This document shows positions 1 to 64,000 of a stretch of 64,000 bases of DNA, one piece after another; the first letter of the stretch is position 1, and every line of letters begins with the position of its first letter. The DNA is from a virus. The stretch spans positions 124,001 through 188,000 of IMG/VR virus record IMGVR_UViG_3300010399_000031; one strand, 5' to 3'. The notes beneath the pieces are model-generated. The model ran no database searches. It worked only from the letters and a program-made list of their open reading frames with translations, and was not told the origin of the DNA. Both the position numbers and the translations under genes were made by a program.

Positions 1-1
1 T

Positions 2-1078
2 ATGCTTGCAATCTTGCAAGAGATTCACAGGCTGAGGGAGAACGTAGCCCCTTATGGGCAAGATTGGAACACGTATTTCACAAGCACTGTGTCACCAAAA
101 GCAACCCTGGTGACCGATCAAGCTGGGAAAAACCAAGCCTGGGTGATGGCTGAGTCTCAGATGCGAGTTCAAGGTTACTGGGATTTGGATGGAGCGGTGG
201 AAAAAGGTGGTCGAGGCGATGATGGTGGCGAGACCTGGCTTATTACCGCAGCGTATAAGTTTCGCTACCATAAGCCTGAAGTGTGCTGGATGCGCTATCC
301 ACTGATGATCCACAATCAGTTGCTCGATCAGAAGTTTCGACCTGAACATGGGCCTTATGAGATCGAGAAACAACAGCGAACCTACCAATGGAGTACGAAG
401 ACATTTAGCTCTTTTGAGAAGGGGCGGCTTATCACCCATTTGCAAAAACGAGACGGAGTTGAGCTACCTTCGTTTGATGAGTGGTATCCGAATGAAGTTT
501 GGCCGTGGACCAAGCGACTCGCATCGATCATGCTCTACATCGATACGAATAATCCGCGACTGATTACGAATCTTATCAGTGACATCAATCCCTACACGTT
601 TGAACCCGAAGTGTTGGTGTTTTTGCAAAGCGAAGCGCCATACATGACAAAACCTTTGGCTTCGCTCATTAGTTTGACGCTTTACCAAGGTAATTCACTC
701 ATGGATCCGTCCTCGATCACCGTGGATAGTAATCTAGACGTGACGACCACGTTTGATCCGGATCTGCGACAATCGTATCATATTCGTCTGGCGTTTTACA
801 GCAACTTAGCGGTTTTGACTCCGGCTGCACGAGAGCGCTTGCAGTCGAGCTGCGGAGCAGCTGTGAAGATCTTTGACTATTTGGATCCGACGTTAAAATT
901 GCGCAATCAACTCCCGACGTGTATTATACCGGGTAACTGGTTGCCTAAACCTGGATTACAACAAATCACAGATACTTTAAACGCTGGAACCATCTCCAAG
1001 GGTAACGGTCAAACCTACGGGACCATGAAAACCGTGTCGACCGCAATCTTGATCGCCCATCGCGCAGAGAGTAAATAA
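2..1078 (+). CDS. Virion-module protein, unrecognised; probably 5'-truncated
   Basis: I do not recognise this 358-residue product. The first ATG lies one base inside the window and no ribosome site can be seen, so the true start is probably upstream. The protein is mixed alpha/beta without signal peptide or membrane helices. It ends one base before the start of the next gene, so the two are translationally coupled. It opens a run of five co-oriented genes leading into the large family of virion surface proteins. From that context it is likely a baseplate, tail or other structural component; this is inference from position only. Confidence 0.75.
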   Translation: MLAILQEIHRLRENVAPYGQDWNTYFTSTVSPKATLVTDQAGKNQAWVMAESQMRVQGYWDLDGAVEKGGRGDDGGETWLITAAYKFRYHKPEVCWMRYPLMIHNQLLDQKFRPEHGPYEIEKQQRTYQWSTKTFSSFEKGRLITHLQKRDGVELPSFDEWYPNEVWPWTKRLASIMLYIDTNNPRLITNLISDINPYTFEPEVLVFLQSEAPYMTKPLASLISLTLYQGNSLMDPSSITVDSNLDVTTTFDPDLRQSYHIRLAFYSNLAVLTPAARERLQSSCGAAVKIFDYLDPTLKLRNQLPTCIIPGNWLPKPGLQQITDTLNAGTISKGNGQTYGTMKTVSTAILIAHRAESK

Positions 1079-1079
1079 C

Positions 1080-2450
1080 ATGCCCGCAGTTCTTCAACCT
1101 GGTCCGAACACTCCGCCAACGGAGCAACCGCACCCCCCCAAGATCTACTCGGAACGCTACAAGGGTGTAACAGTTGACACCCGGTATATTCCGACCACGG
1201 CGTTACTCACTCACGTGGAAGGTTCACCATTGATGGTGAATTACTACGCACAAGTGGTGAGTCGTGATTCAGAAGTGGCGGGACAAAACGTGAATCGTTC
1301 CCCTACGATCCAACAGTATCAATTGATCAAGGGAATGGAGATCCGAGTTACGGAAGCATTAAAGTGGAGTCAAAACGACGAAACTAAACAGTTTACAGCG
1401 ACAGGTTCAGCCAACGTCTATCCGTTTTTGACACCGAATCTAGGTGACATGTTTTTGATGGATGTCGGTAGTGGTCGAGAAGGAATCATGCAGATAACCG
1501 ACACTCGGCGGTTATCTATTTTTGAAGAAGCGATTCACGAGATCGATTACACTTTCGTATCGTTTTCTGACCAGGATCAGTTGCGTTTAGCAGATCTTAA
1601 TACGAAGGTGGTGGAATCATACACCTACGCCAAAGACTTTTTGCAGTACGGACAAAATCCTGTACTGCTCGATCAAGATGCTGAAAACGTCGCGCAATTA
1701 AAGTACGCATATTCAGACATCGTTCGTCAGTATTTTAAGGAGTTTCTTTCCAATGAATACAAGACGTTGATTATCCCTGGTCAGGCGTGGGCGGTTTACG
1801 ATCACTTTCTTACCAAATTCATGCTGAAGTTTTGTACGACACTCAATTCTCCAGAAATTCAGTATTGCCGATTACTGAATGTCGATGGTGTGGACGATAT
1901 GAAAACTCCTACCTTCTGGGATATGTGTCTACAACGTAACGAAATGATCAAACGTATTCTCAACATGCGGATGAGTTTGACAGCGACTTTGTATTTTCCG
2001 TCCGATCCCATGATGGAGGGGATTCATCACTCGGGTATTCAATATGTTATCTACCCAAGTATCCCACGGCAATCGTGGGATGATGTACGCAAGATGAAAC
2101 CCCCTATTGCACTTGCTTACACCCTTACATCGGTACCATCTATTGCAGGTTCACTCGATGATCTGATCACCGATAGTTCACTTGCAGGATTACCCGATGC
2201 GGATTTACCCCTGATCAAAGACGTGCTGGTCGATGACTACTATGTTTTTAGTCAGGCGTTTTACGAGAAAGACCGACCCAATATGTCGCAGTTAGAAGCG
2301 GCCGTGTGGGATATGTTGGATCGAAACGCCGTGAGCTTGCAGTTGCTCGTCTTTTTGATCTCAACGTTGCAGACTTTCGGCGCTTTAGAGCGTTTCTACT
2401 ATACGCCCGTGATCCTCATGTTGATTCGATCACAAATCAAATCGCTGTAA
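1080..2450 (+). CDS. Virion-module protein, unrecognised (456 aa)
   Basis: Unrecognised soluble protein with a proline-rich, probably flexible N-terminus (residues 8-22) followed by a long alpha/beta region. The ATG follows the stop of the preceding gene by one base, so coupling is likely. It has no membrane segments and no enzyme motif that I can identify. Its position between two other unknowns upstream of the surface-protein expansion suggests a structural or assembly role. The C-terminus is aromatic and hydrophobic, which would fit packing inside an oligomer, but this is speculative. Confidence 0.8.
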   Translation: MPAVLQPGPNTPPTEQPHPPKIYSERYKGVTVDTRYIPTTALLTHVEGSPLMVNYYAQVVSRDSEVAGQNVNRSPTIQQYQLIKGMEIRVTEALKWSQNDETKQFTATGSANVYPFLTPNLGDMFLMDVGSGREGIMQITDTRRLSIFEEAIHEIDYTFVSFSDQDQLRLADLNTKVVESYTYAKDFLQYGQNPVLLDQDAENVAQLKYAYSDIVRQYFKEFLSNEYKTLIIPGQAWAVYDHFLTKFMLKFCTTLNSPEIQYCRLLNVDGVDDMKTPTFWDMCLQRNEMIKRILNMRMSLTATLYFPSDPMMEGIHHSGIQYVIYPSIPRQSWDDVRKMKPPIALAYTLTSVPSIAGSLDDLITDSSLAGLPDADLPLIKDVLVDDYYVFSQAFYEKDRPNMSQLEAAVWDMLDRNAVSLQLLVFLISTLQTFGALERFYYTPVILMLIRSQIKSL

Positions 2451-2474
2451 TCAATCAAATAGTTGGAGCTAATC

Positions 2475-3167
2475 ATGAGTCAACTGGGTCAATTTGAACC
2501 GCCTGAGTTCGTTCCGATGCAAGAATCAGGTCCCAATCCGTTCACCCCAACCAGTGGTAATACGGGTGGGACTTGGGTGCCCGAGGAACAACAAACGGCA
2601 ACATGGCGTATCTTTAACAAACTCTATAAGTGTCGTATTTCAGTTTTCCAGACACGCTCGCTCGATGACATTCAGTTTTTTGGAGTGTCTATTTCAGGCG
2701 ATCGAGAGTTTGATGCAACCATGCGAAGTGAAAACCGCCTGTATTACAAGACGGTGGCCCAGATGCTCATGTACTTCAAAAACGACGTAACGGTTGGTTT
2801 GTTCGATGTGCGTGATTCAAAGTTGATCTACGATGACTGTCGTGACCATATGGCTACATGGCAGCGGGTGCTTTTAAAGTCTCCGAACATTAAACCCTCG
2901 CAGGGTACGCTCGACCAACTTCAGCTACTGGATAAATTTGCAGCGACGGTTTATCCACATGCTGCACCGCTTTATACCCAAGAGTTCACTGAATCGGTTC
3001 TTTTGCGGCGCTTCAATGCGGTGGGTTTTGGTAATCTTGGGTTACCTTCGGCGGCGTCTATCCCTGAGGCACCTGAACCGGTGGTTGAGCAAGCCTATTC
3101 ACCACCGTCGCACGATTCGTTTGCAGACGTGTTTGCAAAAAAGCGCAATAATTGGCGGGGAGAATAA
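2475..3167 (+). CDS. Virion-module protein, unrecognised (230 aa)
   Basis: The start chosen is the ATG that follows a GGAG at 2465-2468. An in-frame TTG 12 bases earlier would place the ribosome site inside the gene. The protein has a low-complexity, Pro/Gln/Asn-rich N-terminus (about residues 1-35), a folded middle, and a Pro-rich C-terminal tail (about 190-220). The ordered core between disordered arms resembles small adaptor or baseplate wedge proteins, but no family is recognised. It ends directly before the next start codon. Confidence 0.78.
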   Translation: MSQLGQFEPPEFVPMQESGPNPFTPTSGNTGGTWVPEEQQTATWRIFNKLYKCRISVFQTRSLDDIQFFGVSISGDREFDATMRSENRLYYKTVAQMLMYFKNDVTVGLFDVRDSKLIYDDCRDHMATWQRVLLKSPNIKPSQGTLDQLQLLDKFAATVYPHAAPLYTQEFTESVLLRRFNAVGFGNLGLPSAASIPEAPEPVVEQAYSPPSHDSFADVFAKKRNNWRGE

Positions 3168-4562
3168 ATGGACATCCAAGATTCCGCACTGTATCGCGAG
3201 ATCAACGCTATCCTCAGTAGCGGGGTTAAGCCCGTACACTTCGCATGGGCGGCAACAGTGCACGCGAATGGGAAGAACATTCGGGCGATGAAGTTAAGAG
3301 AGATGGACATTCAGCGCGACTATGAAGTTAACTATTCGGATGACATCCATGTTCTATTGGTATTTCCAGCGGGGGATTTCTGGGCCGATATTTACCCGTA
3401 CCATGATAACCTGGAGGTGACGATCTATAAGTACCCTTTATCCGAGGTTGGAGATGCCGCTGATAATAGTTCACCGGTGCAAACTGAACGCTACAAAGCG
3501 ATCTTAAGTATCGGTGATAATGGTTCTCCTTTGTTGGAGAACACGGGCGCCAATAATGATACGCGCGATACGCTCAATTTGAAAGACTTCGTACCAGTGG
3601 AGTTTCAGCTGATTGATCGCTCTCTTTACCAGATGCGGATGATGGAAGTCGGTAATAACTTTCGCAACTGTACAGTCGAGCAAGCACTAAGAGCGATTAT
3701 GACCAGTGAGTCTCAGAAGGTCATCGTCGATCAACAGCGAGTCAATCAAGGGGTGGAGATGGTACCGGCTAATAACCAAACCGTCCGTTCCACTGTCAGT
3801 ATTCCGCAAGGTACAGCTCTGACCGATGTTCCCGCTTGGATTCATCAAAAGTGCGGGGGAGTTTATAGTGCAGGCTTTGGGTACTACCTTCAAAACAATC
3901 ATTGGTATATCTATCCGTGTTATGATCCTACGCGAGTCAATAAAACCGCACCGGCTCTCACGATCATCAATCTACCAAAAAACCGCTTTGTTGGAATAGA
4001 ACGCACTTATCGACTTGATGGAAGTAATTTGGTGGTCCTTGCCACAGGAGACGTTAAATTTCGCGATCGCTCCAATGCCATGCAGTTAAACCGTGGTAAC
4101 GGGGTGCGCTTTGTGGCGGCCGACGAGTTGATTGACAGCTGGGTGACGGTTAAAAACGGCATTCCCATTGCCTCTCGTGGTAAGGTGACAACGGAGGTGA
4201 TGACCACTGCGCGCCCTGACGGAATTAATAATGCACGTGTCAGCCCCCGTGCGATCAATGCTAATCCGTTTGTGGAATATTCGGATATGGCAGCCAGAAA
4301 TGGTTCGCCGTTTGCACTCACCTGGGAGAACTCAGACCCCAGTTTAATTACGCCAGGTATGCTGGCGGTGGTAGTGTATCAGGACGGTGAATCTATCTCG
4401 CAAGTGTATGGCGTAGTGTTAAAGTCCCATACTTTTGTACGAATGCAAGGCAGCGGGATGACTAGTTCTCGACACGCAACTGATACCGCCATCTCGATTT
4501 TTGTGCAACGACCCTTGGGTAACGGTGATAATACCGGCCAAGGAGTGATCACTCTATCGTGA
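3168..4562 (+). CDS. Putative baseplate/tail hub-like virion protein (464 aa)
   Basis: The ATG abuts the previous stop (TAA then ATG). The sequence is beta-rich with alternating hydrophobic residues and many Asn/Gly turns, as in barrel-type baseplate hub proteins. Around residues 50-130 it reads like an extended sheet domain, and 290-440 has a second sheet region. No catalytic motif is visible. A hub or tail-tip role is inferred from composition and from its place before the surface proteins; it could equally be another virion protein. Confidence 0.72.
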   Translation: MDIQDSALYREINAILSSGVKPVHFAWAATVHANGKNIRAMKLREMDIQRDYEVNYSDDIHVLLVFPAGDFWADIYPYHDNLEVTIYKYPLSEVGDAADNSSPVQTERYKAILSIGDNGSPLLENTGANNDTRDTLNLKDFVPVEFQLIDRSLYQMRMMEVGNNFRNCTVEQALRAIMTSESQKVIVDQQRVNQGVEMVPANNQTVRSTVSIPQGTALTDVPAWIHQKCGGVYSAGFGYYLQNNHWYIYPCYDPTRVNKTAPALTIINLPKNRFVGIERTYRLDGSNLVVLATGDVKFRDRSNAMQLNRGNGVRFVAADELIDSWVTVKNGIPIASRGKVTTEVMTTARPDGINNARVSPRAINANPFVEYSDMAARNGSPFALTWENSDPSLITPGMLAVVVYQDGESISQVYGVVLKSHTFVRMQGSGMTSSRHATDTAISIFVQRPLGNGDNTGQGVITLS

Positions 4563-4572
4563 AAGGTGATGT

Positions 4573-5448
4573 ATGAAGTTCCATGAGAAAGTCCAAGAAT
4601 TGCACAGCATGATTAATTCATGGTATCTGGATGTCCGACATGAATTAAATATGTCGGAATTGCCGCCGAGTTTGCTGACTCATCTCATGGCTCCTTCCTC
4701 TGTTGTCAAAGTTAGGGATAACCAAAAAGTAAGAAATGGTTTTTACACTTCCATGGATGGAAGTGTGCAGGTAAATGTGCTTTCGCAAGATTTAAGCACA
4801 GGACTCATTGTGTTGGAGATGACGGGTGACGTATCAGAAAATACCGATGAGCGTTTTCAGACAATGAGTCCAGGGGTGTTTTTCACGCTATTTAAACCCA
4901 ACGATAGCGGAACGTATCAAAAAGAAGAAATGTTGACTTTGATCAACGAGTCGAAAGCTCAACCTGAAGCAACGCGCCGCCACCTTCAAAAAGAGCGTGA
5001 AGAGTCATTTAGTTGGAATGCCGTGATCACTTCGCACGGTAAGATGGCTGAACGCTATTCCGAACTATATGACTCTATTTTGAAAGAAAACAAAGAAACC
5101 GTTAAATCGGACTATTTGGAGTTTTTGTTTCTGACATTTATTCTAGGGGCACACCTAGGGTTCTCTCCCCGTCACCACTTTCATGCATTGTATTCTAGTT
5201 TGTTTGCTCTGACCGATAGCACGCTAGAGCAGTGTAAGCTCACGCAGAAATACTACGATGAGCAACTCGTCGAGACCACTTACGAGGAGTTTCGATTATA
5301 CGATCCGATTTTGGAGTTCGCTCCAGTAGTGTCGTATTTCGTGGTGATGTCCACCAAGGATCAGACGGGTTTGGATAAAGTATTTTATCCCAAGGGATGT
5401 TTCATGCCGTCTCACTCGGTGGTGAGTAATCTATTACAACGGGCCTAA
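4573..5448 (+). CDS. Virion-module protein, unrecognised, helical (291 aa)
   Basis: Unrecognised. The sequence is largely alpha-helical in its C-terminal two thirds and has no signal peptide. The ribosome site GAAAGGTG lies 6 bases before the ATG. It is the last gene before the family A expansion, and a 43-base gap with no clear terminator separates them, so it is probably co-transcribed. No motif gives a biochemical role. Confidence 0.75.
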   Translation: MKFHEKVQELHSMINSWYLDVRHELNMSELPPSLLTHLMAPSSVVKVRDNQKVRNGFYTSMDGSVQVNVLSQDLSTGLIVLEMTGDVSENTDERFQTMSPGVFFTLFKPNDSGTYQKEEMLTLINESKAQPEATRRHLQKEREESFSWNAVITSHGKMAERYSELYDSILKENKETVKSDYLEFLFLTFILGAHLGFSPRHHFHALYSSLFALTDSTLEQCKLTQKYYDEQLVETTYEEFRLYDPILEFAPVVSYFVVMSTKDQTGLDKVFYPKGCFMPSHSVVSNLLQRA

Positions 5449-5491
5449 AGTCATTTCTATGATCTAGTTTTCATTTTTACGTGGAAATACC

Positions 5492-6025
5492 ATGGGCGAC
5501 AGTACCACTCCTTACGCTGGTTTGAGCGACCAGCGACTCACCGACCTCGTTAACCTGGATAATACCACGACATTGCGAGTGGGGGTGGACTTCACGTTTG
5601 GTCCTCCCCAACCGTATAGCGACGGTAGTGGTCGCAATACCCAGGTAACACTTTATCCTAAAGCGGGAAGTATCTGGTCGAAACCCGAGACCATCCACTA
5701 CACGCGGCTTTCATTGCAAGTGTTAAGAGAGTTGCCAAGTGGATGGGTGAACCCCGTACTAATTACTAGTGCGCCGTTCACGTTAAACGATGTACTCGAT
5801 TCGATCAATACCGCATTGGGACTTAACCTCACAACTGATGAAATCGTTAATGTTCAGTACGATGGCGTGCAACCCACGTATCGGCTTCCCATTAATGAAG
5901 AAGTATCATTGGGTTGGATAGATTCGGATTATGTTTTCCCTGCGATTTTCGCAGATATTGATATCCCCCTCGCCAGTGCTATCCAACAGACAGCACTGAG
6001 TGGGCTCACGTATATTCAGCCGTAA
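5492..6025 (+). CDS. Family A virion surface-type protein 1 (single domain, 177 aa)
   Basis: First of a long paralogous series in this window, here called family A. Shared landmarks, in order: a short helix with an L-V/L-N-x-x-N pattern, a GRNTQVTL-type strand, a Y-x-R-hydrophobic segment about residue 65-75, an INTALGLNLTTDEIVNV helix-turn region, a short W-containing strand, and the ending LSGLTYIQP. The pattern is beta-sandwich-like with no catalytic residues. Tandem amplification and position point to exposed tail or capsid decoration proteins; the exact virion location is unknown. It lacks the C-terminal HYN domain of later members. Confidence 0.82.
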   Translation: MGDSTTPYAGLSDQRLTDLVNLDNTTTLRVGVDFTFGPPQPYSDGSGRNTQVTLYPKAGSIWSKPETIHYTRLSLQVLRELPSGWVNPVLITSAPFTLNDVLDSINTALGLNLTTDEIVNVQYDGVQPTYRLPINEEVSLGWIDSDYVFPAIFADIDIPLASAIQQTALSGLTYIQP

Positions 6026-6107
6026 TTTTCCCTGTTTCGTCTAAAATTTCAGTGCATTGTATGCATTGAGTTCTCGCAAAGTTCCCCTTTTCTCCCAGGG
6101 ATTAATC

Positions 6108-6659
6108 ATGGCAAACATCGTCACCGACTTCACTAAGTCGGCTCAGCAAATCATCATTGATTTGGTGAACAACGACAATTCGCTCGCACTTACGCCGGCG
6201 AAGGTCACGTTCGGCGCACCGACGGCTGCAACGGTCGGTGGCAGCGTTACGCGCGACACCGATTTGACTCTTACAGCCGTGTCGGGTTCAGGTTACAGCG
6301 GTAGTGCAACGATTCACTATAATCGAGTGGATCTGGCTTCGGTACCGGGTGCTCGTTCGACGATCTTCCCGATCGGTGCTGCCGTAAACATTTCTGATCT
6401 CATCGCCGAGATCAATGCAGCGTACGGGATCAATCTCTCGAATACGGCCGACACCGCGCACAAAGACTTTGTCGATGGCCCACTACCAACCTTTTCAGGT
6501 ACGGCCAACGAACAACATCAGTTTCAACTGGCCGCTGACGCCGACTCACTCGTCTGGGAAAACAGTGTACAACTCACCGTACAGGCCAACGATATTCCGC
6601 TTTCGACAGCGATCACGAACCCGACGTTGAACGGTTTGACTTACGTGCAACCGTCGTAA
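6108..6659 (+). CDS. Family A virion surface-type protein 2 (single domain, 183 aa)
   Basis: Start set at the ATG after AGGGA (6099-6103); the longer frame from 6057 has no ribosome site and no family similarity. It carries all family A landmarks: LVNNDNS near the N-terminus, FGAPTAATV, a YSG...IHYNRVDL segment, INAAYGINLS, and the ending LNGLTYVQPS. It is the most GC-rich and Thr/Ala-rich family member, with a codon choice suggesting high expression, and it is followed by a strong intrinsic terminator. That is consistent with a highly abundant virion protein; the abundance is inference. Confidence 0.85.
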   Translation: MANIVTDFTKSAQQIIIDLVNNDNSLALTPAKVTFGAPTAATVGGSVTRDTDLTLTAVSGSGYSGSATIHYNRVDLASVPGARSTIFPIGAAVNISDLIAEINAAYGINLSNTADTAHKDFVDGPLPTFSGTANEQHQFQLAADADSLVWENSVQLTVQANDIPLSTAITNPTLNGLTYVQPS

Positions 6660-6697
6660 CGGTTAATCCGGCGAAAAGCGACTTTCGACCTGGACGA

Positions 6698-6723
6698 GGG
6701 AGGGCTCCGTGCCCTCCCTTTTT
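6698..6723 (+). terminator. Intrinsic terminator after family A protein 2
   Basis: Perfect 8-bp stem GGGAGGGC / GCCCTCCC with a 5-base loop, followed by TTTTT. It separates the first two single-domain family A genes from the rest. Confidence 0.9.
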
Positions 6724-6741
6724 ATTTGTTTAGGGGCACCT

Positions 6742-7542
6742 ATGTCATTGTTACCGGCGACACCAAAAGAGGTCGTGTTGTCGCTGATTGATCAGCAAAA
6801 CACACTACCGACTCCTTTGACTGAGGAGAACTTGTATTTTGGCGCAGCGCGACTCGATACCGATGGGGTGACGACAATACTACCTGTCACAGCGATGCTG
6901 GGCGGGCAGTATGTCGGGTATCGTAATCTCACGTACAAACGAATCAATCTGTCACAGATTTTCGATGTCGCACCGGTTGTTCAGGATGTGGGCGGCCCCA
7001 CCCTGTATTCGATGCTCGATGTCGTCAATAAGAATTTAGGGATGAATTTCACCACGGATGACGTGGTCGATACCAACATCGCCGACTTAAATGCCGGCGA
7101 GCAAGTGAACATCAACATGGTGGCCAAGGCTGGCTCAGCGGGATACATCGGTTCGTTTTTCTTCCGGTTTATCCGCCTGTTTGTCACCTTCTCAACCGTC
7201 ATCAAAAATACCACGCTTAATGCTCTGGTATATCCGGCACATCCGGATCTTGTCAACAGCAAGCGCAATATTGCGATGATGATGTGGGATCACGATTTTA
7301 GCGCTGACATCGCGTCGCTGGGTGTGCGTAACAATACGTGGGTCAATCAAACAGCCGTGGCCACTCTCATGCAGGATTTTGGCATCACAGATTGGCCTGC
7401 TCCCCAGGTCAATGGCGTGTCGGATTACGCGACTGCGAATTATCCGGGATCGAACACCAAGTTCCAGCGCGTAGTGGTGCAAAAGGGCGTGAGTGGTGTG
7501 GATTATGCGGGAGACGCGCTCTTCCACTACAACCCATCCTAA
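6742..7542 (+). CDS. Family A virion surface-type protein 3 (two domains, 266 aa)
   Basis: Start set at the ATG 8 bases after AGGGGC; the longer frame from 6709 would begin inside the upstream terminator. The N-terminal domain (about 1-165) has the family landmarks, including the Y-V-G-Y...YKRINLS segment, NKNLGMNFTTDDVVD and LNALVYPAHPD. An added C-terminal domain (about 180-266) begins MMWDHDFSADI and ends ALFHYNPS. This D-F-S...H-Y-N domain recurs in the next members. Function is unknown; it is presumably a virion surface protein. Confidence 0.85.
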   Translation: MSLLPATPKEVVLSLIDQQNTLPTPLTEENLYFGAARLDTDGVTTILPVTAMLGGQYVGYRNLTYKRINLSQIFDVAPVVQDVGGPTLYSMLDVVNKNLGMNFTTDDVVDTNIADLNAGEQVNINMVAKAGSAGYIGSFFFRFIRLFVTFSTVIKNTTLNALVYPAHPDLVNSKRNIAMMMWDHDFSADIASLGVRNNTWVNQTAVATLMQDFGITDWPAPQVNGVSDYATANYPGSNTKFQRVVVQKGVSGVDYAGDALFHYNPS

Positions 7543-7551
7543 GGATTCGAA

Positions 7552-8409
7552 ATGGCGCTTTTTCCTGATCCGCTTACCAGTATTTTTGCGGCAATTGACA
7601 CGCAAAATGGGATTACGTTGGATCCAACACAGTACAGTGTCGGGACTCCAACACCCAACAATGATGCAACGGGGGTGACCAACACATCGCTTACGCTCAC
7701 CCCCAACACTTCGCAATGTCCGTACACGGGAGCCGTGACGGTGAATTATTTCCGCTGGCAGTTAACGGATTTAGCCAAACAACTCCCTTTGCCTTTGAAG
7801 TTCAATGGATTGTCATCTTCGCTTCAGATGGCGCTTAAGATGAACGACTACTACGGTACCAACTTTAGCGCTGCCGACATCATCGATAATGCGGTGACAG
7901 TCGCTGGAGATGGTAGCGGAACTTTGACTTTGACGGCGCAGTCGACCTCACTTGGTTGGGTTGGATCAGTGGATCTACCGTTTATCTTGGGTAACTTCGA
8001 TCTATCCACGATCATCACAACCGTTGCTTTGCCGGGTTTGGTTTATCCGGACCGCGATGCAACTCGTCCGTTCGCGGAGATGTACTCTTACTGGCGCGAT
8101 TTCAGCCCTCAGGAGAGCTTGCTGGTTAGTCACACGAGCGCTGATACGGATTTGACTGACATCGCCACAGCGCTCACGCAAAGTGCGAATAACGCACAAG
8201 TAACGTGGGTCACCAGCGGCGCCTCTCGTTATTCTTTGGCCAATGCAAGTATCACGTACAACGGGACAACTGCCGGTTATCCAACGTATTCCAACGGCGA
8301 CTCGCAGGTCAACCTCGATTACACCAACGTAATGGTCGTGCAACTCGATCCGACGGAAAATACCGGCTATTCGGGTAGTCTTTTCATGCACTACAATGTG
8401 CCGCTCTAG
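7552..8409 (+). CDS. Family A virion surface-type protein 4 (two domains, 285 aa)
   Basis: Two-domain member. The N-terminal domain contains the VNYFRWQLTDL segment (family Y-x-R position), NDYYGTNFSAADIIDNAV, LGWVGSVDLPF and LPGLVYPD. The C-terminal domain runs from YSYWRDFSP to SLFMHYNVPL. The gap to the upstream gene is 9 bases with a weak GGAT-type ribosome site, so the cluster is one operon. Divergence from neighbours is high in the strands and loops but landmark spacing is kept, as expected for diversified binding proteins (inference). Confidence 0.85.
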   Translation: MALFPDPLTSIFAAIDTQNGITLDPTQYSVGTPTPNNDATGVTNTSLTLTPNTSQCPYTGAVTVNYFRWQLTDLAKQLPLPLKFNGLSSSLQMALKMNDYYGTNFSAADIIDNAVTVAGDGSGTLTLTAQSTSLGWVGSVDLPFILGNFDLSTIITTVALPGLVYPDRDATRPFAEMYSYWRDFSPQESLLVSHTSADTDLTDIATALTQSANNAQVTWVTSGASRYSLANASITYNGTTAGYPTYSNGDSQVNLDYTNVMVVQLDPTENTGYSGSLFMHYNVPL

Positions 8410-8418
8410 GAGTGAGGT

Positions 8419-9258
8419 ATGACGAACGTCTTTACCCTCTCGGAGCAAAAGCTGACGGATTTGCTTAACATCAGCAATTTGCCGCCGAAATTGTTTGATA
8501 ATACGCGTCTCGTGTATGGTGCACCTCAATCGGTGGTGGGTAGTGGTTATGATACGCAGGTGGTGGCTACCGGTATTCCAGGTCGAGGGTATTACGGAGA
8601 CCAAACGATCAATTACACGCGCATCGATCTTTCGGTGTTGCAAAGTAAGGTGAGTTTATTTGATGTCAACCCCTTTACGGTTGCTTCGATTGTCGCCATG
8701 ATCAATGCGCAGTACGAGACGTTTTTGGAAGTCTCAGACTTGGTTCCACCTAGCATCCCAAGCCTCACCCAAGGTGGCGCTGCCGGCACAGTCACGCTCA
8801 CAGCTGAGTCAACTTCCATCGGCTGGCAAGGTACGGTGGATATCACCATCACGTATGGCAAACCACCTTTGACATCGGTAATTGGGAGTAAGACACTGAA
8901 CACGTTAAAGTGGGCAGACTACCCCTATCGTAACGGATTGGAGATGCTCTGGAATACGGACTTTACGTCCTATCGAGATGCGTTGGTTGTGAAATATTAC
9001 CAAGCCAGCCCGATCTACCTGTCGTTTAATGGTTTCACTGATTACGAGAAGATTTCGGATATCTGCATCCAACTGGGCATCCCGTGGTTTCCAGCGCCTG
9101 GTTGGAATCAACAGGTCTCGGATCACGCAACGGCAGACGTTCCTGGATCGAACACCGTATTTGATCGCGTGGTGGTGATGGCACCCGTTCAAGGGGGGTT
9201 TTTCCGTACCTACGACGGTGCACTCTATTTCCACTACAATAACTTTGACAAGGCTTGA
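8419..9258 (+). CDS. Family A virion surface-type protein 5 (two domains, 279 aa)
   Basis: The ribosome site AGGAGTGAGG precedes the ATG. Landmarks: LLNISN, INYTRIDLS, MINAQYETFLEVSDLV, SIGWQGTVDIT, LNTLKWADYP, then the C-terminal domain from LWNTDFTSYRDAL to GALYFHYNNF. The stop overlaps the AAAATG of the next gene closely. Function is unknown beyond likely virion exposure. Confidence 0.85.
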   Translation: MTNVFTLSEQKLTDLLNISNLPPKLFDNTRLVYGAPQSVVGSGYDTQVVATGIPGRGYYGDQTINYTRIDLSVLQSKVSLFDVNPFTVASIVAMINAQYETFLEVSDLVPPSIPSLTQGGAAGTVTLTAESTSIGWQGTVDITITYGKPPLTSVIGSKTLNTLKWADYPYRNGLEMLWNTDFTSYRDALVVKYYQASPIYLSFNGFTDYEKISDICIQLGIPWFPAPGWNQQVSDHATADVPGSNTVFDRVVVMAPVQGGFFRTYDGALYFHYNNFDKA

Positions 9259-9260
9259 AA

Positions 9261-10232
9261 ATGGGTATCTACACCAAGACATCGCTGCAAATGGTGGTGG
9301 ACTTGCTCAATGCAAGTAACTCCGGTTTGCCGGTGCCCATCTCGCTATCGAACGTGAAGTTTGGCATCCCCACTGCAATCACTCCCGGTACTGGACAGAT
9401 TCAAGATACCCAAATCAAGGTAATTGCCCTTGCCTCGGGTCAGTATGTGGGCAATCAGTTGCTCACGTATCGTCGCTTAGATTCAACAGTACTCTTTCGC
9501 TCAGTACCGCTACGGGTTGATTTGTATTCAGCTGCGGCCGCCGTCGGGGTGTCACCCTACTCGATGAGTCAGTTGTTGCCGTACATCAACGCCAAGTACG
9601 GTTTGAATCTGCAAACGACTGACATCACCGATGTAGCGTTTGCTGGGTGTACGACCAACGCGCAACCGACCATTGGGTTGGTTGCGGGCTCACTTAACTC
9701 CACAGCACTACTGACCTTTACCACGACCAATACGGCCTGGAAAGGAAGTATCACGGTTTTCTGGGTGCAAGCGCCGCAAGACCTATCGACGCTTTTGGCA
9801 ACCGGTTCGCTGGAAACCGCACTGACATATCCGGGTAACCGCGACGTCGTGAACAACACGGTGTATGTGCCGAACCTGGATACGTACTACGTGGACTTCA
9901 CGGACTACTTGGGTACTGGTGGCAGCAATAGCACCTTGCCAGTTGCGATCGCTAATTCATCGATTACCAATACAGCAAATTACAACACACTCGTTGGTAT
10001 CATCAATACTCTCACGGGTAAGACGTACACCAACGGCGGGGGTGCAGCAGGTAGCACACTCATGGATTTGACGGGTGCAGCCATTTCAGCCGTGATCGAT
10101 CTGACCACAGGCGCGAACCAAGCGCTCTATCCGGAAGCAGATTATCGCTATTACAATCGTTTGCTCGTCATCACGCTTGCAGCGGGTAACACGTGGGGAG
10201 CGGGTCAAATGTTCCTCCACTATAACGTCTAA
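9261..10232 (+). CDS. Family A virion surface-type protein 6 (two domains, 323 aa)
   Basis: The ATG is two bases after the stop of the previous gene; an in-frame TTG six bases earlier overlaps that stop and is less likely. It is the longest two-domain member, owing to loop insertions of small residues around 85-100 and 225-240. Landmarks: LLNASNSGL, LTYRRLDSTVL, INAKYGLNLQTTDITDVAF, ALTYPGNRD, then YYVDFTDYLG...QMFLHYNV. Probably translated by coupling with the preceding gene. Confidence 0.85.
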   Translation: MGIYTKTSLQMVVDLLNASNSGLPVPISLSNVKFGIPTAITPGTGQIQDTQIKVIALASGQYVGNQLLTYRRLDSTVLFRSVPLRVDLYSAAAAVGVSPYSMSQLLPYINAKYGLNLQTTDITDVAFAGCTTNAQPTIGLVAGSLNSTALLTFTTTNTAWKGSITVFWVQAPQDLSTLLATGSLETALTYPGNRDVVNNTVYVPNLDTYYVDFTDYLGTGGSNSTLPVAIANSSITNTANYNTLVGIINTLTGKTYTNGGGAAGSTLMDLTGAAISAVIDLTTGANQALYPEADYRYYNRLLVITLAAGNTWGAGQMFLHYNV

Positions 10233-10241
10233 AGGTGAAGC

Positions 10242-11150
10242 ATGTCCAAGTTTCAATGGCCTTCTGAAAGTGCCTTGTTGGCAGCGATCAATGCGGCCAA
10301 TGGTACCTCGCTGCAACAATCGGACGTGACTTTTTCTGACCCGAAAGTCATCACGGGTGGTACGTGGCAGGGTGTAGCCAGTGACCGTAACACTGCGATT
10401 CAGGTCACGGGTAACGGCACCACGTATAAAGGTAACAAAGTCATTCAGTACAACCGTCGCGACATTTCGCAGATCGTGAACCTGCCCTCGTTTAAGATGG
10501 CGGTCTATGGGATCAATACCGTCTGGGATTTGATTCCCTACTTTGCCTATTGGACCGGGATCAAATTCATCAATGGGGATTTGGTGAACGATGCCGTCAC
10601 GGGTTTGACCGATGGCGCGGGTTCGATCACGGTCAATGTTGACCCGAACTCACTCGGTTGGCAAGGATCCGTGACGATCAACGTCACACAAGGGGGTATC
10701 GGGTTGGATACGGCGGTGCAATCCACAGCACTGACGGGTCTTAACTACCCTGTCTCCGATGCGTCGGCGCCGCCAGCCACTGCCACACAAGGGCCGGTGT
10801 ATCTGTACCCATACGACTTCTCGGCCAATACCTCGACGTATCTGTCATGGACAACCGGGGTGATCACCCAAGCGCAAGCCGATACATTGGTGGCAGCCAT
10901 CAAGGCGGTCGATGTGGGGGCAGGTGCCGCGTTGTGGAACGATGACACCACGACTTCGAATTCGGATTACACGACATGGAACCTCTCGGGTGCCCAGATC
11001 ATCTCCAATGGTCTGAATAACCCGGTCACCATGCCGACCAACCCGAACTACAAGTATGTGATGCAATTGCGCTTGCGAAGCGATGTGACGATTCCGTCCG
11101 GTGACTTGTATTTGCACTACAACGACCCGTTCAATCCGGACACCTTCTAA
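10242..11150 (+). CDS. Family A virion surface-type protein 7 (two domains, 302 aa)
   Basis: AGGTGA lies 6 bases before the ATG. Landmarks: INAANGTSLQ, IQYNRRDISQI, a WTGIKFINGDLVNDAV variant of the helix region, LGWQGSVTINV, LTGLNYPVSD, then YPYDFSANTSTYL...DLYLHYNDPF. It is GC-richer than the flanking unknowns, like protein 2. A terminator follows. Role inferred as for the other members. Confidence 0.85.
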   Translation: MSKFQWPSESALLAAINAANGTSLQQSDVTFSDPKVITGGTWQGVASDRNTAIQVTGNGTTYKGNKVIQYNRRDISQIVNLPSFKMAVYGINTVWDLIPYFAYWTGIKFINGDLVNDAVTGLTDGAGSITVNVDPNSLGWQGSVTINVTQGGIGLDTAVQSTALTGLNYPVSDASAPPATATQGPVYLYPYDFSANTSTYLSWTTGVITQAQADTLVAAIKAVDVGAGAALWNDDTTTSNSDYTTWNLSGAQIISNGLNNPVTMPTNPNYKYVMQLRLRSDVTIPSGDLYLHYNDPFNPDTF

Positions 11151-11159
11151 ACGCCATTT

Positions 11160-11187
11160 CGGGTTGGGTAAAGTCCCAACCCGTTTA
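11160..11187 (+). terminator. Intrinsic terminator inside the family A cluster
   Basis: Perfect 9-bp stem CGGGTTGGG / CCCAACCCG with a 6-base loop, then TTTAAA. The U tract is short, so termination may be partial. Confidence 0.7.
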
Positions 11188-11200
11188 AACGAGGTGTTTA

Positions 11201-12082
11201 ATGTTTCCTTACCAAGCAGCACAGTACGACACCTTCATGGCGCTGGTGCAGGCATCCAATCCCGGATTGATCATTGCCGATCTAAGCGCTGCGCAGCTGC
11301 GTGCGTTGGTACCGTTAGTGATTGCACCTGATTCATTCGGACGAGACACGTCCGTGCGTTTGATGGTGCGCCCCAATAACGTCGAGTACTTCGGTGCTCA
11401 AACCGTCACGTATCGCCGGATTAATCTGGCCGGCTACTTTCGCAGTTTGACTTTGACGCTGGACGATTACATCGGCAGCACGACGATGACGTCGGCTCAG
11501 TTTTGCACTGCATTCAATAACAAATACGGCACCGCGTTGGTAGCAACGGATATCACCAACGCAAGTTTTACTTCGGGGGCGCAGAGCACGGTCACGATTG
11601 CTACGGGGTCGATCTGCTACGAAGGCTCTTTTAGCATCAAATGGACGCAGGGTAAGCAGTACATTAACCAGGTGGTTACTAACCCGGTTCTTGTGGGTCG
11701 ACTTTATCCGGGTGGCAATAACATGCCACCGAGCAAACCGGTAGCGGATTTTCTTACCTACAACCTCGATTGCTCTTCCATCAAAACAGCATTAGCTGCA
11801 TTGACCTCGGGTGCGGTCATCACACCCACTCAGTGGACAACCAATGGTTCAAACTACGCAACGATTCTGAATTTCTTGCAACAAAGTCGCACAGATTTGA
11901 ATTTAAGCGGTAGTGATTCAGCTACCACCGGTGGGTTGGGTAACTTGGTGGTTACACGCTACACGCTACCTTCGGCGAGCTTACCTGGCGCAAACAGTAG
12001 CAAATTTACCGCTGCGGTGACCATTGCTGCGGTAAGTGGTTCCTGGTTTTTGGGTATGTTCTATCTTCACTACACGGCTTAA
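11201..12082 (+). CDS. Family A virion surface-type protein 8 (two domains, 293 aa)
   Basis: The ribosome site GAGGTG precedes the ATG. Landmarks: LVQASNPGL, GRDTSVRL, VTYRRINLAGY, FNNKYGTALVATDITNASF, YEGSFSIKW, then a C-terminal domain from TYNLDCSSIKTAL (Cys in place of the usual Phe) to MFYLHYTA (Thr in place of Asn). These substitutions make it one of the most divergent two-domain members. Confidence 0.83.
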   Translation: MFPYQAAQYDTFMALVQASNPGLIIADLSAAQLRALVPLVIAPDSFGRDTSVRLMVRPNNVEYFGAQTVTYRRINLAGYFRSLTLTLDDYIGSTTMTSAQFCTAFNNKYGTALVATDITNASFTSGAQSTVTIATGSICYEGSFSIKWTQGKQYINQVVTNPVLVGRLYPGGNNMPPSKPVADFLTYNLDCSSIKTALAALTSGAVITPTQWTTNGSNYATILNFLQQSRTDLNLSGSDSATTGGLGNLVVTRYTLPSASLPGANSSKFTAAVTIAAVSGSWFLGMFYLHYTA

Positions 12083-12096
12083 TACGAGAGGGCGTC

Positions 12097-12603
12097 ATGA
12101 GTTTGTATCAAGCATCGCAAGACGACCTGTCGTTAATGCTATCGGTAGCGATAGGCCAAACCATTACCTCCGCGATGTACACAGTGCAAGGGGTGCGGGT
12201 TACTACCACCGCTGAACAAGCCGGGGTAGCGGGAGGTAAGAATAGTAAAGCGCGTATGTTGATGAGTTCGTCTGCGACGTATCGCGGGTATGTGGATGTC
12301 TACTACAACCGACTCGATTTGTCAGCACTATCGAACTACTCACCCATCAAAAGTTCGGTTGATATCGGTTTAGATTTGTATTCGAGCACCGTTATGAACG
12401 CGATCCGAGATATGTACGGGATCATCTTTACGAGTGCTGATTTTGTCGATGTCTCAACGGTCGATGACGGGACTGGTACGGCGCAACTAACTTTGACTGC
12501 TTTGTCGCAATCGCCTGGTTGGATTGGAAACGTGACAATTAGTTTTGCTTCTTTACCCAACATCTCCACCACCTTCAGTAGCGCGATCATGCCGGGCTTT
12601 TAA
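12097..12603 (+). CDS. Family A protein 9a: N-terminal domain encoded alone (168 aa)
   Basis: It contains only the N-terminal family A domain: VYYNRLDLSAL, IRDMYGIIFTSADFVDV, PGWIGNVTISF and the ending SAIMPGF, which corresponds to the GLxYP end of the domain in longer members. The stop falls just where the C-terminal D-F-S...H-Y-N domain would begin, and that domain is encoded separately downstream. This looks like fission of a two-domain gene. Confidence 0.82.
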   Translation: MSLYQASQDDLSLMLSVAIGQTITSAMYTVQGVRVTTTAEQAGVAGGKNSKARMLMSSSATYRGYVDVYYNRLDLSALSNYSPIKSSVDIGLDLYSSTVMNAIRDMYGIIFTSADFVDVSTVDDGTGTAQLTLTALSQSPGWIGNVTISFASLPNISTTFSSAIMPGF

Positions 12604-12618
12604 ACGAAAGGAACGATT

Positions 12619-12987
12619 ATGGCAGACAATCAGGTTTTCTGGCCCAACTATCTTTTTTTCTGTGATTTCACAGCTGAGAAAGATACGCTCGCAACCTTAC
12701 CACTGGGTCTCATCTCGCAAGCAAGCGCCACTACATTGGCCGCTATGCTTTCTGCGCATGACACAGGCGAAGGTCGTTCATTATGGGTTGACCAATCCAA
12801 TCCTGAATGGGGGTTGCTCGGTGCAGAAATTACCCACAATGGTCCGAATGAAACTGGTTTTTTGAGCAACGGTTTGTACGACACAGTGCTGATGATCCAG
12901 TTCCCTAATACACAAGTGTCCCCCCAGGGTTACGTTGCACTTCACTATAACACCGGGGCAAACGCGGCACCTGCCGCATCGGTTTGA
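12619..12987 (+). CDS. Family A protein 9b: C-terminal domain encoded alone (122 aa)
   Basis: The product starts NQVFWPNYLFFCDFTAE and ends GYVALHYNTG, matching the C-terminal domain of proteins 3-8 (D-F-S/T near its start, L-H-Y-N near its end). It has its own ribosome site GAAAGGAACG and an ATG, so it is expressed as a separate polypeptide rather than by readthrough. It probably associates with product 9a; that partnership is inference from family architecture. Confidence 0.82.
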   Translation: MADNQVFWPNYLFFCDFTAEKDTLATLPLGLISQASATTLAAMLSAHDTGEGRSLWVDQSNPEWGLLGAEITHNGPNETGFLSNGLYDTVLMIQFPNTQVSPQGYVALHYNTGANAAPAASV

Positions 12988-13003
12988 TGTGAAGTGTATT
13001 CTG

Positions 13004-13031
13004 GACGACTTTTGAAAGGGAAAGAGTCGTC
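13004..13031 (+). other. Intergenic stem-loop before family B
   Basis: GACGACT / AGTCGTC inverted repeat around a 14-base interior, lying in the 82-base gap between family A protein 9b and the first family B gene. There is no U tract, so this is not a standard terminator; it may be an RNA-processing or stability element. Confidence 0.4.
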
Positions 13032-13069
13032 TGGTATCCACTTCCGTTCTCGACCCAGTAGAGGCACTC

Positions 13070-14140
13070 ATGGCAATTCAGGACATGTGGACATTCGACC
13101 ATGCGCCGCAAGGCACAACCGATGTGTCTACGGGCTCGGGCGGCCCCGCCTACAGCGAAACAAGCCTGTATAATCAGTACACGGGCAATCCCGGTTACGC
13201 GTACAATAATGGTATCACCAATGCCATTCAAGTAACCACAGATGGCTACATGACCATGAATTCGAGTAGTACTTCGAATCCAGGTCTCGTTGTGAAAGCC
13301 AGTGAAGTTCAAGATTGGACCACCGCCACGCAATACTGGATCGGTTTTCGAACCAAAACTTCCAAACAAAATGCATCCACGGCCAATATTTTTGTAATGG
13401 CCAACACAGTGACGCAAAGTTCATACGCGGTGTTAATGACGGAGGCCGATCTTCCCAGTGCGACATTGAATCTGGATTACTACGTCGAGATCTTTATCGA
13501 CCGTGTGAACCTGATTTATCAGTTATGGATCAATAGCGCCTTTATCCGACAAGGGACATTGGCCTCGGTGGTGGTAGTTGCTGGCGGTGGTAGTTTCTAT
13601 TGGTTTGGTCCGTGGAATAGTGGTTTGATCGCCAATGCGTCGCGCGCCTTTAGGGATTTCTATTTCTTGAATGTTGATGCAACGACACCTGGACGACTCG
13701 GTTCGATTCGCTCTAACCTCACCACATTGACGGCAGTTTCTGCGCCGAACTACACGCTTAATGCAGGTTCAAGTGGTGTGGTTGACGCACTCAGTGCGTT
13801 CAACTACGCTTACCCCACCCCGCCGGCGGCGACTCCAAATGAAACCAGTGCAGTCAGTGACGATGCGCTGATTTCGACGTTTAGTACAACTCTTGCATCG
13901 AATGCGAAGATTATCGCAGTCGGTTATCGGTTCGCCGCGCAGTCAACCACAACGGCTAACTTGGGCGTAGGGTTACTCAATGGTGGTACGACGCAAAATC
14001 AGACACCCTACGCCTTTCCGGACACTAACAGCATGCAGTACGGTCGGCGCGCTGTATTGGCCACCAAGGCTACGGATGGTAGTAACTGGACACCTACTAA
14101 GGTCAATGCCACCCAGCTCGTTTTGACCCCGACTAACTAA
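13070..14140 (+). CDS. Family B virion surface-type protein 1 (356 aa)
   Basis: First of three paralogs opening with M-x-x-x-M-x-x-F/Y-D-H-x-P. It reads as a lectin-like beta sandwich: segments YWIGFRTKTS, YYVEIFIDRVN and a FRDFYFLNVD strand are typical of concanavalin-like folds. The C-terminal part (about 250-356) has YGRRAVLATKATDG...WTPTKV, a conserved closing domain. No catalytic residues are seen. A carbohydrate or receptor-binding tail protein is a reasonable inference. Confidence 0.82.
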   Translation: MAIQDMWTFDHAPQGTTDVSTGSGGPAYSETSLYNQYTGNPGYAYNNGITNAIQVTTDGYMTMNSSSTSNPGLVVKASEVQDWTTATQYWIGFRTKTSKQNASTANIFVMANTVTQSSYAVLMTEADLPSATLNLDYYVEIFIDRVNLIYQLWINSAFIRQGTLASVVVVAGGGSFYWFGPWNSGLIANASRAFRDFYFLNVDATTPGRLGSIRSNLTTLTAVSAPNYTLNAGSSGVVDALSAFNYAYPTPPAATPNETSAVSDDALISTFSTTLASNAKIIAVGYRFAAQSTTTANLGVGLLNGGTTQNQTPYAFPDTNSMQYGRRAVLATKATDGSNWTPTKVNATQLVLTPTN

Positions 14141-14161
14141 TGTTTTTTTTTTGAGGTAACC

Positions 14162-15844
14162 ATGGCGATCCACGACATGTGGTCGTATGACCATGCCCCA
14201 CAGTTAGGGACTGATATCTCCAGCGGCACTACGTTGAGTGCATATAGCGAGACCGGGACGTACAACCTTCAAACTGGTTTGCCAGGAATGTTGTACAAGA
14301 ATACAAACGCCACGGGGGTCATCGGAAGTGATGGTTTTTTGAAACTCACCACGGTCAGTGGTAGTAATTCAGCACTTTTGATTCAAGCCAAAGAAGTGCA
14401 GGATTGGAGTGTGGCGACCAAGTACTGGCTTGGTTTTCGCACCAAAACTACTTCGCAAAATGGTGCAGCTTGCAATGTCTTTTCGATTTCAGATTCACTC
14501 GCGGATACGAACTTTCAAGCGTTCATCCAAGAGTCGGATATGACGAGTGCGGGGGCAAACACCGCAAATGTGGAGTACTACGTCGAGGTGATGATTGATC
14601 GCACCAACTTACTCTACGAAGTGTGGATTAACAGTGTAAAAGTCAAAAATGGTTCGATCGCAGTAGCCGCTCTTCCCTCCAGTGGAAATGGTTACTATTG
14701 GTACGGGGCGTATAACTCGCTAAGTGGAGTAACGAACGGTTCAACCCGTTGCTTCAGAGATTTCTATTTCCTCGATGTTGATGTAACAACGCCAAGTCGT
14801 TTGGGTTCAATAAAGTCGAGTTTGCAATCGGTTGCGTCGGCCGCCGCGCCGAACTGGGTCGGAGAAACCGGTACTTTATTGGGAACTGCGGTGATTACCG
14901 CTGCACAATCGAAGTTTGGGGGCGCGTGCTTCACACCTGGTTCGACTGCATCCTCGGCGTTATCTATACCGGATGGTCCAAATGTGAAGTGTCTTAGTGG
15001 TGATTTTACCATTGAAACATTTTGCATGTCAACCAATAATGCGCAAATTGGTGTGTTATTTGGTAAAGACAATGGCTCTGCACCCTATGCGCACTTAACG
15101 TATAACAGCAATCAATGGCAATGGAGCGCCGACAGTTCAGGAGCAATCCTTCTTGCTAGTACAGGGGTTGCTGTCAATACATGGATGCACATCGCCATGG
15201 TGCTGCATAATGGCACTTGGACACTGTATCAAAATGGGGTATCATTGGGAACTGCATCGGGTACTACCTATGGTAATAACTCGTTACCATTTTTGATTGG
15301 TAACTACGGCCCACTTACTAATCAGTGGTTGGGTTACATTGATGAGTTTCGCACCAGTAACATTGCGCGTTATACGGGAGCCTTTACGCCACCGGCTGCA
15401 CCATTCACGGTTGATGCGAATACGCTAATGTTACTGCACTTTGACACCAATGTAAATGGTTTGGTAATAGATAGCGCTCTTTCTGCTTCTGCTGCATTTC
15501 AGCAAGCATACGGGACAGTCAGTGCCAACGTCGGTATCCCGCTTATGGCTAACGCACCGACCGATGACACCATGACGGTGGGGTTCTCCACTAGCTATTC
15601 GAGTAACAAGAACATCTTTGCTGTGGACTTTCGTCTTGCTGCAAAGACTCCCAATTCACCGGCGAGCCTCTCAAGCAGCATTCAGCAGGCAACTAACACC
15701 ACTTCGTTCGGTTCGTACTCGTTCTCGGACGGTAGCATGAACTACGGGCGCCGTTTAGGTCTGACCACCAAAGCCCCAGACGGCGGTGTTTGGACTCCCA
15801 GCAAGATTAGCAGCACGTCACTGCTGATTACCCCGACCAGTTAA
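14162..15844 (+). CDS. Family B surface-type protein 2 with inserted LamG domain (560 aa)
   Basis: The first 230 and last 120 residues align with family B protein 1 (AIHDMWSYDHAP, YWLGFRTKT, FRDFYFLDVD; ending WTPSKISSTSLLITP). Between them sit about 200 extra residues forming a LamG/concanavalin module: FTIETFCMSTNN, WMHIAMVLHNGTWTLYQNGV, IDEFRTSNIARY and LMLLHFD. The insertion is at the junction of the two family B subdomains, so the host fold should be kept. LamG modules bind glycans or proteins; here likely receptor recognition (inference). Confidence 0.85.
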   Translation: MAIHDMWSYDHAPQLGTDISSGTTLSAYSETGTYNLQTGLPGMLYKNTNATGVIGSDGFLKLTTVSGSNSALLIQAKEVQDWSVATKYWLGFRTKTTSQNGAACNVFSISDSLADTNFQAFIQESDMTSAGANTANVEYYVEVMIDRTNLLYEVWINSVKVKNGSIAVAALPSSGNGYYWYGAYNSLSGVTNGSTRCFRDFYFLDVDVTTPSRLGSIKSSLQSVASAAAPNWVGETGTLLGTAVITAAQSKFGGACFTPGSTASSALSIPDGPNVKCLSGDFTIETFCMSTNNAQIGVLFGKDNGSAPYAHLTYNSNQWQWSADSSGAILLASTGVAVNTWMHIAMVLHNGTWTLYQNGVSLGTASGTTYGNNSLPFLIGNYGPLTNQWLGYIDEFRTSNIARYTGAFTPPAAPFTVDANTLMLLHFDTNVNGLVIDSALSASAAFQQAYGTVSANVGIPLMANAPTDDTMTVGFSTSYSSNKNIFAVDFRLAAKTPNSPASLSSSIQQATNTTSFGSYSFSDGSMNYGRRLGLTTKAPDGGVWTPSKISSTSLLITPTS

Positions 15845-15863
15845 GGATTTGAGTGAGTAAATC

Positions 15864-16910
15864 ATGACAAAACGAATGATGTATGCGTTCGACCATATCC
15901 CGGTCACTTTGAGTAGTACTGGTGGTAATGTGTCAGCGTATTGTGATTTTCCATTCACCTACGCACCTAGTGGCGGGCTAAACGCTACTACTGGCGGTAC
16001 CATGTCAGATAGTGACGGTGTATGGTTAGCGTCGAACGCTTATTACTACAACACCGTCACCTCAATGGGGCAGTGGTCACACCCCATCAGTAATGTCTTA
16101 GATATAACCAAAGCACGTAACTGGATCGGTTTTCGATTTAAACCAAGCAGCACCTACATTGGCAACCCTTTTGGTTGCACAGTCAATGGGGTCAACCTAG
16201 CGCTCCTTGCCATTTCGGACTTCAGTTGGACTTCTGGCCACAATTACTACATCGAAGTGATGATTGATCACGTCAATCAAACTCGTTCGGTTTGGGTGGA
16301 TGGCTCGCTAGTTGTAAATGCGCAAGCTGTTTCACTTGCTGGCCAAGTGTCTAGCGATAAGTTGATTTTCGGTTTTTCTGCTGGTATTACGGGTAACACA
16401 AGTTGTACGTATCAGTATAAGGATATGTATTTCATGGATGACCCCAATGATGGTTCTGTCTCGCGTTTAGGACCTATCATTTCCCGTCCAATCACCATCA
16501 ACACAGCCAGCGGTAATGGTTGGACACCATCGTCTGGTTCCATCATTGGAGCGCTTAATACGGCGATCAATACATCGACTCCGTCGACCCCGAATATTGC
16601 ATCGGCAAACGATGGTACACCCCTAGCAATGACACTAGCAAGTACGGTGGATCAAGGAGTAGCTGTGCACGGGGTACTTTTCGTGGCCTCTGGTGAACGC
16701 AATTCCGGCACCGGGACGATGTTGAGATCGACGCTTGCTGATCAAGCGACGCCGGCGAATCAATCAACACTCAACGCGTTGCAGTTTTCAAACACGGCAT
16801 TCCAATATGGTCGCACCATGGGTTTTACACCATTTGCACCAGATGGTAGTACATGGAATGCAACCAAGATTGCGGCGATGAATCTTTCAAGCGTTGCAAG
16901 TGCCACATAA
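15864..16910 (+). CDS. Family B virion surface-type protein 3 (348 aa)
   Basis: A more divergent family B paralog: MMYAFDHIP, NWIGFRFKPSS, NYYIEVMIDHVNQ, YKDMYFMDD and the ending region YGRTMGFTPFAPDG...WNATKI. It has no LamG insertion. The ribosome site GGATTTGAGTGAG is somewhat distant. It keeps two-subdomain architecture and is Ser/Thr/Asn-rich, as usual for exposed phage adhesins. Confidence 0.8.
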   Translation: MTKRMMYAFDHIPVTLSSTGGNVSAYCDFPFTYAPSGGLNATTGGTMSDSDGVWLASNAYYYNTVTSMGQWSHPISNVLDITKARNWIGFRFKPSSTYIGNPFGCTVNGVNLALLAISDFSWTSGHNYYIEVMIDHVNQTRSVWVDGSLVVNAQAVSLAGQVSSDKLIFGFSAGITGNTSCTYQYKDMYFMDDPNDGSVSRLGPIISRPITINTASGNGWTPSSGSIIGALNTAINTSTPSTPNIASANDGTPLAMTLASTVDQGVAVHGVLFVASGERNSGTGTMLRSTLADQATPANQSTLNALQFSNTAFQYGRTMGFTPFAPDGSTWNATKIAAMNLSSVASAT

Positions 16911-16922
16911 GTCGGGAGTGGA

Positions 16923-18251
16923 TTGATGTCAACTACTTTTCGAAAAACCTCAGCGGTTGTCTGGACGCAGGATCCCTCCCCGATTGCGGTTCGGAAAACT
17001 CACGCGTTGGCTTTTGCCAGTGATGTGGGGCTTACATTACGCAACATCCAAGGATTCGCTTTTGAAACCGTACCTCCGGGTATGACGCTACGCAATATTC
17101 AAGGGTTTGCCTTTGAGCGCGCACCACTGGCTATCCCGGTTAATGTTACGGGTGACTTGGCCCTTTACACACTCATCAATAACAATCGGAAACCAGGAGT
17201 ATCGATTACCTGGTCAGCCAGTAACAGCGCGTTAGGAACACCAGTCGCCGACAACACCTATGGTACGACCAATACCCGTATCTCACTTTCTGCCAAATCA
17301 AACAGCGGATACAACGGGTCAGTCAATTTGTTTTATACGCGCCGCTCGATTACTGACGCTGTCTTAGGTTCAGTATCGCTGGGGACGATCTCGTCGGCCA
17401 CGACAGTGGTATCGATGCTACCTACGATCAATTCGAAGTATGGATTGAATCTAACAGCACAGGACGTAGTTGATGGACCGGTAGCGGCTGGTGCGACGTT
17501 TATTACACTTACAATCGCATCATCAAGTTGGGTGTTTTTACCTGGTTCAGTTGTTGCTGTTGGGATCGTTACGAGTTTGGCATCGGCAACGCCCGTTGTG
17601 GATCTACTCGGTTTTGACAACGCGGCCGGGGTGGGGCCGTCGCCGTTTACGAAGGCATTGCTCCATTTCGATGGTAATTTTTCAGATGCTTCTGGCCGAA
17701 TTTGGACAGCAGCGGCCGGAGCAACAACTGAGTCTTCGACGGTTAAATTCGGCAGTGGTGCTTTCCAAAATACAGGGGTGGTTGGGAAATACATCAGCAC
17801 CCCAGACGCCAATGATCTGCATCTAACAGGTGACTTTACAGTCGAGGGGTTTATTAACCCAAATAACATCACTCAGAGTCAAGTTCTAATTATCAAGGGA
17901 TCGGCTTCACCCAACACTGGTGCGCGTTTGATTTTAAGTTCTGGTCAAATTTTCGCTTATGACGACGCTGTAAGTAACCAGATGAGTGGCGGGTCGATCT
18001 CGACAGGAAGTTGGTATCACGTGGCATTGGTTAAATACAACGGTACAGCGACGATCTATGTTGGTGGTAGTCCGGTAGCTAGTAGTACATCATTTGGTAC
18101 CTTCGGTAACAACAATTATCCGCTTTATGTGGGTACGGCGTCCGACGGCTCTTTCCCGATGTATACCACGATGGATGAACTACGTATCAGTGCCGAAGCT
18201 CGTTACAAATCCAGCTTCACACCACCTACGTCGTCGTTCGTGTTCGACTGA
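16923..18251 (+). CDS. Family A domain fused to C-terminal LamG domain (442 aa)
   Basis: Three parts. Residues about 1-70 hold a short direct repeat (LTLRNIQGFAFE and MTLRNIQGFAFE, 16 residues apart on the protein). Residues about 75-225 are a family A domain (NSKYGLNLTAQDVVDGPV). Residues about 235-442 are a LamG-type module (FTVEGFINPNN, WYHVALVKYNGTATIYVGG, MDELRISAEARY). So LamG modules have moved between two unrelated paralog families in this cluster. Probable host-recognition or decoration protein. Confidence 0.83.
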   Translation: MMSTTFRKTSAVVWTQDPSPIAVRKTHALAFASDVGLTLRNIQGFAFETVPPGMTLRNIQGFAFERAPLAIPVNVTGDLALYTLINNNRKPGVSITWSASNSALGTPVADNTYGTTNTRISLSAKSNSGYNGSVNLFYTRRSITDAVLGSVSLGTISSATTVVSMLPTINSKYGLNLTAQDVVDGPVAAGATFITLTIASSSWVFLPGSVVAVGIVTSLASATPVVDLLGFDNAAGVGPSPFTKALLHFDGNFSDASGRIWTAAAGATTESSTVKFGSGAFQNTGVVGKYISTPDANDLHLTGDFTVEGFINPNNITQSQVLIIKGSASPNTGARLILSSGQIFAYDDAVSNQMSGGSISTGSWYHVALVKYNGTATIYVGGSPVASSTSFGTFGNNNYPLYVGTASDGSFPMYTTMDELRISAEARYKSSFTPPTSSFVFD

Positions 18252-18354
18252 TTTTGAACATTTCATCTAAAAAAATAAGGCAATCCTATGCAGGCTGCCT
18301 ATTTAGCGGCCTCATTCCGAGGGCCCCCCCTCTCTTTCCTGATTGGAGTAATCC

Positions 18355-18885
18355 ATGTCAAAAATCGACTCAACCAAGTCAGCCATCGATAACGTGTTGG
18401 TGCTGGTCAATGCCGCTAACAGCACGTCCATTGTCAACACGCAAGTCACGGCTGGTACCCCGACGGCTCAAACCGCAGACGGCCAAGGACGCAACACACA
18501 ACTCACGCTCACAGCGGTAGGTGGACAAGGTTTCACTGGTTCGCAGACCTACACGTACGTGCGACGTGGGTTGAACGATTCGGTTTTGAGTCCAGTTGAC
18601 AGTTACACTGCCGCGCACGGTATCGATGCCACGGCGCTGCTCGACGCACTGTGCACACAACTTGGTCTCGTGAACACGGATGTGCACCTGGAAGATCCAG
18701 CCAATGCTGGAGTGGCACTGTCCGGATCGATCACAGCAGATCAAGCAACACTCGATCTCGTGGCAAACGCCAACTCGCTACTGTACGTGGATGCTTCGAG
18801 CCAGGCCATTACGATGACTTGGACGCACGACCTTGCTGCCGCAACGCCGACCACGGCGCTTACGGGTTTCGACGCAGCCAGTTAA
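18355..18885 (+). CDS. Family A virion surface-type protein, single domain (176 aa)
   Basis: TTGGAG 5 bases before the ATG fixes the start. Landmarks: KSAIDNVLVLVNAANST, GRNTQLTLTAVG, YTYVRRGLND, LCTQLGLVNTDVHLEDP, LLYVD, ending ALTGFD. It is GC-rich like single-domain protein 2 and likewise followed directly by a perfect terminator, suggesting a strongly expressed unit. Between the previous gene and this one lie about 100 bases with no gene. Confidence 0.84.
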   Translation: MSKIDSTKSAIDNVLVLVNAANSTSIVNTQVTAGTPTAQTADGQGRNTQLTLTAVGGQGFTGSQTYTYVRRGLNDSVLSPVDSYTAAHGIDATALLDALCTQLGLVNTDVHLEDPANAGVALSGSITADQATLDLVANANSLLYVDASSQAITMTWTHDLAAATPTTALTGFDAAS

Positions 18886-18900
18886 TTATTTGGCGTACTC

Positions 18901-18931
18901 AGCAGTTGGGGGATTCCCCCAACTGCTTTTA
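18901..18931 (+). terminator. Intrinsic terminator, 12-bp perfect stem
   Basis: AGCAGTTGGGGG / CCCCCAACTGCT around a 3-base loop, then TTTTA. One of the strongest terminators in the window. Confidence 0.9.
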
Positions 18932-18976
18932 TGCCCCAATCTAATGAAGTCCCTTATCTTTCACTTGGATGTTGAC

Positions 18977-20059
18977 ATGCAAATCGACCCTAGCAAAAGC
19001 GCCATGCAAAATTTGTTGAACTTGATTGACTCGGCCAGTGGTAATAGCGCTGGTCCAACCAATCCCAATCAAGTCACTTATCAAAACCTTCAGGCCGCTA
19101 CCTTAGAAGGCGACGCAGCGGCTAATACTTCGGTTGAACTCGTTGGTGTCACGGACAATGGCTTTACGGGTAATCAAACGTATTACTACGGACGACTTGA
19201 CCCCGCAGCCGAAGTAACTTCTCCAACAAGTCACGCAGTGGTACCGGCTGGCACCACCGATGCACCCACCATCTTGGGAATTGTGGCTAACCATTATGGT
19301 TTTATCGAATCGGAAATTAGTTGGGTGAGTACACCCACCAAACCGAGTACGATGTCCTCCGATCCTACGACTTCCACTCCAGTTGTACAAACAAGCAATT
19401 CGTTGATTTATTTGGATGGGCAAGCAAATATCAATTTGGATTGGCAAGCGTCAACGGTTGCACTGCTCCACTTTGATGGCGATGTTACCGATCAACGCGG
19501 GCACACTGCGACCAATGTGGGGAGTAATACCTGGGCATCCAGCAATAGTGGTCCGATTAAATTCGGCACAGACGCGCTAGGTATTGGAAGTGGTGGTTCG
19601 TGCGTGGAACTCGCCGATCCAGGTGATTTGACGTTCTTGAATAACTTCACAATCGAAAGTGAAGTGTATCTCGCCTCGCACGGGGGTTACCTGTGGGCAA
19701 AAAACGATGGTACAAATTCTTGCTATGCCTTCATGGATAGCACCACAAAAAACTTCAACGTTAAAACGGATACAGCAAGTGTGGTGACGGTTGGTAACTA
19801 TGGTTCAATCCAGAACCAATATAACCATATCGCACTTACCAAAAACGGTACGACTTGGACCGTATGGGTCAACGGGGTGGCTATCGGTACATTCACCAGT
19901 TCGGATAGTTTTGGCAACATCAGTACGTTTTGGACGATCGGTAACATGAACAACGCCAATAACCCGGTTGCCGCTAACCTCGATGAAACTCGCTTTAGCC
20001 GAGTATGTCGTTACACAAGCGCTTTTACCCAACCGAGTGCTGCGTTCACACTCGATTAA
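18977..20059 (+). CDS. Family A domain fused to C-terminal LamG domain (360 aa)
   Basis: Start set at the ATG giving MQIDPSKSAMQNLLNLID, which aligns with the previous gene's N-terminus; the ribosome site (TTGGAT) is weak. The family A domain spans about 1-155. A LamG module follows (about 160-360): VALLHFDGDVTD, FTIESEVYLAS, YNHIALTKNGTTWTVWVNG, LDETRFSRVCRYTSAF. It is the second A-LamG fusion and the last gene of the surface-protein cluster. Confidence 0.83.
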   Translation: MQIDPSKSAMQNLLNLIDSASGNSAGPTNPNQVTYQNLQAATLEGDAAANTSVELVGVTDNGFTGNQTYYYGRLDPAAEVTSPTSHAVVPAGTTDAPTILGIVANHYGFIESEISWVSTPTKPSTMSSDPTTSTPVVQTSNSLIYLDGQANINLDWQASTVALLHFDGDVTDQRGHTATNVGSNTWASSNSGPIKFGTDALGIGSGGSCVELADPGDLTFLNNFTIESEVYLASHGGYLWAKNDGTNSCYAFMDSTTKNFNVKTDTASVVTVGNYGSIQNQYNHIALTKNGTTWTVWVNGVAIGTFTSSDSFGNISTFWTIGNMNNANNPVAANLDETRFSRVCRYTSAFTQPSAAFTLD

Positions 20060-20074
20060 ACTGTCGATTCAATT

Positions 20075-20103
20075 CCCCGCTCCCCGATAAGGAGCGGGGT
20101 TTA
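20075..20103 (+). terminator. Intrinsic terminator ending the surface-protein cluster
   Basis: Perfect 9-bp stem CCCCGCTCC / GGAGCGGGG with a 7-base loop and TTTAT. Confidence 0.85.
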
Positions 20104-20160
20104 TGTCCTTAACTCCTTAAGCGAGATGTTAAATTTACATAATCCATTGATACTGTAGTG

Positions 20161-20171
20161 TGGGGGGGGGG
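20161..20171. repeat. Homopolymeric G tract (10 G)
   Basis: A run of ten G residues in the otherwise AT-rich region between a terminator and a promoter-like element. It is either a slippage-prone tract or a sequencing-length uncertainty. Confidence 0.6.
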
Positions 20172-20185
20172 CTGTTAATCTTGAA

Positions 20186-20215
20186 TGTAGAATTTTTCAG
20201 ACATATATTCTTTTC
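20186..20215 (+). promoter_or_regulatory. Phage promoter-like motif, copy 1
   Basis: One of four similar 30-nt elements in the window. Shared parts: T-N-T-A-G at the 5' end, an AT-rich stretch, C/G-A-G or C-A-A, then (A)CATATAT or GATATAT near position 17-22. It lies 65 bases before the ATG of the small membrane protein and just after a terminator, as a promoter should. Confidence 0.6.
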
Positions 20216-20280
20216 GTGCGATGAGAACATCATCGATTTATTGTGACCTTATTCGAACAAATATTTCTCAGGAGTTTATC

Positions 20281-20460
20281 ATGATGGATGTTGCGATCAA
20301 GAACTATCATTCCGGCAAACAAACCATGAAGAACAAAGTCACCCGTTTTCTCGTCATCACCGCCACCTTCGCTGGTCTTGGTTTGTTGATCATCGCTGCG
20401 GATCAAGTCGGCCATTACCTGCAAACGCATCGCGCAGATTACGTAAGCGGCAACCGATAA
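20281..20460 (+). CDS. Small single-pass membrane protein (59 aa)
   Basis: Start set at the ATG after CAGGAG (20269-20274); the longer frame from 20221 lacks a ribosome site. One transmembrane segment at about residues 22-40 (FLVITATFAGLGLLIIAA), with basic residues before it (KNKVTR), giving a likely N-in orientation. First gene after a promoter-like motif. Function unknown; small membrane proteins in this position are often early host-takeover or superinfection factors, but that is only a suggestion. Confidence 0.7.
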   Translation: MMDVAIKNYHSGKQTMKNKVTRFLVITATFAGLGLLIIAADQVGHYLQTHRADYVSGNR

Positions 20461-20481
20461 CCGACAGTTGAGGACCGGTAA

Positions 20482-20871
20482 ATGGAACAACGCCCAGATT
20501 GGATGGCGTTCTTGTCAACCTTTGTTGACGAATGCAAACACATGGGTCAGAAGTTCGAGAAGAAGGAAATGACCCAGCAAGATGTGTTGGATGTGGCGGG
20601 AGAGTACTTTATCCGTGCGCATGATTACCAAGAGCCTCGACTTCATGAAGCCATGCGTACAGCTTGGGTACACATCCAAGAGGCCATGTTCAAAATCGTG
20701 GCTGAGTGGAAAGGGGAGAATAAACTCACCAAGGACGAGCTTTTTCGCAAACACATGGGTGAGATCTTCCTTGAGTTGTGGAAGCTTAACGACGAGTGTA
20801 TCCCAATTCAGACGCGTGAGTATTTTCGTTTTGTTTACGAGCGCGAGGCGGCGATACCTTGGTTTCATTAA
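20482..20871 (+). CDS. Hypothetical helical acidic protein (129 aa)
   Basis: Unrecognised. Almost entirely alpha-helical with many charged residues; no signal peptide or membrane helix. GAGGACCGGTAA precedes the ATG. It lies 21 bases after the small membrane protein and is likely co-transcribed with it. Confidence 0.72.
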   Translation: MEQRPDWMAFLSTFVDECKHMGQKFEKKEMTQQDVLDVAGEYFIRAHDYQEPRLHEAMRTAWVHIQEAMFKIVAEWKGENKLTKDELFRKHMGEIFLELWKLNDECIPIQTREYFRFVYEREAAIPWFH

Positions 20872-20897
20872 CCTTTGAAGAATAAAGAGGAATTACA

Positions 20898-21089
20898 ATG
20901 TTCGAGATGATTGTCATCGACAACGACACGCAAGACATTTACGTGAACGGCAGAAAGTGGGAAAAGTCACCCGAGTCGTACATGCACTTGCGTGAAAACC
21001 ATGTCCACACAAAAGCTACCGTTATCAGGCAGTTGGAGGTGAATGAACTATCTGCGATCAAAATGTATCGGGCAGTTCAAGCGATGTAA
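20898..21089 (+). CDS. Hypothetical small protein (63 aa)
   Basis: Strong ribosome site AAAGAGGAAT before the ATG. The product starts with a beta-hairpin-like stretch (MIVIDNDTQDIYVNGRKW) followed by a helix. No recognised family. Followed by an AT-rich gap of about 120 bases holding a stem-loop. Confidence 0.65.
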   Translation: MFEMIVIDNDTQDIYVNGRKWEKSPESYMHLRENHVHTKATVIRQLEVNELSAIKMYRAVQAM

Positions 21090-21141
21090 GTTGGTAGTTC
21101 GTTAAAATACAAGAACAGCGACAATAAAACAAACCTTAGGC

Positions 21142-21166
21142 GATTCGCTCCTTTTTTCAGCGAATC
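21142..21166 (+). terminator. Stem-loop, possible terminator
   Basis: Perfect 8-bp stem GATTCGCT / AGCGAATC with a T-rich 9-base loop. The U run lies in the loop rather than after the stem, so termination is uncertain. Confidence 0.4.
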
Positions 21167-21211
21167 AATCGTTCATTAGAAGAATAATAGAGAAAAGTAC
21201 AGGGAGTAACC

Positions 21212-21541
21212 ATGCGTAGCTTGTATAAGCGGCACATCAAGATTACGCTCTTGTCTGAAAGTGAGAAGGACCAAGCACATGGTTGGTTCACTACGAGGAA
21301 CAGAGACGATCAAGAAGTAGTTCATTATTTTAAAGGAGAACAAGCGCGTTTTATCGAAACCATTAAGCGTGAGAAGATCATCGGATTAAAGCTGGCTTTG
21401 GAGAAAATCGGCTACACCCCGACATCGATCACCATTCAATATTCACATAACACTTTTACCTTCAAAAACCTCTCGCGGGCTCCGCTCGATCCATTCGAGC
21501 AAGTAACGCAGCCGTTGTACGTGGTACGGGCAATGCAGTAA
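21212..21541 (+). CDS. Hypothetical basic protein (109 aa)
   Basis: Unrecognised. The first 12 residues are basic (RSLYKRHIK). The middle is helical and the C-terminal third looks like beta strands. AGGGAGTAACC gives a good ribosome site. Ends just before a terminator, so it closes the small-protein operon that began at the promoter-like motif. Confidence 0.68.
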   Translation: MRSLYKRHIKITLLSESEKDQAHGWFTTRNRDDQEVVHYFKGEQARFIETIKREKIIGLKLALEKIGYTPTSITIQYSHNTFTFKNLSRAPLDPFEQVTQPLYVVRAMQ

Positions 21542-21553
21542 TATTGGTAGTTT

Positions 21554-21607
21554 CCCAAGGGATTTACCCACCGGGGGAGCTTCATCGAATCTCTTGGGCT
21601 TTTTTTC
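21554..21607 (+). terminator. Intrinsic terminator, long loop
   Basis: CCCAAGGGAT pairs with ATCTCTTGGG (one G-T pair) across a 28-base interior, followed by CTTTTTTT. Confidence 0.75.
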
Positions 21608-21646
21608 ACCCAGTAATGTTGATAAGAAACTTTTTGGAGAATAAAC

Positions 21647-22753
21647 ATGAGCATCATTGCAAAGATCAAGGCAAAGCTGATTTCCCTGCTCGGTGGTTTA
21701 CCGCGCAATGCTTATAACGAAGTTGACATTCTCTTTTACAAGGATTGCCGACACGCGGGTCACCACGGTATGGTGGTGGTCTCTCACAAGAAACTTCGAC
21801 TTCAGCATGTGGCGGTTCCCTTTCTCTTTCCCGATTTGGCCACTCCTCCGGTTCTGACTGCTCGACTGATGCGAGATATTCAGTCGGCAGCGGAATCGCA
21901 AGGCTATATCTTCCATTATCTCGTCGCTCAGTCGTACGGGGTGGTGGATGATGTCGATTTGTCCGGCGGACAAGAAGCCACCGACGAATGGGACGATCTT
22001 AGCCAAGTTGGCAGCCACTACGCGTTCGATCAACGTAACCTCGAACACCGTATTCCGGCTGTCAATCGTCGCACTACGGTATCTCAACGAAGCCCCATCG
22101 TCGAGCGTCGGGAATCGCTGGGTCGGGCAGCGCGCGAAACACTCGGCGAGTACTCTCAAGAAGAGCGCCAACACGCCGCTCGCACGCACGTTGGTGTGAG
22201 TCACTCGGACATCGAAACCTACCTGGCTCGTTGGTGGTCCGAGAACAATACACGTATTGCGGTCCGCGCCAGTTTGACGATCGATCAAAACCAAGCTGTC
22301 TCGGAGATGATCGAGGTTCGCGTGGCGCACGGCTTCATGAAGCGCGATAAGGTTGGTGTCATCGACCACGATCTGGACGAGATCCTGAACACGTATCTGA
22401 AGGGAATCGGACGTACTGTCCAGAGTGTAAGCGGCAAACATCTGATGGGGGTACAATCGAAGTTGCCGATACCATTCTCCAAACTCAAGGAAGGTAGCAC
22501 GTTGGAACAAATCCAAGAGATGGAGCGCACCGTCGAGCAATTCTTCCCGCGCGGTGAGTACGACGCCTTAACGCAACAGCTGCAAGAGGAGATTCAGACG
22601 CGCGTGCTTATGTCGATCAACAACGACACGGCCCGGCAAAAAGAGCCGGCTGTCATTCGGACGAATGCTCAGCAGATCATCGATGAGTTCCGTCAAGTGC
22701 ATGTACCGGGGGCAGGTTCGCTTAAATTCACGCGGCAAAATACGCAGTCGTAA
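21647..22753 (+). CDS. Hypothetical protein, 368 aa
   Basis: Unrecognised. An N-terminal alpha/beta region (1-110) is followed by an acidic and Arg/Ser-rich linker (about 110-185) and a helical C-terminal half. GGAGAATAAAC precedes the ATG. GC content and codon choice are higher than in the preceding small genes, suggesting steady expression. No catalytic motif is recognised; the linker suggests two functional halves. Confidence 0.78.
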   Translation: MSIIAKIKAKLISLLGGLPRNAYNEVDILFYKDCRHAGHHGMVVVSHKKLRLQHVAVPFLFPDLATPPVLTARLMRDIQSAAESQGYIFHYLVAQSYGVVDDVDLSGGQEATDEWDDLSQVGSHYAFDQRNLEHRIPAVNRRTTVSQRSPIVERRESLGRAARETLGEYSQEERQHAARTHVGVSHSDIETYLARWWSENNTRIAVRASLTIDQNQAVSEMIEVRVAHGFMKRDKVGVIDHDLDEILNTYLKGIGRTVQSVSGKHLMGVQSKLPIPFSKLKEGSTLEQIQEMERTVEQFFPRGEYDALTQQLQEEIQTRVLMSINNDTARQKEPAVIRTNAQQIIDEFRQVHVPGAGSLKFTRQNTQS

Positions 22754-22813
22754 CTCAGAGGCGGGAGGGGATTACTCCTCTCTCATTCAAAGAAATTACG
22801 AGGATGACCTATC

Positions 22814-23101
22814 ATGTTGGAAGCTCTGGGTTTTGTGGACCACACGGTCCAAGTAGTCGTGGTCGATTTTCCGATTCATCGCCACGGCGTGGCGTCGTTT
22901 CAGGGTCAAAGGGTTCCCTTTACCGTGGATCGTCCAGCCAAACTGACTCGACCGCACAAGAGTACAATCGTCAGTATCTTCGAGCAATTCAAAAAGCTGG
23001 AGATACCGGCGCAACTCATTGAATTATGCGTGGGTCGAAAGCGACGTGTGTATAAACTGGTGGATGGCCGGCCTGAACTGGTTCGTTCAGTCTCCGCCTA
23101 G
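22814..23101 (+). CDS. Hypothetical small protein (95 aa)
   Basis: Unrecognised, basic, beta strands at the N-terminus (QVVVVDFPI) then helices. GAGGATGACC precedes the ATG. Its last codons form the 5' arm of the terminator that follows, so coding and termination overlap. Confidence 0.68.
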   Translation: MLEALGFVDHTVQVVVVDFPIHRHGVASFQGQRVPFTVDRPAKLTRPHKSTIVSIFEQFKKLEIPAQLIELCVGRKRRVYKLVDGRPELVRSVSA

Positions 23102-23138
23102 CCAAGTAGCCGCAATACCCGTTAGCTAGGCGGTTTTT
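23094..23138 (+). terminator. Intrinsic terminator overlapping a stop codon (tandem 1)
   Basis: CCGCCTAGC / GCTAGGCGG 9-bp stem with a 22-base loop, then TTTTT. The 5' arm includes the TAG stop of the upstream gene. Confidence 0.8.
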
Positions 23139-23142
23139 CAGG

Positions 23143-23180
23143 GGGAGTACACCGAGTCCAGTGTACTCCCTTCTTTTTTT
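23143..23180 (+). terminator. Intrinsic terminator (tandem 2)
   Basis: Perfect 10-bp stem GGGAGTACAC / GTGTACTCCC with an 8-base loop, then TTCTTTTTTT. It is directly behind the first terminator, giving near-complete insulation. Confidence 0.9.
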
Positions 23181-23197
23181 ATCGTCGTTGAGCCAAA

Positions 23198-23638
23198 ATG
23201 AAAAATAACCAAGGTATTATTACCACAAGTATGTTCGGGGAAAGCACAGTTGCAGCTTTTCGTCGGATACAGAAGGAAGTGAAAGAAGTTCAAACGCTAA
23301 CCGACCAATCGCTACATTCCATTTTGTTCAACGGCGATTTGATTCCCCACATTGGGTTTGGCAAGCTCTTTCGAATCTCACTGGGTCGACCTAGTGATAT
23401 ACTGGCTATCTCTACCCGGTATGGACCGGTGGTGATGAAGATAGCAGGTAAAGCTCAGGTGGAAGTGTTAGTCAATCGAGCGCTGGAGACATACTTGCTG
23501 TACAAACGTAGCGAGTTGAACTTGAGTTTACTTTCGACCCATAATGCTTTTGTTCAATTTGTTGGATATAAGAACAATCAGGTCGATTTTAAGAATATCG
23601 GGGAGATGGTGGAGTTAGCCCAAACCCATCAAATTTGA
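23198..23638 (+). CDS. Hypothetical protein (146 aa)
   Basis: Unrecognised. Helical N-terminus (residues 15-35) and a beta region in the middle. No motif visible. It begins 17 bases after tandem terminators with only a weak ribosome site (GTTGAG), so its own promoter must lie in or near the terminator region. A gap of about 130 bases without a gene follows. Confidence 0.65.
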   Translation: MKNNQGIITTSMFGESTVAAFRRIQKEVKEVQTLTDQSLHSILFNGDLIPHIGFGKLFRISLGRPSDILAISTRYGPVVMKIAGKAQVEVLVNRALETYLLYKRSELNLSLLSTHNAFVQFVGYKNNQVDFKNIGEMVELAQTHQI

Positions 23639-23769
23639 ACTACATATCACCTTAATAGGCTGGTGTTAGCCAACAAACTTTCTCCAGCTTATTTCTCACC
23701 ATCAGCCACATTGCCACCTAGCAGCAAATATTGGGTTGCTAAGAAACCCGCTTAGAACTAAAGGAAAAC

Positions 23770-24432
23770 ATGATGTTGGAGAATAACAAGCATGGGGTTT
23801 TTGTCACATTGGAAGGCAGTGACGGCGCCGGTAAGACGTCCAATGTCTCATTCATCGCTGAGTGTTTGCGTGAGTACGGGTTTCGCATATTGACGACCCG
23901 TGAACCAGGTGGTACTCCCGTTGCTGAGCAACTGCGACATTTGGTACTCCATGAACACATGACAGATGACGCCGAGTTGTTGATCTTTGCAGCGGCCCGC
24001 GCTGACCACATCGCTACCGTCATTAAACCAGCGATGGCCGAAGGTACGGTTGTACTTTCTGATCGTTTCCACGACTCCACTATAGCGTATCAAGGTTGGG
24101 GTCGAAAGTTGCTTAGTAAGGTGCACGAACTAGATAAGTTCGTTCGGCAAGGGTTCGAGCCGGACCATACGCTTTTTTTCGATATTCCCTTTGAAGAGTG
24201 TTTGAATCGTTTATCCAAACGCAGCGACAAACAAGATCGAATCGATCAGGAAGCCATCGATTTCAAAAAGCGTGTTTGGGAAGGATACCAAAATTGCTTT
24301 AATTCCAATCGCCATCGAATGGTGCGGATTGATGCACTGAACGATCCTGAACATGTTCGTGAACAATTGCGTCGTTGGGTGCACGAGAAATTCACACCCA
24401 AGTACGAACATCTGCGCCATTTTCCGCGATAA
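23770..24432 (+). CDS. tmk: Thymidylate kinase (dTMP kinase)
   Basis: Phosphorylates dTMP to dTDP with ATP, feeding dTTP for phage DNA synthesis. The 220 residues match the usual length. Visible motifs: P-loop GSDGAGKT at 16-23, the TREPGGTP phosphate-binding segment at about 43-50, the SDRFHDSTIAYQGWGR substrate region at about 97-112, and a basic LID around RLSKRSDKQDR. A second ATG one codon in could also serve as start; AAAGGAAAAC precedes both. The phage also encodes thymidylate synthase 8 kb downstream, so it carries two consecutive steps of dTTP supply. Confidence 0.96.
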   Translation: MMLENNKHGVFVTLEGSDGAGKTSNVSFIAECLREYGFRILTTREPGGTPVAEQLRHLVLHEHMTDDAELLIFAAARADHIATVIKPAMAEGTVVLSDRFHDSTIAYQGWGRKLLSKVHELDKFVRQGFEPDHTLFFDIPFEECLNRLSKRSDKQDRIDQEAIDFKKRVWEGYQNCFNSNRHRMVRIDALNDPEHVREQLRRWVHEKFTPKYEHLRHFPR

Positions 24433-24443
24433 GGAGTTTAAAT

Positions 24444-25199
24444 ATGCAGTTCTTCCCACATTTGGTTGATGAAAGAGAAATCACTCGGGAACAGCGTATC
24501 GAGTTCATGACAGATCTCCAGAAATGGGGTATCATGGTCAATGGTACTCCCGCGCAACAAGAGCAAGCGCGCCAGTGGTTTAAAGAACACTACATCGGTA
24601 TTGCTGATGGTTCGGTGTGTTTTCGTATTGAACCGGAACAAGTAGAAAAGGTAGAGAAAACCGAGAAAGCAAAAGCCGAAGATATCCTGGCTTTCAACGA
24701 GCTTTTTAAGCATTACATCCATCTTGCAGAGGGCGGTGATCTCGGTTTGAAAGAAGTGTGTGAATGGATTGCCAATCGGTTTTGGTGTAAGGACATACAA
24801 ACTAGGGAAATGCTTTATATCGCCATTAAAGGACATGAGAGGTTCGACGGTTTTGCGCTCTCAGTTGCTAAAATGAACGAATGGCATCCTTTTACACTGG
24901 CGTTTGAGGCGCACCGAATAGGTAAAGACGGGTTGATTTCAGCCATGAATCAACCAGGAATGAACCATCAGTATAATGCTTACATGCGGCTGGTGGCGAT
25001 GTTTCTGATTTTGTGCCGACAGTATAAAGTTGTAATGCGATTCATGCAAAACTGTGTGTTTTACACAGTCCAGAAAGGTGACACCATGGATGTCATTGCC
25101 AGTAAGTTTAACACTTCGATCGGCAAACTACTGGAGTTGAACCAACTCCAAGCGGCTGATCGAATCTACGCGGGACAAAAGTTACGCGTCGTTATTTAG
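24444..25199 (+). CDS. LysM-domain protein (251 aa)
   Basis: Start set at the ATG after AAGGAG; the longer frame overlaps the kinase gene. Residues about 206-251 form a clear LysM domain (YTVQKGDTMDVIASKFNTS ... IYAGQKLRVV), which binds N-acetylglucosamine-containing glycans such as peptidoglycan. The N-terminal 200 residues include a Lys/Glu-rich helix (about 65-80) and a conserved-looking helical region but no recognisable lysozyme or amidase motif and no signal peptide. It may be a virion or cytosolic cell-wall-associated protein; catalytic activity cannot be claimed. Confidence 0.8.
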   Translation: MQFFPHLVDEREITREQRIEFMTDLQKWGIMVNGTPAQQEQARQWFKEHYIGIADGSVCFRIEPEQVEKVEKTEKAKAEDILAFNELFKHYIHLAEGGDLGLKEVCEWIANRFWCKDIQTREMLYIAIKGHERFDGFALSVAKMNEWHPFTLAFEAHRIGKDGLISAMNQPGMNHQYNAYMRLVAMFLILCRQYKVVMRFMQNCVFYTVQKGDTMDVIASKFNTSIGKLLELNQLQAADRIYAGQKLRVVI

Positions 25200-25209
25200 G
25201 AGTATTATC

Positions 25210-25500
25210 GTGAACATCCATCAATCGGATCAACTTCGTGAGCGCCTCGATCGCGAGCTTGCTCCGTTTCTTCGACTCGGCAAAAGTGAGGACATGGAGG
25301 ATTTTTACCAGGCAGTTGACTGGGTCCGGGAAAATTGCACTTTCACCGAGGATGGGAGCGTGATGTATCACGGTGGCACCAACGAGGCAATCCCGCTGCA
25401 CATGCAGGTCAAACGTGGTGATCGGTTCTATCGTCTACTGGAAGACGAAGCCGAGCGCAACAACAAACACTTGAACAAAGCGGCATTGGCGGCCGCCTAA
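25210..25500 (+). CDS. Hypothetical acidic protein, GTG start (96 aa)
   Basis: GTG start after AGGAG. Soluble, charged, helical; no recognised family. It sits between the LysM gene and a free-standing homing endonuclease and is likely translated from the same mRNA as both. Confidence 0.65.
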   Translation: MNIHQSDQLRERLDRELAPFLRLGKSEDMEDFYQAVDWVRENCTFTEDGSVMYHGGTNEAIPLHMQVKRGDRFYRLLEDEAERNNKHLNKAALAAA

Positions 25501-25519
25501 AAGAGGAAGGGAAAATGAA

Positions 25520-26206
25520 ATGTATTCACTGGGAGGAATAAAGATTCCGAGAATCAAACTCTGTGGGGCATACACCATTACCCATGTCGCATCCGGTGGC
25601 GTCTACATTGGTAGTACCCAGGATCTCCGATTACGAGAGATGCAACACCGGTGGACATTGCGGAAAAATAGACATAGAAATCCGAAACTACAAGCCGCTT
25701 TCAATAGTGATCCGAGATTGGAATTTTTCCATGTCATCACGGAAACACGGGAAGAAGCGTATGATTTTGAACAACAGATGTTGAATCATCATAAAGACAA
25801 TCCGCTGTTGTTCAATGTCGCATTGGATGCAAGAAATCCGGCTTCTAATCCGACGTTATATAGCTCAGAATCACGTGAAAAACAACGTTTGAAGTTGCTT
25901 GGTAGAAAACCTTCTGCTGAAACAAGAGCAAAATGGGTAGCGCAACGTACCGGTTTAAAAGCCCGGCCAGAAACACGTGCAAAGATGTCCGCAGCTGGGA
26001 AAAAGGTAGATAAAACAATTTGTATTAACAATCTCCTGCGGTCGAGTTTGAAAAGAAGAAAACCTATTATTGCGGGTGGTGCTCAATATCCGTCAATCAA
26101 GGATGCTTGTCGCGCTTTTAATTTAACCATCTCTGCGGTCTTGAATAGATGCAGACACCAAACGAAGTATCAGGATTGGTATTTCATTAGCCCAGAAAAG
26201 GAATAA
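25520..26206 (+). CDS. Free-standing GIY-YIG homing endonuclease (228 aa)
   Basis: Makes a site-specific DNA break that promotes copying of its own gene. GIY-YIG core: GAYTITH at about 15-21 and GVYIGSTQDLRLREMQHRW at about 26-44, then an E-Q near position 92 (FEQQM) as the catalytic Glu. The middle has a NUMOD3-like R-x-K-x-L-x-G-R-K-P-S-x-E-T-R pattern, and residues about 180-222 form a NUMOD1-like helix-turn-helix (QYPSIKDACRAFNLTISAVL). It is AT-richer than neighbours and not surrounded by intron sequence. The second GIY-YIG protein in this window has the same module order. Confidence 0.9.
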   Translation: MYSLGGIKIPRIKLCGAYTITHVASGGVYIGSTQDLRLREMQHRWTLRKNRHRNPKLQAAFNSDPRLEFFHVITETREEAYDFEQQMLNHHKDNPLLFNVALDARNPASNPTLYSSESREKQRLKLLGRKPSAETRAKWVAQRTGLKARPETRAKMSAAGKKVDKTICINNLLRSSLKRRKPIIAGGAQYPSIKDACRAFNLTISAVLNRCRHQTKYQDWYFISPEKE

Positions 26207-26212
26207 ATCAAA

Positions 26213-27181
26213 ATGATTGAACTTGAACAAAAACGCCACGCCCAATGGATCATTGCGATCGATTTGGAATACTGCATGAAGTTCTTCAAGCCGGGGTTTA
26301 ACGCGGTTTCGCTGGAGGACTTCATCAAAGGGGTCCCGGCGCACCGACTTATCGAGAAGGGTGTGGAAGTGAAAACGATCCACTACCAGGACGATCTGGC
26401 CAGCCGCACGATGCTGCGTGAGCGCCATCGGTTGGAGTTCGATAAGAACTTCCTCCAACCGCTGAACTATCTCGTGCTCAAGCAGAGCTTGCTCACCCAG
26501 AAGCACGATATCTCGGGTTCGACGTGGGATGACTTCTTCTCCACGTACTACCGTAAGAAGGGTGTGGGTGAATCGCGACTCGAAGACAAGATGTCAATCG
26601 GCTGGGGTGGGCACACCGACTGGGACATGGTGGCGTGGGATAAGCATGACGCGGTCGATTACCTTCAGACGGCGCGCAATAACATGATGCTGGAGTTATC
26701 TCAAGAGTGTCGCTTTCGCTTCATCGATACGGATCGGGAGTACGAGTCGAACGATCTGATTGATAAGCACACCACGTTCAAGGGTTTCATCTGGGATCCG
26801 TCGGACGATGTCGGTCAGCACCACCTTGCACTTGTCTGGGAGGTGAAGGTGCCTGAATCGATCGCAATCGAGTCGCGTGAAGACGAGCATAAGCTCGGAG
26901 CGATGTGCAATCGCGATGAGTTGATGAAGCAAAAGAACTCTCGCGCCGACCTGTACGAGAACTGGTCGAATATCGTGATCGACGAGATCTGCAAAGACAG
27001 CTGGGACTACTTTGGCTCAGTCAGCGAGGTGCAAACTCATCCTTTCGCGAAGTACGACAGCAACCTTGTCGAACCCGCGATCGAGTGGCCGCAGCCCCAA
27101 GTCGATATCCAAGAAGAAGCGGTAAAGGCCGTGGATCCGCTCACCGAGTTGCAGTCTCAACTCGGACCGCGTATGCAGTAA
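26213..27181 (+). CDS. Nudix-fold phosphoesterase-like protein with degenerate Nudix box (322 aa)
   Basis: Residues about 70-225 follow the layout of a Nudix phosphoesterase family: FLQPLNYLVL, a YYRKKGVGESRLEDKMSIG segment, WGGHTDWD, then a helix, and DVGQHHLALVWEV. Canonical Nudix boxes read G-x5-E-x7-R-E-x-x-E-E-x-G; here the helix reads ARNNMMLELSQE, lacking the normal R-E-x-x-E-E spacing. It is therefore probably a Nudix fold with altered or lost metal binding. Its GC content and codon choice suggest good expression, and a terminator follows. Confidence 0.65.
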   Translation: MIELEQKRHAQWIIAIDLEYCMKFFKPGFNAVSLEDFIKGVPAHRLIEKGVEVKTIHYQDDLASRTMLRERHRLEFDKNFLQPLNYLVLKQSLLTQKHDISGSTWDDFFSTYYRKKGVGESRLEDKMSIGWGGHTDWDMVAWDKHDAVDYLQTARNNMMLELSQECRFRFIDTDREYESNDLIDKHTTFKGFIWDPSDDVGQHHLALVWEVKVPESIAIESREDEHKLGAMCNRDELMKQKNSRADLYENWSNIVIDEICKDSWDYFGSVSEVQTHPFAKYDSNLVEPAIEWPQPQVDIQEEAVKAVDPLTELQSQLGPRMQ

Positions 27182-27202
27182 ATACACGGTGTGTTTGTTG
27201 CC

Positions 27203-27234
27203 AAAAGGGAGTGGTTACAGCCACTCCCTTTTTA
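27203..27234 (+). terminator. Intrinsic terminator
   Basis: AAAAGGGAGTGG / CCACTCCCTTTT, 12 bp around a 6-base loop, continuing into TTATT. A-rich and T-rich flanks make it potentially bidirectional. Confidence 0.9.
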
Positions 27235-27259
27235 TTCCCTCGATCAATAAGGTGCAGTG

Positions 27260-27703
27260 ATGACCAATATCATCTCAGGCGGTAAGGAATTGATTCCTCC
27301 GTTTAGTCGTTCCCCGATTGTGATGAAACCGGTATCTCCCATTGAATTTCTCGATATGTTGCGCGAGAAGGTGGCTAATAAGCAACTGATGCCGACTTCA
27401 GAAGGTTCGTCGCTTCACTCCAAACCCGAATACATTCAGGGTAGGGATTTGGAGCACTTTCACCATAAGTGTCTTTTCGAAGCATATCCAACGTACGCAT
27501 GCTGGGACGGTGCTTACGGCCACGCGTCTGAAACTTACGTTGTACTGCCTGTTGGCGATTTAGTTATTCTCGCTGCACTTAAGAGTCTGAATTTGTGGGT
27601 CGGTTTTCCAGGTAATGGTGAAGCCTGGATCTGGCCATGGCAGAATCAAGAACTTTGCATCGATCGCATTGAACTTGCAAACCAATTTAACCAATTAGGC
27701 TAA
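27260..27703 (+). CDS. Hypothetical protein (147 aa)
   Basis: Unrecognised. An in-frame GTG one codon before the ATG is possible; AAGGTG lies upstream of both. The C-terminal half is rich in Trp and Gly. No membrane helix or signal peptide. The next gene follows 12 bases later. Confidence 0.68.
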   Translation: MTNIISGGKELIPPFSRSPIVMKPVSPIEFLDMLREKVANKQLMPTSEGSSLHSKPEYIQGRDLEHFHHKCLFEAYPTYACWDGAYGHASETYVVLPVGDLVILAALKSLNLWVGFPGNGEAWIWPWQNQELCIDRIELANQFNQLG

Positions 27704-27715
27704 GGAGCCAAGAAC

Positions 27716-28897
27716 ATGCAAATCCTGAAGGGTCAAATCGAAATCTCGATGAACGCCGGTGTCATGATCACCGACATTCGCTCCGGCAATTTGCTTGTCG
27801 AGACGCGCGACATCGAAGGTAGCGCTCCGACGGATCGGGTGGTTGCGTTGAGTACGGTAGGAGTGAAGGACCAACTCGGCGAGTTCTTCTCGAACTGCAC
27901 GTTCAAAGAGCGCGAGATCGATAAGTACACCTTCGGCGACAATCTTTACGATCGACTGATCGAAATCAACATGGACCGGCAAACGATCGCCGGTATGCTC
28001 TATTGGTCGAGCGAGACGGGTGATTACAAAATGGTTCCGTCTACCATTTCGATGACCAGTGACTGGAAAGTGGTCTTGACGGTTATGCGTACGGGTGATG
28101 CGCAGGAAATCGTTCAGAAAGAACACGTCGACTGGGACAACATGAGTAAGATCGAGAAGTATGATTTCATCCTCTCGAAGTTTTCTCAACTACTCACCGA
28201 TGAACCCCTGACCGAACAAGAAGGGTTCGAGTTGGCCACCCATAAGCACTACAAGGGTGGGTTGTATCGTGAACTAGGTAAGATCCGTAACGCCGACGAT
28301 GGTTCGGACCGAGCGCTTTACTTGCATCTGCATCCGCACGAGCTTAGCGCTTGGCACCGTGATACCAACGAATTCAACGGTTTTCTCGAAGACAGCCGTC
28401 AGCGTTTTGCACCGATCGAGGATGAATTGCCATTCATCTTGAACGACGACGGAGTCTCAACGCAAGTACATGTTGTTTTGCGCAAGCTCTCGGACGAACC
28501 GATCTCTGGCATTAAGCTCTCGGTTGATGATACTCAAACGATGCTATCCAATCTGAACGAGCGGGCTAATACAACTGGTGTTCACGGTGAATTCGGTCAA
28601 CCAGCGGCTAACGCTGGCGATAATCGTTTTCAGAAGGTGGAAGAGTTCAACCAGTGTTGCAGCTTCACGAATTTCTCTATTCAGGAAGTGGTGACGCGCA
28701 AGAATAAGCGAGTATCTGCTTTGGCTGCGCGGGTTCAACCAAGTGGTTTGATGGCGATGGATTTTCTCGATTCAATGCGAAAGAACGGCGTCGGCTTTGC
28801 AATGCGGTGTTTTGGTGAATCGGTGATTACGAACGGTGGAAACTACCTTGTTCCGAAGCAGATCATCACGTTCGATTTCGTCGCCAAGAAAAAATAA
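27716..28897 (+). CDS. DUF1653-domain-containing phage protein (393 aa)
   Basis: Residues about 176-234 match the DUF1653 pattern: H-K-H-Y-K-G-G-L-Y-R, then a hydrophobic strand (RALYLHLHPHE), then W-H-R-D...F...R-F-A-P-I. In bacteria this is a small stand-alone domain of unknown function; here it is embedded in a longer protein. The regions before (1-175) and after (235-393) are unrecognised alpha/beta. AAGGAGCC precedes the ATG. Codon use suggests high expression. Confidence 0.7.
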   Translation: MQILKGQIEISMNAGVMITDIRSGNLLVETRDIEGSAPTDRVVALSTVGVKDQLGEFFSNCTFKEREIDKYTFGDNLYDRLIEINMDRQTIAGMLYWSSETGDYKMVPSTISMTSDWKVVLTVMRTGDAQEIVQKEHVDWDNMSKIEKYDFILSKFSQLLTDEPLTEQEGFELATHKHYKGGLYRELGKIRNADDGSDRALYLHLHPHELSAWHRDTNEFNGFLEDSRQRFAPIEDELPFILNDDGVSTQVHVVLRKLSDEPISGIKLSVDDTQTMLSNLNERANTTGVHGEFGQPAANAGDNRFQKVEEFNQCCSFTNFSIQEVVTRKNKRVSALAARVQPSGLMAMDFLDSMRKNGVGFAMRCFGESVITNGGNYLVPKQIITFDFVAKKK

Positions 28898-28952
28898 GAA
28901 AGATTGCGACGGAAGATAAAATTCTTCCGCCACTTTTAATGCGAGGTTTTCC

Positions 28953-29825
28953 ATGGGTCTCGACGTTTATCTCTACAAGTGCCCAAATTTAAAGTACGCC
29001 ATCAAGATGCAAGAAGCGTACCAAGCGGCGCTCGATCAGATTTACAAAGAGTGGGATGAACTGAGTAAAGCCGGTCCTCCCACTCAAGCAACTGAAGACG
29101 AGTTTAATAAGAAAAGAGCAGACGCGAAAGAGAAGTTCGAGATCGATGGATATAACCACAAGAGTCTCGAACATATCGAGTTCGATTCAAAGACGGAACC
29201 CGAGCATCTCTTTAAAATCGGGTACATGCGTTCCAGTTACAACGGAGCAGGAATCAACTCAGTGGCCAGGGTATTTGATCTGCCTGATTTGTACACGATC
29301 TTTGAGATCGATAACGATGAGTACTATCAGGAAATCGATTGGGATACGATTTACCTGAACGTGAATGATGCACTGGAGAAGTGGCAAGCACACGCCGATA
29401 GTCCAGCTGGTAAGTATTACGTGCAGACGTTTCGTCCGAACTTCAGCAACAAACTCAACTCTTCTGGCCGCTTGATCCCGGATGGTGTCACCAACGAACA
29501 TGAAGCCATCGAGCGACTGAATGAAAACTACCTAAAGAAAAAGGAAGAGATCGATAAAGACGAGTGGAAATCATCAGGATGGATTAGCCGTGAGGGTGCG
29601 TTTTATCCCAAACCGCTGAAAGTTGCCGCCATTATCGCAGGTGCTTGGAATCCTGAACAACCGCTTCATTTTCTCAATATGCCAGTGACCTATCTGGTGT
29701 GTGAGCGAGAAGACGGCAATTCCATTCAGTGGTACGTCACAGCGCTTCAGATCGTTCAAGAAATGGTTGAATGGATCTTGGAGCACCCGGATAAAAATCA
29801 GTTCTATCTGGGTTGGTCGGGCTAA
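28953..29825 (+). CDS. Hypothetical protein of MGLDVYLYK type (290 aa)
   Basis: The N-terminus MGLDVYLYKCPN is characteristic of uncharacterised phage proteins that begin with a strand of this kind; a second gene in the window starts similarly (MGTDMWCVV). A helical, acidic segment with coiled-coil character spans about 20-70. The C-terminal region about 240-285 is hydrophobic and helical. No catalytic motif is recognised. Likely in an operon with the small genes downstream. Confidence 0.72.
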   Translation: MGLDVYLYKCPNLKYAIKMQEAYQAALDQIYKEWDELSKAGPPTQATEDEFNKKRADAKEKFEIDGYNHKSLEHIEFDSKTEPEHLFKIGYMRSSYNGAGINSVARVFDLPDLYTIFEIDNDEYYQEIDWDTIYLNVNDALEKWQAHADSPAGKYYVQTFRPNFSNKLNSSGRLIPDGVTNEHEAIERLNENYLKKKEEIDKDEWKSSGWISREGAFYPKPLKVAAIIAGAWNPEQPLHFLNMPVTYLVCEREDGNSIQWYVTALQIVQEMVEWILEHPDKNQFYLGWSG

Positions 29826-29835
29826 GGAGAAGACG

Positions 29836-30096
29836 GTGGATATTGAAGAGCAACTAAAGAAATGGGAAGAAGGGCAGTCGCTCCACAACGAAGAACGCGG
29901 TGAATGTTGTCCTGACTTCTCCTGTTGTCAGCCGAACTTGCTCGCCCCTTCACACGAGAGGCAAGCTTTCGCTAAAGCTTATCGAGAAGAAGGTTCAGAT
30001 TCGCCGATTGTGCAATCGATGTTGATGGGTTTTCTGACCAGGATGATCGGCAATCAAACGTACGTTGCTGGAAATACATCCGATACGATCAATTAA
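29836..30096 (+). CDS. Hypothetical Cys-containing small protein, GTG start (86 aa)
   Basis: GTG start with AAGGAGA spaced 5 bases upstream; the longer reading frame overlaps the previous gene and lacks a ribosome site. The segment E-C-C-P-D-F-S-C-C-Q-P has four closely spaced Cys that could bind a metal. No recognised family. Confidence 0.7.
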   Translation: MDIEEQLKKWEEGQSLHNEERGECCPDFSCCQPNLLAPSHERQAFAKAYREEGSDSPIVQSMLMGFLTRMIGNQTYVAGNTSDTIN

Positions 30097-30106
30097 GAGA
30101 GGGCGA

Positions 30107-30343
30107 ATGAATACTGAAGACTTATCTTACGCGCTCGTTCAACGCTTGCGGTTAATTGACATCGTTTTAGAACACTCCAATGTGTTTAACCGCAAGATTC
30201 TGATGGATTATTTCGGTATCTCGATGCCTCAGGCGAGTACCGATTTGGCCAATTACATCAAACTCACGCCGGGTAACCTCATCTACGATAAGAGCAATAA
30301 AACCTATCGGCGTGCACCCACCTTTCAGCGAGTTTGGAAATGA
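30107..30343 (+). CDS. Stand-alone winged-helix DNA-binding protein, CapW/BrxR-like (78 aa)
   Basis: Start set at the ATG after GAGAGGGCG. The sequence follows the N-terminal winged helix of the CapW/BrxR/WYL-type repressors: R-L-R-L-I-D-I-V-L, FNRKILMDYFGISMPQAS, D-L-A-N-Y, P-G-N-L-I-Y-D-K-S-N-K-T-Y-R-R. Those bacterial repressors guard CBASS and BREX defence operons and carry WYL sensor domains; here the sensor is missing and only the DNA-binding part is made. A phage repressor or a mimic that acts on defence operators are both possible; neither is shown. Its stop overlaps the next start. Confidence 0.72.
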   Translation: MNTEDLSYALVQRLRLIDIVLEHSNVFNRKILMDYFGISMPQASTDLANYIKLTPGNLIYDKSNKTYRRAPTFQRVWK

Positions 30344-30591
30344 AATTCATCTTCAACGATCACAATCAGTCGATTTGCCGTGTCCAGTCGATCAAATTCC
30401 TCACTGCCGGGGAAGACTTTGCTGATCCCCGCATCCTGATCTCGGCCTTCGGTACGAGTGCTGGTCGCATGGATCCACTCAAAGCAGCGATGCAGTGCAA
30501 ATTGGCGTACAAACATGTGCATCGTGCACCGATCGAAGCAATCACCCAGCAGATGTTTGCTGACCACCAAGCCATTGCGCAATGGGTTTAA
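30340..30591 (+). CDS. Hypothetical small protein (83 aa)
   Basis: The ATG overlaps the stop of the winged-helix gene (ATGA), so translation is coupled. Unrecognised alpha/beta sequence. The coupling suggests a functional link with the DNA-binding protein. Confidence 0.65.
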   Translation: MKFIFNDHNQSICRVQSIKFLTAGEDFADPRILISAFGTSAGRMDPLKAAMQCKLAYKHVHRAPIEAITQQMFADHQAIAQWV

Positions 30592-30600
30592 GGAGTATAA

Positions 30601-31152
30601 ATGGGTACGGATATGTGGTGTGTCGTCGGTCGGGTAAAACCGAATACCGGCGATAAGGAGCAGGGTACTGAACTCGCGGTGTTCGGCGACAAGAGAGTGT
30701 TGTTCGAGGATCTGGAGTTCTACTCCGGGAAGGAAACCAATCTGTCCCGCAACTACAAACTGTACTATTTCCTCGGGGACAATGATCATTGGTTAAACCC
30801 TGATAATCCTTCTCTATCCATCCTTCCCAATTTGACTGAGCGACAAATTGCAACCGAAGCGTTTATTGCTTGGGTCAATGGGGGGTACGAGAAGTCATCG
30901 ATCCAGTTCAAGAACGAATACGGCAACTACGGTCCGTTCATAGGTAACGATGTTGACGAATGTCTTCACTTCATCGGGGATCGTTGCCATACGTTGCATC
31001 GGGTCGAAGACCTAAGGAAATTTGATTACGATCAGCAAGAACCCATTGAAGGTAAAACGTATCGCGAACTCTTCCCGTCGTGGTGGTTCCAGTTTCTCGA
31101 TTGGTGTAAAGAACAGAAATGGGAGTTTGCGATCTTCGGATTTTCGTTCTAA
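30601..31152 (+). CDS. Hypothetical protein of MGTDMWCVV type (183 aa)
   Basis: The N-terminal strand, an R-N-Y-K-L-Y-Y-F-L-G-D motif at about 55-65 and the aromatic C-terminus (WWFQFLDWCKEQKWEFAIFG) resemble a widespread phage family of unknown function with M-G-x-D starts and an R-N-Y-x-L-F segment. TAAGGAGTATAA precedes the ATG. No role can be assigned. Confidence 0.72.
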   Translation: MGTDMWCVVGRVKPNTGDKEQGTELAVFGDKRVLFEDLEFYSGKETNLSRNYKLYYFLGDNDHWLNPDNPSLSILPNLTERQIATEAFIAWVNGGYEKSSIQFKNEYGNYGPFIGNDVDECLHFIGDRCHTLHRVEDLRKFDYDQQEPIEGKTYRELFPSWWFQFLDWCKEQKWEFAIFGFSF

Positions 31153-31174
31153 CAAAGTTCAACAGGAGTAGAAC

Positions 31175-31570
31175 ATGCCTGCAAAGATCAAGATCGAAAC
31201 GCAAGATGCGGCACTCAGTGCCGCACTTCAGGTTGTCATCGCAGAAGCCATTCAGAGCGCTGGCTTCACCAATACCAAAGTCAAGATCGTCATGGTCTCT
31301 AATGGTGTGGAAGTTCCGGGGCAATTTGCTCGGGTCGCTGACATCAATATTCAAGCAGGCCATGAGCGGGCTTCACCGCGCCGCGAACCACCTGTCTTGG
31401 AAGATTTGCGGTTCGTTGTTCCGCATCCAGAAGGTGGTGCTAAGGAATTCATCAAACCCATGATCGAGAAAAATCCCGATCTCATGGATCGACCGATCGT
31501 ACTGGACGGCTATGCCGATGTTAGCGAAAAGTACGCGGAACAAGAAGTCGCTTTTCTTTACGGGAAATAA
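31175..31570 (+). CDS. Hypothetical protein (131 aa)
   Basis: Unrecognised alpha/beta protein with an N-terminal helix of Ala/Ile (residues 10-35). ACAGGAGTAGAAC gives a good ribosome site. Ten bases separate it from thymidylate synthase, so the two are in one operon. Confidence 0.68.
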   Translation: MPAKIKIETQDAALSAALQVVIAEAIQSAGFTNTKVKIVMVSNGVEVPGQFARVADINIQAGHERASPRREPPVLEDLRFVVPHPEGGAKEFIKPMIEKNPDLMDRPIVLDGYADVSEKYAEQEVAFLYGK

Positions 31571-31579
31571 AGGAACATC

Positions 31580-32329
31580 ATGTCCGAACAAAACTATCTG
31601 AACACGATGCGCGATGTACTGGATAACGGTACATGGCAGAAGAACGACCGCACGGGCGAAATGTGTTGCATGCTCGACGGCGCGATGGCGCGCTTTGACA
31701 TCAGTCAAGCGTTCACGTGTGCGGTGACAACAAAGAAGCTCGCGTGGAAGTCGATCACCGGTGAGTTCTGTGGCTTTCTGCGCGGTGTAACGAGCGCTGC
31801 TGACTTCCGTGCGCTCGGTTCGAAGGTGTGGGACCAGAATGCTAACGAGAACGCCGCATGGCTCGCTAATACCTTCCGTAAAGGTCCTGATGATTTGGGC
31901 GATGTATACGGTGCGCAATGGCGTCGTTGGCCTGCATACAAACATCTCAAAATGGCTGAATTAAATACGACCGTTGCGATTCCGGGTGCTACAGCGCGTC
32001 TTGATGAAGCCTATCGTAATGGCTGGATGATTCTTACACAGCATAAAGTCAACCTTGCGTTTAAAGGTAAGACTGAAGACGGGTTGGATTTTGAGATCAA
32101 AGATGCAATGAATTTTGAACCCGGACAATATCTGGTTCTTACTAAGCAAATCGATCAACTCGGTGACTGCATTCGCAAGCTGATTCTCAATCCGTCTGAT
32201 CGACGAATTCTCTTCCACGGCTGGAACCCAGCCAAGCTCGACGAGATCGCGTTGCCAGCTTGCCACATTTTGTATCAGTTTCTGCCGAATCTTGCAACTC
32301 GTGAATTGAATCTCGCGATGTACATCCGT
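31580..32329 (+). CDS. thyA: Thymidylate synthase, exon 1 (residues 1-250)
   Basis: Converts dUMP to dTMP using methylene-tetrahydrofolate. Exon 1 holds YGAQWRRW (about 110-117), the phosphate-binding RR (208-209), GWNP (214-217) and the catalytic Cys228 in LPACHILYQF. Spliced length is 387 residues, longer than the roughly 264 of E. coli ThyA, mainly because of an insertion of about 70 residues between the YGAQWRRW region and IDQL. The reading frame meets TAA at the first intron codon, so full-length protein requires splicing. The exon ends with CGT; the last four bases CCGT pair with the intron internal guide. Confidence 0.95.
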
Positions 32330-33425
32330 TAAATCCATGAGCGGCTTCTGCGAGTAATCGCAGTCGAACAACTTCTCTAAAACGGGAAACCCTCATTCGT
32401 GAGACAATCCGTTGCTAACCTGTTACAAACTGCGATCGTCTAACCACTTGGTGTGGACGCCAAGGAAATTACGATGATTGGTGCGTATATCTTGACCCAT
32501 GTGAAATCGAAAATGTTTTATGTGGGTAGCTCGAAAGATGTTGATAAGCGCGTAAAGCTTCATTGGTATTTACTGATGAAGGGCAAACACATTTCAAAGA
32601 CTTTTCAAAAGCTTTGGGATGAATCGCCGAAATTTGATGTTCGGACCATTCGAGCAGAAAGTAGAGACGAAGCGTTTGCCGTTGAACAAGCTTTCATCAC
32701 GGAGAATGAAGATAATCCGAAGATGATAAACATCGGTCGTGGTGTTTATGGGGGCGATAACTTGACCCGCCATCCAGAACGTGCTGCGATTATTGAGAAA
32801 ATAACTTCGTCATGGAGAACACTCATTCGTGAGATGTCTCCGGAAGAACGAAAGATGCGATTTGGACGCGCAGGGGAATTGAATCCCATGTACGGTAAGA
32901 CGCATTCTGACGAAGTTAAAGCCATGCTTTCCGCTATCAATAAGGGAAATCGGTACGCACTTGGCGCAGTAAGAAGTATTGAACAAAGGAAAGCTATTTC
33001 AGATTTCGCAAAAACGAGAACTGGAAAAGCAAATTCGTTTTACGGTCGAACACATTCGGAAGAAACAAAGAGAAAGTTATCTGAGCAATTGAAAGGACGA
33101 CTTCCTCCTACTATCCGGGCTGTATCGATCAATGGTGTTACTTATCCGTCGGTTACAGAAGCTTCGCGAACTATCGGCGTTGTTCCTGCAACCATTCTTT
33201 TTCGGATAAAAAGTAACAATCCTAAGTTCAAAGATTACTTCTACGTAACAGCAATGCCCAACGACTAGCCGAAAGGCGTAGGGTTCAAGCGAACTCGAAA
33301 CGGGAAGGGCCTCAGAAATGAGGTCGTGATATAGTCTGATCTGCATGGCGACATGCAGCGGCTGACAGGTGCCTAAGACTGTCAGCGGGTTACGTCTAGC
33401 GAACGTAACTGAACGCCCCCACATG
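32330..33425 (+). other. Group I self-splicing intron (td-like, group IA2 type) in thymidylate synthase
   Basis: The boundaries follow from an exact guide sequence. GCGG at 32341-32344 pairs with exon-1 CCGT (P1, ending in the required U-G pair). The adjacent CCATGA at 32335-32340 pairs with exon-2 TCATGG (P10, 6 of 6). The intron ends in G, as group I introns do. The 3' part has GATATAGTCT at 33328-33337 (P7-type core), a CTGCAT/ATGCAG hairpin (33341-33358) and GCTGACAG/CTGTCAGC (33361-33386), much like the phage T4 td intron core as I remember it. It carries a homing endonuclease gene. Joining gives in-frame ...MYIR|SWDTFLGGPFN. Confidence 0.92.
32474..33268 (+). CDS. Intron-encoded GIY-YIG homing endonuclease (264 aa)
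   Basis: Start set at the ATG 7 bases after AAGGA; a GTG 21 bases earlier is less likely. GIY-YIG core: IGAYILTHV at 2-10 and MFYVGSSKDVDKRVKLHW at about 15-32, with the Glu of VEQAF as the likely metal ligand. Two NUMOD3 repeats follow (ELNPMYGKTHSDEVK and ANSFYGRTHSEETK), then a NUMOD1-type helix-turn-helix (TYPSVTEASRTIGVVPATIL). This is the I-TevI type of enzyme, which spreads td-like introns. Its TAG stop lies in the 3' core of the intron. Confidence 0.93.
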   Translation: MIGAYILTHVKSKMFYVGSSKDVDKRVKLHWYLLMKGKHISKTFQKLWDESPKFDVRTIRAESRDEAFAVEQAFITENEDNPKMINIGRGVYGGDNLTRHPERAAIIEKITSSWRTLIREMSPEERKMRFGRAGELNPMYGKTHSDEVKAMLSAINKGNRYALGAVRSIEQRKAISDFAKTRTGKANSFYGRTHSEETKRKLSEQLKGRLPPTIRAVSINGVTYPSVTEASRTIGVVPATILFRIKSNNPKFKDYFYVTAMPND

Positions 33426-33839
33426 TCATGGGATACTTTTTTAGGTGGCCCCTTCAACATCGCGGAAGGTGGTTTACTGCTCGAACTGGTCTCGCGACTG
33501 ACAGGCTTTAAGCCCAAGCGAGTGACGATCTTCTCGGGCGATACCCACGTGTACGAAAATCATCTACCCATGGTCGAGGAACAGCTGAGTCGTACCCCGC
33601 TTGGTCCGCCTCAACTGGACATCAATGATCGTATTCCGTACTTCAACACTGCACTCACTCGCTTCAAAGACGAGCGCGGCGAAGAATTGCACGATCTCGA
33701 TCCGTTGGAATTTGACAAACGGGCGCGCGAACATGCAGTCTCGGTTGCAATTGATTGGCTCTCGATGGTCGAACCGACGGATTTCACGCTGGATGGATAT
33801 TTCCATCACCCCGAACTGAAGGCACCCATGGCTGTCTAA
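33426..33839 (+). CDS. thyA: Thymidylate synthase, exon 2 (residues 251-387)
   Basis: It continues exon 1 in frame and begins SWDTFLGGPFNIAEGG. The Asn of PFN is the residue that selects dUMP over dCMP in this family (dCMP hydroxymethylases have Asp), so the enzyme is predicted to be a true dTMP synthase. D-T-H-V-Y matches the usual D-x-H-I/V-Y dUMP ribose-binding motif. No ribosome site precedes it, in keeping with expression only after splicing. Confidence 0.94.
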   Translation, partial: SWDTFLGGPFNIAEGGLLLELVSRLTGFKPKRVTIFSGDTHVYENHLPMVEEQLSRTPLGPPQLDINDRIPYFNTALTRFKDERGEELHDLDPLEFDKRAREHAVSVAIDWLSMVEPTDFTLDGYFHHPELKAPMAV

Positions 33840-33853
33840 TCAAGGAGAATATC

Positions 33854-33895
33854 ATGGTCGTAATCGCAAGCGGTGTAAAGCAAGGTATTAAATAA
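33854..33895 (+). CDS. Possible 13-codon mini-ORF or leader peptide
   Basis: A very good ribosome site (AAGGAGAATATC) precedes a 13-codon frame encoding MVVIASGVKQGIK. It stands right after thymidylate synthase and just before a stable stem-loop. It may be a leader peptide, a relic of a gene start, or chance. Confidence 0.3.
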   Translation: MVVIASGVKQGIK

Positions 33896-33911
33896 TCACT
33901 GCACAACCTAT

Positions 33912-33939
33912 CGTGTGGAAGAGTTGCGTTTTCCACACG
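33912..33939 (+). other. Stable intergenic stem-loop
   Basis: Perfect 9-bp stem CGTGTGGAA / TTCCACACG with a 10-base loop and no U tract. It lies between the mini-ORF and the next gene. Possibly a processing or attenuation structure. Confidence 0.5.
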
Positions 33940-33979
33940 TAAAGAAACGTCTGTCAGGAAGTAATGCAAGGAGACCGTG

Positions 33980-34228
33980 ATGTCAGCAGCCATAGCGGAT
34001 TATTCTGCTACTCTGTTGTTGGTTCACCAGAAGTTATTCAAGGGAATGTTTTCAGCAACCGAGCGTGCTAGTATATACTCGGATGCTAAAGAACTTCTCT
34101 TTAACAACAAGGTTCCACCCGTGGACTCCAAGCTTTGCGCAAAGACGCACGTTGAACTGGAATCGAGGTATCCGGAGCTTACCTCCTACCTCATCACTGG
34201 TAAGTTGACGTCAGTTCGTTGGTGTTAA
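33980..34228 (+). CDS. Hypothetical small protein (82 aa)
   Basis: ATG after AAGGAGACCGTG; a GTG one codon earlier is possible. Mostly helical, unrecognised. A UUCG-capped terminator follows. Confidence 0.65.
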   Translation: MSAAIADYSATLLLVHQKLFKGMFSATERASIYSDAKELLFNNKVPPVDSKLCAKTHVELESRYPELTSYLITGKLTSVRWC

Positions 34229-34240
34229 GTCACCCTTTGT

Positions 34241-34260
34241 GGGAGAGCTTCGGCTCTCCC
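34241..34260 (+). terminator. UUCG-tetraloop terminator, copy 1
   Basis: GGGAGAGC-TTCG-GCTCTCCC, an extra-stable UUCG hairpin, followed by AAATAT rather than a strong U run. The same 20 bases recur after 35.8 kb, and a shorter version after 57.4 kb. Confidence 0.75.
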
Positions 34261-34393
34261 AAATATGTCACCATTAATTTTTTTTAGCCTATACAAGCAT
34301 CCTTTGGCGGGTAATCTAAAAACACGAAGCGTTTGAAAGCGAAACGACATCAAGGTAATTTCCGAGAAATAAACATCCTTAGAAAGTGATCCA

Positions 34394-34957
34394 ATGAAAC
34401 CGAAGATCGCCGTCATCGAAGCTAAGCAATCTCGCGCTAAGCAATCGCTCAATTACATTCGGGGTTACACAGAAGAACCCAATGAAGGAGTGCGTAAAGC
34501 TGTTCGATGCTTTTTAGAGAAACAACAAATCCTTAAGCGACGTATTCTGTTAAACGATACGTGGCCCACAAAGACAACGATTCGCACCCCTTTTAAGGGG
34601 ATGTTTAATCTGAATCATCATTTTTACTACGGTACTGCCGAGAACTTCATTCGTTGGAAGGACTTCTGTAGTAAAGAAGAGCGCATCATCGGGGTGGCGT
34701 GTCACGATGAGTTGGATAACCTCATCTGGTATTCACCCCCGCCTGCAAGACATGGAAACCTGGTGGCAATCATCAACGAGTACACTAGCGATCGATGGCA
34801 TAAAGCCAAAATCGTGCAAGGCTTTCTCACCTCGCACGGGCGCTTTCTTAATCGAGAGCAAGCCTTGATCGTTGCACTGCTGCAAAACCAACTCATTAGA
34901 AAAACACCACCTGAGAATCGACTCTTTTCTGAAGACCTATTTGTAGGGTGCATTTGA
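34394..34957 (+). CDS. Hypothetical protein with conserved phage C-terminal domain (187 aa)
   Basis: The N-terminal half is basic and unrecognised. The C-terminal half (about 115-187) has the pattern P-P-P-A-R-H-G-N, V-Q-G-F-L-T-S-H-G-R-F-L-N-R-E-Q-A, and S-E-D-L-F, a layout that recurs in many uncharacterised phage proteins. The region upstream (about 165 bases) holds only the UUCG hairpin and AT-rich sequence. No biochemical role can be given. Confidence 0.7.
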   Translation: MKPKIAVIEAKQSRAKQSLNYIRGYTEEPNEGVRKAVRCFLEKQQILKRRILLNDTWPTKTTIRTPFKGMFNLNHHFYYGTAENFIRWKDFCSKEERIIGVACHDELDNLIWYSPPPARHGNLVAIINEYTSDRWHKAKIVQGFLTSHGRFLNREQALIVALLQNQLIRKTPPENRLFSEDLFVGCI

Positions 34958-35034
34958 GCCTCATGGAAATTGATAGGTGGTAATGGTGTGTATCGTTGCC
35001 ACCTATTTGAACCACCCCCCTATTGAGGACACTC

Positions 35035-35358
35035 ATGAGCACACCGATCAACAACGAGACACTGGATCAGATGTATCAGGATGCAACCGCCCAGTGTCAG
35101 GCGGTATGGAAGGCGATTGACAATGCGCGCAAAGCGGGTTGTCAGATCTACGTGGAGATTCACCCCGACCGCGTGATCGTGCAGTCGCTTAAAGCCATGC
35201 AGCGGGTGTGGATTGACGCTGCATCAGCGGTGGACTATTCCAGCTGGATTCCTTCGACCGTACCGAGTGAAGGGGAGATCGATCCCGATAGCGGTGGCAC
35301 GCCGTTGCAATTGAATTTGGCCCGACCACGGATTGTGCCGACGGTCAATGACGACTAG
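35035..35358 (+). CDS. Hypothetical protein (107 aa)
   Basis: Start set at the ATG after GAGGA; an in-frame TTG 12 bases earlier overlaps that ribosome site. Helical N-terminus, then strand-rich middle; GC-rich. It may be distantly related to the next two genes, which share a helix-then-A-G-F/C pattern (RKAGCQIYVEI, QSAGFAVDVF, KLAGFRIEASV). Confidence 0.68.
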   Translation: MSTPINNETLDQMYQDATAQCQAVWKAIDNARKAGCQIYVEIHPDRVIVQSLKAMQRVWIDAASAVDYSSWIPSTVPSEGEIDPDSGGTPLQLNLARPRIVPTVNDD

Positions 35359-35381
35359 CTTTTATGTACACGGAGTATTAG

Positions 35382-35738
35382 ATGACGACGGATAAAATCA
35401 CCGAGTTCGAAAAGATTGTAAAGCAGCAAAGCTTTGACCATTCGAATGATGTCTACAGAGCATTCGAAGTGTTACTGGAGAAAGCACAGAGTGCTGGATT
35501 TGCAGTCGATGTATTCGAAGATGCGGGTCAGACTTGTATTCGCGTGGTCAAACAAGGTGAAGTGCGCATCGCGGCTTCTTTGCCAGGTGTGACCAAGAGT
35601 TTACTTTTTGCACAACAGGTGGAAACGTACCTTAACAAACACATCGAAATTGCACGCCGACAAGGGTTCCCTATTACGTTTCGTGTTTTGGCCGATGGTA
35701 CAGCCGAAGCAGCAGTTTTGAAACTCGGATCAAATTAG
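35382..35738 (+). CDS. Hypothetical protein (118 aa)
   Basis: Unrecognised alpha/beta protein; GGAGTATTAG precedes the ATG. It contains two similar halves: AQSAGFAVDVFEDAGQTCIR and ARRQGFPITFRVLADGTAEA, each a helix followed by a strand pair, which suggests an internal duplication. Tandem terminators follow. Confidence 0.68.
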   Translation: MTTDKITEFEKIVKQQSFDHSNDVYRAFEVLLEKAQSAGFAVDVFEDAGQTCIRVVKQGEVRIAASLPGVTKSLLFAQQVETYLNKHIEIARRQGFPITFRVLADGTAEAAVLKLGSN

Positions 35739-35746
35739 GATGCTCC

Positions 35747-35805
35747 AATCCCCTACCTTGCATTGGGTCTCTTCTCATGCCTCGGAAAAAGGTAGGGGAT
35801 TTTTA
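35747..35805 (+). terminator. Intrinsic terminator, 13-bp stem with long loop (tandem 1)
   Basis: AATCCCCTACCTT pairs with AAGGTAGGGGATT across a 29-base loop, followed by TTTT. Confidence 0.8.
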
Positions 35806-35807
35806 GA

Positions 35808-35836
35808 GGGAGAGCTTCGGCTCTCCCTTATTTTTT
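35808..35836 (+). terminator. UUCG-tetraloop terminator, copy 2 (tandem 2)
   Basis: Same GGGAGAGC-TTCG-GCTCTCCC core as the copy near 34.2 kb, here with a good U run (TTATTTTTT). Confidence 0.9.
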
Positions 35837-35861
35837 CTCAATTAGAGTAAAAGGATAAAAC

Positions 35862-36596
35862 ATGAACGACATGAAAGTGCGTGAAATCGCTAAGAAGAAC
35901 TTCGAAGATGCTTTGAAGATGCTTCAAGAACAAGCCAAGCTCGCTGGCTTTCGTATCGAAGCGAGTGTGAACGACCCGATGGAAGACGCGGTTGCCGATG
36001 GCCCGATGCTCATCGACGCCAAAGCGATCTTACTTGACACCTTGCATGGCAACGTCATGTTGGCTCATTCGCTTGGCTATAACGTACGGGTCGATCATCG
36101 AATCGACCCTCTCTCACCGAGAGACCCGATCATCGGGATCGATGTGTGGGCCAAGCGTAACGAAGACGGTGGTTACGATGAAGATGTTCAAGAAGAAAAA
36201 GTGGTGAAGCCTGCCGTCCTCCCGATCGAGAACTACATGCCGGAGCGAGCCATCACGGAAGGTTTCCAGAAGATGAACTACGCTATTTCGGATTCCACCG
36301 ATACACAGGCGTTTTATCCGGCATGGCAGTTTGTCGATCCGGTTCCGAATCTGATCCCGGAAGTCATGAAGGTCTTCGCAAGTAACGAACATTACAAGTC
36401 TCGGATGCATGCTTTTTTCGTGACACAACTCGATCAACTGAACGAACTCAGTCCGGCTGAAGTTTTAGCGGGTATGGTATTCGCAACCCGTAAAGATATT
36501 CATTCTTCCCAGCAACGCTTCCTCGACTACCCGGTGGACACGCGTCTAAAGATAGTGATGCATCAGGCGAGGATGTTTGTCAATCCCGAGATGTGA
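35862..36596 (+). CDS. Hypothetical protein (244 aa)
   Basis: Unrecognised. The N-terminal half resembles the two preceding small genes in its helix plus A-G-F-R-I-E strand; the C-terminal half (about 125-244) is helical with conserved-looking aromatic residues. AAAGGATAAAAC precedes the ATG. It is codon-adapted, as if well expressed. The next gene begins 9 bases after its stop. Confidence 0.7.
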   Translation: MNDMKVREIAKKNFEDALKMLQEQAKLAGFRIEASVNDPMEDAVADGPMLIDAKAILLDTLHGNVMLAHSLGYNVRVDHRIDPLSPRDPIIGIDVWAKRNEDGGYDEDVQEEKVVKPAVLPIENYMPERAITEGFQKMNYAISDSTDTQAFYPAWQFVDPVPNLIPEVMKVFASNEHYKSRMHAFFVTQLDQLNELSPAEVLAGMVFATRKDIHSSQQRFLDYPVDTRLKIVMHQARMFVNPEM

Positions 36597-36605
36597 GGAG
36601 AAGCG

Positions 36606-36794
36606 ATGCACTACCAAGATTCAGCCTACTTGATGGGAGCGAAAGCATTTCTAGAGGGTATTCCTAAGGCGGAGAACCCTTTTCCGCACACCAGCACAGT
36701 CTATTTACATTGGTCTTTAGGTTGGTGTGCGGCCAGGCGCTATCACAACCGATACGCGAATAGGTCGAATCAATGTTCCCACAATTCACTTTAG
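36606..36794 (+). CDS. RMF/CrpP-like small protein (62 aa)
   Basis: The pattern A-Y-L-M-G-A-K-A-F-L-E-G...N-P-F-P...H-W-S-L-G-W-C-A-A-R-R matches the RMF/CrpP family layout (helix with G, then N/C-P-F/Y, then W-x-x-G-W). RMF binds ribosomes and makes them dormant; phage and plasmid relatives exist and their roles are unsettled. Interaction with ribosomes is therefore a hypothesis. AGGAGAAGCG precedes the ATG. It sits directly before the NADAR gene. Confidence 0.55.
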   Translation: MHYQDSAYLMGAKAFLEGIPKAENPFPHTSTVYLHWSLGWCAARRYHNRYANRSNQCSHNSL

Positions 36795-36803
36795 GAGAAA
36801 CGC

Positions 36804-37337
36804 ATGCGTGTGGTCGGGAACGTCACAGCCTACTACTCCAAGCATGATTTTCCTAGTCATCATTTTCTGTGTGACTTTACCGTTCGAGGAGTGCACTTCA
36901 CCTCGATGGAGCAGATGATGATGTATAGCAAAGCGATGCTCTTTAAGGATAAGAAAAACGCTAAGCGCATCTTGGAGACAAACATCTGTCAAGCCCAGAA
37001 AATGATTGGCCGAGACGTCACTCCCTTTGTTCAACAAGAGTGGGATGAAAAGTGTGAGAACATCGTCTACATCGGTAACAAAGAGAAGTATCGGCAAAAT
37101 CCGACGCTGCTTAAGTTACTGATGATGACAGGTGAGACCATCTTAGCGGAGGCTACTAAGAGGGATTTGATCTGGGGATGTGGGGTCGATGAAGATGATG
37201 ATCGAGTCGCAGACCCATCACTTTGGACTGGGCAAAACAAACACGGTAAAGTCCAAATGCGAGTGCGTGAATACTTCCAGAACCACCCAGAGTTTGTTTT
37301 ACCGACCAAAACACTTGCCACATTCACCGGGGATTAG
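36804..37337 (+). CDS. NADAR-domain protein (YbiA-like, 177 aa)
   Basis: Clear NADAR fold: FLCDFTVRGVHFTSMEQMMM (Glu36 is the expected catalytic residue), a middle K-M-I-G-R-D segment, ILAEATKRDLIWGCGV (about 113-128) and WTGQNKHGK (141-149). NADAR proteins hydrolyse N-glycosidic bonds in ADP-ribose-linked molecules; some remove ADP-ribose from guanine in DNA. In a phage this could reverse DarT-type DNA ADP-ribosylation or alter NAD metabolism during defence. All key motifs are present. Ribosome site AGGAGAAACGC. Confidence 0.9.
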   Translation: MRVVGNVTAYYSKHDFPSHHFLCDFTVRGVHFTSMEQMMMYSKAMLFKDKKNAKRILETNICQAQKMIGRDVTPFVQQEWDEKCENIVYIGNKEKYRQNPTLLKLLMMTGETILAEATKRDLIWGCGVDEDDDRVADPSLWTGQNKHGKVQMRVREYFQNHPEFVLPTKTLATFTGD

Positions 37338-37363
37338 GCAAGTTCATTTCAGAAGAAAAAACC

Positions 37364-37684
37364 ATGATCAGACCGTATGAAGTGGTCGAACAGTATTTGA
37401 CCAAGGTCTTCCCTAATCAACCAAGCTGCTCAGAGATTGCATCCAGTTTGGGCCGGGAGACCAAATGGGTTAGCATGCAACTTTTCGTGCTAAAGAAAAC
37501 GGGAGTGGCGCGGGTGAAGGGGCGTGCGCAATGGGCGAAGTGGAGATTGACGGGTCGCAACTACGAAGACAAAGATGCGTTTAATAAATCCAACTGCGAC
37601 GACCCTTCTGGTCCGTACGCTATTTTATCGGCCATGCAAACGGTGGCGCGTGATCGCTTACTGAACGGAACGTACCATGACTGA
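37364..37684 (+). CDS. Putative winged-helix protein (106 aa)
   Basis: Residues about 5-62 read as a winged helix: EVVEQYLTKVF, CSEIASSLGRETKWVSMQLF (helix-turn-helix), then VARVKGRAQWAKWRL as the wing. The rest is a short tail without features. A DNA-binding role is likely; targets are unknown. It overlaps the next gene by 8 bases. Confidence 0.65.
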   Translation: MIRPYEVVEQYLTKVFPNQPSCSEIASSLGRETKWVSMQLFVLKKTGVARVKGRAQWAKWRLTGRNYEDKDAFNKSNCDDPSGPYAILSAMQTVARDRLLNGTYHD

Positions 37685-38480
37685 AGAGACAAAACCAACG
37701 CGTCTTTATTGCAAGGGCTGTGCGACGATGCGTAAAGTCACCCCTTGCTTTAAATGCGGTAGCGAGTGCATCATTCCATGCGATGAGTGGGAGGAGCCCG
37801 CGCTGCCGGATGTAGAGATGATTCGCGCCGCAGCCAAAGAAATTGGCTACGCGCTTGCAGTGCATGGTTCACTTGAACGCGACTTGGATGTAGTAGCCAT
37901 CCCCTGGACACAAGAGGCGCTTAAGTACAACTATCGCGAGGTGATGGAGCATATCGCCAAAGCGATTAATGGGCGAATGATCGATGCGGAGTATAAACCC
38001 TTCGGTCGACGCGCCACCACTATCCAAGTGCACGGATGGTACAAAGATGTTGATCTATCGGTGTGTCCGATGGTGATCGATGAGAGGGCAAAGACACCGG
38101 GTAAGATCGAGCGGCTTTTCGAAGGCTTTCAGCGTCAAGTGATTTATTGGTTCACGACGTGCTTTTCGAAAGACGATCTCGACGATGGCGAGGAGCGCGG
38201 ACTAAGATTTGCCGAGGAAGCGATTGAGGCTTCTCAAGCAGGAGACGTCCCAGAAGAGAAGATGCACGAACTCGTACGACACGTCTACAGTCGCCCCAAG
38301 GGAGAGTTCAAACAAGAAGTCGGCGGGGTACTCACAACCCTAGCAGTGTGGTGTACCAATAAAAAGGTTGACCTTATCGAGTGCGGGTTCGATGAATTGG
38401 TCCGTATCTGGACTAAGATCCCGCTTATTCGAGAAAAACAAAAAGCCAAGATTCACGCAAGTAAAGAGGAATCCAAATGA
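37677..38480 (+). CDS. Zinc-ribbon / nucleotidyltransferase-like / MazG-like fusion (267 aa)
   Basis: Three parts. A zinc ribbon with C12-x2-C15 and C24-x2-C27. A middle region (about 48-155) with IRAAAKEIGYALAVHGSLER-type and DLDVVAIPWT segments, typical of phage nucleotidyltransferase-like domains with G-S-x-x-R-D-x-D. A C-terminal MazG-like helical domain (about 178-262): ERGLRFAEEAIEASQAGD, K-Q-E-V-G-G-V-L-T-T-L-A, and ELVRIWTKIPLIREKQ, the usual E-E-x-x-E and R-x-K-Q signature of NTP pyrophosphohydrolases. Such domains can remove abnormal nucleotides or blunt host alarmone responses. The GXD catalytic motif is not strictly conserved, so transferase activity is uncertain. Confidence 0.78.
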   Translation: MTEETKPTRLYCKGCATMRKVTPCFKCGSECIIPCDEWEEPALPDVEMIRAAAKEIGYALAVHGSLERDLDVVAIPWTQEALKYNYREVMEHIAKAINGRMIDAEYKPFGRRATTIQVHGWYKDVDLSVCPMVIDERAKTPGKIERLFEGFQRQVIYWFTTCFSKDDLDDGEERGLRFAEEAIEASQAGDVPEEKMHELVRHVYSRPKGEFKQEVGGVLTTLAVWCTNKKVDLIECGFDELVRIWTKIPLIREKQKAKIHASKEESK

Positions 38481-39454
38481 ACGAACAGTATTTGATTTGC
38501 TTTCACACTTCATGCATCGACGGATTTGCATCGGCGTGGTGTGTCTATGATGCACTGAATAAGGAAGGAGTAAAAGACGAGGACATGGAGTTCATCCCGT
38601 GCGACTATGGCGACCCCATCCCCGATATGACGGGTAAGGTTGTCTACATTGCCGACTTCTCCTGGTACGACGTGGATGCGTTGTTGACTGAAGTGACCAA
38701 AGCCGAACGGGTGGTCATGATCGATCACCATATCGGTGCACAAAAGGTATGGGCAGAAGTCAAACTTCCGAAGAACATGCTTTACGTTTATTCAGATAAA
38801 GAATCAGGAATTGGCTTGACGTGGGATTATTTCCATTCTGGTCAACCCATGCCGCTTATTCTTTCCCACATCCAGGACCGAGATTTGTGGAAGTGGAGTA
38901 TCACTGGTTCACCCCAGGTACATGCAGTGCTCAAATCCGAAGGTTTTATGTCTCGCGAGAAGGATCAAAGAAAACTGCGAGAAAAGTTCCTCCGATTCTC
39001 AAAGTATGCATTCATGTGGAAAGACGAGGAAATCACGAGACTACTTGCTTTCGGTGTGGTGATCGAACGCGCGGAATCGGCTTTAATCGATTTGATTTTG
39101 GAGCGAACTTCAACTTTCGTGGATTTTCCGACGTATAAGGATGATCCCAATCACCCTGGCAATTATCTCCTCGATGCAACTTATCGAGTCCCGGTTGCAG
39201 AGGTACCGTACGACCTCGCATCAGAAGCAGGAGATAAACTTAACCAAGGCTATCCGTTCTCTGTAACTTATGAGACCCAGTGGGCATTGGGTCGGCGTAA
39301 GTTCTCGATTCGCAGTAATAAGGAGACAGGGATCGATGTGGTTGAGATTGCAAAACAACAAGGTGGCGCCGGCCACAAGCATGCCGCTGGGTGGATCGAA
39401 CCGATTATCGGGTCCGATGACTTCCCGTGGAACTTCGTCAAAAAATTCACCTAA
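38477..39454 (+). CDS. DHH-superfamily phosphoesterase (325 aa)
   Basis: Motifs in order: HTSCIDGFASAW (10-21; D-G-x-x-S/A type first motif), ADFSW (59-63), IDHH (82-85), Q-D-R-D-L-W, and GGAGHKHAAG (296-305) in the DHHA1 domain. This is the set of NrnB/oligoribonuclease-type DHH enzymes that degrade short RNAs or cyclic dinucleotide products. In a phage it could recycle nucleotides or remove defence signals; the substrate cannot be told from sequence. It overlaps the previous gene by 4 bases (ATGA). Confidence 0.9.
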   Translation: MNEQYLICFHTSCIDGFASAWCVYDALNKEGVKDEDMEFIPCDYGDPIPDMTGKVVYIADFSWYDVDALLTEVTKAERVVMIDHHIGAQKVWAEVKLPKNMLYVYSDKESGIGLTWDYFHSGQPMPLILSHIQDRDLWKWSITGSPQVHAVLKSEGFMSREKDQRKLREKFLRFSKYAFMWKDEEITRLLAFGVVIERAESALIDLILERTSTFVDFPTYKDDPNHPGNYLLDATYRVPVAEVPYDLASEAGDKLNQGYPFSVTYETQWALGRRKFSIRSNKETGIDVVEIAKQQGGAGHKHAAGWIEPIIGSDDFPWNFVKKFT

Positions 39455-39548
39455 GTGTTGCCAGTCTTGTGGGTATTGGGTCTTAAGAGGTGAGGAGTAC
39501 TGTGGAAGATGTGGTCGTCCTTTTCCACTAGGTCATCGCCACGAATAA
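39417..39548 (+). CDS. Possible small zinc-ribbon protein (43 aa), overlapping
   Basis: A frame overlapping the end of the DHH gene reads MTSRGTSS... then CCQSCG, 12 residues, and YCGRCGRPFPLGHRHE. The C-x2-C...C-x2-C ribbon is well formed and lies mostly in the otherwise empty gap before a terminator. The ribosome site is poor, so expression is uncertain. Confidence 0.4.
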   Translation: MTSRGTSSKNSPKCCQSCGYWVLRGEEYCGRCGRPFPLGHRHE

Positions 39549-39552
39549 AATC

Positions 39553-39577
39553 GGGGAGCCACTGGCTCCCCCCTTTA
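39553..39577 (+). terminator. Intrinsic terminator
   Basis: GGGGAGCC / GGCTCCCC stem with a 3-base loop, followed by CCTTTATAT. Confidence 0.75.
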
Positions 39578-39591
39578 TATCGGCGCATTTT

Positions 39592-40332
39592 ATGACCAAC
39601 CCTTTTGGATATAAAATGAATCCATTAAGCGTGCTGGCCGCCGCCCAGCGTTGTAATGCGGCGTATGTCATGGACAAATCAGCAGTCGCCCAAGCATTCG
39701 CTGCACTTGGGATGATTTTTGTTGACCAGTACCGGAACGCCACGCATCAAGCGGTCTATTCCAAAGACCAACATGGATATCACTATCTGAGTATCTCGGG
39801 TACCCGTTTCTTTGAAGGGGATAATCTGGATTTGCTCGATGATATCTGGCTTGCTCCAGTGAAAGTGCAACGTGGTGGAGAAGTGGCTAGTGGCGTCTAT
39901 AGCGGAATGGATGATTTGTGGATGTGGATGAAATCCCACCTACCCACTAGTGCGACATTGAACATTGAAGGTCATTCGCTTGGTGCAGAGCGCGCGTTGC
40001 TCGCTCCTCTTTTTTTGCCCAAAGAGCAAATCGGAGACCTGCATGCGTTTGAAGCGCCGCAGACCGCCACGCAAGAATTCTGGGATGCTTATCGGGAAGA
40101 ACTCTCACGCGCGGTCCATACCGTCTGCGGGGCGGATATCTTCTATAATTGGCCGCCTAAACAAGGATACACCCACGATGCGCAGAGTGACGTGTTGTGG
40201 TTAAAAGCGAATTCTATTGAAGTCATCAGACCATCACAGTGGCCAATTGGAGCTAATGAAGGTGATCACGCCATTGAAAGGGTAATCGCATACATCCAAG
40301 CTGCAATCGTTAACGGCTACTTCCCGCACTGA
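39592..40332 (+). CDS. Lipase-like alpha/beta hydrolase (246 aa)
   Basis: Class 3 lipase pattern: an ISGT oxyanion segment (68-71), then LNIEGHSLGAERALL with nucleophile Ser129 in G-H-S-L-G, and a C-terminal G-D-H-A-I-E-R region that could supply the His. No signal peptide. The start could also be the ATG at codon 9, since neither has a strong ribosome site. It is followed 8 bases later by a virion-like gene, so the enzyme may act on host envelope lipids as part of the particle or at lysis (inference). Confidence 0.8.
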   Translation: MTNPFGYKMNPLSVLAAAQRCNAAYVMDKSAVAQAFAALGMIFVDQYRNATHQAVYSKDQHGYHYLSISGTRFFEGDNLDLLDDIWLAPVKVQRGGEVASGVYSGMDDLWMWMKSHLPTSATLNIEGHSLGAERALLAPLFLPKEQIGDLHAFEAPQTATQEFWDAYREELSRAVHTVCGADIFYNWPPKQGYTHDAQSDVLWLKANSIEVIRPSQWPIGANEGDHAIERVIAYIQAAIVNGYFPH

Positions 40333-40340
40333 GGTAAGAC

Positions 40341-41237
40341 ATGAGTAATACTGTTCAAGCTGCATTCACCGCCGTCAATAACGCTATCGGAGATACGAGT
40401 ACTGCCGTTACTGGAAAGATTCAAACGCTTGATGCGGAGGTCTCTCCACTTACCACTGTTCCATCTGCACTTGCCGCCAGTCGGTTTTATAACGGTCTGA
40501 AGATTTCCTGCACTACCGCGAACGCAGTTTCATTGACCATTGCCGCTAAGGGACTTTTACTCTCTGATGGTTCGGGCCATTACGAATTGTGTCAAAGTTT
40601 CTTAGGGGGTGCAAACCTAGGGATTGTTGGTGCTAATGGGTTGGATACCGGGGTACTTGCTGCCAATACGTTGTATGCACTCTGGGTAGTCGGAGATGGT
40701 AACAATAACTTCGACTCCCTCTTATCTTTGAGTGCGACTGCACCGGTAATGCCCAGTGGGTTTTCGTATAAAATTCGTGTTGGTTGGTTCAAAACTGATG
40801 CGAATAAGAATATCATGCCGTTTATTCAAAATGGCGCAGATTTCCATTTCACCCCTATTGCAGGTAGTGGTCTAACGGCTATCCCGCAGGTGGGCACCGG
40901 TGAAGCGGGTGACGTAACTGTTCCGACGTGGGTACCGATTGACCTCACGCCGTGGGTGCCGAGTACTGCTGTTGCCGTTACACTACAAGTCAGAGGGTTG
41001 GGTAACGCAGTGGTGATGGCGGCACCCAATAATGGTTACGGTGCCTACAACGATGCCGTCAATCCCCCGCCAGTAAGTTACATCGGACAGGGAAGTTATC
41101 AAGTAGGGTTGGAAAAGCTCCCGCTCGAATCCATGTCGATTTACTGGGCAAGTAATGCCGGTAACCCACCTCTCGCTTCCAACACTACTGGACCATTCGG
41201 AAGTCTGGGGGTATTTGGCTGGACCGATAGTCTCTAA
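40341..41237 (+). CDS. Putative tail fibre or virion surface protein (298 aa)
   Basis: Ser/Thr/Ala/Gly-rich with beta-strand periodicity: a helical N-terminal segment with T-A-V-T-G-K (1-35), then a region LLLSDGSGHYELC, LWVVGDGNNNFDS and a C-terminal strand-rich part. This composition is typical of phage tail fibre or decoration proteins. It has no paralogy to families A or B that I can see. GAGGTAAGAC gives the ribosome site. Confidence 0.65.
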   Translation: MSNTVQAAFTAVNNAIGDTSTAVTGKIQTLDAEVSPLTTVPSALAASRFYNGLKISCTTANAVSLTIAAKGLLLSDGSGHYELCQSFLGGANLGIVGANGLDTGVLAANTLYALWVVGDGNNNFDSLLSLSATAPVMPSGFSYKIRVGWFKTDANKNIMPFIQNGADFHFTPIAGSGLTAIPQVGTGEAGDVTVPTWVPIDLTPWVPSTAVAVTLQVRGLGNAVVMAAPNNGYGAYNDAVNPPPVSYIGQGSYQVGLEKLPLESMSIYWASNAGNPPLASNTTGPFGSLGVFGWTDSL

Positions 41238-41318
41238 AAGCTTTTAAATTTCTACGCTCGCAGTGGATGCTGTAGTGAGGAAAAACAGGCTGTGGATAAA
41301 ACCACAGACGCTTTTGAG

Positions 41319-41342
41319 CCCTCCCTACGGGGAGGGTTTTTT
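41319..41342 (+). terminator. Intrinsic terminator
   Basis: CCCTCCC / GGGAGGG 7-bp stem with TACG loop, followed by TTTTTT. Its place inside a longer open frame beginning at 41292 argues that the next gene starts later. Confidence 0.88.
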
Positions 41343-41360
41343 ATTCCGTTGAGTGTTCAA

Positions 41361-41780
41361 ATGGTCATTCAAACTGTACCCGATTACGTGATTTTAGAGG
41401 TACCGTCTTTGGTTAAAGTGCGTGAGACGTTATACCGCTCTTACGAACATTTACCCGAGGCGTTGCCCGAAGGCCACATCGAGGAGGAGATAAATGACTC
41501 CATCACAGACATCGTCTCTTCTCTGGAAGAAAGAGACGTAGCGCAAGAAAATCTTCAGCACATGTGCGAAGCGCAGTGCATGCACGATGTGGAGTTTGAC
41601 CAAGGGCAATTTAAATACGCGCAGTGCTTGTTTGATTTTGGTCAAGAATTACTCACTCAGTTTCATCAGTTTAGAATGTACTACGGGGAAGAGTACTTAC
41701 CTTTCTTTTATAAGGAAAGTCTCAGTCATGATTGCATCATCTTGCAGCGCATCGGATACAGCGAACAAAGTGCACAGTGA
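41361..41780 (+). CDS. Family C hypothetical protein 1 (139 aa)
   Basis: Start set after the terminator at MVIQTVPDYVILEV. It is paralogous to the next gene and to one at 51.1 kb: shared P-D-Y-V/A-L/I-E opening, acidic helical middle and a C-terminal strand (CIILQRIGY vs VVLTKRRF). Strongly acidic. No function recognised. It overlaps the next start by 53 bases. Confidence 0.68.
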   Translation: MVIQTVPDYVILEVPSLVKVRETLYRSYEHLPEALPEGHIEEEINDSITDIVSSLEERDVAQENLQHMCEAQCMHDVEFDQGQFKYAQCLFDFGQELLTQFHQFRMYYGEEYLPFFYKESLSHDCIILQRIGYSEQSAQ

Positions 41781-42174
41781 GTGGGAGTTTTACCAGCAGT
41801 TACCCGATTATGCACTTATCGAGATCACACCTGAGTTGCGTTTTCACTACGAGCAAAAATCTTGGTTGTTAAGGAGTGAATACGGGTTTGTTTTTGAAGA
41901 CCTCATTGACGATTGCTTGGCAAGAAGTCTGGTTAAAGAGAACGCAGAAGAAGAGCTTGAAAGTTGGTTTGATGATATCTGCGAAGAACTCTCCGCAAGC
42001 GATTGGATGAACGATAACTCGTTAGAATATCTGAATGCCATTGGAATGCTCTTCACCCATCTTCGTGAACAGATCAACCCCCTTTACACACCCACAGGGT
42101 ATCATCACTACGAATTCACCGGTTGGCTCGATAAACATACGGTGGTATTGACAAAAAGAAGATTTGTAGAGTAA
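41728..42174 (+). CDS. Family C hypothetical protein 2 (148 aa)
   Basis: Start set at MIASSCSASD after AAGGAAAG. Paralog of the preceding gene: QLPDYALIEITPEL opening, acidic middle, closing THVVLT-like strand (HTVVLTKRRF). The overlap with its paralog indicates local duplication followed by compaction. Function unknown. Confidence 0.68.
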   Translation: MIASSCSASDTANKVHSEWEFYQQLPDYALIEITPELRFHYEQKSWLLRSEYGFVFEDLIDDCLARSLVKENAEEELESWFDDICEELSASDWMNDNSLEYLNAIGMLFTHLREQINPLYTPTGYHHYEFTGWLDKHTVVLTKRRFVE

Positions 42175-42201
42175 AGGTGGTAGGGAGGTAAGAAACTGGA
42201 T

Positions 42202-42231
42202 TGTAGAAAATCTCAGTTATATATTCTTCTC
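42202..42231 (+). promoter_or_regulatory. Phage promoter-like motif, copy 2
   Basis: T-G-T-A-G-A-A-A-A-T-C-T-C-A-G followed by TTATATATTCTT; it matches copy 1 at most positions. It lies 117 bases before the exported Gly/Asn-rich protein gene. Confidence 0.6.
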
Positions 42232-42348
42232 TTGAACTGGTAGCATTATCAACTGGTTTAACACCTTTCTTAAGCTTCATTGATCGGATATCCGGGGAGT
42301 TCGATCTCTTATTTCCCCCATCCCCTTTCTCTACAAGGAAATACGAAA

Positions 42349-43035
42349 ATGAAGAAGACCCACATCTCCCTGTTTGCAGCTGTTCTGATTTCCGCCGCTT
42401 TCGCCGTCCCCGCTTTCGCCGATGGTAGCCAAGCGCCGGGTACCAGCGTCACGGCTGCGGGCGGTGGAGTCGGTGTGGCCGGGGCAGTCGGCGCGGGTGT
42501 TTTCGGTATCAACAGTAACAGCAACAGCTCGGTGAACGGCGGCTTCGGCGCATCGCTGAATGCACCGGGTTCGGTGAACGGCGGCTACAGCGCCGGCAAC
42601 CAAAGCTATGCCAACACGTCGGTCGGTTTCGGCACGGTTACGGCCAACACCACGACGGCAAGCAACACGGTCACCACGGGTAATCCGGCCGGCACGTCGG
42701 TGTCGAGCGGCTTTCAACAATCGACGTCTTCGGGTCTGTCGGTCGTGAGCCAATCGGGTAGCGAAAACTACGGTACGGAAAACCTCACCACGGCAGGTGC
42801 GGGTAAGTCGGGTTTCGGTTCGTACGCGAGCGGTTCGGGCGACGCCAAAACCCAAGGTATCGCTGTGGTGGCCGGCACAGGTTTCGGTGGGTTCGGGGGT
42901 TTCGACAACAGCAATTCGTCGGCACCCGTTACGGTTCCGTCGACTAACACCGGTAGCCAAGGTGGTAACGGTGGTCAAGGCGGTGACAACGGTCAGGGTA
43001 ACAACGGTAACGACAACGGCCATCATCACGGCTAA
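42349..43035 (+). CDS. Exported Gly/Ser/Asn-rich protein (228 aa)
   Basis: Start set at MKKTHIS after AAGGAAATACG. A clear signal peptide (residues 1-24, cleavage after AFA) leads a low-complexity mature chain rich in Gly, Ser, Asn and Thr, ending in NGGQGGDNGQGNNGNDNG and a short His tract. It resembles bacterial surface or biofilm-type proteins. GC content is clearly higher than in neighbours, consistent with recent acquisition or strong selection for expression. It is driven by its own promoter-like motif and closed by a terminator. Role in infection unknown. Confidence 0.8.
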   Translation: MKKTHISLFAAVLISAAFAVPAFADGSQAPGTSVTAAGGGVGVAGAVGAGVFGINSNSNSSVNGGFGASLNAPGSVNGGYSAGNQSYANTSVGFGTVTANTTTASNTVTTGNPAGTSVSSGFQQSTSSGLSVVSQSGSENYGTENLTTAGAGKSGFGSYASGSGDAKTQGIAVVAGTGFGGFGGFDNSNSSAPVTVPSTNTGSQGGNGGQGGDNGQGNNGNDNGHHHG

Positions 43036-43097
43036 GTCGGTCAAGGGCCGATGCAGTAGAATCAAAGCACGCGTCATACGCGTGTCTCGTTAGAATC

Positions 43098-43132
43098 GCA
43101 CCGGTGGGAGCGATTCCACCGGTGCTCTTTCT
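43098..43132 (+). terminator. Intrinsic terminator
   Basis: Perfect 10-bp stem GCACCGGTGG / CCACCGGTGC with an 8-base loop, then TCTTTCTC. Confidence 0.75.
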
Positions 43133-43158
43133 CGAATGAAAAAGAACTAGGACCGGAA

Positions 43159-43779
43159 ATGAAAATCTATAAGCTCTTCGTCGCAGCGCTCTTCTCCCTG
43201 AGCGCTGCAACCTGTTTTGCGCAAGCCAACGGTACCATCACCAATGGCACGAATTCCAACGCACAACAGGCGGTGAATGTCCATAATACCGTGGACTTTC
43301 CGTCGGGTGGTCCCTCTGACGTGACGTACCATGGTAACTACACCGTGAAATCTGCACCGACTGTCTATGCGCCGTCGCTTACGGCATCCATTACCGAAAC
43401 CTGCTGGGGTTCGGTCTCGGGTGCTGTGTCGGCCGTGGGCTTCGGAATCACGGGTGCGGCAACCATCAAAGACTATGATTGCAATCGTCGTCTGACGGCG
43501 GCAGTAGCCGGTAAGATGGGTCGCATGGATATCGCTTTCAATCTGATGTGTCAGGACGATCAGTTCCGAGCAGCCGCAGCCATCACCGACAAGCCGTGTC
43601 CGTCGGGCGCGGTAGAAGGTAAGCAAGGCACTCAAATCGTTCCGGCAGCAAAAGATGCGAAGACAGCCGAGAAGAACGGTAACCTGAAAGCGGATAGCAT
43701 CGCATCGACACCCAAGACGGTGGTCGATCCGAAAACCGGCCAAGCAACATACAGCGTGGCCGATACGTCCGTCAAGTAA
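43159..43779 (+). CDS. Exported protein with phage-conserved Cys-containing domain (206 aa)
   Basis: Signal peptide at 1-22 (cleavage after CFA). The mature domain has APSLTASITETCWGSVSG, GFGITGAATIKDYDCNRRL and NLMCQDDQFRAAAAITDKPC, a pattern with conserved Cys found in exported phage proteins as I recall them. The C-terminal 60 residues are Lys/Thr-rich and probably disordered. A periplasmic role is likely; mechanism unknown. GC-rich like the preceding exported gene. Confidence 0.8.
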   Translation: MKIYKLFVAALFSLSAATCFAQANGTITNGTNSNAQQAVNVHNTVDFPSGGPSDVTYHGNYTVKSAPTVYAPSLTASITETCWGSVSGAVSAVGFGITGAATIKDYDCNRRLTAAVAGKMGRMDIAFNLMCQDDQFRAAAAITDKPCPSGAVEGKQGTQIVPAAKDAKTAEKNGNLKADSIASTPKTVVDPKTGQATYSVADTSVK

Positions 43780-43800
43780 TGGCTTCGGTAGTACCGGCTT

Positions 43801-43838
43801 GGGTGTGGAATTGCTCCACACCCTTGCCATTTTATTTT
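43801..43838 (+). terminator. Intrinsic terminator
   Basis: GGGTGTGGA / TCCACACCC 9-bp stem with a 5-base loop and a distal T-rich stretch (TTTTATTTTTT). Confidence 0.8.
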
Positions 43839-43879
43839 TTATTCCCTCACAGAACCAATAACTAGGTGGGTACAAAGAG

Positions 43880-44206
43880 ATGAAACAGATTACATTGAAG
43901 GGGTTGATCCTTCGCATGATGTTGGCGTTTGTCGCCATCGCGATGGTACTCTATGTGTACCCGAGCTATGCCGGTGAAATGCAACCCTACGCCCAGGTCG
44001 ATGCGCTTGCACAAGCGCACGTAGCGCAACTGCCAGCTGCTCCCACACTAGAGGAACACAGACAAGCGCAAGAGCGTGTACTTCAGCTGCGTGCGCTGCA
44101 TCCGGTAGAACCTGACGCCATTGGTAGCATCAGACCGATGGTGCCGTATCGATCGCGGCTTCAGGCACCTGCTTTCGGTGAATGGAACGAACAAGGAAAG
44201 GAGTAA
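43880..44206 (+). CDS. Small exported or membrane-anchored protein (108 aa)
   Basis: Residues 10-31 are a hydrophobic signal or anchor (LILRMMLAFVAIAMVLYVYP) ending in SYAGE, which could be cut by signal peptidase. The rest is Gln/Ala/Pro-rich with a helix around EEHRQAQERVLQLRAL. Four bases separate it from the next start, so it is coupled. Function unknown. Confidence 0.72.
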   Translation: MKQITLKGLILRMMLAFVAIAMVLYVYPSYAGEMQPYAQVDALAQAHVAQLPAAPTLEEHRQAQERVLQLRALHPVEPDAIGSIRPMVPYRSRLQAPAFGEWNEQGKE

Positions 44207-44210
44207 GATC

Positions 44211-44567
44211 ATGAGCGATGAATTCAATGTTTTTGGTGCTAAATCACTCGCGCCGCTTGAACCAATTGCCAAAGCTTTACACAGTTCGAGGGAGGCGGTG
44301 ATTGGTTGGGTCATCACCGCGCAGCAAGAAGGTAAAGCCACACTTTATCTGATCGACCTCGAACTCGCCGATGCGAATTATGCTTGGAGTATCAACGAGC
44401 AAGCTGCCATTCGCCACGATGATGTAGCAGCTGCCTCCAAGTATTACGAAGCGATCCTCGCTAACCCCAGACTCCCGGAGGGGTATAGCGAGGAGTGTGT
44501 TGAATTCAAGATTCGACCCCTCTTGCTCGGTCCGGGAGTAGAAATCAAACCACCACAACGAGGGTAA
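44211..44567 (+). CDS. Hypothetical protein (118 aa)
   Basis: Start set at MSDEFNVFG after AAAGGAG. Soluble alpha/beta protein, unrecognised, within the exported-protein operon. No signal peptide. Confidence 0.68.
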   Translation: MSDEFNVFGAKSLAPLEPIAKALHSSREAVIGWVITAQQEGKATLYLIDLELADANYAWSINEQAAIRHDDVAAASKYYEAILANPRLPEGYSEECVEFKIRPLLLGPGVEIKPPQRG

Positions 44568-44570
44568 AAA

Positions 44571-44951
44571 GTGATCAGGCAGCTTGTTTCTATGGTAGGC
44601 GCGGCTCTGGTAGCGGTATCTGTATGTGCTCATGCGGCGTCACAAGTGATCGTGACGCAAAGCGTCGTAGGAGAAGCTGCCCAAAGCAAGATGGATCAGT
44701 GCAACCTTGCTGCCCAGTACGCGGTGGTAGCAGCTGAGATCCGCAGCACCAGCAACAATTACCACGCCTACGTGGTCGGAGTGGATGAGATCATTCAGCA
44801 CAACAGCGATCAGTTCAAAAACGCATGGGGTATTGCTAATGAGTCGGGTAAGTACGTCTTTCGAGACGGACACATCCAACCAGAGGTAGCTTATGCGGAG
44901 ATTTACAAGCGCTGTATGAAACACCCTGAGTACTTTGGGGTACGATACTAG
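44571..44951 (+). CDS. Exported small protein, GTG start (126 aa)
   Basis: GTG start 3 bases after the previous stop. Signal peptide at 1-22 (SMVGAALVAVSVCAHA, cleaved before SQV). The mature part has two Cys (C42 and C119 region) that could form a disulfide in the periplasm. Unrecognised. Confidence 0.72.
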   Translation: MIRQLVSMVGAALVAVSVCAHAASQVIVTQSVVGEAAQSKMDQCNLAAQYAVVAAEIRSTSNNYHAYVVGVDEIIQHNSDQFKNAWGIANESGKYVFRDGHIQPEVAYAEIYKRCMKHPEYFGVRY

Positions 44952-44961
44952 GGAGAGTGAG

Positions 44962-45360
44962 ATGTATTACGTGATCGTCGGGAAGGTCGAAGGTCAACCC
45001 GATATGTACTATTACGAACGTAGCAACCCGCCCGAAGCTTGGACGCAGGAGTTGAAATTCGCCAGCATTTATCGCGATGTGGCTGATGTGTACGGGGTGT
45101 TCGATCGGATTCGCCGCTCGATGGAGATTCACCTCGGTCGGGATTTGAAGACAGGTAAACCGATTCTCGATTCGATGACCAAGCAGCCGATCAAACGCAT
45201 CGATCTACCTTACCACATCTTTCAGTTGTTAGCGCTTAACTCCCTACCGGGACCAGATCGCAAGATGGAGGGTAAGGCCACGATCTTTATCTGCGAGTTA
45301 AAGATCGAGCCGACCGAACACTACATTGAGGTTGAGGGTCACCACCCGCAAGCAGGTTAA
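44962..45360 (+). CDS. Hypothetical protein (132 aa)
   Basis: Start set at MYYVIVGK after GGGAGAGTGAG. Its opening strand, Y-Y segment and following F-x-x-I-x-R-D-V helix weakly resemble the C-terminal half of the 348-residue protein at 49.1 kb. Function unknown. Confidence 0.67.
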   Translation: MYYVIVGKVEGQPDMYYYERSNPPEAWTQELKFASIYRDVADVYGVFDRIRRSMEIHLGRDLKTGKPILDSMTKQPIKRIDLPYHIFQLLALNSLPGPDRKMEGKATIFICELKIEPTEHYIEVEGHHPQAG

Positions 45361-45380
45361 TTTAAAGAACAAGGAGAATC

Positions 45381-45668
45381 ATGGCGTTCATGATTGCAGC
45401 GTCCCCCAAAGCAGCTACCCACGATTGGTATTTGGATAGCAGTTGTATGGAGTGGACTTTGAAAGAAGAAGATGCATTTCAGACCGAGAGTTGGTCTGAG
45501 ATCGACCGGCTGTACAAGAAGTTCACCGATGAGCTTCACGAACACGATTCTCGGCGCAAGCCAGTCAGTGAATTGTTGAGAAAAGCATTCCCCACTTCAG
45601 CCGGTACTTTGCTGATCGTGGAGCGTGTCATCAAGCGGGTCGCCACCCGCGTGGTGGTGTTGCGTTAA
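45381..45668 (+). CDS. Hypothetical small protein (95 aa)
   Basis: Strong ribosome site AAGGAGAATC. Mixed helix and strand, basic C-terminus (VIKRVATRVVVLR). No recognised family; last gene before a terminator. Confidence 0.65.
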   Translation: MAFMIAASPKAATHDWYLDSSCMEWTLKEEDAFQTESWSEIDRLYKKFTDELHEHDSRRKPVSELLRKAFPTSAGTLLIVERVIKRVATRVVVLR

Positions 45669-45691
45669 GTGTTTCTTTGCTCTGCTTTTTG

Positions 45692-45718
45692 GAGGGACCG
45701 AAGTCCCTCTTTTTTTTG
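45692..45718 (+). terminator. Intrinsic terminator
   Basis: GAGGGAC-CGAA-GTCCCTC hairpin with a GNRA-like loop followed by TTTTTTTT. Confidence 0.92.
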
Positions 45719-45785
45719 TTTCGTCGATCTTTTTTTGGTCTTCACTTTTGATATGTCAATTTCCTTAATTGAGTAGAGAAAACAA

Positions 45786-46388
45786 ATGAGCGACGCAAAC
45801 ACCAACGAAATCCGCCTTCACACGTACCAAAGTAGTCTCATCCCGGTTTATCAACCGGAAAGCAAACAGTATTTTTGTGAATTCACCCAACCGACCAAGA
45901 TCGAAGTCGACGGCGCGGCATTCGAGACGAATTACCTGAAACCGGATGTTCAATTCTCGCTACTTGGTCTGAGCCAATCGATCAGCTTGCTCGAAAGCGG
46001 TTTACTGGACGTGACCGATGCGATCGATCCGGACATGAGTCTCGCCGAGATCGCGATCACCTTCAAGCACAATGGCGAAGACCACGTCTGGTATCACAAG
46101 CTGGAAACGCCCGAAAGTGCCGATCCTCTTGGCGCATTCACCTATTCACCGCAAGGCGGTTATCACGTACTTCAGCTGAACTACGCCGGTGTCATCGTCA
46201 TGACCTCGAAAGCGAATGTCACGAACTCGATTGGCGTGAACGGCTTCGGAACCTGCAATTTGGAACTCGGCAACACCAAACTCAACTTCAAGATCACGAA
46301 CCGAGAAGACGCCGACTTCACCGACGTGCGCGTCGTCGGCTATAAGCTCAAAGCCAAACGCGTGAATTACAACCGTCGACCGGCATAA
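45786..46388 (+). CDS. Hypothetical, probably highly expressed protein (200 aa)
   Basis: Monocistronic: terminator before, hairpin after. Codon use is strongly GC-ending compared with neighbours, suggesting high expression. The sequence is beta-rich, without signal peptide. A virion or abundant DNA-associated protein is possible, but no family is recognised. Confidence 0.75.
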   Translation: MSDANTNEIRLHTYQSSLIPVYQPESKQYFCEFTQPTKIEVDGAAFETNYLKPDVQFSLLGLSQSISLLESGLLDVTDAIDPDMSLAEIAITFKHNGEDHVWYHKLETPESADPLGAFTYSPQGGYHVLQLNYAGVIVMTSKANVTNSIGVNGFGTCNLELGNTKLNFKITNREDADFTDVRVVGYKLKAKRVNYNRRPA

Positions 46389-46402
46389 ACTAAGATGGGG
46401 TA

Positions 46403-46424
46403 CTCCAGTGAAAACTCACTGGAG
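46403..46424 (+). terminator. Stem-loop, possible terminator
   Basis: Perfect 9-bp stem CTCCAGTGA / TCACTGGAG with AAAC loop, no strong U tract. Confidence 0.5.
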
Positions 46425-46444
46425 CGCTCCCTCATATGCCGTAA

Positions 46445-46474
46445 TGTAGTCATTTTCAATGATATATCATGTCA
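46445..46474 (+). promoter_or_regulatory. Phage promoter-like motif, copy 4 (divergent)
   Basis: T-G-T-A-G-T then an AT-rich stretch, T-T-T-T-C-A-A and GATATATCA; it is the weakest of the four related elements. It lies 41 bases before the next ATG. Confidence 0.45.
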
Positions 46475-46514
46475 ACGTGGATCAAGCAATCCCGCTCTTA
46501 ACTGGAGAAAGTAC

Positions 46515-47036
46515 ATGTCGATCAAGAAACAAGTAAATCAATCCCAATTGGCTTTGCTAAGGAGAAGACTGGTTGACCCTAAGCTTAGGGAGAATTATCC
46601 AGCAGAGTATCTGGCTGAAATTCGCCTAAGTGGTTGGAAAGAAATCAACTGGACGCGTTTTCGGGAAGACGCAGAACTCTATGATAAGTCGCGTCTTAAG
46701 CGTGACATTTTCGAGAGAATTGAATTACTCTCGGTCGAATATCGAGATTTTAAGATCCAGATCAACGGGGAAAGCGTTGAGACTGAATTCGAAGTCGTGG
46801 AACTCATCGAGAAGAAGTCGTTTGGTTTTCTTATTCGACGAAAATTCAAAGACACCTACGAATATTTGAAAGGTGACGAAACCATCGTGGGTTCTAAATT
46901 AGATGCGAAGTATTGGGAAACCAATCCTTTACTCGTTGATGTCTATAAGGCTGAAGCTAAGGATAGATTGCTGGAAAAACTCAAGCAGTGTTTTCCAGAT
47001 GAGCAATTTAGCAGTCAAGAACTCTTCTGTGAATAA
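46515..47036 (+). CDS. Hypothetical charged helical protein (173 aa)
   Basis: Start set at MSIKKQVNQ after CTGGAGAAAG. Very rich in Lys, Glu, Arg; predominantly helical. AT-richer than its surroundings. Unrecognised; the long charged helices would suit a nucleic-acid or protein-bridging role, without further evidence. Confidence 0.68.
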   Translation: MSIKKQVNQSQLALLRRRLVDPKLRENYPAEYLAEIRLSGWKEINWTRFREDAELYDKSRLKRDIFERIELLSVEYRDFKIQINGESVETEFEVVELIEKKSFGFLIRRKFKDTYEYLKGDETIVGSKLDAKYWETNPLLVDVYKAEAKDRLLEKLKQCFPDEQFSSQELFCE

Positions 47037-47063
47037 CGGGCACGAAGAGGACAAAAAAAATCC

Positions 47064-47423
47064 ATGAACAAGACAATTGAAGAAACAACAATGCAACAGA
47101 CGCAGACCAAGAACCTATGTCATTGGAAATGCACGTGCTTGATTGATGTGGGTTACTGCTCAGCCAAAACCGGCGTGGATAGTGGACACTTCCACGTGGT
47201 CAATCAACTTCATACAACCTTGATTCGTTTGCCTGCGTCACTTGGGGCGAGTGTGAATCAAGCAATCATCGAGCAGTGCAAAGAAATCATCGAGCAACGC
47301 TTTTTCTTACGCTTAGCTAAAAGCGATTGCAACTACAGCGTCGTCGGTTTGAAACGTTGGCACCCCGTGGTGATCAGTATCTCGGTAGTCAAGGTTGATC
47401 AGCCAGCTGACGAAGTCGAGTAG
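47064..47423 (+). CDS. Hypothetical protein (119 aa)
   Basis: AAGAGG lies 13 bases before this ATG, a long spacing; an internal ATG at codon 10 is an alternative. Four Cys in the first half (HWKCTCLIDVGYC) could bind a metal. Unrecognised. Confidence 0.62.
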   Translation: MNKTIEETTMQQTQTKNLCHWKCTCLIDVGYCSAKTGVDSGHFHVVNQLHTTLIRLPASLGASVNQAIIEQCKEIIEQRFFLRLAKSDCNYSVVGLKRWHPVVISISVVKVDQPADEVE

Positions 47424-47427
47424 TGCC

Positions 47428-47703
47428 ATGGCGTTAAGTTTAAAGAAGCGATCGCCGAGATCGAAGGAAGTGTTACCTTCTGTACGTGAACGTGTGCTTG
47501 CACTGCGTAAAGAAGGTAAGAAACTAGAGCGCTTTATGGTGGTGTGGATTCGTGAATGCCGAATGCTTGATGAGCATCGAGCAATGATCGAGTCCCTCGA
47601 CCAATTCGGTGTAAGACGTCGCAAAGCTTTTGACGTCAGTGACGTCATCCTTGAAACAGTGGAAGAACTCTTTGGGGGTAATGATGGAAACGAATCAACC
47701 TGA
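47428..47703 (+). CDS. Hypothetical basic helical protein (91 aa)
   Basis: Starts MALSLKKRSPRSKE, a strongly basic N-terminus, followed by helices. It begins four bases after the previous stop and overlaps the next gene, so this is a coupled string. No family recognised. Confidence 0.65.
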   Translation: MALSLKKRSPRSKEVLPSVRERVLALRKEGKKLERFMVVWIRECRMLDEHRAMIESLDQFGVRRRKAFDVSDVILETVEELFGGNDGNEST

Positions 47704-48169
47704 GAAGACCAATGAATTTCCTGCCATCAATAAACCGGTTCGGTTTTTGACCGGGGTTTTGTTGAACGAACCCCCTTCGTTCAGTGTGGAATTGAACTTT
47801 ACTGCGCATGAACAAGAACCTCAGTTGCAGGCAGCGTCGTCTTCGCCTAATTTCATTTTACACGACGATCCTCTGGCGCTAAACGAGCGCAGTGTGGAGG
47901 AGTTCTTCGGCGAATGGCGCAAGTTCGTCGGCTTAGATCAACCTGTTGGCCGTAACTTCCCCTCTGTCGATCAGCGTGATCCACGAGCCATGTATGATGA
48001 TCGTGGAGTGATCATCGGAGTTAATGGCAACTTCACGCAAGAAGAAGTCAATTTCATCTTCGACGCGCTCGATGCTCGTACCAAAGCGCTTAGGCAAGAG
48101 CGCGAAGGCAGCAGCGAGTACCAAGCGCAGAATAACATCATCAAAGCGTTCGGCTATAAGGGGGAGTAA
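47684..48169 (+). CDS. Hypothetical protein (161 aa)
   Basis: ATG after GGGGGT; a second ATG one codon earlier is possible. Proline-containing N-terminal half, then a helical C-terminus with FTQEEVNFIFDALDARTKAL. Overlaps the previous gene by 20 bases. Function unknown. Confidence 0.66.
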   Translation: METNQPEKTNEFPAINKPVRFLTGVLLNEPPSFSVELNFTAHEQEPQLQAASSSPNFILHDDPLALNERSVEEFFGEWRKFVGLDQPVGRNFPSVDQRDPRAMYDDRGVIIGVNGNFTQEEVNFIFDALDARTKALRQEREGSSEYQAQNNIIKAFGYKGE

Positions 48170-48372
48170 TGGAGGAGAAGGATTGTGAAGGGTGGAGAAC
48201 ACCTCTTCGGTGCGATAAGAAGGTAACAGATGGCGGGGTGAACAGTTCTGGTTTTTGCGAGGACTGTCACCGCTCGATTGACGACATCAGGAAATACCGA
48301 GAGTTGCGTCGGGAAGGCTACAGCCAGACGCAAGCTGCCCTTATGTCAGGACTGTCCGACCCATCGGAGTGA
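48169..48372 (+). CDS. Small Cys-containing helix-turn-helix-like protein (67 aa)
   Basis: The ATG overlaps the previous stop (TAATG). C6, C15 and C-x2-C at 30-33 could hold a zinc ion. The C-terminus RREGYSQTQAALMSGLSDPSE looks like a helix-turn-helix. Likely a small nucleic-acid-binding protein; not proven. Confidence 0.6.
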   Translation: MEEKDCEGWRTPLRCDKKVTDGGVNSSGFCEDCHRSIDDIRKYRELRREGYSQTQAALMSGLSDPSE

Positions 48373-48374
48373 TA

Positions 48375-48908
48375 ATGGTTAGCATTCAAAACCCCGGTAT
48401 TCAAATGCGGGGCGGTCCCCAGGACCAAGCGTTTCTCACGAGTATCGCTCAAGCTGTGATGACCGATCTTCAGGCGCGTAATTTGCCAAGACTCTCAGTG
48501 CAGCTAATGTACAAGTACGCCTATACGGACCTGCCGTGTCCGTCCATTGCCACGAGCAATCCCGAGATTCATGCAGTTTTTATTGATCACAACGATAGTA
48601 CGGACACTGTCTTCATGGTGTTCCGAAAAGCCGGTGATCAAACGCTCTCGTACCAAGGGTTCTTCCCCTTTGGAGCTGATGAGCAAAACATCGTACTCAT
48701 GTCGTTTTACGTGGGGATGTACCTCACCCTTGAGTACGATCGTCAGTATCGTAACGAGTGGTCGATGCAAGCGATTCTGAAAGCGTATCCGGAATTGGAG
48801 GTTGACCCCACTCAGTTGGGCAATAGCCTTCAGCGTTTCGGAGTGGAAGTGCTCGGCTACGATCCTCGGATTTTCCAACCACCGTATAACATCGTACTCG
48901 CGACATGA
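48375..48908 (+). CDS. Hypothetical protein (177 aa)
   Basis: Start set at the ATG after GGAG (48366-48369). Alpha/beta, no recognised motif, no membrane segment. The stop overlaps the start of the next small gene (ATGA). Confidence 0.68.
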   Translation: MVSIQNPGIQMRGGPQDQAFLTSIAQAVMTDLQARNLPRLSVQLMYKYAYTDLPCPSIATSNPEIHAVFIDHNDSTDTVFMVFRKAGDQTLSYQGFFPFGADEQNIVLMSFYVGMYLTLEYDRQYRNEWSMQAILKAYPELEVDPTQLGNSLQRFGVEVLGYDPRIFQPPYNIVLAT

Positions 48909-49084
48909 GTAAGACCGAAGAGCTTTACGAGAGGATGAGAGATTTAGCGAAGCAGTATGACATAGTCATCGTGACTCCTCATCAACCTAGGTCGCCTTAT
49001 AGGGGGATACCATGGCAGGATCCCCCCGAGATTATCTTCGTTGATTATCTCGATATCATCAAACCCAATAGGAGTGAATCTTGA
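48905..49084 (+). CDS. Small hypothetical protein (59 aa)
   Basis: ATGA overlap with the previous stop and TTGA overlap with the following start make this a translationally coupled link. The product begins MSKTEELYERMRDLAK and ends in DYLDIIKPNRSES. The middle is Pro-rich. No family recognised. Confidence 0.6.
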   Translation: MSKTEELYERMRDLAKQYDIVIVTPHQPRSPYRGIPWQDPPEIIFVDYLDIIKPNRSES

Positions 49085-50127
49085 CAACCGATTCGTACCA
49101 ACTTTCATCCGTATATCTGACTTATAAAGATGGAAAACCGATCATTTTCATGCATTATCCATTCATCGCCAAGGCAGGGCAAATACAGTATTACTACACG
49201 GGAATAGATGGAGTAAGCATCGATCAAAACGAAGCTATGCTTTTTGATGACCATACCGAAGCGATTGGTTTCTCGGAGGTACTTCGTATCGCACTTGCAC
49301 GATACTTGAAGTCTACAGATAAAGAATTCGCCGATCAACCCGTGATTGAAGAAAAGAAAGAAGTTGAGTCCAGTTTCGACTTCATGCTTTCAATCCAAGG
49401 CGGGGATGGATGGAGTGCGTATTCGCTTTATTTCGCCGAACACGCCGATGGTACTAAGTTTGCGACGCCGACAATCTCGTTGGCAAAACACTTCGACACA
49501 CCCATCGAAGCTGCCCAGTCCAAAGAAGAATTTCTGGCTCGTTTCAAAGACCAAGAAGCCAGTATCTTACCGCCTATCAGAATCTTACCGTTCGATAAGA
49601 ACGCGCTGATTCCCGTTTCACCCAATGAAGCAGCGCAGCATTTGGGGATACCGGCCAATCCTGATCCAAAACCTTCACGTGAGTCGTACTTCGTCATTCG
49701 TTTTGTTGATCCTACTCGGGAAAACGATACGACGGGTGAAATTACCACATCGAACTGGGTGCGTTACTATTGCGAGGCAGACACCGCAGACTTCATGGAG
49801 GCCGCTGAAGTATTCGACGATGTGACGAGTGCCACCAAAATCTTTAATCGTCTGCGAGAGGCCAGCATCGAAGATGGCCCGCTCATCGAGCTTGCCAAAG
49901 AAAGTATCATACTCAAGCTGCGCTTGCTCGGCCAGATCGAGCAAGAAATGGGGATGGATGGAGTGCGAATCCGTTTTAACGAGAACATGATCATTCAGGT
50001 GCTCTCGGTGATGGAGACAGAGACGGGTGAGTTGCAATGGAACATCATCGTGCAGGATGACTATCGATGGGTCTATACCGATCACAGTCAAGACGCTGAG
50101 GACGAGCAAGAAGAAGACGAAGACTAA
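49081..50127 (+). CDS. Hypothetical two-part protein, TTG start (348 aa)
   Basis: A TTG start is supported by GGAG six bases upstream (49071-49074) and by overlap with the previous stop. The N-terminal (1-190) and C-terminal (200-340) halves both look like alpha/beta units; the second opens SYFVIRFVDPT and resembles the product at 44.96 kb. The last 15 residues are nearly all Asp/Glu. Function unknown. Confidence 0.7.
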   Translation: MTTDSYQLSSVYLTYKDGKPIIFMHYPFIAKAGQIQYYYTGIDGVSIDQNEAMLFDDHTEAIGFSEVLRIALARYLKSTDKEFADQPVIEEKKEVESSFDFMLSIQGGDGWSAYSLYFAEHADGTKFATPTISLAKHFDTPIEAAQSKEEFLARFKDQEASILPPIRILPFDKNALIPVSPNEAAQHLGIPANPDPKPSRESYFVIRFVDPTRENDTTGEITTSNWVRYYCEADTADFMEAAEVFDDVTSATKIFNRLREASIEDGPLIELAKESIILKLRLLGQIEQEMGMDGVRIRFNENMIIQVLSVMETETGELQWNIIVQDDYRWVYTDHSQDAEDEQEEDED

Positions 50128-50137
50128 GCAATTGTCC

Positions 50138-50163
50138 GGGGAGCCTAAGCTCCCCTGAATATT
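50138..50163 (+). terminator. Probable terminator hairpin
   Basis: GGGGAGC-CTAA-GCTCCCC, 7 bp, followed by TGAATATTT. U tract is imperfect. Confidence 0.65.
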
Positions 50164-50184
50164 TCGAGAAAATAAGGTAAAGAC

Positions 50185-51066
50185 ATGAGTGCAAAGTTCA
50201 ATCCAGAGGAAGAACAATACGCTATCCGTTTCATGTGCTATCAGTGGTCATCGGATGAGTCTCCGGAAGCCATTCAGGATCGCTTTGGGTTGCCACCTAT
50301 AAAAGCGCCGCTGTATCTGGACTGCGAACCGCATGAGCCATGTTTTCTGACATCCGATCTTAATATCGTGACCCCTGTGAATCTTTACCGGGCGCGAGAT
50401 TATGTCAACAATTTCATGCGTGCAGGGTTACCGGCTAGACTTAGCGAAGCCAGTGTGTTCGAGAAATTCAAACTCACCGTTATGACAGGTGAGATCGGTA
50501 TTGACGAAGACGGCCAACTTAAGATTGAATGGCACGCTGGGAATCTTTTTATCGAGATCGTCATGCTTTATGACGAGCCTGCCACGTCGAAACAAATCTA
50601 CAGGGTTGGTAAGGTATTGGCACGCTATGAAGTCTTGGCCAAAGCAGCCGAGGAAGATTACTTCCCACCGTGGGAGATGGACGAAGACCACAAAAAGAAC
50701 AGAGAAGAAGCGCAGCGTATTATTCAAGACGAGGAACTCGTCAAACCTTTCTGCGATAGTCTTCGTTTGCGGGAACGGGTTGTTGCACTTTACAATACCT
50801 CCAATGGTGCGAAGCTCGAAGCGCAGCACTTTAAGATCTTCGGCATTTTACACGAATCAGGACAAATCACGGCGCGTGTGTGTTGCCAGCCGGGCGCGCC
50901 TTACTCGGGCGATCAAGTTATCTTGTTTAATCGCACAGATGACTTCGAAGACCTCACAAGACTCGGTCAACCGATGAAGTTGGGGGAATTTCGCCACTTT
51001 TTCGAGTCTAAAAAGGATCGGGTTTTCGACGATTTCGAAACATGGTTTAACAGTGTCAATCAATAG
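50185..51066 (+). CDS. Hypothetical protein (293 aa)
   Basis: Unrecognised acidic alpha/beta protein. ATAAGGTAAAGAC precedes the ATG. The first half opens QYAIRFMCYQW, similar in style to the preceding gene's second unit, hinting at a common domain. A Lys/Glu-rich helix spans about 165-190. Confidence 0.7.
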   Translation: MSAKFNPEEEQYAIRFMCYQWSSDESPEAIQDRFGLPPIKAPLYLDCEPHEPCFLTSDLNIVTPVNLYRARDYVNNFMRAGLPARLSEASVFEKFKLTVMTGEIGIDEDGQLKIEWHAGNLFIEIVMLYDEPATSKQIYRVGKVLARYEVLAKAAEEDYFPPWEMDEDHKKNREEAQRIIQDEELVKPFCDSLRLRERVVALYNTSNGAKLEAQHFKIFGILHESGQITARVCCQPGAPYSGDQVILFNRTDDFEDLTRLGQPMKLGEFRHFFESKKDRVFDDFETWFNSVNQ

Positions 51067-51076
51067 TTAAAAGAAG

Positions 51077-51448
51077 ATGATTCCAAAACTCGTCCTCCTT
51101 GAGCTTCCCGATGACGTGAAGTATCTGGACGACCTTTTGTACACGTTTAAATTTCCAGACTCTTACCTGGAAAAACTCATGTGCAACATTGTCCAGACTT
51201 TGCGTAAGAAGTCGGAAGCTTATATCAACCTTGGTGAGTATGTCGACGACATTCGCCTCAAGGAGGGCGAGCGAGTCGCCAAACACGTCGATAAAATCGG
51301 ACGTGAGATTTACCATCAGTTGTTAGACATCAAAGCGTACTTGCCTAGCGGCGTTACACCCTACGAGTACGCTGGTCGAGAAGAAAACAATTATCTCATC
51401 TTGGAGTTTGATGAGGCGTTCGAAGTAAAAGCAATGGGGTTGCGATGA
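51077..51448 (+). CDS. Family C hypothetical protein 3 (123 aa)
   Basis: Third copy of the acidic family found at 41.4-42.2 kb: opening MIPKLVLLELPDDV, helical middle, and C-terminal NYLILEFDEAF strand. Overlaps the next gene by 4 bases. Function unknown. Confidence 0.66.
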   Translation: MIPKLVLLELPDDVKYLDDLLYTFKFPDSYLEKLMCNIVQTLRKKSEAYINLGEYVDDIRLKEGERVAKHVDKIGREIYHQLLDIKAYLPSGVTPYEYAGREENNYLILEFDEAFEVKAMGLR

Positions 51449-51654
51449 TTATTCTGGGAAGTGATAGCCACAGTTGTGGTGAATTGGAGTGTCCGTTGAC
51501 ATTCTGTAATTGCTCGTGCCACCGTGGTACGGGTATGGTGCATTTCATGCAGTGCTGCTGGATGGAGACGTGCAACAAGTGCGGCAAGACGTTCAATAAC
51601 GTCACGGCTAATTTCGACCGCCTAAGGGGACGAAATGGCGAACAGACAACCTGA
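51445..51654 (+). CDS. Small Cys/His-rich putative zinc-binding protein (69 aa)
   Basis: The chain has nine Cys and several His: CGELECPLTFCNCSCHRGTG, MQCCWMETCNKCGKTF. The last C-x2-C-x2-C-G-K is zinc-ribbon-like. ATGA overlap at the start. Probably binds zinc; partners unknown. Confidence 0.65.
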   Translation: MIILGSDSHSCGELECPLTFCNCSCHRGTGMVHFMQCCWMETCNKCGKTFNNVTANFDRLRGRNGEQTT

Positions 51655-52117
51655 TAAGTACATCATGAAGAAAAAATATCGGATTCAGATCGCCATTTGC
51701 GGGGAAAACCCACAAGCGTTGGGTACACGTGAACACGATCGTAAATTCTTCTTTTTCAAGATCCCGCCAAAGTTAGAGTGGGTTCCTTTTGGTGGCGATC
51801 GGAAAGCTAGAGTGCTTCAATTCGATCGCGATGAAGCAAAATACATTATCGCGCACATCCTGGGTGGTTCACACCGCGAGCGTCAATGGTGGGCCAATGA
51901 ATGGGACTACCTGAAAATGGCTGCGTGCATTCGTCATAGTCCGACGAATGTGGTAACGGAGAAAGTGGCTTATTCCGAACACTTGAAACGACACGTGAAG
52001 CTGATTCACGCGCTTTGGGTGAGCATTGAGCTAGTCGACACGAGTAAAGATGACTTTGTCGTGTACGAGCAGGAGCTTGACTTTTTCACTTCGCAGAACT
52101 TTACGCTGCAAGACTAA
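51635..52117 (+). CDS. Hypothetical protein (160 aa)
   Basis: AAGGGGACGAA precedes the ATG, which lies inside the end of the previous gene. Basic alpha/beta protein with a conserved-looking HRERQWWANEWDYLKM segment. Unrecognised. Confidence 0.67.
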   Translation: MANRQPDKYIMKKKYRIQIAICGENPQALGTREHDRKFFFFKIPPKLEWVPFGGDRKARVLQFDRDEAKYIIAHILGGSHRERQWWANEWDYLKMAACIRHSPTNVVTEKVAYSEHLKRHVKLIHALWVSIELVDTSKDDFVVYEQELDFFTSQNFTLQD

Positions 52118-52145
52118 AAACGTCTTTCAAAAAGGAACAAAAGAA

Positions 52146-52205
52146 ATGAGCATCAAATCAGATCGCTGGATTCGACGCCAATGTATCCCTCCCGATGGTA
52201 CGTGA
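52146..52205 (+). pseudogene. Fossil 5' end of a dCTP deaminase gene (19-codon ORF)
   Basis: The mini-ORF reads MSIKSDRWIRRQCIPPDGT. The first eleven residues match the very conserved start of the beta-proteobacterial/pseudomonad type of dCTP deaminase (MSIKSDKWIRRMA...). After that the homology stops and TGA follows eight codons later. A strong AAAAAGGAAC ribosome site is retained. It appears to be the remnant of a dcd gene replaced by unrelated sequence, or a leader now used for coupling to the next tiny gene. Confidence 0.55.
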
Positions 52206-52303
52206 TGTCTAAGTCGTTTAACTTCAACCCACAGGTAATTGTTCTGATCCTGATGGCGATTGACGTACTTGTTCGTGTCGCTCTGTGGTTCTTTAACCAT
52301 TGA
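52205..52303 (+). CDS. Tiny single-pass membrane protein (32 aa)
   Basis: The ATG overlaps the stop of the preceding mini-ORF (TGATG). Product: a polar head, then the hydrophobic stretch QVIVLILMAIDVLVRVALWF that would span the membrane, with an Asp inside it. Coupled translation with the dcd remnant is likely. Function unknown. Confidence 0.5.
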   Translation: MSKSFNFNPQVIVLILMAIDVLVRVALWFFNH

Positions 52304-52329
52304 TGTTGGTGCGAACTATTGGAGAAGTC

Positions 52330-52632
52330 ATGAGAATCGATTCGGTTATAAAGGAATTGGACGGAGCCAACGAGAATGTGGGTCGTGCATTGGCTCTTAA
52401 TCGAATAGCTTTTTGGTTATGTGCAGTGGTAACACTAATCGTTGTGTTCTTTGCCGCAGGACTCTTCTTCCACTGGGCTGCTTCTATTTGGATACTCGAT
52501 GGACAGCAGTACAAGTTCTGCCTTCAACATGGTTTCACGGATTCAGTAACAGTCAGTCTTGGCGATAAGCAATTTTATTGCACTACTGTTGTTCAGACGG
52601 TTCCGGCTCAAGCACTCGGTTGGAAAAACTAA
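52330..52632 (+). CDS. Membrane protein, one transmembrane helix (100 aa)
   Basis: Start set at MRIDSVI after TTGGAGAAGTC. Transmembrane helix at about 28-52 (AFWLCAVVTLIVVFFAAGLF); the C-terminal 45 residues have two Cys and would lie in the periplasm if oriented N-in. Unrecognised; possibly an envelope or lysis-timing protein, unproven. Confidence 0.66.
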   Translation: MRIDSVIKELDGANENVGRALALNRIAFWLCAVVTLIVVFFAAGLFFHWAASIWILDGQQYKFCLQHGFTDSVTVSLGDKQFYCTTVVQTVPAQALGWKN

Positions 52633-52721
52633 ATTCAACAACAAGATGATTGGGGAGGGATATAATACGAGGTGGATGCTTCATCTCGTATACATTCCAT
52701 GTTTTGATTGGGGGCCTTAAA

Positions 52722-52877
52722 GTGAGTGAGACCGCGAGAGATTTGATTTTGACTCGTTCAGACATGCAACGCATGGTCGATGTTGAGTTGAAGAAACAGT
52801 TGAAAGAAGAGCTGCGTAAGATGGCTCGCAACATCATTGCACCGGGTGTACGCCAGCAATGTAAAGAAGGCTGTTAA
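52722..52877 (+). CDS. Small helical protein, GTG start (51 aa)
   Basis: GTG after GGGGGCC; the longer frame from 52650 lacks a ribosome site. Product begins (M)SETARDLILTRSDM and is a charged helix (KKQLKEELRKMARN). A TATAAT at about 52661 and an imperfect hairpin lie upstream, suggesting its own promoter. Confidence 0.52.
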   Translation: MSETARDLILTRSDMQRMVDVELKKQLKEELRKMARNIIAPGVRQQCKEGC

Positions 52878-52889
52878 GTTTGCCACGGG

Positions 52890-52915
52890 GCCGGGGAGGA
52901 AACTCTCCGGCTTTA
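52890..52915 (+). terminator. Probable intrinsic terminator
   Basis: GCCGGGGAG-GAAA-CTCTCCGGC (one G-T pair) with GNRA loop, then TTTAT. Confidence 0.7.
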
Positions 52916-52980
52916 TGCCCTAGGGTATTGTGTTTTTACTGGTTCGATCGATTTTGTGGATATAGATTGGAGAACAAAAA

Positions 52981-53340
52981 ATGCCTAAGTATTACGTGGT
53001 TGACGCTGATGCGCTACATCATCTCTTGAACGCAATCAGTGGACCTGGACACCACATACGGGAGTTACAAGTTACGCGCAATCTACCGCTTCTACCGGGT
53101 CAGTCGCCTAACCCGATTGATGTGATCGAAAAGCAAGTCAAGATGCAGTATCATCTTCCGACTGAAGAAATCATCAGGGAGATGAAGTTTGAGCCAGATG
53201 ATGCGCAAACGCTCAAATTCACCATCAATGCACGCACACTTTTGCATAATCCCGATGCAGCTGGGTTGGCATTGAAGGAGTTGGAACCACACTACTGTAA
53301 GAACGGTGGTTGGAAGTTACCTGAGAAGAAAGAAAGTTAA
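52981..53340 (+). CDS. Hypothetical conserved-type phage protein (119 aa)
   Basis: The segment LLNAISGPGHHIRELQVTRN followed by NPIDVIEKQ is of a kind I have seen in small uncharacterised phage proteins (G-P-x-H-x-I-R-E-L-Q-x-T-R). Role unknown. GGAGAACAAAAA precedes the ATG. It is directly followed by the GntR-type regulator gene. Confidence 0.68.
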   Translation: MPKYYVVDADALHHLLNAISGPGHHIRELQVTRNLPLLPGQSPNPIDVIEKQVKMQYHLPTEEIIREMKFEPDDAQTLKFTINARTLLHNPDAAGLALKELEPHYCKNGGWKLPEKKES

Positions 53341-53361
53341 ACACACTCAAAGAGGAACCAA

Positions 53362-54060
53362 ATGACGACTTCATCAGTTGAAACTACACTTCAGTCGCTT
53401 ATGGATGCGATTGTCTCCGGGGAATTCGAATACGGCGTGCCGCCGCAAGACGTGTTGGCGTTGCGCTACAATGTCAGTCGGACCGTGCTGCGCGAAGCGA
53501 TTGCCAAGTTGGAAGCCAACAACGTCTTGGACTCGCGCCCCAAGATCGGCACCAAGGTCAAACCGCGTAGCGAGTGGCTCTTGATCAACCAGATCATCTC
53601 GCAAAACTACTTCAAGAACAATTCCAGCAAGCAGCAGTTGGGTGATACGTTGGACTTGTTCTACACGGCGGGGTCTCACGCCGCGTACCTGACGAGCGGG
53701 CGCATCGAATCCGTGCTCGAAATCTTTCCACCATTTGAGTTCGATGTTCAAGGTGTTGCCGAGATGCACCGGTGGATCTTCGAGAAATGCGGTAACGCCA
53801 TCTACGCACAGATGGGTACTCTCATGGAGGAGTTCATCTTGGCAACTGCGGATGCGGCTGGACTGGAGAACCCGAAGTCCACGAATCTGTACTACCACCG
53901 CAACATCTACTCGATACTCGCAGGAGAGAAGCACCCCAAGACCATGGAGTTTTTACGCCAAGCGTATTCGAATCTTTACCACTCGATGTATCAGTGCATT
54001 TTCTCCGAGTCCACTAAACCGGTCTTCCGAGATACACCGAAAGAAGAGAAGGTGTCTTAA
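53362..54060 (+). CDS. GntR-family (FadR/FCD-type) transcriptional regulator (232 aa)
   Basis: An N-terminal GntR winged helix (about 1-72) has ALRYNVSRTVLREAIAKLEA and the wing NNVLDSRPKIGTKV, then a helical effector domain of FCD type with H-x-x-I and conserved helices through residue 215 (AEMHRWIFEKCGNAIYA, YYHRNIYSILAGEKHPKTM). Bacterial members sense organic acids or acyl-CoA and repress metabolic genes. GC content and codons are host-like, suggesting acquisition from a bacterium. In the phage it may rewire host metabolism or regulate phage genes; neither is shown. Confidence 0.9.
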   Translation: MTTSSVETTLQSLMDAIVSGEFEYGVPPQDVLALRYNVSRTVLREAIAKLEANNVLDSRPKIGTKVKPRSEWLLINQIISQNYFKNNSSKQQLGDTLDLFYTAGSHAAYLTSGRIESVLEIFPPFEFDVQGVAEMHRWIFEKCGNAIYAQMGTLMEEFILATADAAGLENPKSTNLYYHRNIYSILAGEKHPKTMEFLRQAYSNLYHSMYQCIFSESTKPVFRDTPKEEKVS

Positions 54061-54074
54061 GCGACAGCATAATC

Positions 54075-54100
54075 CGGGAGGAGAATCTCCTCCCGTGTTT
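54075..54100 (+). terminator. Intrinsic terminator
   Basis: CGGGAGGAG-AAT-CTCCTCCCG, 9 bp, then TGTTT. Confidence 0.78.
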
Positions 54101-54119
54101 AACCATTTAGAGGTGGACA

Positions 54120-54746
54120 ATGAGAATCCCGATCGATAGTGTTTCAAAGAAACCGGTGTGGTGGGCGTGGGGAGATGGCGGTCACAAAGTTGTGAGTGAC
54201 TTCGCGGGTAAGAGGATTGTAGCGGTTCAGCCTAAGGTGCCGGGTCAATTGAATAATCCGCTCCCGCAATGGTCAACAAATATGGAAGAGCTTACAGCGA
54301 TGCCGAAGAATTACTCCGGCTGGGTGTTGAAGCATCATGAGAGAAAACAAACGATCGAGGAGTTCAACCAAGGAATAGCGGTAGTCGAGTACGACTATGC
54401 TTACTTCTTCCTGCGTCGTCTCGAAGATGTAACTGAAAATCGCATCGTTATCAAGCTCAACAACGTACAGCTTTACGAGATGCGCAGCGCCCGTAAGAGT
54501 TTTCTTGAATTGACTGACAAGGAAGACGATGAATTGGTCAAACCGATGCTCACCTCAGAGGTTGCACTTTACGATGAAGATTTGAAATTCATCGGAAGTA
54601 TCAATCCTTTTTATTCTATCAATAGCGGTGGGTTCGATTCGATAGAAATCTTGATCGATACTCGCAGCGCCGAGCAGATTGCAGCAAGCGATGCTGCGTG
54701 GGAGCGTAGTGAGCGCGAGCGGGTAGCGCGCGGTGCGTTGATGTAA
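54120..54746 (+). CDS. Hypothetical protein (208 aa)
   Basis: Unrecognised alpha/beta protein, acidic at the C-terminus with an Arg/Glu-rich last helix. AGAGGTGGACA precedes the ATG. It lies between two terminators and upstream of the TIGR array, and is transcribed separately from it. Confidence 0.7.
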   Translation: MRIPIDSVSKKPVWWAWGDGGHKVVSDFAGKRIVAVQPKVPGQLNNPLPQWSTNMEELTAMPKNYSGWVLKHHERKQTIEEFNQGIAVVEYDYAYFFLRRLEDVTENRIVIKLNNVQLYEMRSARKSFLELTDKEDDELVKPMLTSEVALYDEDLKFIGSINPFYSINSGGFDSIEILIDTRSAEQIAASDAAWERSERERVARGALM

Positions 54747-54764
54747 AACGATTGACAGCATATT

Positions 54765-54796
54765 GGGAGGAAATACTCCTCCCTCTTTTTTTTTTG
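54765..54796 (+). terminator. Intrinsic terminator upstream of the TIGR array
   Basis: GGGAGG / CCTCCC stem with a 7-base loop, followed by TCTTTTTTTTTT. It isolates the array from upstream transcription. Confidence 0.9.
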
Positions 54797-54801
54797 TCTA
54801 T

Positions 54802-54831
54802 TCTAGAAAATTTGAGACATATATAACTTAC
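54802..54831 (+). promoter_or_regulatory. Phage promoter-like motif, copy 3, driving the TIGR array
   Basis: T-C-T-A-G-A-A-A-A-T-T-T-G-A-G followed by ACATATATAACTT; close match to the copies at 20.2 and 42.2 kb. It ends about 15 bases before the first array unit, so transcription would begin at the array itself, on this strand. Confidence 0.65.
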
Positions 54832-54846
54832 TGGATTAGACTAGGT

Positions 54847-55755
54847 ATTTAATCAAACTCCAACAAACACCCAATAAGTATTAGTGTATCAAATTGCCGT
54901 AATCATCCATTGTTGGACAGTGTATCATTGAAAGAATAATCACTCATTAGCCATTAGTGTATCAATCGCATATATTCACCCAGGTGACGTAAGTGTATCA
55001 ATCAGCCCCATTCACCCATTGGAATAAAGTGTATCAATGTCCAATAACCACCCACTGCTTACTAGTGTATCACAGTGAACTAGACACCCAATCGAGAATA
55101 GTGTACCACGTTACGGTATTCACCCAATGGATGCGAGTGTATCAATGCAAGCCATACATCCAAACAAAGAAAGTGCGTCAAGATACCAGAACCACACAGT
55201 ACGAGGTAACGCATCAAACAAGGCAAAACATCCATCGTGAAAGAGTGTATCAGTCGACCCAATCACCCATTGAAGGAAAATGAGACGTATCGGATTAGAC
55301 AACCCGTGATGGCCATCGAATCAAGGACCTCAATTCATCCAGAAAAGGAAAGTGCATCAATGGAACGAAGTCGCCCAAGAGAGTAAAATGTATCAGAAGA
55401 GGTGAATCGCCCGTGGTTATTCAATGTATCAAACGGCCACAGTCACCCAGTATAGCGGAGTGCATCAATAGCAGACATTCACACAAGGTGGGTCAGTGTA
55501 TCATGGAAAGTTAATTACCCATGGCATGAGAGTGTATTAGAGGATCAAAGACATCCAATCCCAAGCAATGTATCATAGTAGGGAATTCACCCAGTTGGAA
55601 CAAATGTATCAAAATGTCGTATTCACCCATTCTTTGAAAATGCACCATCACCCCTTATTCATCCACCAAAAGGAAGTGTATCAAGAAGCACAACTCACCC
55701 ATTGGGTTGTAGTGTATCAACAGCAGCAATTCACCCAATGCGATACAGTGTCGCC
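54847..55755 (+). repeat. TIGR array: 25 degenerate 36-nt units (tandem interspaced guide RNA)
   Basis: Each unit is a conserved edge A-R-TGTATCA (9 nt), a variable 9-nt block, a conserved loop A-N-N-CACCCA (9 nt, often ATTCACCCA) and a second variable 9-nt block. Edges, counted from the R, start at 54848, 54884, 54920, 54957, then every 36 nt from 54993 to 55245, then 55285, 55316, and every 36 nt from 55352 to 55712, with a final partial edge at 55748. 22 of 25 spacings are exactly 36. GTGTATCA is exact in 11 units and CACCCA in 12. The layout and unit length match TIGR arrays, which are processed into 36-nt tigRNAs with two spacers each. The last edge overlaps a GTGTCG/CGACAC hairpin (55748-55766). 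The array fills the 1.07-kb gap between genes. Confidence 0.9.
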
Positions 55756-55812
55756 CACCACGACACACTAAGAAACCATTTTTATTCGAACTAAAGAAAG
55801 GAATAGAGCACC

Positions 55813-57066
55813 ATGAGCCAAGAAACGATTATCCCCACATACAACCCGAACATCTCCGTGATTCGCACGATGGTGCGCTCAGCTTACGACATGCAACTGT
55901 TGCGCATCCAGATGGGCAACCGCGTGACCGCCAGCTTCAAAGTCAAGCTCGGCCTTCGCCAAGACGGCATGAGTGAGAAGGACCTCGAAAAGCAAGAAAA
56001 GGGTCTACTCGATCAGCTACGTGCTTCTTACGCCCGCATCACCGACGGCATCATCGAAGAGCATGGTGAAGACATCAAGGTCAAGAAGTTGCCGACTGAA
56101 AAGAAGTTCGTCGGCGATGAGCTGATTACCCACTACAGCGAATTGTTGCTCGTAGATAACTACCTGGCTACGCTCAGGAATGAAGAGCGACATTTCAAGG
56201 ACATGGAGAAGATCCTAAAGAAGATCCCGGTCTACACCGAGTTCCTCGAAAACGTTCGTGGTATTGGTCCAGCCATGGCGGGCGTGATCATCTCCGAGAT
56301 TGACATCTACAAGGCGCAGTATCCGTCTAGCCTTTGGATGTTGGCAGGGCTCGATGTCGTTCACGTCGGTAAGTACACCGACGATAAAGGGGTCGAGCGC
56401 ACAGTGCGGGGTTGGGAGATCGACCAATGGTACTCCAACGACCAGAACATCGATAAGGAGTTCCTCGCTGAAGGCAAGTACCCGGTTCACTTCGAAGCCC
56501 ATGGTCGTTCGCGTAAAGAGTTTTGTCTCGTGCGACGCACCTACGTCAACAAAGCGGGTGAGCAAAGTGAGCGTGACTCAATCACGTTCAATCCGTTTCT
56601 GAAGACGAAGTTGGTCGGGGTGCTCGGCACGTCTTTCTTGCGTGCTGGTATCGCAACGGTTGATGGTAAGAAGACCGGTGGTGCGGCTCGCTTGGCACTT
56701 GCCAAGGCAGAAGGGTTCGATCCGAAGGATTACGTTGAGATGGACGAAGATCAAGCAGTGATCGTCTACCTACGTGCTAAGGGTCACGAGGTTGTGGTGG
56801 AGCCGAGCCCTTACTCGGTGATTTACAACAACTACAAGAACCGTCTGAACAACGATCCGCGTCACATCGAGAAGAGCGCGCTTCACAAGCACAACATGGC
56901 CATTCGCTACATGGTCAAGCGTTTTCTGGTTGACCTCTATAACCACTGGCGTAAGCTGGAAGGTTTGGTTGTCGCCCCGGAGTATTCGGAAGGGGTACTC
57001 GGCAAAGTACACGGTGAAGCTAAGGAAGCTGGTTGGCAACATCCGCGCTATCGTAGGTCCGCTTAA
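55813..57066 (+). CDS. tasA: TasA: nuclease-less TIGR-associated (Tas) protein with Nop domain (417 aa)
   Basis: Predicted guide-RNA-binding protein of the TIGR-Tas system. Residues 1-145 are helical with coiled-coil character. Residues 145-185 carry the Nop/IS110-C-terminal-like motif FLENVRGIGPAMAGVIISEI (GIGPAMAG at 150-157) followed by LWMLAGLDVV. Residues about 258-345 contain SITFNPFLKTKLVGVL, and a basic helix NMAIRYMVKRF at 361-371 resembles the C-terminal helices of this superfamily. There is no RuvC acidic triad or HNH motif, so it is the TasA class, expected to bind rather than cut DNA unless a partner supplies cleavage. Ribosome site AAAGG about 11 bases upstream. GC and codons suggest good expression. 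An alternative label, degraded IS110 transposase, fits less well because the array is present and the DEDD domain absent. Confidence 0.88.
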   Translation: MSQETIIPTYNPNISVIRTMVRSAYDMQLLRIQMGNRVTASFKVKLGLRQDGMSEKDLEKQEKGLLDQLRASYARITDGIIEEHGEDIKVKKLPTEKKFVGDELITHYSELLLVDNYLATLRNEERHFKDMEKILKKIPVYTEFLENVRGIGPAMAGVIISEIDIYKAQYPSSLWMLAGLDVVHVGKYTDDKGVERTVRGWEIDQWYSNDQNIDKEFLAEGKYPVHFEAHGRSRKEFCLVRRTYVNKAGEQSERDSITFNPFLKTKLVGVLGTSFLRAGIATVDGKKTGGAARLALAKAEGFDPKDYVEMDEDQAVIVYLRAKGHEVVVEPSPYSVIYNNYKNRLNNDPRHIEKSALHKHNMAIRYMVKRFLVDLYNHWRKLEGLVVAPEYSEGVLGKVHGEAKEAGWQHPRYRRSA

Positions 57067-57093
57067 ATCCAGTCATTCAGAGAGGAATTTACC

Positions 57094-57468
57094 ATGAGCA
57101 TCAAAGAACTTCTGGAACCGTTTCAAGTCGACGCTGAACAGCAACCGATTACACCCGAAGTGTTTTTTGCACGAAGCTTTCAAGTCGCATTGAGGGACCT
57201 GAATATCACTTCGGTGAAATGGGACGAACTGATGTCGGCGTATCTGGAGAAACACTTCGCTGCACAAGGGGTGGTGGCAACTCGTGCAGATATTAAATCT
57301 GCACGAGCAAACCTCTCGAAGCAACTGTGCGAACTGAACATGTCGTGGAAAGTCTATCTGAAGGGCATGGAAATGCTCGGCTTCGATATGGTCAATATCC
57401 GACTTGCTGGCGTCAAGCAGGAAGAGGTCCAGACTACCTTGGGATTAGCGGTTAAGCTTCCTCAATAA
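57094..57468 (+). CDS. Hypothetical protein (124 aa), co-oriented with tasA
   Basis: The segment ARANLSKQLCELNMSWKVYLKGMEML matches a recurring phage pattern (R-x-N-L-x-K-x-L...M-S-W-K-x-F/Y-x-K-G-x-x-x-L) in small uncharacterised proteins. AGAGAGGAATT precedes the ATG, 27 bases after tasA, so it may be co-transcribed with the array and Tas gene. A direct role in the system is possible but not shown. A UUCG terminator follows. Confidence 0.7.
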   Translation: MSIKELLEPFQVDAEQQPITPEVFFARSFQVALRDLNITSVKWDELMSAYLEKHFAAQGVVATRADIKSARANLSKQLCELNMSWKVYLKGMEMLGFDMVNIRLAGVKQEEVQTTLGLAVKLPQ

Positions 57469-57490
57469 ACAAAAAGGATGGAATAGAAAC

Positions 57491-57519
57491 GAGAGCTTCG
57501 GCTCTCCCTTTTCTTTTTT
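57491..57519 (+). terminator. UUCG-tetraloop terminator, copy 3
   Basis: GAGAGC-TTCG-GCTCTC, followed by CCTTTTCTTTTTTT. It closes the TIGR-tasA transcription unit. Confidence 0.88.
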
Positions 57520-57582
57520 TCCCGAAATACCAGAAATCGAACCCCTCAACAAGCTACAGTAAGAAAATATAAGGGAAACAAA

Positions 57583-57924
57583 ATGAGTGAGAGAAAGTTG
57601 TTTGGAATCGGTCAACGTGTGACCCACTTCGACGGGGGTCCAGGTACGCATGGTAAAGGTACGATCGTCGCTTATAACGGTGTGAAGCCAGATAGCTATG
57701 CGGCTAAGAATCCCGCTAAGGCAGCTGAATTAGTGGCTGGGTGTTTTACTGACCCGAAACTGAAAGAAGCGATGGCGGGCGCTTTGGTCAACAGCTTCTA
57801 CGATGGTGATCGATATCCCTACGTCGTACAGTGGGATCCGCGTGTCGACGATAGCGACATCGCGCGGAAATACCCGAATGGGTACAAAGACGTCTACGGT
57901 GACGAACTCAAACCCATCGAGTGA
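57583..57924 (+). CDS. Hypothetical protein (113 aa)
   Basis: Unrecognised. The N-terminus GIGQRVTHFDGGPGTHGKGTI and the strand YPYVVQWDP suggest a small SH3-like or KOW-like barrel with an inserted helix (about 33-65). AAGGGAAACAAA precedes the ATG. A convergent terminator separates it from the opposite-strand protease. Confidence 0.68.
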   Translation: MSERKLFGIGQRVTHFDGGPGTHGKGTIVAYNGVKPDSYAAKNPAKAAELVAGCFTDPKLKEAMAGALVNSFYDGDRYPYVVQWDPRVDDSDIARKYPNGYKDVYGDELKPIE

Positions 57925-57950
57925 AAAAATCTTCGATTGACGACATAAGT

Positions 57951-57972
57951 GGGGACTCCGTAAGGAGTCCCC
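57951..57972. terminator. Hairpin between convergent genes
   Basis: Perfect 9-bp stem GGGGACTCC-GTAA-GGAGTCCCC between convergent genes; it could stop transcription from either side. U tracts are weak. Confidence 0.65.
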
Positions 57973-57977
57973 AAACG

Positions 57978-58727
57978 TTACTCTATCGACGTAACGCTCC
58001 AGAAGTCTTCAGCCAGATCTGGCGAAAGGACATAGTCGAAGGGCAGGTAGAAGTAACCATTTTCACCCCAGCCCGATCCCCAGCTATTCCTAATAATGAA
58101 GAGACGCTTGATGCGATCGTAACCGACGATCAACACGGCGTGACCACCCAAGCATTGTTCCTTGTTCACATCGGGCATGGGTACCAAACCGCTGGCTGCC
58201 ACTTCGTCCGATTCGAGCGAATCGTAGACGTAGATGCCAAAGGCGATCGGGTAACCCGATGCAAGCGCGTGCAAAAGGTCGTCTTCGGTTTGATTCACAC
58301 GGCGGTACGCAATCGCTTTGTGTTTCAAAGCGTCGTTGTACGCTTCGAGCGAGGGCTTCAGTTTGAAGTTTTCCTCGACGTACGGACACAGCGTTTCGTT
58401 GCAGGTACCCAGCTGTGCGATCACTTTGATGCCGTCGCGGATCTCGGCACCCGAGTCTTCCGTGAGTGTGCCTTCGAGACCGCGCTCGCCGTAGTAGACG
58501 AAAAGGCGCGAGAGACGAATCGGTTGCTCACGCTGTTTGTTCTCGTCGTACTCCAGCGCCCCGACGATGGCGTGGGCCGTGCACGAACCCAACTCACCTT
58601 GGTCTTCGACCGGGGAGCAGCCAGGGCGCAAATCGATCTGGTCGGGAATATCGATCGGTGCAGCTGCCGAGTATTTGTGGTCACGCGGATCGTGTTTGTC
58701 TTTGACACGATTGTACAGTCGCTTCAT
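57978..58727 (-). CDS. Papain-family (C1A) cysteine peptidase (249 aa)
   Basis: Complete papain-type catalytic set: Gln43 and Cys49 in DQGELGSCTAHA, His196 in GGHAVLIVGYD, Asn214 in IRNSWGSGWG. No signal peptide and no obvious inhibitory pro-region (only about 30 residues before the core), so it would be made in the cytoplasm in active-length form. It is the only gene on this strand and has GC-rich, host-like codons, both suggesting separate acquisition. AAGGTGAAAC is the ribosome site. Possible roles: virion or head maturation, or cleavage of host proteins; not determinable here. Confidence 0.95.
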   Translation of the reverse strand: MKRLYNRVKDKHDPRDHKYSAAAPIDIPDQIDLRPGCSPVEDQGELGSCTAHAIVGALEYDENKQREQPIRLSRLFVYYGERGLEGTLTEDSGAEIRDGIKVIAQLGTCNETLCPYVEENFKLKPSLEAYNDALKHKAIAYRRVNQTEDDLLHALASGYPIAFGIYVYDSLESDEVAASGLVPMPDVNKEQCLGGHAVLIVGYDRIKRLFIIRNSWGSGWGENGYFYLPFDYVLSPDLAEDFWSVTSIE

Positions 58728-58805
58728 GTTTCACCTTAAGCGTAGCGTTGAAGTGGGATACTTCATACGATCGCATTAACTTTTTATATCGAGAAGGAAC
58801 AAATC

Positions 58806-59261
58806 ATGAGCGAGCATCAAACTCAGAATGTAGGTGAATCTTCCAGGACACGCGATGTTGTTCTGGCAATGAAGTCTGGAATGAAAGATGAATCGATTTG
58901 GGAGAAATTTAAAGATTGGGGAGAACAAGCTGAAAATCAGATGTATCGGCAGGCTGATGTCGATCTTCAAATCCCGAAAGAAAATTCACCCTACTCCTGC
59001 GACATCTGCATGGTTGCGATGCCGCATATTTTCCAAAGGAAGACAGACGAGTCTTGGGTGGTTGGATATCGGTTTATCATCGATCACATCTATTTTGATG
59101 GTGAAGAAAAAGAAGTCAAGCGCTATCAAGACTACTGCTTTTTAGTGTTAGCTGAAGGTAGCAGTTTTGCTGGAGTAGGACTCGGTAAAGACACCTTCAT
59201 CGGTGAATTCATTCTTAAAGAAGACATCGAGAAATTCCAGTCGATGATCAAGACTCACTAA
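58806..59261 (+). CDS. Hypothetical protein (151 aa)
   Basis: Starts a new rightward run after the opposed protease. AGAAGGAACAAATC precedes the ATG. C-x2-C at about 60-63 (YSCDICMV) and a strand-rich C-terminus. Similar in size and style to several following genes, which may be diverged paralogs. Function unknown. Confidence 0.66.
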   Translation: MSEHQTQNVGESSRTRDVVLAMKSGMKDESIWEKFKDWGEQAENQMYRQADVDLQIPKENSPYSCDICMVAMPHIFQRKTDESWVVGYRFIIDHIYFDGEEKEVKRYQDYCFLVLAEGSSFAGVGLGKDTFIGEFILKEDIEKFQSMIKTH

Positions 59262-59281
59262 AAATAAACGAGGTGTTTCAA

Positions 59282-59638
59282 ATGCATGCAATCAAAGCAG
59301 ATACTCCGGAGATTCTGATCGACTGGATTCGAGACCACTGTGTCTCGGTCGAAGTGTTTCGGGAGATCAAAGACTGGACCATTCAAAAGCTCCAGCAAAG
59401 TTTGGATAATAACCCTCACGCCCATGATCAAATTTCTTACCTGATTTCACCGGTAAGAGCCACCCCAGCTGTGGGTGAGACGTTCGATGGATATTCGTTT
59501 GAAATCATCATCGAGCATCCGAACGCCGATCCGGAGATGGCCATTACCTTCTTTCGCGCTGACACCATGGGGCGTATCGTCGGTACCCTGAGTCGCAAAG
59601 GAGTGCTCTCCTGGGTGACGGCTCAAGACGAGGAGTAA
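59282..59638 (+). CDS. Hypothetical protein (118 aa)
   Basis: ATG after GAGGTG; a GTG nine bases earlier would overlap that site. Helical N-terminus followed by strands (YSFEIIIEHP, MAITFFRA). Unrecognised. The next gene begins after 3 bases. Confidence 0.65.
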   Translation: MHAIKADTPEILIDWIRDHCVSVEVFREIKDWTIQKLQQSLDNNPHAHDQISYLISPVRATPAVGETFDGYSFEIIIEHPNADPEMAITFFRADTMGRIVGTLSRKGVLSWVTAQDEE

Positions 59639-59641
59639 GCT

Positions 59642-60214
59642 TTGAAGATCATTCGCAACCCCTATTGGCGCGATGAAGAGTTAATGATGCTCACCATCAA
59701 AGACTTGGAACGCCGCCGACTACCCAGCATCGGAGTATTCGAGTGTAATCAATTGACTCGGGCAACACAAAAGGGTAGTAAGTTAAGATCGCCGATCACC
59801 TCGCTCTCTATCCTACCCGAGGATCTCCACGCATGTGTCACCATTGTGAGTGATCCAGAAGACGAGGGAAAGGAGATCGTCAGTATTCGGTTTTATCAAA
59901 AAGTGAAAGAATCACCTGATCTTGTTGTCTTAGAAGACTGGTGTATCTATATCCCTAAAGGGTTGACCCATCTTACGGAGATAGCGCACCGCGTTTCAAG
60001 TCGCTTTGCTCAATTCTTTTTCTATTACCGCGATGCATTTGATGACCCAGTATTCGTTAGAGATTGGGATCGTGTGATTTACGGTTCTTTTAGCGATACA
60101 TCGGATAGTTTAGCTGTATTTTTGAAACACAAGCAAGAAGAGGAGCAGCAAAATGATCAAGAAGATAGCACCAGTGACGGGAGTGCTGGGAGGGATGGTT
60201 CTGGAGCAACTTAA
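59642..60214 (+). CDS. Hypothetical protein, TTG start (190 aa)
   Basis: TTG start supported by GAGGAG seven bases upstream; ATG codons 40-45 bases further in lack a ribosome site. Alpha/beta, with a Gln/Glu/Asp/Ser-rich disordered tail (about 160-190) that overlaps the next gene. Unrecognised. Confidence 0.62.
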   Translation: MKIIRNPYWRDEELMMLTIKDLERRRLPSIGVFECNQLTRATQKGSKLRSPITSLSILPEDLHACVTIVSDPEDEGKEIVSIRFYQKVKESPDLVVLEDWCIYIPKGLTHLTEIAHRVSSRFAQFFFYYRDAFDDPVFVRDWDRVIYGSFSDTSDSLAVFLKHKQEEEQQNDQEDSTSDGSAGRDGSGAT

Positions 60215-60371
60215 GACGCGACTCGGTTTGATGACGAGCGATGAAGCGAAAGCCAAGGCTTCGCACTACGATGCGTGCATGCAGGCGCTTGCTCCGGATG
60301 ATCCGATGCATGTGGATTACTCGATCAAATACTACGACTACGCGCTGTACGCGGATCTACTTGCCGCTTAA
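60153..60371 (+). CDS. Hypothetical small protein (72 aa)
   Basis: It lies within the end of the previous gene in another frame, with a good site GAAGAGGAGC before the ATG. N-terminal hydrophobic helix (IAPVTGVLGGMVLEQL) then a Tyr-rich helix. Unrecognised. Confidence 0.6.
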   Translation: MIKKIAPVTGVLGGMVLEQLKTRLGLMTSDEAKAKASHYDACMQALAPDDPMHVDYSIKYYDYALYADLLAA

Positions 60372-60383
60372 AAGGAGGTGGTC

Positions 60384-60758
60384 GTGAAAGCTGGCAAATT
60401 CATCTTAGGGCTTCAGGCGTTGGAAGTGGTGGCTTCACATGCCAAAGACGTGCAGAACGCCAAGCTCTTTTTGGCATCCATTGCCATTGCCAAGACCAAG
60501 CAACGCCAAGCTGAACTCGGGGTGCCGTGTGGTTCAACTTATCGGGCTCGGTTTGTAGAAGGGATCGAAAACATTGAGTTTGCCGGTTCAATCTCAATGG
60601 ATGGTTTTCTCATCGAGTACAAGATCGGACCCAATCCACCGGTTGAGGACAGGTCGAAGTACGTTTATCTGCATTACTTCGGCCAAGTGGATGAGCAAAA
60701 AATGCTTGTGCAGTTTTACAAGATCGACAATTTCCCAGAACTGGACGATTCAGAATGA
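60384..60758 (+). CDS. Hypothetical protein, GTG start (124 aa)
   Basis: A textbook AAGGAGG five bases before a GTG decides the start (another GTG two codons earlier is inside that site). Helical first half, strands in the second (FLIEYKIGP, YVYLHYFG). The end overlaps the next start by 4 bases. Unrecognised. Confidence 0.65.
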   Translation: MKAGKFILGLQALEVVASHAKDVQNAKLFLASIAIAKTKQRQAELGVPCGSTYRARFVEGIENIEFAGSISMDGFLIEYKIGPNPPVEDRSKYVYLHYFGQVDEQKMLVQFYKIDNFPELDDSE

Positions 60759-61348
60759 AGATCAAGAACTTTGGTTTTGACGCGCCGCGTGAGACACAGA
60801 CCATGCAGCGCATTTTGAGTGACATCGAAAAGCGCGCGCCACTGCCGCAACTGAACCTCGTGTATCAGACTTCGTCATTACGTCTACCAACTGAGACGGG
60901 CGGACAACGCATGATTCCTTGTATTTCGTGCACCGTCAACAACGAGAGCAAGGAAGCGTTTCATGCCGCAGTGGTCGATACCGATCCAACCAATGAAGAG
61001 TTGACTGTACTGCTCACCCACACGAACGGTGGGTCGGTTGGTTTTCGCACAATCTACACGTTCAAACCCCAGGCGGCGGTTTTTATCTCGTTCGACATTT
61101 TGAAGTTCTTCTACGAACGCGTGCCGACGCTTGAAGCGCTCGATGAGGAAGGTAACACCTTGCCTAACCCACTTTTTCACAAACCGCTTGAAGTGGAAAA
61201 CGCACTGAAAGCGGCGTACAAGGATCTTCCGGAGAGCTACACCTGGAAGCTCAATGTCGAGGCACGCAAGCCCGATAACAAGCCAATTATCGTGTGGCAC
61301 GCCGAGAAAGACGAAGATTCGCAATCGCCCACGGAGAGCGAGCAATGA
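60755..61348 (+). CDS. Hypothetical protein (197 aa)
   Basis: ATGA overlap with the previous gene. Strand-rich middle (VLLTHTNGGSVGFRTIYTF) and SFDILKFFYERVPTLEAL, which resembles LTMEFFYERL in the gene at 62.7 kb, hinting at paralogy. Disordered acidic tail. Function unknown. Confidence 0.66.
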   Translation: MKIKNFGFDAPRETQTMQRILSDIEKRAPLPQLNLVYQTSSLRLPTETGGQRMIPCISCTVNNESKEAFHAAVVDTDPTNEELTVLLTHTNGGSVGFRTIYTFKPQAAVFISFDILKFFYERVPTLEALDEEGNTLPNPLFHKPLEVENALKAAYKDLPESYTWKLNVEARKPDNKPIIVWHAEKDEDSQSPTESEQ

Positions 61349-61761
61349 CGCATGAGTGTATCGAGTTAAATGGTCCGGAAGTAATTCACTTCATCCAAGA
61401 GAATCAGATCAATCCTCAGCTATTGGAGGACTTGGCTCAAAGCGTGATGCGATTTGAAACTCGCTACAGCGGCGAGATGAACCAAGTGATCTCCTCCAGC
61501 ACCGATCTGCGCGCCGTTACCGTTCGCACCGACGAAGGTGAGCATGACGGGTACATGGTCACGGTTCATTACTACAAACAAGCCGATCCGAAAGACCCAT
61601 CGGGCTGGCACACCCGACTTTGGTTCTTGACCAAAACCGAAGAAGACAAGATCAACGGCATCTGGGAGTTGGGTGAAAACATCGAACAGGCGGATCTTAA
61701 TGAATCCGCACTCAAGATGACCAAGTACGACGTACCCTTATTCGTGCCGAAGGCTGATTAG
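61345..61761 (+). CDS. Hypothetical protein (138 aa)
   Basis: Start set at MTHECIEL by the ATGA overlap with the previous stop. Helix-rich start and strands later (YMVTVHYYKQ, TRLWFLTK). Same general layout as its neighbours. Unrecognised; a weak hairpin follows. Confidence 0.66.
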   Translation: MTHECIELNGPEVIHFIQENQINPQLLEDLAQSVMRFETRYSGEMNQVISSSTDLRAVTVRTDEGEHDGYMVTVHYYKQADPKDPSGWHTRLWFLTKTEEDKINGIWELGENIEQADLNESALKMTKYDVPLFVPKAD

Positions 61762-61785
61762 AAACAATAAAAAACAATAAAAGGT

Positions 61786-61810
61786 ATGAAGGGGTTGACC
61801 TTCCCTTCAT
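61786..61810 (+). terminator. Weak terminator-like hairpin
   Basis: ATGAAGGG / CCCTTCAT 8-bp stem, 9-base loop, then TCTTAACCTTT. Confidence 0.5.
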
Positions 61811-61843
61811 TCTTAACCTTTACTGGAAGACCGAGAACCAAAC

Positions 61844-62281
61844 ATGAGCAGAGCGAAAAAGCTGTTCAGTGCCCTGATCGATGAATTCCAACGCATCGAT
61901 ATTCCGGGACTAAAGGACGCGATCAAAGAAGGGGCACTGCATCGCAACGGGGTAAGCGAGAAGACCATCGAAATCGCGTCGGCCCACATCGCGATCCACA
62001 CAGAGCCATCGGGGGTGACCAATGTTACCGTATTTGATCGCCCGCAGGGCTATCCGTACAAACCCGGCGTTGGCATCACGTTCTTTCTTGAAGAAAGTGA
62101 CGAGGTGCATGATCCAGCGCGCGTTGCACGCGATGTCCTGTACTGGATGAGCTTGCATGCAACTATATTCCGACAGCGATTTGATCTACATCGGATTGTG
62201 GAAGTTTTCAAAGAACTCGATTCGCCGACTTTACGTCACGAGTATTGGCGAACCCAGCGTAAAATTCCAGCCTACACGTAA
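61844..62281 (+). CDS. Hypothetical protein (145 aa)
   Basis: Basic helical N-terminus (SRAKKLFSALIDEFQ) followed by an alpha/beta region with VTNVTVFDRPQGYPYKPGVG. The ribosome site is weak (GGAAGACCGAGAACC region). Unrecognised. Confidence 0.64.
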   Translation: MSRAKKLFSALIDEFQRIDIPGLKDAIKEGALHRNGVSEKTIEIASAHIAIHTEPSGVTNVTVFDRPQGYPYKPGVGITFFLEESDEVHDPARVARDVLYWMSLHATIFRQRFDLHRIVEVFKELDSPTLRHEYWRTQRKIPAYT

Positions 62282-62334
62282 AAGTGATGCTATGACACTG
62301 GGCAATATAGCCTAGGTCTAGCGGAGGAAGACCG

Positions 62335-62535
62335 ATGAATATGAGTCATTTAATCGCGGCTCTGGTGGTGTTGTGGGTGGTCGGGGTATTGGGGTGGATG
62401 TGGTTTTCAATGGTAAAAGGTGCTTCTAATCCGAATAGTTTGCAAGTTATTCGAGTTCGAATCGCAGTGGTCATCGGTGGCGTGGTTTCAATCTTGCTAC
62501 TATATGGCAACGCCATGCTCACAAGTACGCCGTAA
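62335..62535 (+). CDS. Small membrane protein, two transmembrane helices (66 aa)
   Basis: Helices at about 6-27 (IAALVVLWVVGVLGWMWF) and 42-60 (IAVVIGGVVSILLLYGNAM), with a basic short loop between (KGASNPNSLQVIRVR), giving an N-out/C-out or hairpin topology. GCGGAGGAAGACCG precedes the ATG. Its size and hairpin topology would fit a holin-like protein, but no lysis genes adjoin it. Confidence 0.66.
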   Translation: MNMSHLIAALVVLWVVGVLGWMWFSMVKGASNPNSLQVIRVRIAVVIGGVVSILLLYGNAMLTSTP

Positions 62536-62542
62536 GGATACG

Positions 62543-62567
62543 GGGGTTCCAAAAGGAACCCCTTTTA
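62543..62567 (+). terminator. Intrinsic terminator
   Basis: GGGGTTCC-AAAA-GGAACCCC, 8 bp, then TTTTA. About 175 bases of AT-rich sequence without a gene follow. Confidence 0.88.
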
Positions 62568-62743
62568 TGCCCACGGTTAATCAAGTCAGTTCATGGCACA
62601 AAAGTTGTTTTATACGTCGTCAGTAGATCATCTGGGTACGGGGGTTTAGTTGTTTAGTTGAGTAGTTGATAATCATTAGTCTAAAGACAGGATGAAACGC
62701 TGTTGTTTTTGTTTTCACTTTTTTAACATAAAGCGGAGATAAG

Positions 62744-63169
62744 ATGCGAATCAGAAAATCTAGACTACTGATGACCTTCGAGGCACTCTGTCATGAGTTA
62801 GAAAAAAGGTCACGCCGAGACATTGATGTGTGTGCTTTTCATACCCGATTAACGGGTAAAACAGCGTACGCACTTTCGATCTCAAAACACGGTCTCTTCG
62901 TGGTGTTATCCCACCCAGAGCAAGCCAAGTATATTCAACTTACCACCATGAAACTGACTGGTGGTGAGACGCGTTATTGTGCCCAAATCCATACCGTCGA
63001 AGAAAATAACGTTATGAAAATGGCGTACCTCACGATGGAATTCTTCTACGAGAGGTTATTTAATGGTAACCTGGGAGAGCTTCGTGACGCGTTTCCTGAT
63101 TTAAACCGACACCAGGAAATTGTGACCATTCAATCCCAAGAATTGGACTTGACTGAGTTTCCGACCTGA
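62744..63169 (+). CDS. Hypothetical protein (141 aa)
   Basis: Basic N-terminus (MRIRKSRLL), strand-rich core (AYALSISKHGLFVVLSH) and the LTMEFFYERL segment shared in style with the gene at 60.8 kb. GCGGAGATAAG precedes the ATG. Unrecognised. Confidence 0.65.
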   Translation: MRIRKSRLLMTFEALCHELEKRSRRDIDVCAFHTRLTGKTAYALSISKHGLFVVLSHPEQAKYIQLTTMKLTGGETRYCAQIHTVEENNVMKMAYLTMEFFYERLFNGNLGELRDAFPDLNRHQEIVTIQSQELDLTEFPT

Positions 63170-63198
63170 GTGTACGGTCAAACGGGGAGATAAGAAAA

Positions 63199-63621
63199 AT
63201 GAAGACGAACACAGCTTTAAACGTAGGAACGGATAACTTCTGGCAATATGTTTCTCGTAGCGATTACAAAATGGAAACATTTGATCGTGATCGCGCGATG
63301 GAGTATATCCGAAGAAATTGCTTTAATGCGCGCGTCTTTAAATTAGTACTGTTGGGGGCCAACATCGCGTTTAATCAGGTACGTAAAACGGATAAGGAAG
63401 TATTGGGCTTTTTTGCTGACTTCCATCTAGAACTGGACCATCCTGAAATAGATCACCCAGTTAATCATCGAATCATGATGAAGATGGAAATTCGCCGAGA
63501 AGTCAAAGATTCTAAGGGAAAACTCCCTCCGGTATTTTACGAGATGGCACTCCTGATCAACCACGACGGAATAATCGTCGACGTCGATTATCAGCCATTG
63601 GAACGTCAACTAGCGAAATAG
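63199..63621 (+). CDS. Hypothetical protein (140 aa)
   Basis: Helical N-terminal half, then strands (GFFADFHLELDHPE, YEMALLINHDG). GGGGAGATAAG precedes the ATG. Part of the same group of small alpha/beta proteins of unknown role. Confidence 0.65.
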   Translation: MKTNTALNVGTDNFWQYVSRSDYKMETFDRDRAMEYIRRNCFNARVFKLVLLGANIAFNQVRKTDKEVLGFFADFHLELDHPEIDHPVNHRIMMKMEIRREVKDSKGKLPPVFYEMALLINHDGIIVDVDYQPLERQLAK

Positions 63622-63652
63622 TCTTCTCGACTACTCCAATAGGGTACCCAAA

Positions 63653-64000
63653 ATGCTAGGTTTAATGCGACAAAGAAAACGTAAATTAAATGACACCGAT
63701 CCGCCGCCTAAGCCTCGGTGTATTCCAGAAAACGTTTATATGTGGGGTGGATCATTTTGGGATCCATGGAGAAGTATCTCGACCCCATATGCGCAGCAGC
63801 AAATGGACGAAGTGATTGCTCAATTTAAGCGTTCCACAAAAACCGCGTCACTGCGTTTCATTCGTTACGGTAGTACCTTAATTGCCGATGCAGGTCAGCG
63901 CAGCTTGCATCTGGAATTCGTTTGGGAAGGCGAACAAGTCGTTGAGATTATCAGTCGCTCACGTCGCTACCCAACGAATAACCAAGGCGATTATCGCACA
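63653..64000 (+). CDS. Hypothetical protein, 3' end outside the window
   Basis: Open frame of 116 codons to the window edge, starting MLGLMRQRKRKLND; a second ATG four codons in is possible. Basic, Pro-rich start, then WGGSFWDPWRS and a strand-rich region (SLHLEFVWEGEQVVEI). The ribosome site is weak (AGGGTACC). Unrecognised. Confidence 0.6.
   Translation, partial: MLGLMRQRKRKLNDTDPPPKPRCIPENVYMWGGSFWDPWRSISTPYAQQQMDEVIAQFKRSTKTASLRFIRYGSTLIADAGQRSLHLEFVWEGEQVVEIISRSRRYPTNNQGDYRT

Follow-up and report, generated by a model that had tools for sequence, protein, structure and literature searches.

A probable TIGR-TasA system with a 25-unit guide array in a nucleus-forming jumbo phage

What is the block of alternating short repeats lying between genes of this phage genome, and against which DNA could it be directed? 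The block sits in a window of 64,000 nucleotides (the window being the whole stretch of DNA that was analysed), taken from a source record that represents a phage genome of 243,403 nt with a G+C content of 50%. Dual-repeat arrays accompanied by solo-Nop Tas proteins, termed TIGR-TasA, were described by Faure et al. 2025 in Science, in a study that leaves open the targets of TIGR arrays, the gain of guides and the role of the nuclease-free TasA (PMC12045711); the term TIGR is absent from a 2026 review of jumbo phages (PMC13282480). Here, we present evidence that the window locus almost certainly belongs to TIGR-Tas, and we put the probability of the composite reading, in which a nucleus-forming jumbo phage carries a TIGR-TasA system that acts in the manner proposed below, at roughly 0.8. 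TIGR-Tas itself has been known since 2025, and it is the comparison of relatives that gives new clues to the evolution and purpose of the arrays, including five nucleus-forming phages with comparable arrays, one guide shared by four phages, the tas-less cultured phage FLC9, and a stronger conservation of spacers than of repeats.

The block itself has the following extent:

54847..55755, + strand: TIGR dual-repeat array of 25 units x 36 nt, with a degenerate first edge and a truncated last edge

Each unit runs from an edge repeat (AGTGTATCA) through a 9-nt spacer A and a loop repeat (ATTCACCCA) to a 9-nt spacer B, which confirms the alternating edge/loop block with two variable 9-nt blocks described in an earlier note on this DNA. 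The first edge, starting at 54847, is degenerate (ATTTAATCA), and the last, starting at 55747, is truncated (AGTGTCGCC). The regularity reported earlier also stood, but the count of 22 exact 36-nt spacings out of 25 became 23 upon recounting, with the remaining two spacings (37 and 35 nt) corresponding to one spacer A of 10 nt and one of 8 nt. With up to three mismatches, the pattern ARTGTATCA-N9-ANNCACCCA occurs 23 times in the window, including 21 occurrences inside the array, compared with a mean of 0.84 and a maximum of 3 in dinucleotide-preserving shuffles of the window. The repeats are degenerate, their internal variation consisting mostly of transitions, and Tandem Repeats Finder reports just 2.1 copies for the array; two units, at 55279 and 55315, are degenerate as well. 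Searches of the array region detected neither tRNAs nor any Rfam family. Motifs of the box C/D type are present, as edge and loop each begin with A and end with YCA. In 162 of the 173 edge pairs a G4-C8 pair could form, and pairing or covariation between E3 and E9 was not convincingly supported.

A terminator borders the array on one side and a tas gene on the other, the latter directly downstream on the same strand, with its ATG 57 nt past the array end:

54765..54792, + strand: rho-independent terminator closing the upstream gene (stem of 7 bp, T-run; z = -3.0)
55813..57066, + strand: tasA-like gene, encoding a 417-aa Nop-domain Tas protein without nuclease domain (NCBIfam, phmmer, Foldseek)

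This adjoining gene had been left unmentioned in the earlier note, and with it the interpretation of the block as a TIGR array is upheld. The NCBIfam model TIGR_Tas_endo (NF052498) matches the protein at E=1.9e-26 and 93.4 bits, which is 7 bits under the cut-off of 100, with an insert splitting the match, and the model also matches all 19 aligned relatives. Using phmmer, the window Tas matched TasR (9mty, E=2.9e-8) and TasH (21kl, E=4e-6). Its AlphaFold2 model (pLDDT 82) has a helical N-terminal part, and the ten best Foldseek matches were solved chains of TasR and TasH, followed more weakly by box C/D Nop5 and Prp31. Pfam detected no nuclease in the protein, and the RuvC or HNH N-terminus of the TasR and TasH subtypes is absent by both Pfam and the model; the protein is therefore regarded as TasA-like.

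The locus agrees with published TIGR-TasA (PMC12045711) in a 36-nt unit in which the edge and loop repeats, of 8-12 nt, are each followed by a 9-nt spacer (A and B, respectively), as well as in its truncated end edges, its adjoining nuclease-less Nop protein and its occurrence in tailed phages. It differs in its unit count (25 in the window and 36-58 in the relatives, where published arrays have 'most often, 5 to 15'), in the length of its TasA (417 aa, including two inserts), in the lack of a called terminator between array and tas, and in its nucleus-forming jumbo-phage carrier. With TasR (PDB 9mty) and TasH (PDB 9w03, 9vzx, 21kl), the system shares the Nop core in sequence and fold and a box C-like YCA closing both repeats, whereas the N-terminus of the window Tas is without RuvC or HNH and, while the boxes of TasR are UG/CCA, the box D position in the window is AR/AN and not UG. 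There is a weak match of the Nop-like region to the IS110 RNA-guided transposases (NF033542, 17.9 bits against a cut-off of 140), but the window protein has no transposase domain, and its locus holds an array where IS110 has one bridge RNA. Similarly, CRISPR arrays of huge phages are multi-guide arrays in a phage, but the window has two alternating 9-nt repeats and 9-nt spacers, no cas gene was seen adjoining its array, and tandem-repeat search barely detects it.

Based on gene content, the carrier is a nucleus-forming, Chimalliviridae-like jumbo phage. The source genome encodes a nuclear shell protein (chimallin; PHROG E=2e-80), a subunit of the phage multisubunit RNA polymerase (E=4e-92) and a phiKZ-type terminase, whose large subunit (TerL) is 54% identical to that of Burkholderia phage FLC9, this closest terminase suggesting a Burkholderia-like host. 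Four further jumbo phages from IMG/VR (L002, L003, L005 and L006, 285-315 kb in size; L004 is a near-copy of L002) also combine the system with chimallin, with one array per genome and 36, 58, 42 and 46 units, respectively. A search for Tas in 50,697 deposited phage records gave no match, FLC9 being among those without a detectable tas gene. The genes flanking the locus are collinear between L002 and FLC9, with the array-tas pair replacing FLC9 gp166-168. Close to tas, the window and the other jumbo phages share a further gene:

57978..58727, - strand: papain-like cysteine protease (PF00112, E=2.6e-20)

This synteny is found in all five jumbo phages compared. The protease is also present in the tas-less FLC9, with 50.6% identity. 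For a GntR-like regulator encoded upstream of the array (53362-54060), no counterpart was detected in the four relatives.

Of the IMG/VR relatives, 28 were compared, and 27 of them carry an array of this type next to tas, whereas none was found at L025; an automatic count of 62 units in L021 was excluded because it ran through the tas gene. The edge/loop pairs differ by clade (for example AACGAGTCA/AGAAAACCA). The window Tas carries two inserts in the alignment, at approximately aa 183-229 and 280-331, which are absent from relatives of 284-288 aa. Both inserts are found in all six distinct Tas genes on chimallin-bearing genomes (window, L002, L003, L005, L006 and L008) and in L007, whose 71.7-kb fragment shows no chimallin, and never together in the remaining relatives. 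Judging from this distribution, the inserts could have arisen as adaptations to the phage nucleus or could simply be inherited from a common ancestor.

Does the locus still function? Under one alternative, tas and array persist as a decaying remnant, in line with the two degenerate units noted above and with window repeats more variable than those of the L010-L017 cluster. However, the window Tas shares 77-80% aa identity with those of L002, L003, L005 and L006, despite TerL identities of 49-54%, chimallin identities of about 33% and differences at 55-62% of 4-fold sites in tas, which indicates strong purifying selection on Tas and leaves the remnant explanation very improbable.

The guides themselves have a more dynamic history. 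No guide pair is common to the window and L002, L003, L005 or L006, and one guide is identical in all four of the latter. Approximately 26-28 units can be aligned among L002, L005 and L006, where some unit halves have been replaced with the other half kept, and a few units have been relocated. Further, in a separate clade (L010, L012-L017 and L027-L029), guides are shared only in part beside closely similar Tas proteins, which points to guide turnover. In the shared units of L002, L005 and L006, the three related phages from which this contrast is drawn in place of the window's own array, spacers differ by 6.4-8.1%, repeats by 10.3-12.4% and 4-fold sites of tas by 26-38% (0.258-0.384). Fisher tests gave modest support for the difference between spacers and repeats (p 0.007-0.02) and strong support for that between spacers and 4-fold sites (1e-10 to 1e-21). 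Spacers thus vary less than both repeats and synonymous sites, arguing for purifying selection on retained spacers, and the overall pattern in these sequences indicates that guides turn over, with those retained being held by selection. A possible origin of the window unit at 54992 by divergence from the four-phage guide was rejected, as the 5/18 differences were not significant with spacers B permuted.

Spacers are expected to be conserved in a guide array, and the reverse is expected in an iteron array. The regular 36-nt period and intergenic location would also suit DNA repeats of an iteron-like or structural kind, but the two alternating repeats of published dimensions, the adjoining tas in 27 of 28 relatives and the better preservation of spacers than of repeats in shared units, opposite to iterons, make that origin extremely unlikely. 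The earlier note had anticipated, for a structural or iteron array, variable blocks conserved across related phages without target matches. Target matches are indeed absent (see below), but the spacers differ between phages, and the iteron expectation was not borne out.

For expression of the array and tas, two additional elements are relevant:

54818..54834, + strand: putative phage early promoter CATATATAACTTACTGG (consensus match only)
55748..55766, + strand: hairpin GTGTCG-CCCACCA-CGACAC at the array 3' end (region -7.9 kcal/mol, z = -1.8)

The candidate promoter ends 12 nt ahead of the array and resembles TATATTAC, the promoter of phiKZ and 201phi2-1 (PMC7058600); early promoters of nucleus-forming jumbo phages have AT-rich motifs near -10 (PMC7598289). 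Similar motifs lie 25 and 39 nt upstream of the arrays in L003 and L007, and they are strand-coherent in the genomes of three relatives (10:0, 11:0 and 11:1). The terminator at 54765..54792 putatively isolates the array from upstream transcription. The 3' hairpin is not directly followed by a T-run and no terminator-like site was called between array and tas, and therefore the two may share a transcript, a single early one being plausible from these signals.

By analogy with the published system, the promoter motif would drive transcription of the array at an early stage of infection, the transcript would be cut within the edge repeats into approximately 25 tigRNAs of 36 nt, and each tigRNA would load a TasA dimer. 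The complex would then bind DNA at sites where spacer A and spacer B match opposite strands, 0-2 bp apart, and most likely block transcription or replication without cutting, given a Tas without nuclease domain. The target would most likely be foreign DNA in the cell, such as a rival phage, a plasmid or the host chromosome, this being proposed because own-genome guide matches are not above chance. With moderate confidence, drawing on the family and on the lack of self-sites, we consider that the TasA complex binds and blocks foreign DNA.

Targets were searched for as spacer A followed by the reverse complement of spacer B with a gap of 0-2, following the published cleavage geometry (PMC12045711), and self-targets were compared with three control geometries. 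Across the whole 243 kb, the 25 window guides had no exact or one-mismatch self-target and one two-mismatch site, and sites with 2-3 mismatches were not commoner than in the controls. In the four related jumbo phages, no targets above chance were found; two guides of one relative have one-mismatch self-sites, a pattern that is not general. These results weigh against a TIGR-TasA regulating the phage's own genes or replication through guides fitting own-genome sites. Long retention of guides in three phages would agree with self-regulation, as would three self-sites of seven-base cores at gap 0 in five phages, against a background of approximately 0.2 per offset (too few to trust), and we regard it as improbable.

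Another possibility is an early transcription shut-off, in which the guides would silence genes of the host chromosome. The early-promoter motif before the array is in line with such a role, and conserved guides, such as the one identical in four phages, would fit conserved host genes. However, in an exact-match scan of GTDB (84,980 species, one genome each) this guide had 18 matches scattered across phyla, compared with approximately 22 estimated by chance, making host shut-off doubtful, with the reservation that the true host strain may be missing from the set. With no mismatches allowed, the same guide had three matches in IMG/VR, all in unrelated genes, and four further guides had 0-4 independent unrelated matches each. 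Thus, the spacer-pair search against other genomes called for in the earlier note yielded no target for five guides in IMG/VR, one of them also in GTDB, and neither did 267 guides of 21 other arrays in 1.9 Mb of sequence. As target matches are absent, the case for DNA targeting by these guides is founded on family membership. More speculatively, and with rather low odds, nucleus-forming jumbo phages may express a TIGR-TasA without nuclease early on to attack rival DNA under RNA guidance; the phage nucleus and the split guide would then keep self apart from non-self, and the inserts would adapt Tas to that compartment.

A separate repeat in L009 (approximately 8330-8768) is an 18-nt tandem repeat with units near GGTATATGGTAATGCTAA, perhaps coding, and is unrelated to the TIGR array. 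Regarding base composition, the spacers of all five jumbo-phage arrays have a G+C content of 44-46%, with genomes at 50-57%; the 44% of the window spacers fits neither the phage (50%) nor a Burkholderia-like host, if the host is such. Additionally, the spacers of these five arrays are purine-rich on the RNA strand (56-59%).
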